From Bacteroidales bacterium (GTDB lineage Bacteria; Bacteroidota; Bacteroidia; Bacteroidales; UBA10428): a stretch of 8,970 nucleotides of DNA. This document shows positions 1 to 8,970 of this stretch, in pieces. Made by a program: the position numbers and the translations under genes. The notes beneath the pieces were generated by a model. The model was not told the origin of the DNA. It searched no databases and worked only from the letters and a program-made list of their open reading frames with translations. The stretch is from contig JAFGOZ010000386.1 of the NCBI GenBank assembly GCA_016926235.1, positions 1 to 8,970 of the forward strand, read 5' to 3'. Each line of letters begins with the position of its first letter. Positions within the stretch are counted from its first letter, which is position 1.

Positions 1-368
1 GTCCTACCTACATAATCATCAGAATTAACTCGATTAAAGAGAACATCAAATTTCTTTAGTTGAAACTGACGAAACACCTTTTGTGGAATATCAGCAGACT
101 TTGCGTTATTATCCTCCGCTAATATATCTATGATATTATCCATCTTTAAAATAGGATACCCATTTCCCTCTTCGTTCATTGCCACCGAAATACCGTACTG
201 TGGATTGGGTGCTATTATTTTAGTCTTTATATGTTCTTTTGATGTTATAGTTGCCTCATTCCTCAGAAAAGAGGGATGCCAATAATCTGCATCAAAACGC
301 ATTTCCTGTCCTAATTCAGAAAGGGAAACCACTGAATATTCTATATTCTTGAATTGCCTTATTTCCAT
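1..368 (-). CDS. hsdS: Restriction-modification specificity subunit (HsdS-like), incomplete
   Basis: This open frame reads about 122 residues from an ATG at 368 leftwards and leaves the window without a stop. The product would be the DNA-recognition subunit of the neighbouring restriction-modification enzyme, choosing the target through its target-recognition domains (TRDs). The visible part fits the first TRD of HsdS proteins: a segment reading PQYGISVAMNEEGNGYPILK followed by a KKFDVLFNRVNSDDYVG segment, the familiar 'GDILFNRTNS.E.VG' pattern of the family. Its ATG shares one base with the stop of the upstream gene (TAATG), which indicates translational coupling and joint production with the methyltransferase-nuclease. 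The second TRD and the conserved spacer helices lie outside the window, so intactness cannot be judged. Family assignment is fairly sure; the target sequence cannot be predicted. Confidence 0.85.
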   Translation of the reverse strand, partial: MEIRQFKNIEYSVVSLSELGQEMRFDADYWHPSFLRNEATITSKEHIKTKIIAPNPQYGISVAMNEEGNGYPILKMDNIIDILAEDNNAKSADIPQKVFRQFQLKKFDVLFNRVNSDDYVGR

Positions 369-2587
369 TATTTTGTTATGAAATCAAATGACAAATCATT
401 TAACTTTATTCTTTCTCTTGCCCAACTCTCAAACGCATCTGCAATAAATGAAAGGTCGGTTTGATAAATTGGATTTTTATTTTCATCTAACACCATATTC
501 CCTTCATCGTCTTTAAGAAATATGTAATCTCCTGAATTATTTTTAAACGGAAGTTTGCTGGTTGCAAAAAATATTGGATAATCTATAACTTCTTCGTTTT
601 CCCTATATTTTCTAAGAAACAAAAGACTTGTTTTAGTACCAGTATGTGGCTTAAAACTATTGCCGTGCAACCCAATAACAGCTAAAATTCTTGCTTTGGT
701 TGTCACATATTTCCTAACATACTTTTCATTACTATTATTGAAAATACCTTGTGGCAAAACAATCACTGCTCTCCCGCCATCTTTCAATAAATCAATTACT
801 CTTTCAATAAATAGAATATGCCTATCAACTTTCTCCCAATTGCTTTCATTCTTCTTGAAAATGAGAATTTCTTTCATACGGGGTGTAAGTTGTGGCTCAA
901 ATAACTCACCATCTAATACACCTTCAAGCAATTTTTGTGATATCGTTTGACAAGCAAAATGTTGGTCATCTTCCTGCTCCAAATCAATATCTTCACTTTT
1001 GTTCAATTCTTTTATGGTCGAGAAAACATCGTTAATTCCATCATCGGAAAAAGTTACTCCAAATTCATCAGCGATAGTTTTAACCATTGACTTAATTCTT
1101 GTAATATCGATTTTATAATTGTATCGATATCCTAATATATCAGAATAGAGATTTATAAGTGATTTTTCCTGAATATCCCCTGCAAAAGGTGGATTACTCA
1201 TGACAATATCAAATTTCAATAATTTATTCTTTTCCCCAGTACCTAATTCTTCTTTGTTTAATTCTACAGTAATTTCAGGTGTCCATTTTGAATGTTCCAA
1301 TGAATTCTGCTTAAAAATGTGAGTTTTCCCATCACCTGCAATTAACATAATCGCTCTTGAGATTTTCGCTGATTTCTCATCAAAATCGATACCCCATAAA
1401 TATTTTGATGCGTAATTTACTTTGCTTTTCTCAGAAGTTAGGTTGTTTTTCTTCCAAACATATTCCATAGTATGGACTAAGAACCCAGCACTCCCACAAG
1501 CTGGGTCAATAACATATTCTTTGTTTTTGGGATTAATCATCCTGACGCAGAAATCAATAATAGCTCTCGGAGTAAAATACTGACCTTTCTTGCTCTTGGC
1601 TACATCTGGAATTAAATATTCAAAGGCTTCATCAATTATTCTTAAATTCGATGAAAATAATTTTATCTCAGTAAGTTCACCTACGCACACATTCAAATGC
1701 TCTGCTGTAAGCTCTATCTTATCTGAAGCAGAAAATATACCATGCCACTCTCTTTTGGCTTCATCGAAAAGTTTCCCTATCTCCCTTTTTGTGACTTCAG
1801 ATGATTTATATTGACGAAATAACAAAGATTTATCTTTACGATTTTCAGCTTCATACTCATCATATAGTTTCGCATATATTAATTTAAATATTTCAGTAAA
1901 ACTATCTGCCCCTGAGTTTGCTAAGACAAGTTCTTCTAAAACCTCAATTATCGTACGAAGATTAAATTGTTTGTATTCGTTTATCGTATCTAACTCAATT
2001 AAAGTCCATTTTCGGCTTAGTATTATGTCCTTAATTGAAGCAGCAGGGTGTTCCTCATCTTTAACAAGTTGATATTCTGGTTCTGTTGGTATATCAGGCA
2101 AACTATCATCAAATTCTTTGGGATAAGGTCTGAATAATCTTGTTATGGATTTACCGTTTATGCCAACTCCCAATGGTGAACCTTCATTATTAAGGTAACT
2201 TTTTAATTGTTGAAGATTATTTTTTTGGTTAGGTGCTTTTACTTCAACCAATATCCAAGGAGTTTCTTCATCACCTTGATATACAACTATATCTGCTCGA
2301 CCTCTACCATTTCTTCCAAAACTCACGTTTTGTTCACATCTAAATCTGGAAACTGGGTAATGATATTGCTCACTTAGTTCAAATAAGAATAACTGCCTGA
2401 CAATTTCTTCAGGTGCTGATTTGTTATTTCCAGCATTATAAACCAACTTCTCTTTACCCTCCTTGTCATGGCTTTTAATATACCACTTACCGACTTCTTT
2501 TTCAAAAAAATTAAGAAAGGGAACATATTGTTTTAATAAGGATAAATCTGTCTCCCAGTTAGGTAAAATCTTTGATAATACATCCAT
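368..2587 (-). CDS. Fused nuclease / N6-adenine DNA methyltransferase (BcgI-like RM subunit)
   Basis: The 739-residue protein carries both restriction and modification activities. Residues about 55-155 look like the HsdR N-terminal nuclease fold: an APEEIVRQ helix, then D99 in a RADIVVY strand and E115/K117 in an LVEVKAPN strand, giving a PD-(D/E)xK site. Residues about 300-680 form an HsdM-like N6-adenine methyltransferase: KGQYFTPR (334-341), AdoMet motif I DPACGSAGF (361-369), catalytic NPPF (465-468), and a later GGRAVIVLPQGIF strand-turn (604-616). An HsdS-like gene overlaps its stop codon, so RM and S subunits are probably made together, as in BcgI-type systems where cutting and methylation share one polypeptide. 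No separate HsdR or HsdM is visible, though one could lie beyond the left edge. About 100 extra residues separate NPPF from the GGRAVIVLP segment. All key catalytic residues are present, so it looks functional. Confidence 0.92.
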   Translation of the reverse strand: MDVLSKILPNWETDLSLLKQYVPFLNFFEKEVGKWYIKSHDKEGKEKLVYNAGNNKSAPEEIVRQLFLFELSEQYHYPVSRFRCEQNVSFGRNGRGRADIVVYQGDEETPWILVEVKAPNQKNNLQQLKSYLNNEGSPLGVGINGKSITRLFRPYPKEFDDSLPDIPTEPEYQLVKDEEHPAASIKDIILSRKWTLIELDTINEYKQFNLRTIIEVLEELVLANSGADSFTEIFKLIYAKLYDEYEAENRKDKSLLFRQYKSSEVTKREIGKLFDEAKREWHGIFSASDKIELTAEHLNVCVGELTEIKLFSSNLRIIDEAFEYLIPDVAKSKKGQYFTPRAIIDFCVRMINPKNKEYVIDPACGSAGFLVHTMEYVWKKNNLTSEKSKVNYASKYLWGIDFDEKSAKISRAIMLIAGDGKTHIFKQNSLEHSKWTPEITVELNKEELGTGEKNKLLKFDIVMSNPPFAGDIQEKSLINLYSDILGYRYNYKIDITRIKSMVKTIADEFGVTFSDDGINDVFSTIKELNKSEDIDLEQEDDQHFACQTISQKLLEGVLDGELFEPQLTPRMKEILIFKKNESNWEKVDRHILFIERVIDLLKDGGRAVIVLPQGIFNNSNEKYVRKYVTTKARILAVIGLHGNSFKPHTGTKTSLLFLRKYRENEEVIDYPIFFATSKLPFKNNSGDYIFLKDDEGNMVLDENKNPIYQTDLSFIADAFESWARERIKLNDLSFDFITK

Positions 2588-2654
2588 CTTGTAGCTTTTT
2601 CAGTAATTTAATGTCTTGTCAACTAACGCTTTTGCTTCTTGGGATTTGGTTAAT

Positions 2655-2706
2655 CAAAAGTAGGTAGTTTTTATCAATTTGAATTGTATAAATGCAACCA
2701 AATGTA
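2655..2706 (-). promoter_or_regulatory. Candidate promoter -7 boxes for the RM operon
   Basis: In the 139-base gap upstream of the RM gene the minus strand carries two exact matches to the Bacteroidota -7 box TAnnTTTG: TACTTTTG at 2655-2662 and TACATTTG at 2699-2706, about 68 and 112 bases before the ATG. Neither has a convincing TTTG-like -33 box at 19-21 bases, so the assignment is weak. The gap makes a promoter separate from the upstream polymerase-like gene plausible. Confidence 0.35.
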
Positions 2707-2726
2707 TTAATGATACAAACAGATAT

Positions 2727-4103
2727 CTACACATTTTTTCTAAATGAATTCTTAACCTTTATACTACAGGTTGCTTTATAAAATAAACTGCCTTCCTTTT
2801 TCATCATTTCAAAAAGTTCAGTTGCATACTTCTTCTCAATAAGGTAACTGTCGAAAATGGTGTAAATAGTGGCATCAGGGTGTGAATTGATGAACTTCTG
2901 ATAAATAATTTCATTTACAAGTTTGCTTTCCAGTAGCATCACGAAATTGAAGAAATCCTCATATGCTTTAGCCTTCATGCCATCCATGTACTTAGTTATT
3001 CGGGGAAATATTTTTACAATCTGCTTTTTATTCACATTCCGTGATTTTGATGTCGAGTTGAACCAATTCTTGATGACGATATCTTTGATTTGGTCACGGT
3101 CAATATCTTTATTCGGAAATACTAATTTCTTGATTGCTGAATAAAAGTCACCGCTTTCTAATAATCGTTTAAACATATATACCTCGTTCTCAAAGAGCAT
3201 TTTTTCAACCTCTGATGTATGCTCAATAATATTTCCCGAAAGGATTTTGTAAACGACAAAAGCAGTTGAACTACCAAAGTCCAACTCTACCAATCCCTTA
3301 CTATCACTATCCAAAACGAAAAGCCTTAATTCCTTTGGCATGCCATTAATTGTAGTAAAGAACCTGTTACAGACATTTGAATATGTGCTATAAAATCTCC
3401 CATTTGATATGTTAAAAATATAGTACATGCACGAGTTCAACCTGCCAATTGTAATATGGGTTTCAGCATATAATTTTTTGACATAGTGCATTGCGCCATC
3501 AGCATCGAATTTTATATTCGGCAATGCACAGAATTGATGAAGGATTGATGGAATGGATTTGAATTCAGAGAGGTTAACCGCCTCTGCCTTATCTTTAAGC
3601 CTAACACCAAATTTTTCATTCAGTTTTTTTGCTTTACTTTCTTTTACAGCTATCTCATGCTGGCTGATTATTGAATTTGAATAAACATCAGTAAACCTAT
3701 AATAAGTTGAAGGAGCGGTAAATCTGTATTTATTCGCTTCATGGAATGTTTTAGCTTCAATTATCCCAAGGGTCTTGAGTTTACGAGTTATTATATTGAA
3801 ATAATTCTTCGACTTCAAAGGTTCAATATCCCTTGCAAACATCCTTACAAATGTTTTATCATACTGGCATCTTAAAGTGTCATAGCTAACATGCTGACGC
3901 TCCAAAAGGACGTGTATGAAATAGTACATGGCAGGAATATATTTATGCAGTTTTTTCCCTTCAATAATATCCAAGTAACTTGTTCCATTATTTCTTCTTA
4001 CCTGAACGGTATAGTACGAATTAGGCTTAATCAGTTCTTCCAGAATAAGGTTCTCTGGCTTATATAACTTTATTGAAACAGTATCTTCTTTTACCGTTGC
4101 CAT
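2727..4103 (-). CDS. Divergent family-A DNA polymerase-like protein with winged-helix-like N-terminus
   Basis: I do not recognise this 458-residue protein as a named gene, but its C-terminal half follows the motif order of family-A (Pol I-like) polymerases. GRFYSTYSN (235-243) resembles the GRLSS..PN segment. LVELDFGSS (271-279) resembles motif A, with D275 in the catalytic position. GDFYSAIKKLVF (318-329) resembles the G-D-I-H..TA..VF segment, and R336-x3-K340 followed by F348 resembles the O-helix R-x3-K...Y. FPRITKYM follows, then a helix with LLESKLVNEII, and IYTIFDSYLIEK (413-424) resembles motif C, with HDE replaced by F417-D418-S419. Residues about 55-130 look like a winged helix. No 3'-5' exonuclease domain is apparent, and the whole is far shorter than Pol I (about 930 residues). 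Both catalytic aspartates survive, so activity is possible. A role in replicating the element is inferred from the family and from the regulators around it. A non-polymerase replication initiator is the main alternative. Confidence 0.6.
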   Translation of the reverse strand: MATVKEDTVSIKLYKPENLILEELIKPNSYYTVQVRRNNGTSYLDIIEGKKLHKYIPAMYYFIHVLLERQHVSYDTLRCQYDKTFVRMFARDIEPLKSKNYFNIITRKLKTLGIIEAKTFHEANKYRFTAPSTYYRFTDVYSNSIISQHEIAVKESKAKKLNEKFGVRLKDKAEAVNLSEFKSIPSILHQFCALPNIKFDADGAMHYVKKLYAETHITIGRLNSCMYYIFNISNGRFYSTYSNVCNRFFTTINGMPKELRLFVLDSDSKGLVELDFGSSTAFVVYKILSGNIIEHTSEVEKMLFENEVYMFKRLLESGDFYSAIKKLVFPNKDIDRDQIKDIVIKNWFNSTSKSRNVNKKQIVKIFPRITKYMDGMKAKAYEDFFNFVMLLESKLVNEIIYQKFINSHPDATIYTIFDSYLIEKKYATELFEMMKKEGSLFYKATCSIKVKNSFRKNV

Positions 4104-4131
4104 ACCTATCAGAATTTATCCTGAAAAAGAG

Positions 4132-4192
4132 AAAGTGAGTACAGGGGGGGATATCCTTCCCCTTCGGTTATATTAATATATGTCCTCACTTT
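4132..4192 (-). promoter_or_regulatory. Stem-loop in the leader of the polymerase-like gene
   Basis: On the minus strand AAAGTGAG-g-ACA (4192 to 4181) pairs with TGT-a-CTCACTTT (4143 to 4132), giving 8 + 3 base pairs around one mismatch. The loop contains TATATTAATATA and a GGGG that can pair either with the C run at 4144-4150 or, as GAAGGGGAA, with TTCCCCTTC further upstream (4228-4220). These pairings exclude each other, which is how attenuators and copy-control leaders are often built. The hairpin ends 28 bases before the ATG at 4103. A DNA-level role at an origin would also fit. Confidence 0.4.
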
Positions 4193-4387
4193 TATTATCT
4201 CCCAATATAGAGAGCGTATGAAGGGGAATGACATATTCCATTTGATAAGAATACCAGCAATACCTATTCGTTGAAATCTGAAGTGTCGAGACGTGTGGTT
4301 TAAAGAAAAATAATCACCAGATTTTCCTCTTTTTATGCATGGCGAAGTATTTATATTTGAATTTAACATAGAATATCATTTTTTAAT

Positions 4388-4420
4388 TAGCATGGCTTAA
4401 TCTCTTGTCAAGCCATGCTA
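4388..4420. terminator. Perfect 11-bp hairpin downstream of the RHH gene
   Basis: TAGCATGGCTT (4388-4398) and AAGCCATGCTA (4410-4420) pair perfectly around an 11-base loop, 23 bases after the stop of the ribbon-helix-helix gene. On the minus strand, the direction of that gene, no U-run follows the stem. On the plus strand TTTTCATT follows. It may be a terminator, an mRNA 3'-end stabiliser or a protein-binding dyad; position favours a 3'-end function. Confidence 0.5.
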
Positions 4421-4443
4421 TTTTCATTAATTCATCCCAATCA

Positions 4444-4644
4444 TTAAATCTTCAGCGTGATGTTGCCTGACTGGTCGATTTCGTTGAAAAGCCTTCTTAC
4501 AGCTTCACGAACCGTTTCTGAGCAGGAAATGCCAGATGCTCTCCTGATTTCTTTCAAACGCTCAATCATGCTGCTGTCCATCCTACAATAAAGATTTTTT
4601 TCTTTAATCTCAAATTTGGCTTTGTAACCTTTTACTTGTTCCAT
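4444..4644 (-). CDS. Small ribbon-helix-helix (CopG/Arc-like) DNA-binding protein
   Basis: The 66-residue product has the layout of a ribbon-helix-helix repressor: a short strand around residues 17-22 (NLYCRM), helix A at about 24-37 (SSMIERLKEIRRAS), a turn GIS, and helix B at about 41-54 (CSETVREAVRRLFN) with the typical S-E-x-V-R-E-A-x-R pattern. Such proteins bind DNA as dimers through the paired strands and commonly regulate plasmid copy number, partition or conjugation genes. It lies upstream of the polymerase-like gene in the same direction, separated by a hairpin and a structured 340-base region, so control of that gene is a reasonable inference. The ATG at 4644 is the only good start. 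It could instead be an antitoxin, but no toxin-like gene overlaps it. Confidence 0.75.
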   Translation of the reverse strand: MEQVKGYKAKFEIKEKNLYCRMDSSMIERLKEIRRASGISCSETVREAVRRLFNEIDQSGNITLKI

Positions 4645-4753
4645 AATTATTCATTTTATATACAGTTATTTATTGCTGTGGAATACATGTGCTGTTCTTG
4701 TACCACATTCATAAATACTGTTTACATCAACGAATTATCATTTTGAGCACTAA

Positions 4754-5401
4754 TTATTTCGACAATTTTAACTCAGGGCGAATAATATTTTCCGTTTTTT
4801 CATCCCAAAACAGATTACTAACCATAACGAAATTCAGGATAAGACCAAACCAGATTTTATTCATATCCCAGACCATCTTTTTAAGCCTTTTAACCTGTTC
4901 TGGGGTTAATAAATCAGTCTCACTGTCGATGCTTTCAATAGCTACACGTTTTGCTTCTCTAACTACATCGAAACCAAAAACATTCTGATATTGAAAGAAT
5001 AAAACATAAAGTTCGTAAAGAGTGAAATGTGATATGAGATACTCTGCCAATAGGTCGTTTAATTGATGAGCGTAATTGATATCAAAATATGAACTCATAT
5101 CAGGAACGCACTTTGAAATAATGTTCTCAGGCGTATTTAAGTACCCTTTATATACCATGTCAGTAGATAAATCATGGACTTGGAATAAGAAGACCTTACG
5201 CTGGTCTACGATTTCACCTGCCCATTTTACTTTCCTTCTATCCAGCTTAGTGAAGCAAGTATACTTTAATACATAATCACCATCGTCATTTTTATCAACG
5301 ACCACATTCAGGTAACCACTTTCTTTGTGTGAGTTGATTTCGCATCTTATGCGGTCACTCACATTTTCGCTGTTAACGATTTTTTCTAATTTATTTTTCA
5401 T
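4754..5401 (-). CDS. Conserved-looking 215-residue protein of unknown function
   Basis: I do not recognise this protein. It has no signal peptide or clear membrane segment and looks cytoplasmic. The first 90 residues are mixed and charged, with alternating hydrophobic strands (GYLNVVVD, GDYVLKYTCF, KVFLFQVHDL) that suggest a beta-rich N-terminal domain. Residues about 110-200 are helical, with aromatic-rich stretches (LYELYVLFFQYQNVFGFD; KKMVWDMNKIWFGLILNFVM) that could form a hydrophobic interface. The ATG at 5401 lies 36 bases beyond the end of the U-run that closes the structured RNA at 5437-5614, in the same direction. The RNA is therefore either an attenuating leader for this gene or an independent RNA sharing its locus. 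The downstream RHH gene follows after 109 bases. Co-function with the RNA or the polymerase-like protein is conjecture from position only. Confidence 0.6.
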   Translation of the reverse strand: MKNKLEKIVNSENVSDRIRCEINSHKESGYLNVVVDKNDDGDYVLKYTCFTKLDRRKVKWAGEIVDQRKVFLFQVHDLSTDMVYKGYLNTPENIISKCVPDMSSYFDINYAHQLNDLLAEYLISHFTLYELYVLFFQYQNVFGFDVVREAKRVAIESIDSETDLLTPEQVKRLKKMVWDMNKIWFGLILNFVMVSNLFWDEKTENIIRPELKLSK

Positions 5402-5436
5402 AATTTTTAAGAGTTAATTATTAATAAATTTCAAAT

Positions 5437-5457
5437 AAAAAAGCCTCCAACTATAAC
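5437..5457 (-). terminator. 3' arm of closing stem plus U-run
   Basis: The 3' arm of the long closing stem ends in GGAGGCT and runs straight into a six-T tract on the minus strand (5442-5437). This has the form of an intrinsic terminator whose 5' arm lies 65 bases upstream, not in a short local hairpin. A rival pairing of that distant arm would weaken termination, so conditional read-through into the gene starting at 5401 is possible. Confidence 0.55.
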
Positions 5458-5614
5458 TTCAACACATCAGCAAACCTGCTAAATCAATCTTTAGCAATTC
5501 CGTTTGCTCTCTCTATGTTTTGGTTATAATTGGCGGCTCGTTCTCCTTCTATTGCTGGAAGGAGCATTTTAGTCACCAGTCTTCTCTCTTGACTTTATTA
5601 TACAATAATAAGTC
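5437..5614 (-). ncRNA. Highly structured RNA, about 178 bases, with own promoter and terminator
   Basis: Read on the minus strand, the segment starts just after a good promoter and folds nearly throughout. A 5' hairpin pairs GACTTATTA (5614-5606) with TAATAAAGTC (5600-5591), one base bulged. A second pairs CTCCTTC with GAAGGAG (5564-5558 with 5549-5543). A 16-position closing stem joins AGCCGCCAATTATAAC (5538-5523) to GTTATAGTTGGAGGCT (5457-5442) with 14 Watson-Crick pairs, one G-U and one mismatch. It encloses a hairpin with a 6-bp lower stem GCAAAC/GTTTGC (5507-5502, 5475-5470) and a 7-bp upper stem TGCTAAA/TTTAGCA (5496-5490, 5483-5477). Five to six Us follow. The U-run and the G-U pair mark the minus strand as the RNA-producing one. 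I cannot match it to a known RNA family. It could be an attenuating leader of the 215-residue gene or a free regulatory RNA. Confidence 0.65.
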
Positions 5615-5618
5615 TCTA

Positions 5619-5650
5619 CAAATATAAAACATGAATTCTAATAAAACAAG
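5619..5650 (-). promoter_or_regulatory. Bacteroidota-type promoter driving the structured RNA
   Basis: The minus strand has the -7 box TATATTTG (5626-5619), an exact TAnnTTTG match, and a CTTG -33 box (5650-5647; consensus TTTG) with a spacer of 20 bases. Initiation would fall a few bases downstream, near 5614-5610, right at the start of the first hairpin of the structured RNA. Confidence 0.7.
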
Positions 5651-5688
5651 GGGTTATTCACTGATTATCAGCATTTTGACGAATGTAA

Positions 5689-5746
5689 ATTCTTAATTAA
5701 GAAAAGTCATAAAACATTGAAAATCAATGTCAGTATTCTTAATTAA
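5689..5746. repeat. Two direct repeats flanking a short hairpin, upstream of the RNA promoter
   Basis: ATTCTTAATTAA occurs at 5689-5700 and 5735-5746, 46 bases apart. The first copy lies in a 14-base perfect palindrome, TTCTTAATTAAGAA (5690-5703). Between them ACATTGA and TCAATGT (5714-5720, 5724-5730) form a 7-bp dyad around AAA. The array sits 39-96 bases upstream of the RNA promoter and downstream of the Xre-type gene, so it could be a regulator-binding site or the 3' end of that gene's message. Nothing else was seen in the remainder of 5651-5867. Confidence 0.45.
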
Positions 5747-5867
5747 AAACTGTTTTGGGATGAATGCATAAAATACGTAGACGAAGGTGTATGAGAAAAT
5801 ATAAGATTTTGGTTGGTTTTATAAATTTCCAGATTGTTGTACGTCATATTTTGGTTGCATTATGTAT

Positions 5868-6107
5868 TTATTCGAAGTCCACGAAAAGGTCTGCCAAGTC
5901 AACACCCAAGGTGTCAGCCAATTCAAGAAGGCTTAAAAGGGTGATATTCTTTCCGTTTTCTGCTCGGCTTAAAGTATTGCGATGCAAATTCAGATATCCA
6001 GCTAATTCCATCTGGGAGTATCCATTGTTAATACGGTATTCTCGGATTAAGCCAGCAATGCTGCCAAGTTTCTTATAATATTCCTGCGGATACGTTTTCT
6101 TAATCAC
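5868..6107 (-). CDS. Xre/Cro-type helix-turn-helix regulator
   Basis: The 79-residue protein is almost entirely one HTH_3 domain. Residues about 15-74 contain IAGLIREYRINNGYSQMELA (helices 1-2), LNLHRNTLSRAENGKN (recognition helix and the usual R-x-E-x-G turn) and LLSLLELADTLGVDLADLF (helices 4-5). Proteins of this size usually act as dimeric repressors of their own and neighbouring genes. The start is GTG at 6107; the next in-frame methionine (M33) lies inside the domain, so GTG is well supported. A TGGTCA/TGACCA dyad ends directly against this GTG, suggesting autorepression. It lies in a cluster of small regulators, so it probably controls part of the mobile element, such as the structured RNA or the divergent pair to its right. 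Confidence 0.85.
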   Translation of the reverse strand: MIKKTYPQEYYKKLGSIAGLIREYRINNGYSQMELAGYLNLHRNTLSRAENGKNITLLSLLELADTLGVDLADLFVDFE

Positions 6108-6136
6108 TGGTCAAACTTTATAATAAATACTGACCA
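6108..6136 (-). promoter_or_regulatory. Candidate operator of the Xre-type gene
   Basis: TGGTCA (6108-6113) and TGACCA (6131-6136) form an inverted repeat with a 17-base AT-rich spacer directly upstream of the GTG start. Its placement over the expected promoter and start region fits an autoregulatory operator of the gene's own HTH product. A proper TAnnTTTG box is not present; the nearest is a degenerate AAAGTTTG, so the leader would be very short. Confidence 0.4.
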
Positions 6137-6219
6137 TTAAATTGTGCGTTAACACCTACTATAAATATTCTTTTCAGTACCTTCCAGAAGCATTAATGCC
6201 AATTTATTGTACCATTCCC

Positions 6220-6261
6220 TGTTCAGATAATGCCATAAAATGGATGTTTCAACACTGAACA
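6220..6261. repeat. Inverted repeat downstream of the HTH gene
   Basis: TGTTCAG (6220-6226) and CTGAACA (6255-6261) are perfect inverted copies around 28 bases that hold a small internal CCAT-AAA-ATGG dyad. It lies in the 240-base gap between the two minus-strand HTH genes. No U-run follows on the minus strand. It could be an mRNA 3'-end structure or a protein site. Nothing else clear was seen in 6137-6347. Confidence 0.25.
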
Positions 6262-6347
6262 AGGATGTTTTCAATGATTTTTTGGCTTTTTTGTGCCCAC
6301 ATGCAGCGTATCAATGTGATTTCAAAAGTATGAAACTGGGAATGATG

Positions 6348-6677
6348 TTACAGGGATTTGAAAAATGACGTTGCATCCAGACCATAGTATTTTATCAGTT
6401 TCAATAGTTTCTCCGAATTCCAATAAACCTGTCCTGTGGTTATTAATAGGTAGGTATATCGTGAAATCCTAACACTTCTGCAAAGTTCAGCAGTACTGAT
6501 ACCATCCTGTTTTTGTAATTCAAGTAGTCGCCCTGCTATAGCTAACATAAATGTTTGGTCTTCTGGTGTCACAGGTTTGGGTGGTTGGTACTGTTTTTCC
6601 GATTGCTTTGGCTTTGCTGACTTGCTTGATTTCTGTCTCATTGACGAAAATTTGATGTAAAGGTAATTGTTGTCCAT
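6348..6677 (-). CDS. Small helix-turn-helix protein, divergent Xre-like
   Basis: The 109-residue product has a basic, low-complexity N-terminal stretch (about residues 14-36, rich in K, Q, S and P) and a helical domain from about 41 to 107. In the latter, ISTAELCRSVRISRYTYLLI (60-79) looks like the helix-turn-helix and NSEKLLKLIKYYGLDATSFF the trailing helices seen in Xre-type domains. The usual recognition-helix signature is not clear, so assignment to a regulator is moderate. The ATG at 6677 lies within the right half of a palindrome shared with the divergent gene. A second ATG at 6641 (M13) would put the whole palindrome upstream of the gene. The arrangement suggests that it binds these palindromes and controls itself and the plus-strand neighbour. 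Confidence 0.65.
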   Translation of the reverse strand: MDNNYLYIKFSSMRQKSSKSAKPKQSEKQYQPPKPVTPEDQTFMLAIAGRLLELQKQDGISTAELCRSVRISRYTYLLITTGQVYWNSEKLLKLIKYYGLDATSFFKSL

Positions 6678-6688
6678 GAAAATGGACA
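6671..6688. promoter_or_regulatory. Palindromic operator copy 1 over the HTH gene start
   Basis: TGTCCAT (6671-6677), GAAA, ATGGACA (6682-6688): perfect 7-bp arms around four bases. The minus-strand start codon ATG at 6677 lies in one arm. The copy at 6736-6751 has the same core, and the two centres are 64 bp apart, close to six helical turns, so bound dimers would sit on the same DNA face. Confidence 0.65.
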
Positions 6689-6693
6689 GATTA

Positions 6694-6723
6694 TTGACTA
6701 TGAATTATCTGATGATAAATTTG
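6694..6723 (+). promoter_or_regulatory. Promoter of the plus-strand 66-residue gene
   Basis: TTG at 6694-6696 and TAAATTTG at 6716-6723 (an exact TAnnTTTG match) are 19 bases apart, a good Bacteroidota promoter. Transcription would begin near 6730, just before palindrome copy 2, so a protein bound there would block the start of the transcript. Confidence 0.65.
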
Positions 6724-6735
6724 TTTTGTACTTTA

Positions 6736-6751
6736 GTCCATTATTATGGAC
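6736..6751. promoter_or_regulatory. Palindromic operator copy 2 over the plus-strand gene start
   Basis: GTCCAT (6736-6741), TATT, ATGGAC (6746-6751): perfect 6-bp arms around four bases, the same core as copy 1. The ATG at 6746 of the plus-strand gene lies in the right arm, mirroring copy 1 and the minus-strand gene. Confidence 0.65.
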
Positions 6752-6946
6752 ATCGGCATGAATAAGAAAATAATAATAAGACATCAAATCATTTATTCCG
6801 AGCATGATTTTAATGAAGCATGCATGCTGATTATGTTCATTGATGGGAATGAACTTGTTGCTTTTAATGCATTACCCATGCGGGAAGCTATCCCCAGCTA
6901 CGATGAATTAAAACGGTATCGGTTTCAATTCTTTTCAGCGAATTAA
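6746..6946 (+). CDS. Small protein of unknown function, 66 residues
   Basis: I do not recognise this protein. It is basic at the start (MNKKIIIRHQII), carries a hydrophobic stretch ACMLIMFIDGNELVAF (25-40) that looks like a beta hairpin and not a membrane helix, and ends in a charged aromatic tail (DELKRYRFQFF). A good promoter (6694-6723) and an operator-like palindrome over the start support it as a real gene even though it is short. A second ATG at 6758 (M5) is an alternative start. It is transcribed away from the HTH gene, with which it shares the palindromes, so the two may form a regulated pair. The serine recombinase gene follows 134 bases downstream on the same strand. Confidence 0.6.
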   Translation: MDIGMNKKIIIRHQIIYSEHDFNEACMLIMFIDGNELVAFNALPMREAIPSYDELKRYRFQFFSAN

Positions 6947-7007
6947 CAAAATGATATTAGAAAAACTACTGTTCAAAAAACCTACTGAAAATTGCAATTA
7001 TGAAATG

Positions 7008-7072
7008 CCCATTTTATGCACATCTCAAAAATCAGAAATGACTGTATAAAAAACACCCGTTTTATGAACACC
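7008..7072 (+). repeat. Two imperfect 17-base direct repeats before the recombinase gene
   Basis: CCCATTTTATGCACATC (7008-7024) and CCCGTTTTATGAACACC (7056-7072) match at 14 of 17 positions and start 48 bases apart, the second ending 8 bases before the recombinase ATG. Small serine recombinases often have their res sites and autoregulatory sites directly upstream, so these may be binding subsites. A related CATAAAATGG lies in inverted orientation at 6234-6243. Confidence 0.4.
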
Positions 7073-7080
7073 AGATTAAA

Positions 7081-7659
7081 ATGCTTATGAAAGTTTCCAT
7101 CTATGCCAGAATATCAAAAGAGACCTCTGATGCAACCAATCAGTTATTCTTGCTTCGTTCCTATTGCGAAAGCATGAATTATGAAATTATAAATGAATAT
7201 GTCGATGTCGTTTCAGGTGGCTCACCTAATCGACCAGAATTTAACCGAATGATGTCAGATGCATCAAAGCGTAAATTTGATATGCTATTGTTCTTCGCTC
7301 TTGACCGTTTAACACGTGAAGGGACAAGGAAAACAATTCAGTATCTTCAATTATTAGATGATTATGGTATTGTTTATAAATCATATAGCGAACAGTATAT
7401 TGATAGTTCGGGAATTTTTAAAGATGTAGTTATCAGTTTATTGTCAAGTCTTGCACTTCAGGAGAGACTTCGTATAGGTGAAAGAGTTAGAGCAGGTTTA
7501 GCACGTGCACGCCAATCCAACAGAATAGGTGGACGCCCCCGTTTGGATGAAAGAAAAATCGACAAAATCAAGCAAATGAAATTGAAAGGAAGCAGTATTG
7601 TTGAAATTTCAAAAACACTTAAAATCAGTAGGGGGAGTGTATATCAATATCTTGATTAA
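7081..7659 (+). CDS. Small serine recombinase (resolvase/invertase family)
   Basis: The 192-residue protein has the full layout of small serine recombinases. The N-terminal catalytic domain opens with IYARIS (7-12), where S12 is the nucleophile and R10 the partner arginine. DRLTRE (75-80) supplies the two further active-site arginines, R76 and R79. The long E helix spans about 112-147 and ends in the typical GGRPR (150-154). Residues about 157-190 form the C-terminal DNA-binding HTH (IVEISKTLKISRGSVYQYL). Length matches the 180-200 residues usual for resolvases and invertases, and all key residues are present. Its likely role is resolving plasmid or element multimers, or inverting a local segment. 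Large serine integrases are excluded by size. The ATG at 7087 (M3) is an equally good start. Imperfect direct repeats just upstream are candidate recombination or control sites. Confidence 0.95.
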   Translation: MLMKVSIYARISKETSDATNQLFLLRSYCESMNYEIINEYVDVVSGGSPNRPEFNRMMSDASKRKFDMLLFFALDRLTREGTRKTIQYLQLLDDYGIVYKSYSEQYIDSSGIFKDVVISLLSSLALQERLRIGERVRAGLARARQSNRIGGRPRLDERKIDKIKQMKLKGSSIVEISKTLKISRGSVYQYLD

Positions 7660-7661
7660 TC

Positions 7662-7676
7662 AACTTCATAGAAGTT
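7662..7676 (+). terminator. Short hairpin after the recombinase gene
   Basis: AACTTC (7662-7667) and GAAGTT (7671-7676) pair perfectly around ATA, starting two bases after the recombinase stop codon. No T-run follows, so this is at best a weak terminator or a 3'-end stabilising hairpin. Confidence 0.3.
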
Positions 7677-7779
7677 AATAACGACATATCATGCAGGCAA
7701 TTATCAGTATTGATTTCCTGTTAAATACTATTTTGAACTAATAGTTACAAAATTCTAATAATCACTAAGATAAATTTCA

Positions 7780-7787
7780 TAAATTTG
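7780..7787 (+). promoter_or_regulatory. Candidate -7 box of the nuclease-like gene
   Basis: TAAATTTG at 7780-7787 matches TAnnTTTG exactly and ends 22 bases before the ATG at 7810. No clear -33 TTTG is seen at the right distance. The 150-base gap after the recombinase makes a separate promoter likely. Confidence 0.4.
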
Positions 7788-7809
7788 ATTTCATTTATCA
7801 GATTATTAT

Positions 7810-8970
7810 ATGTCACACGTTGATGTTGATGCCTTTGAAATTGCCATTTCTTTAATAGATGACGGTTTCCTGTTTGAAGATTTCGCTAAATCATTCCTCA
7901 GTGCGATTTTCAGCTACAGTTTTACTCCAGCAGGTGGAGTAAAGGACAGAGGTATCGATGCGTTTCAGCACATTTATACAAGGAATGATAGGGAAAAGAT
8001 AATTTTCCAGTTCTCCACTGAGCAAGATGCGATAGGAAAAATAAAAAGCAGTATAAAAAAGTTAATTGGGAATAATATAGATTTCGACCAATTCTTTTAT
8101 GTAACCTCTCGCCATCTTACAAACAAAGATATTATTGCTGAAAGCATTTCAGATGAATTTAATAAACCAGTAACCATTTATGATAATTCATGGTTAAAAA
8201 CGTATGCAAACTACAGTCAAACTACCATAAATGCTTATAATATATTCATCGATAGTCATTTGCATGTTTTCAATAAGCCAAGTACAACCGTTGTAGTCGG
8301 AGATTTGGAGAAAGATGCAAGGCTTTATGTATACCTGCGGGAGCAAATTGCAGGTAAGGGTACAGATAAAAGATTAGAGGAAGCACTTGCTGATGCTTTA
8401 ATAATTTTTTCTCTTGAGAGAACAAGTCCAGAGGAAGAAATTTTTAAAACCTCAGATGAAATAAAAAGTGAGGTTAGAAACTATTTGAAATTTGAAACTT
8501 CTGAATTCGAGAAAACAATTGACACCCGACTATCATTTTTATCCGCTAAACCAAGAAAAATTCAATTCCACGCTAAGGGTCAAGGTTATTGTTTACCTTA
8601 TGAAACAAGAGTTGAAATAAGAGATAGAGATATAAAAGATACAGGTCTTCTTGATACCTTTCTTCTTCAGACAGGGAATACGTTGAAATATTATCTTAAA
8701 GAAGAGGGAGCGTTAGCGAGAAATTTAAGCATCCTAATAGAAAATGTTGTAAGGGAAATTTATTATCAACAGGGTTTGGAATTTGCGAATTTTATTGTTA
8801 ATGGGGAAAGTAAAAGTGTAATAGAAAAAGAATTAGGAGATATTATTGGATTAGCAATTGACAAAAGTCCAGTTGTTCTGAAGAACAAGGAAAGAGTAAA
8901 AACCGCCATGTTGATGACTATTAGGGACATGGTATATAATGGGACATCTGAGCAAAAACACTACTTAAGA
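7810..8970 (+). CDS. Restriction-nuclease-like (Mrr-type) protein, incomplete
   Basis: The frame is open from the ATG at 7810 to the right edge (387 residues, no stop), so the gene is cut by the window. The N-terminus resembles Mrr-like PD-(D/E)xK nucleases: an FEDFAKSFLS helix (22-31) with E23, then GGVKDRGIDAF (42-52) with D46 and D50, then a hydrophobic strand KIIFQFS (63-69), where the family usually has (E/Q)xK. Here it reads Q67-F68-S69, so the catalytic lysine is absent or has moved, perhaps to K77 in the following helix. From about residue 90 a Rossmann-like pattern follows (FDQFFYVTS, VTIYDN), and beyond 170 the protein is long, charged and helical with no motif I recognise. A defence role is inferred from the nuclease-like start and the RM operon in the same element; the partner genes would lie to the right. 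Confidence 0.7.
   Translation, partial: MSHVDVDAFEIAISLIDDGFLFEDFAKSFLSAIFSYSFTPAGGVKDRGIDAFQHIYTRNDREKIIFQFSTEQDAIGKIKSSIKKLIGNNIDFDQFFYVTSRHLTNKDIIAESISDEFNKPVTIYDNSWLKTYANYSQTTINAYNIFIDSHLHVFNKPSTTVVVGDLEKDARLYVYLREQIAGKGTDKRLEEALADALIIFSLERTSPEEEIFKTSDEIKSEVRNYLKFETSEFEKTIDTRLSFLSAKPRKIQFHAKGQGYCLPYETRVEIRDRDIKDTGLLDTFLLQTGNTLKYYLKEEGALARNLSILIENVVREIYYQQGLEFANFIVNGESKSVIEKELGDIIGLAIDKSPVVLKNKERVKTAMLMTIRDMVYNGTSEQKHYLR

Follow-up and report, generated by a model that had tools for sequence, protein, structure and literature searches.

The minus strand of the 8970-nt stretch analysed here (hereafter, the window) encodes, directly upstream of a 215-aa gene, a predicted RNA of about 176 nt whose structure looks real. 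We tentatively interpret the locus, with confidence a little short of even, as a separate small RNA gene that has its own terminator and sits on a plasmid-like Bacteroidota element; its product would act in trans. This interpretation is slightly favoured over that of a leader of the 215-aa gene, and we infer transcription, termination, independence from the 215-aa gene and any regulatory role. The coordinates of the RNA, its signals and the neighbouring genes are collected in Table 1.

In the proposed mechanism, RNA polymerase would use the TTG-N20-TATATTTG promoter to begin transcription near 5612, giving a product of about 176 nt. As its final 100 nt emerge, they would zip into a 37-pair hairpin, and transcription would stop in the U-run at 5437. 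The 215-aa gene would probably start from its own, weaker promoter, which overlaps the terminator, and the RNA would act in trans on a target, with its loops available for base pairing or with a protein bound to it.

Table 1 Features of the window and the basis on which each was assigned.
Feature	Position	Strand	Basis
Methylase with type I features	368-2587	-	gene content
458-aa protein	2727-4103	-	gene content
RHH protein	4444-4644	-	gene content
215-aa gene	4754-5401	-	gene content
Remainder of 215-aa gene, part common to P0002-P0005	4754-5095	-	79-96% identity over 52-53% of query
Residues 1-102 of 215-aa gene, module known elsewhere as a stand-alone protein of about 110 aa	5096-5401	-	25 homologs
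Promoter-like site of 215-aa gene, with one mismatch and overlap with the U-run: TTG, 20 nt, TTTATTTG	5432-5462	-	pattern match
Predicted RNA, about 176 nt	5437-5612	-	first base inferred from promoter; fold z -7.0 (185 nt); structure, pair probabilities
U-run, six U after the hairpin, first two bases paired in MFE	5437-5442	-	sequence, structure
Long interrupted hairpin, 37 pairs (21 A-U, 12 G-C, 4 G-U), including stem 5442-5457/5523-5538	5441-5539	-	-42.1 kcal/mol; pair probabilities at least 0.87
27-codon ORF within the RNA, extending over the long hairpin's 5' arm, stop codon in the apical loop	5484-5567	-	weak coding signal
7-bp hairpin, CUCCUUC/GAAGGAG	5543-5564	-	-8.7 kcal/mol; pair probabilities 0.98-1.0
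Two hairpins of the 5' part, one AT-rich and weak (5611-5595), one small (5594-5571)	5571-5611	-	pair probabilities 0.65-0.84 and 0.75-0.99
Predicted RNA promoter: TTG (in CTTG) 5649-5647, 20-nt spacer, TATATTTG 5626-5619	5619-5649	-	pattern match; consensus as given in PMC7366714
HTH regulator	5868-6107	-	gene content
Second HTH protein	6348-6677	-	gene content
Resolvase	7081-7659	+	gene content

Promoter and terminator of the predicted RNA

Promoters of the Bacteroides housekeeping sigma factor are described as having TAnnTTTG at -7 and TTTG near -33 (PMC7366714). The sequence-only reading had placed such a promoter (TTG, 20 bases, TATATTTG) on the minus strand, and we located it at 5649-5619. 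Its -7 element is the full consensus, and its -33 element, CTTG, is one base away from the TTTG of Bacteroides. The pattern TTG-N17-22-TAnnTTTG has three matches over both strands of the window, and this promoter is the sole one on the minus strand; it was absent from the list produced by a sigma-70-type promoter scan.

At its 3' end the RNA has a Rho-independent terminator, in which the 37-pair hairpin is followed by U6. The U-run said to close the RNA was found at 5442-5437, while the spacing to the next gene, claimed as 36 bases, needed a small correction: 35 nt separate the end of the U-run from the ATG of the 215-aa gene on the same strand. A generic terminator scan that considered only loops of 3-8 did not list this terminator.

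With these signals the predicted gene resembles the intergenic sRNAs of B. thetaiotaomicron, e.g., GibS, for which PMC7366714 takes a start site plus a Rho-independent terminator as the definition: it is alike in its intergenic place, its TAnnTTTG promoter, its Rho-independent terminator and the lack of an assigned protein product. It differs from them in lying on a plasmid-like element, in being predicted from sequence alone, in having no Rfam match and no homolog found, and in a terminator hairpin of 37 pairs.

Folding of the RNA and choice of strand

The 185-nt fold reached -58.9 kcal/mol, whereas its shuffles averaged -33.2 (z -7.0), and none of the 200 shuffles was as stable. Across both strands of the window, the four lowest z-scores among 392 tiles of 180 nt all fell at the RNA locus, the lowest elsewhere being -4.35. 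The RNA had been proposed to fold along its whole length, and the two main elements named for this were recovered. The 16-position long-range stem (5442-5457/5523-5538) has exactly the 15 paired positions claimed, including one G-U, alongside one G.A mismatch, and the MFE adds one pair beyond it (G5539-U5441); the 7-bp hairpin lies at 5564-5543. The 5' hairpin, in contrast, is weak, both in its pair probabilities (0.65-0.84) and in its energy (-1.2 kcal/mol, computed on a 24-mer cut one base off).

Since the plus strand at the locus folds as significantly (z -6.93), the z-score gives no choice of strand. What favours the minus strand is the presence there of the U-run and the promoter, together with the four G-U pairs and the lower hairpin energy (-42.1 vs -31.0 kcal/mol). 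The similar z-scores of the two strands would also suit a hairpin that is a mere strong terminator or a DNA palindrome (an operator, or an insulator separating the HTH gene from the replication operon) with a functionless RNA. The sequence-only reading took the pairing of 15 of 16 positions as support for selection on RNA, but, seen in one sequence, such pairing could also stem from a palindrome in the DNA. Consistent with such an origin, long palindromes without sequence likeness elsewhere also score with the RNA model, the 3x3 internal loop of the hairpin includes one A.C opposition, and a further palindromic stretch (5689-5749) lies just upstream. We nevertheless regard a functionless hairpin as unlikely, given that some 24 nt ahead of the RNA lies a promoter match of its own, that the second hairpin (5564-5543) would be superfluous for a terminator, and that four of the stem pairs are G-U.

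The 27-codon ORF and a possible leader function

The main rival to a separate small RNA, which we consider somewhat unlikely, is that the RNA serves the 215-aa gene as a terminator leader (attenuator). Transcription would again start at 5612 and usually stop at 5437, and read-through would lead to expression of the gene; a bound factor, or ribosomes translating the 27-codon ORF, would perhaps control it. The position of the terminator, on the same strand and 35 nt before the start codon, fits this arrangement, as does the ORF itself, whose span takes in the terminator stem's 5' arm. Its codon score is near the gene median and was reached by 1.0% of 1587 wrong-frame stop-free stretches. The coding signal was weaker once composition was controlled, as 16% of 4224 open shuffles reached the same score. 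An open frame of 27 codons combined with this score had a joint frequency of 0.034 of 20000, so that the ORF may have a coding or leader-peptide function in place of a small RNA. An ATG ORF of at least 27 codons occurred in 211 of 2000 shuffles. Searches with the ORF in plasmids, Pfam and PADLOC gave no match.

The order of folding was followed in growing prefixes of the RNA: the 5' hairpins and the inner hairpin formed first and the outer stem closed last, as in a terminator. With the outer stem forbidden, the fold was 27 kcal/mol worse, which argues against a balanced switch. In prefixes of 90-160 nt, a weak 6-pair alternative helix held the outer end of the 5' arm, so that attenuation could still operate.

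The leader function is further weakened by a promoter-like site belonging to the 215-aa gene itself, from which a free regulator gains a little. This TTG-N20-TTTATTTG site implies a 5' UTR of about 24 nt for the 215-aa gene, and the commonest 5' UTR of B. thetaiotaomicron mRNAs is given as 23 nt (PMC7366714). A promoter-like site 15-150 nt upstream was present for two of the nine genes checked. Both strands of the window together hold 19 promoter-like rows with at most one mismatch, and a chance site within 135 nt is therefore not rare.

The attenuator leader of tetQ in Bacteroides (PMC5418344) is alike in being a structured RNA, in which a short ORF may lie, before a Bacteroidota mobile-element gene. 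tetQ is listed in that source as an attenuator of translation, whereas the locus described here has an obvious terminator and no balanced alternative fold was found for it; the gene downstream of the RNA is also unrelated to resistance.

The gene downstream of the RNA

The 215-aa gene had been described as a gene of unknown function; by its sequence matches it resolves as a fusion of two plasmid proteins. Residues 1-102 match 25 proteins of 88-111 aa with 70-87% identity over 62-100% of the query, and the RNA directly precedes this module, which elsewhere is a separate protein of the 110-aa family. The proteins that share the remainder (P0002-P0005) have N-termini that differ from that of the 215-aa gene.

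Neither part of the fusion had a match below E 0.01 in Pfam, NCBIfam, PHROG or PADLOC, for which the queries were the window protein, P0034, P0045, P0055 and P0003, though not each in each library; PADLOC gave none for the 215-aa protein, P0034 and P0003. A sequence search of the PDB found no relative of the downstream protein. Foldseek with the 110-aa part, based on a poor model (mean pLDDT 65.6), returned 303 matches up to E 10 and none at E <= 0.001. The 110-aa family had no locus in viral contigs (alignment A3), and none in plasmids or phages with P0034 as the only query. No loci of the family were found in 395, 393, 104 and 296 genomes, overlapping samples drawn at the ranks of class, order, family and phylum around the genome that carries the related contig L001 (see below), a result that is uninformative without a positive control.

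The gene order (promoter, RNA, terminator, protein gene), and the occurrence of the 110-aa part as a separate protein that is here fused to another, would be expected if the RNA were an antitoxin or guide-like partner bound by the 110-aa part in the manner of type III toxin-antitoxin systems. In the ToxIN arrangement, an RNA and a terminator stand directly before a small protein gene, as at the RNA locus here. The RNA has no tandem repeats, however: the single array that TRF detected in 5380-5760 (score at least 30) is AT-rich and lies beyond the RNA, at 5381-5406. The PADLOC, PDB and Foldseek results above also speak against an RNA-protein pair, which we regard as very improbable, although the model used for Foldseek is too poor for a judgement on the fold. 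The antitoxin-type RNA that the sequence-only reading had offered as one option is disfavoured by the absence of repeats and of PADLOC or PDB-sequence relatives of the downstream protein. Compared with ToxIN as described in PMC8860590, the RNA here is without repeats and the protein without a toxin-family match.

Search for relatives of the RNA

The whole window was scanned on both strands with cmscan against Rfam 15 (4227 models, E up to 5). Two matches were obtained, each below the gathering threshold and neither at the RNA, which agrees with the earlier statement that no known family fits. Searches of plasmids (11 records) and phages (4 records) with the RNA by blastn returned only pieces covering 10-21% of the query at E of at least 0.02, and blastn in the genome of L001 gave 13 matches of 14-30 bases (best E 0.08) that we took as chance.

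Four exact patterns of the RNA gave one match in viral contigs, in L019. It was rejected as a relative: the match is an 18-mer within a coding gene, in a different reading frame, and the RNA model finds nothing in L019. We also used a covariance model built from the single RNA sequence (R1). Applied to the window and six other loci, R1 matched only the RNA locus and its complement. In 395 Bacteroidota genomes, under stricter filters with which weak matches are lost, it gave two matches in one genome; both are long palindromes with stems unlike the RNA hairpin in sequence, and these were likewise taken as chance.

A plasmid-like element and its candidate replicase

The ends of the window have no terminal overlap. 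The window is probably a plasmid-like Bacteroidota record, judging by its type of promoter, its gene content and one related contig. In a tblastn search of plasmid records with five proteins, four were without a match and the fifth had one, at 21% identity; the HTH regulator and the RHH protein were not found in plasmid records. The related element, L001, is a contig of a Bacteroidota MAG and the sole locus found with the 458-aa protein in the genome contigs searched. BREX genes occupy 2653-7347 of L001, among which PADLOC names BrxA, BrxB and BrxC, and a common replicon core seems to carry differing defence systems, BREX in L001 and a type I-like methylase in the window. An ORF at 7810-8967 on the plus strand continues past the right end of the window, and its residues 22-140 have a weak PADLOC match to the Aga_REase-TIR-PNTD1-PNTD2 model (E 1e-5).

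In its fold, and in carrying the three invariant motifs, the 458-aa protein corresponds to a family A DNA polymerase. N, T or Q stands at the place of the steric-gate glutamate of Pol I, from which we take it that ribonucleotides may be tolerated, and the protein is a candidate plasmid replicase of a kind unnamed in the family libraries used. The leader of its gene is conserved between the window (4104-4420, minus strand) and L001 (460-784). The conserved leader block, AAAAGTGAGGAC ... CCCCCCCTGT(A/C)CTCACTTTCTC, has complementary ends, and a perfect TAGCATGGCTT-type inverted repeat follows the RHH gene. The fold of the whole leader in the window is not unusual (z -0.81). Antisense action of the RNA on this leader was considered and rejected, as four leader tiles ranked 91, 107, 329 and 401 (from 0) of 590 by duplex energy, a ranking that ignores the folds of both partners.

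The HTH regulator encoded upstream of the RNA promoter is similar to models that PADLOC names 'control protein' and that belong to restriction-modification systems (E 1.6e-6). A palindrome at the RNA start (5590-5613) could be a candidate operator for this regulator. The stretch 5689-5749 (fold z -4.5), which lies past the HTH gene and before the RNA promoter, contains the palindrome TTCTTAATTAAGAA in two near-copies, which are possible operators.

Beyond a separate small RNA acting in trans, we also considered that the plasmid is of an undescribed kind and that the RNA has a working function in it. The RNA would either move together with the 110-aa family as a single RNA-protein cassette or be in the service of the replication protein with the family A polymerase fold, e.g., as a primer or copy-number RNA; this we regard as very improbable. 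If transcribed, the RNA would found a new structured-RNA family on a Bacteroidota plasmid lineage that is absent from the plasmid records searched.
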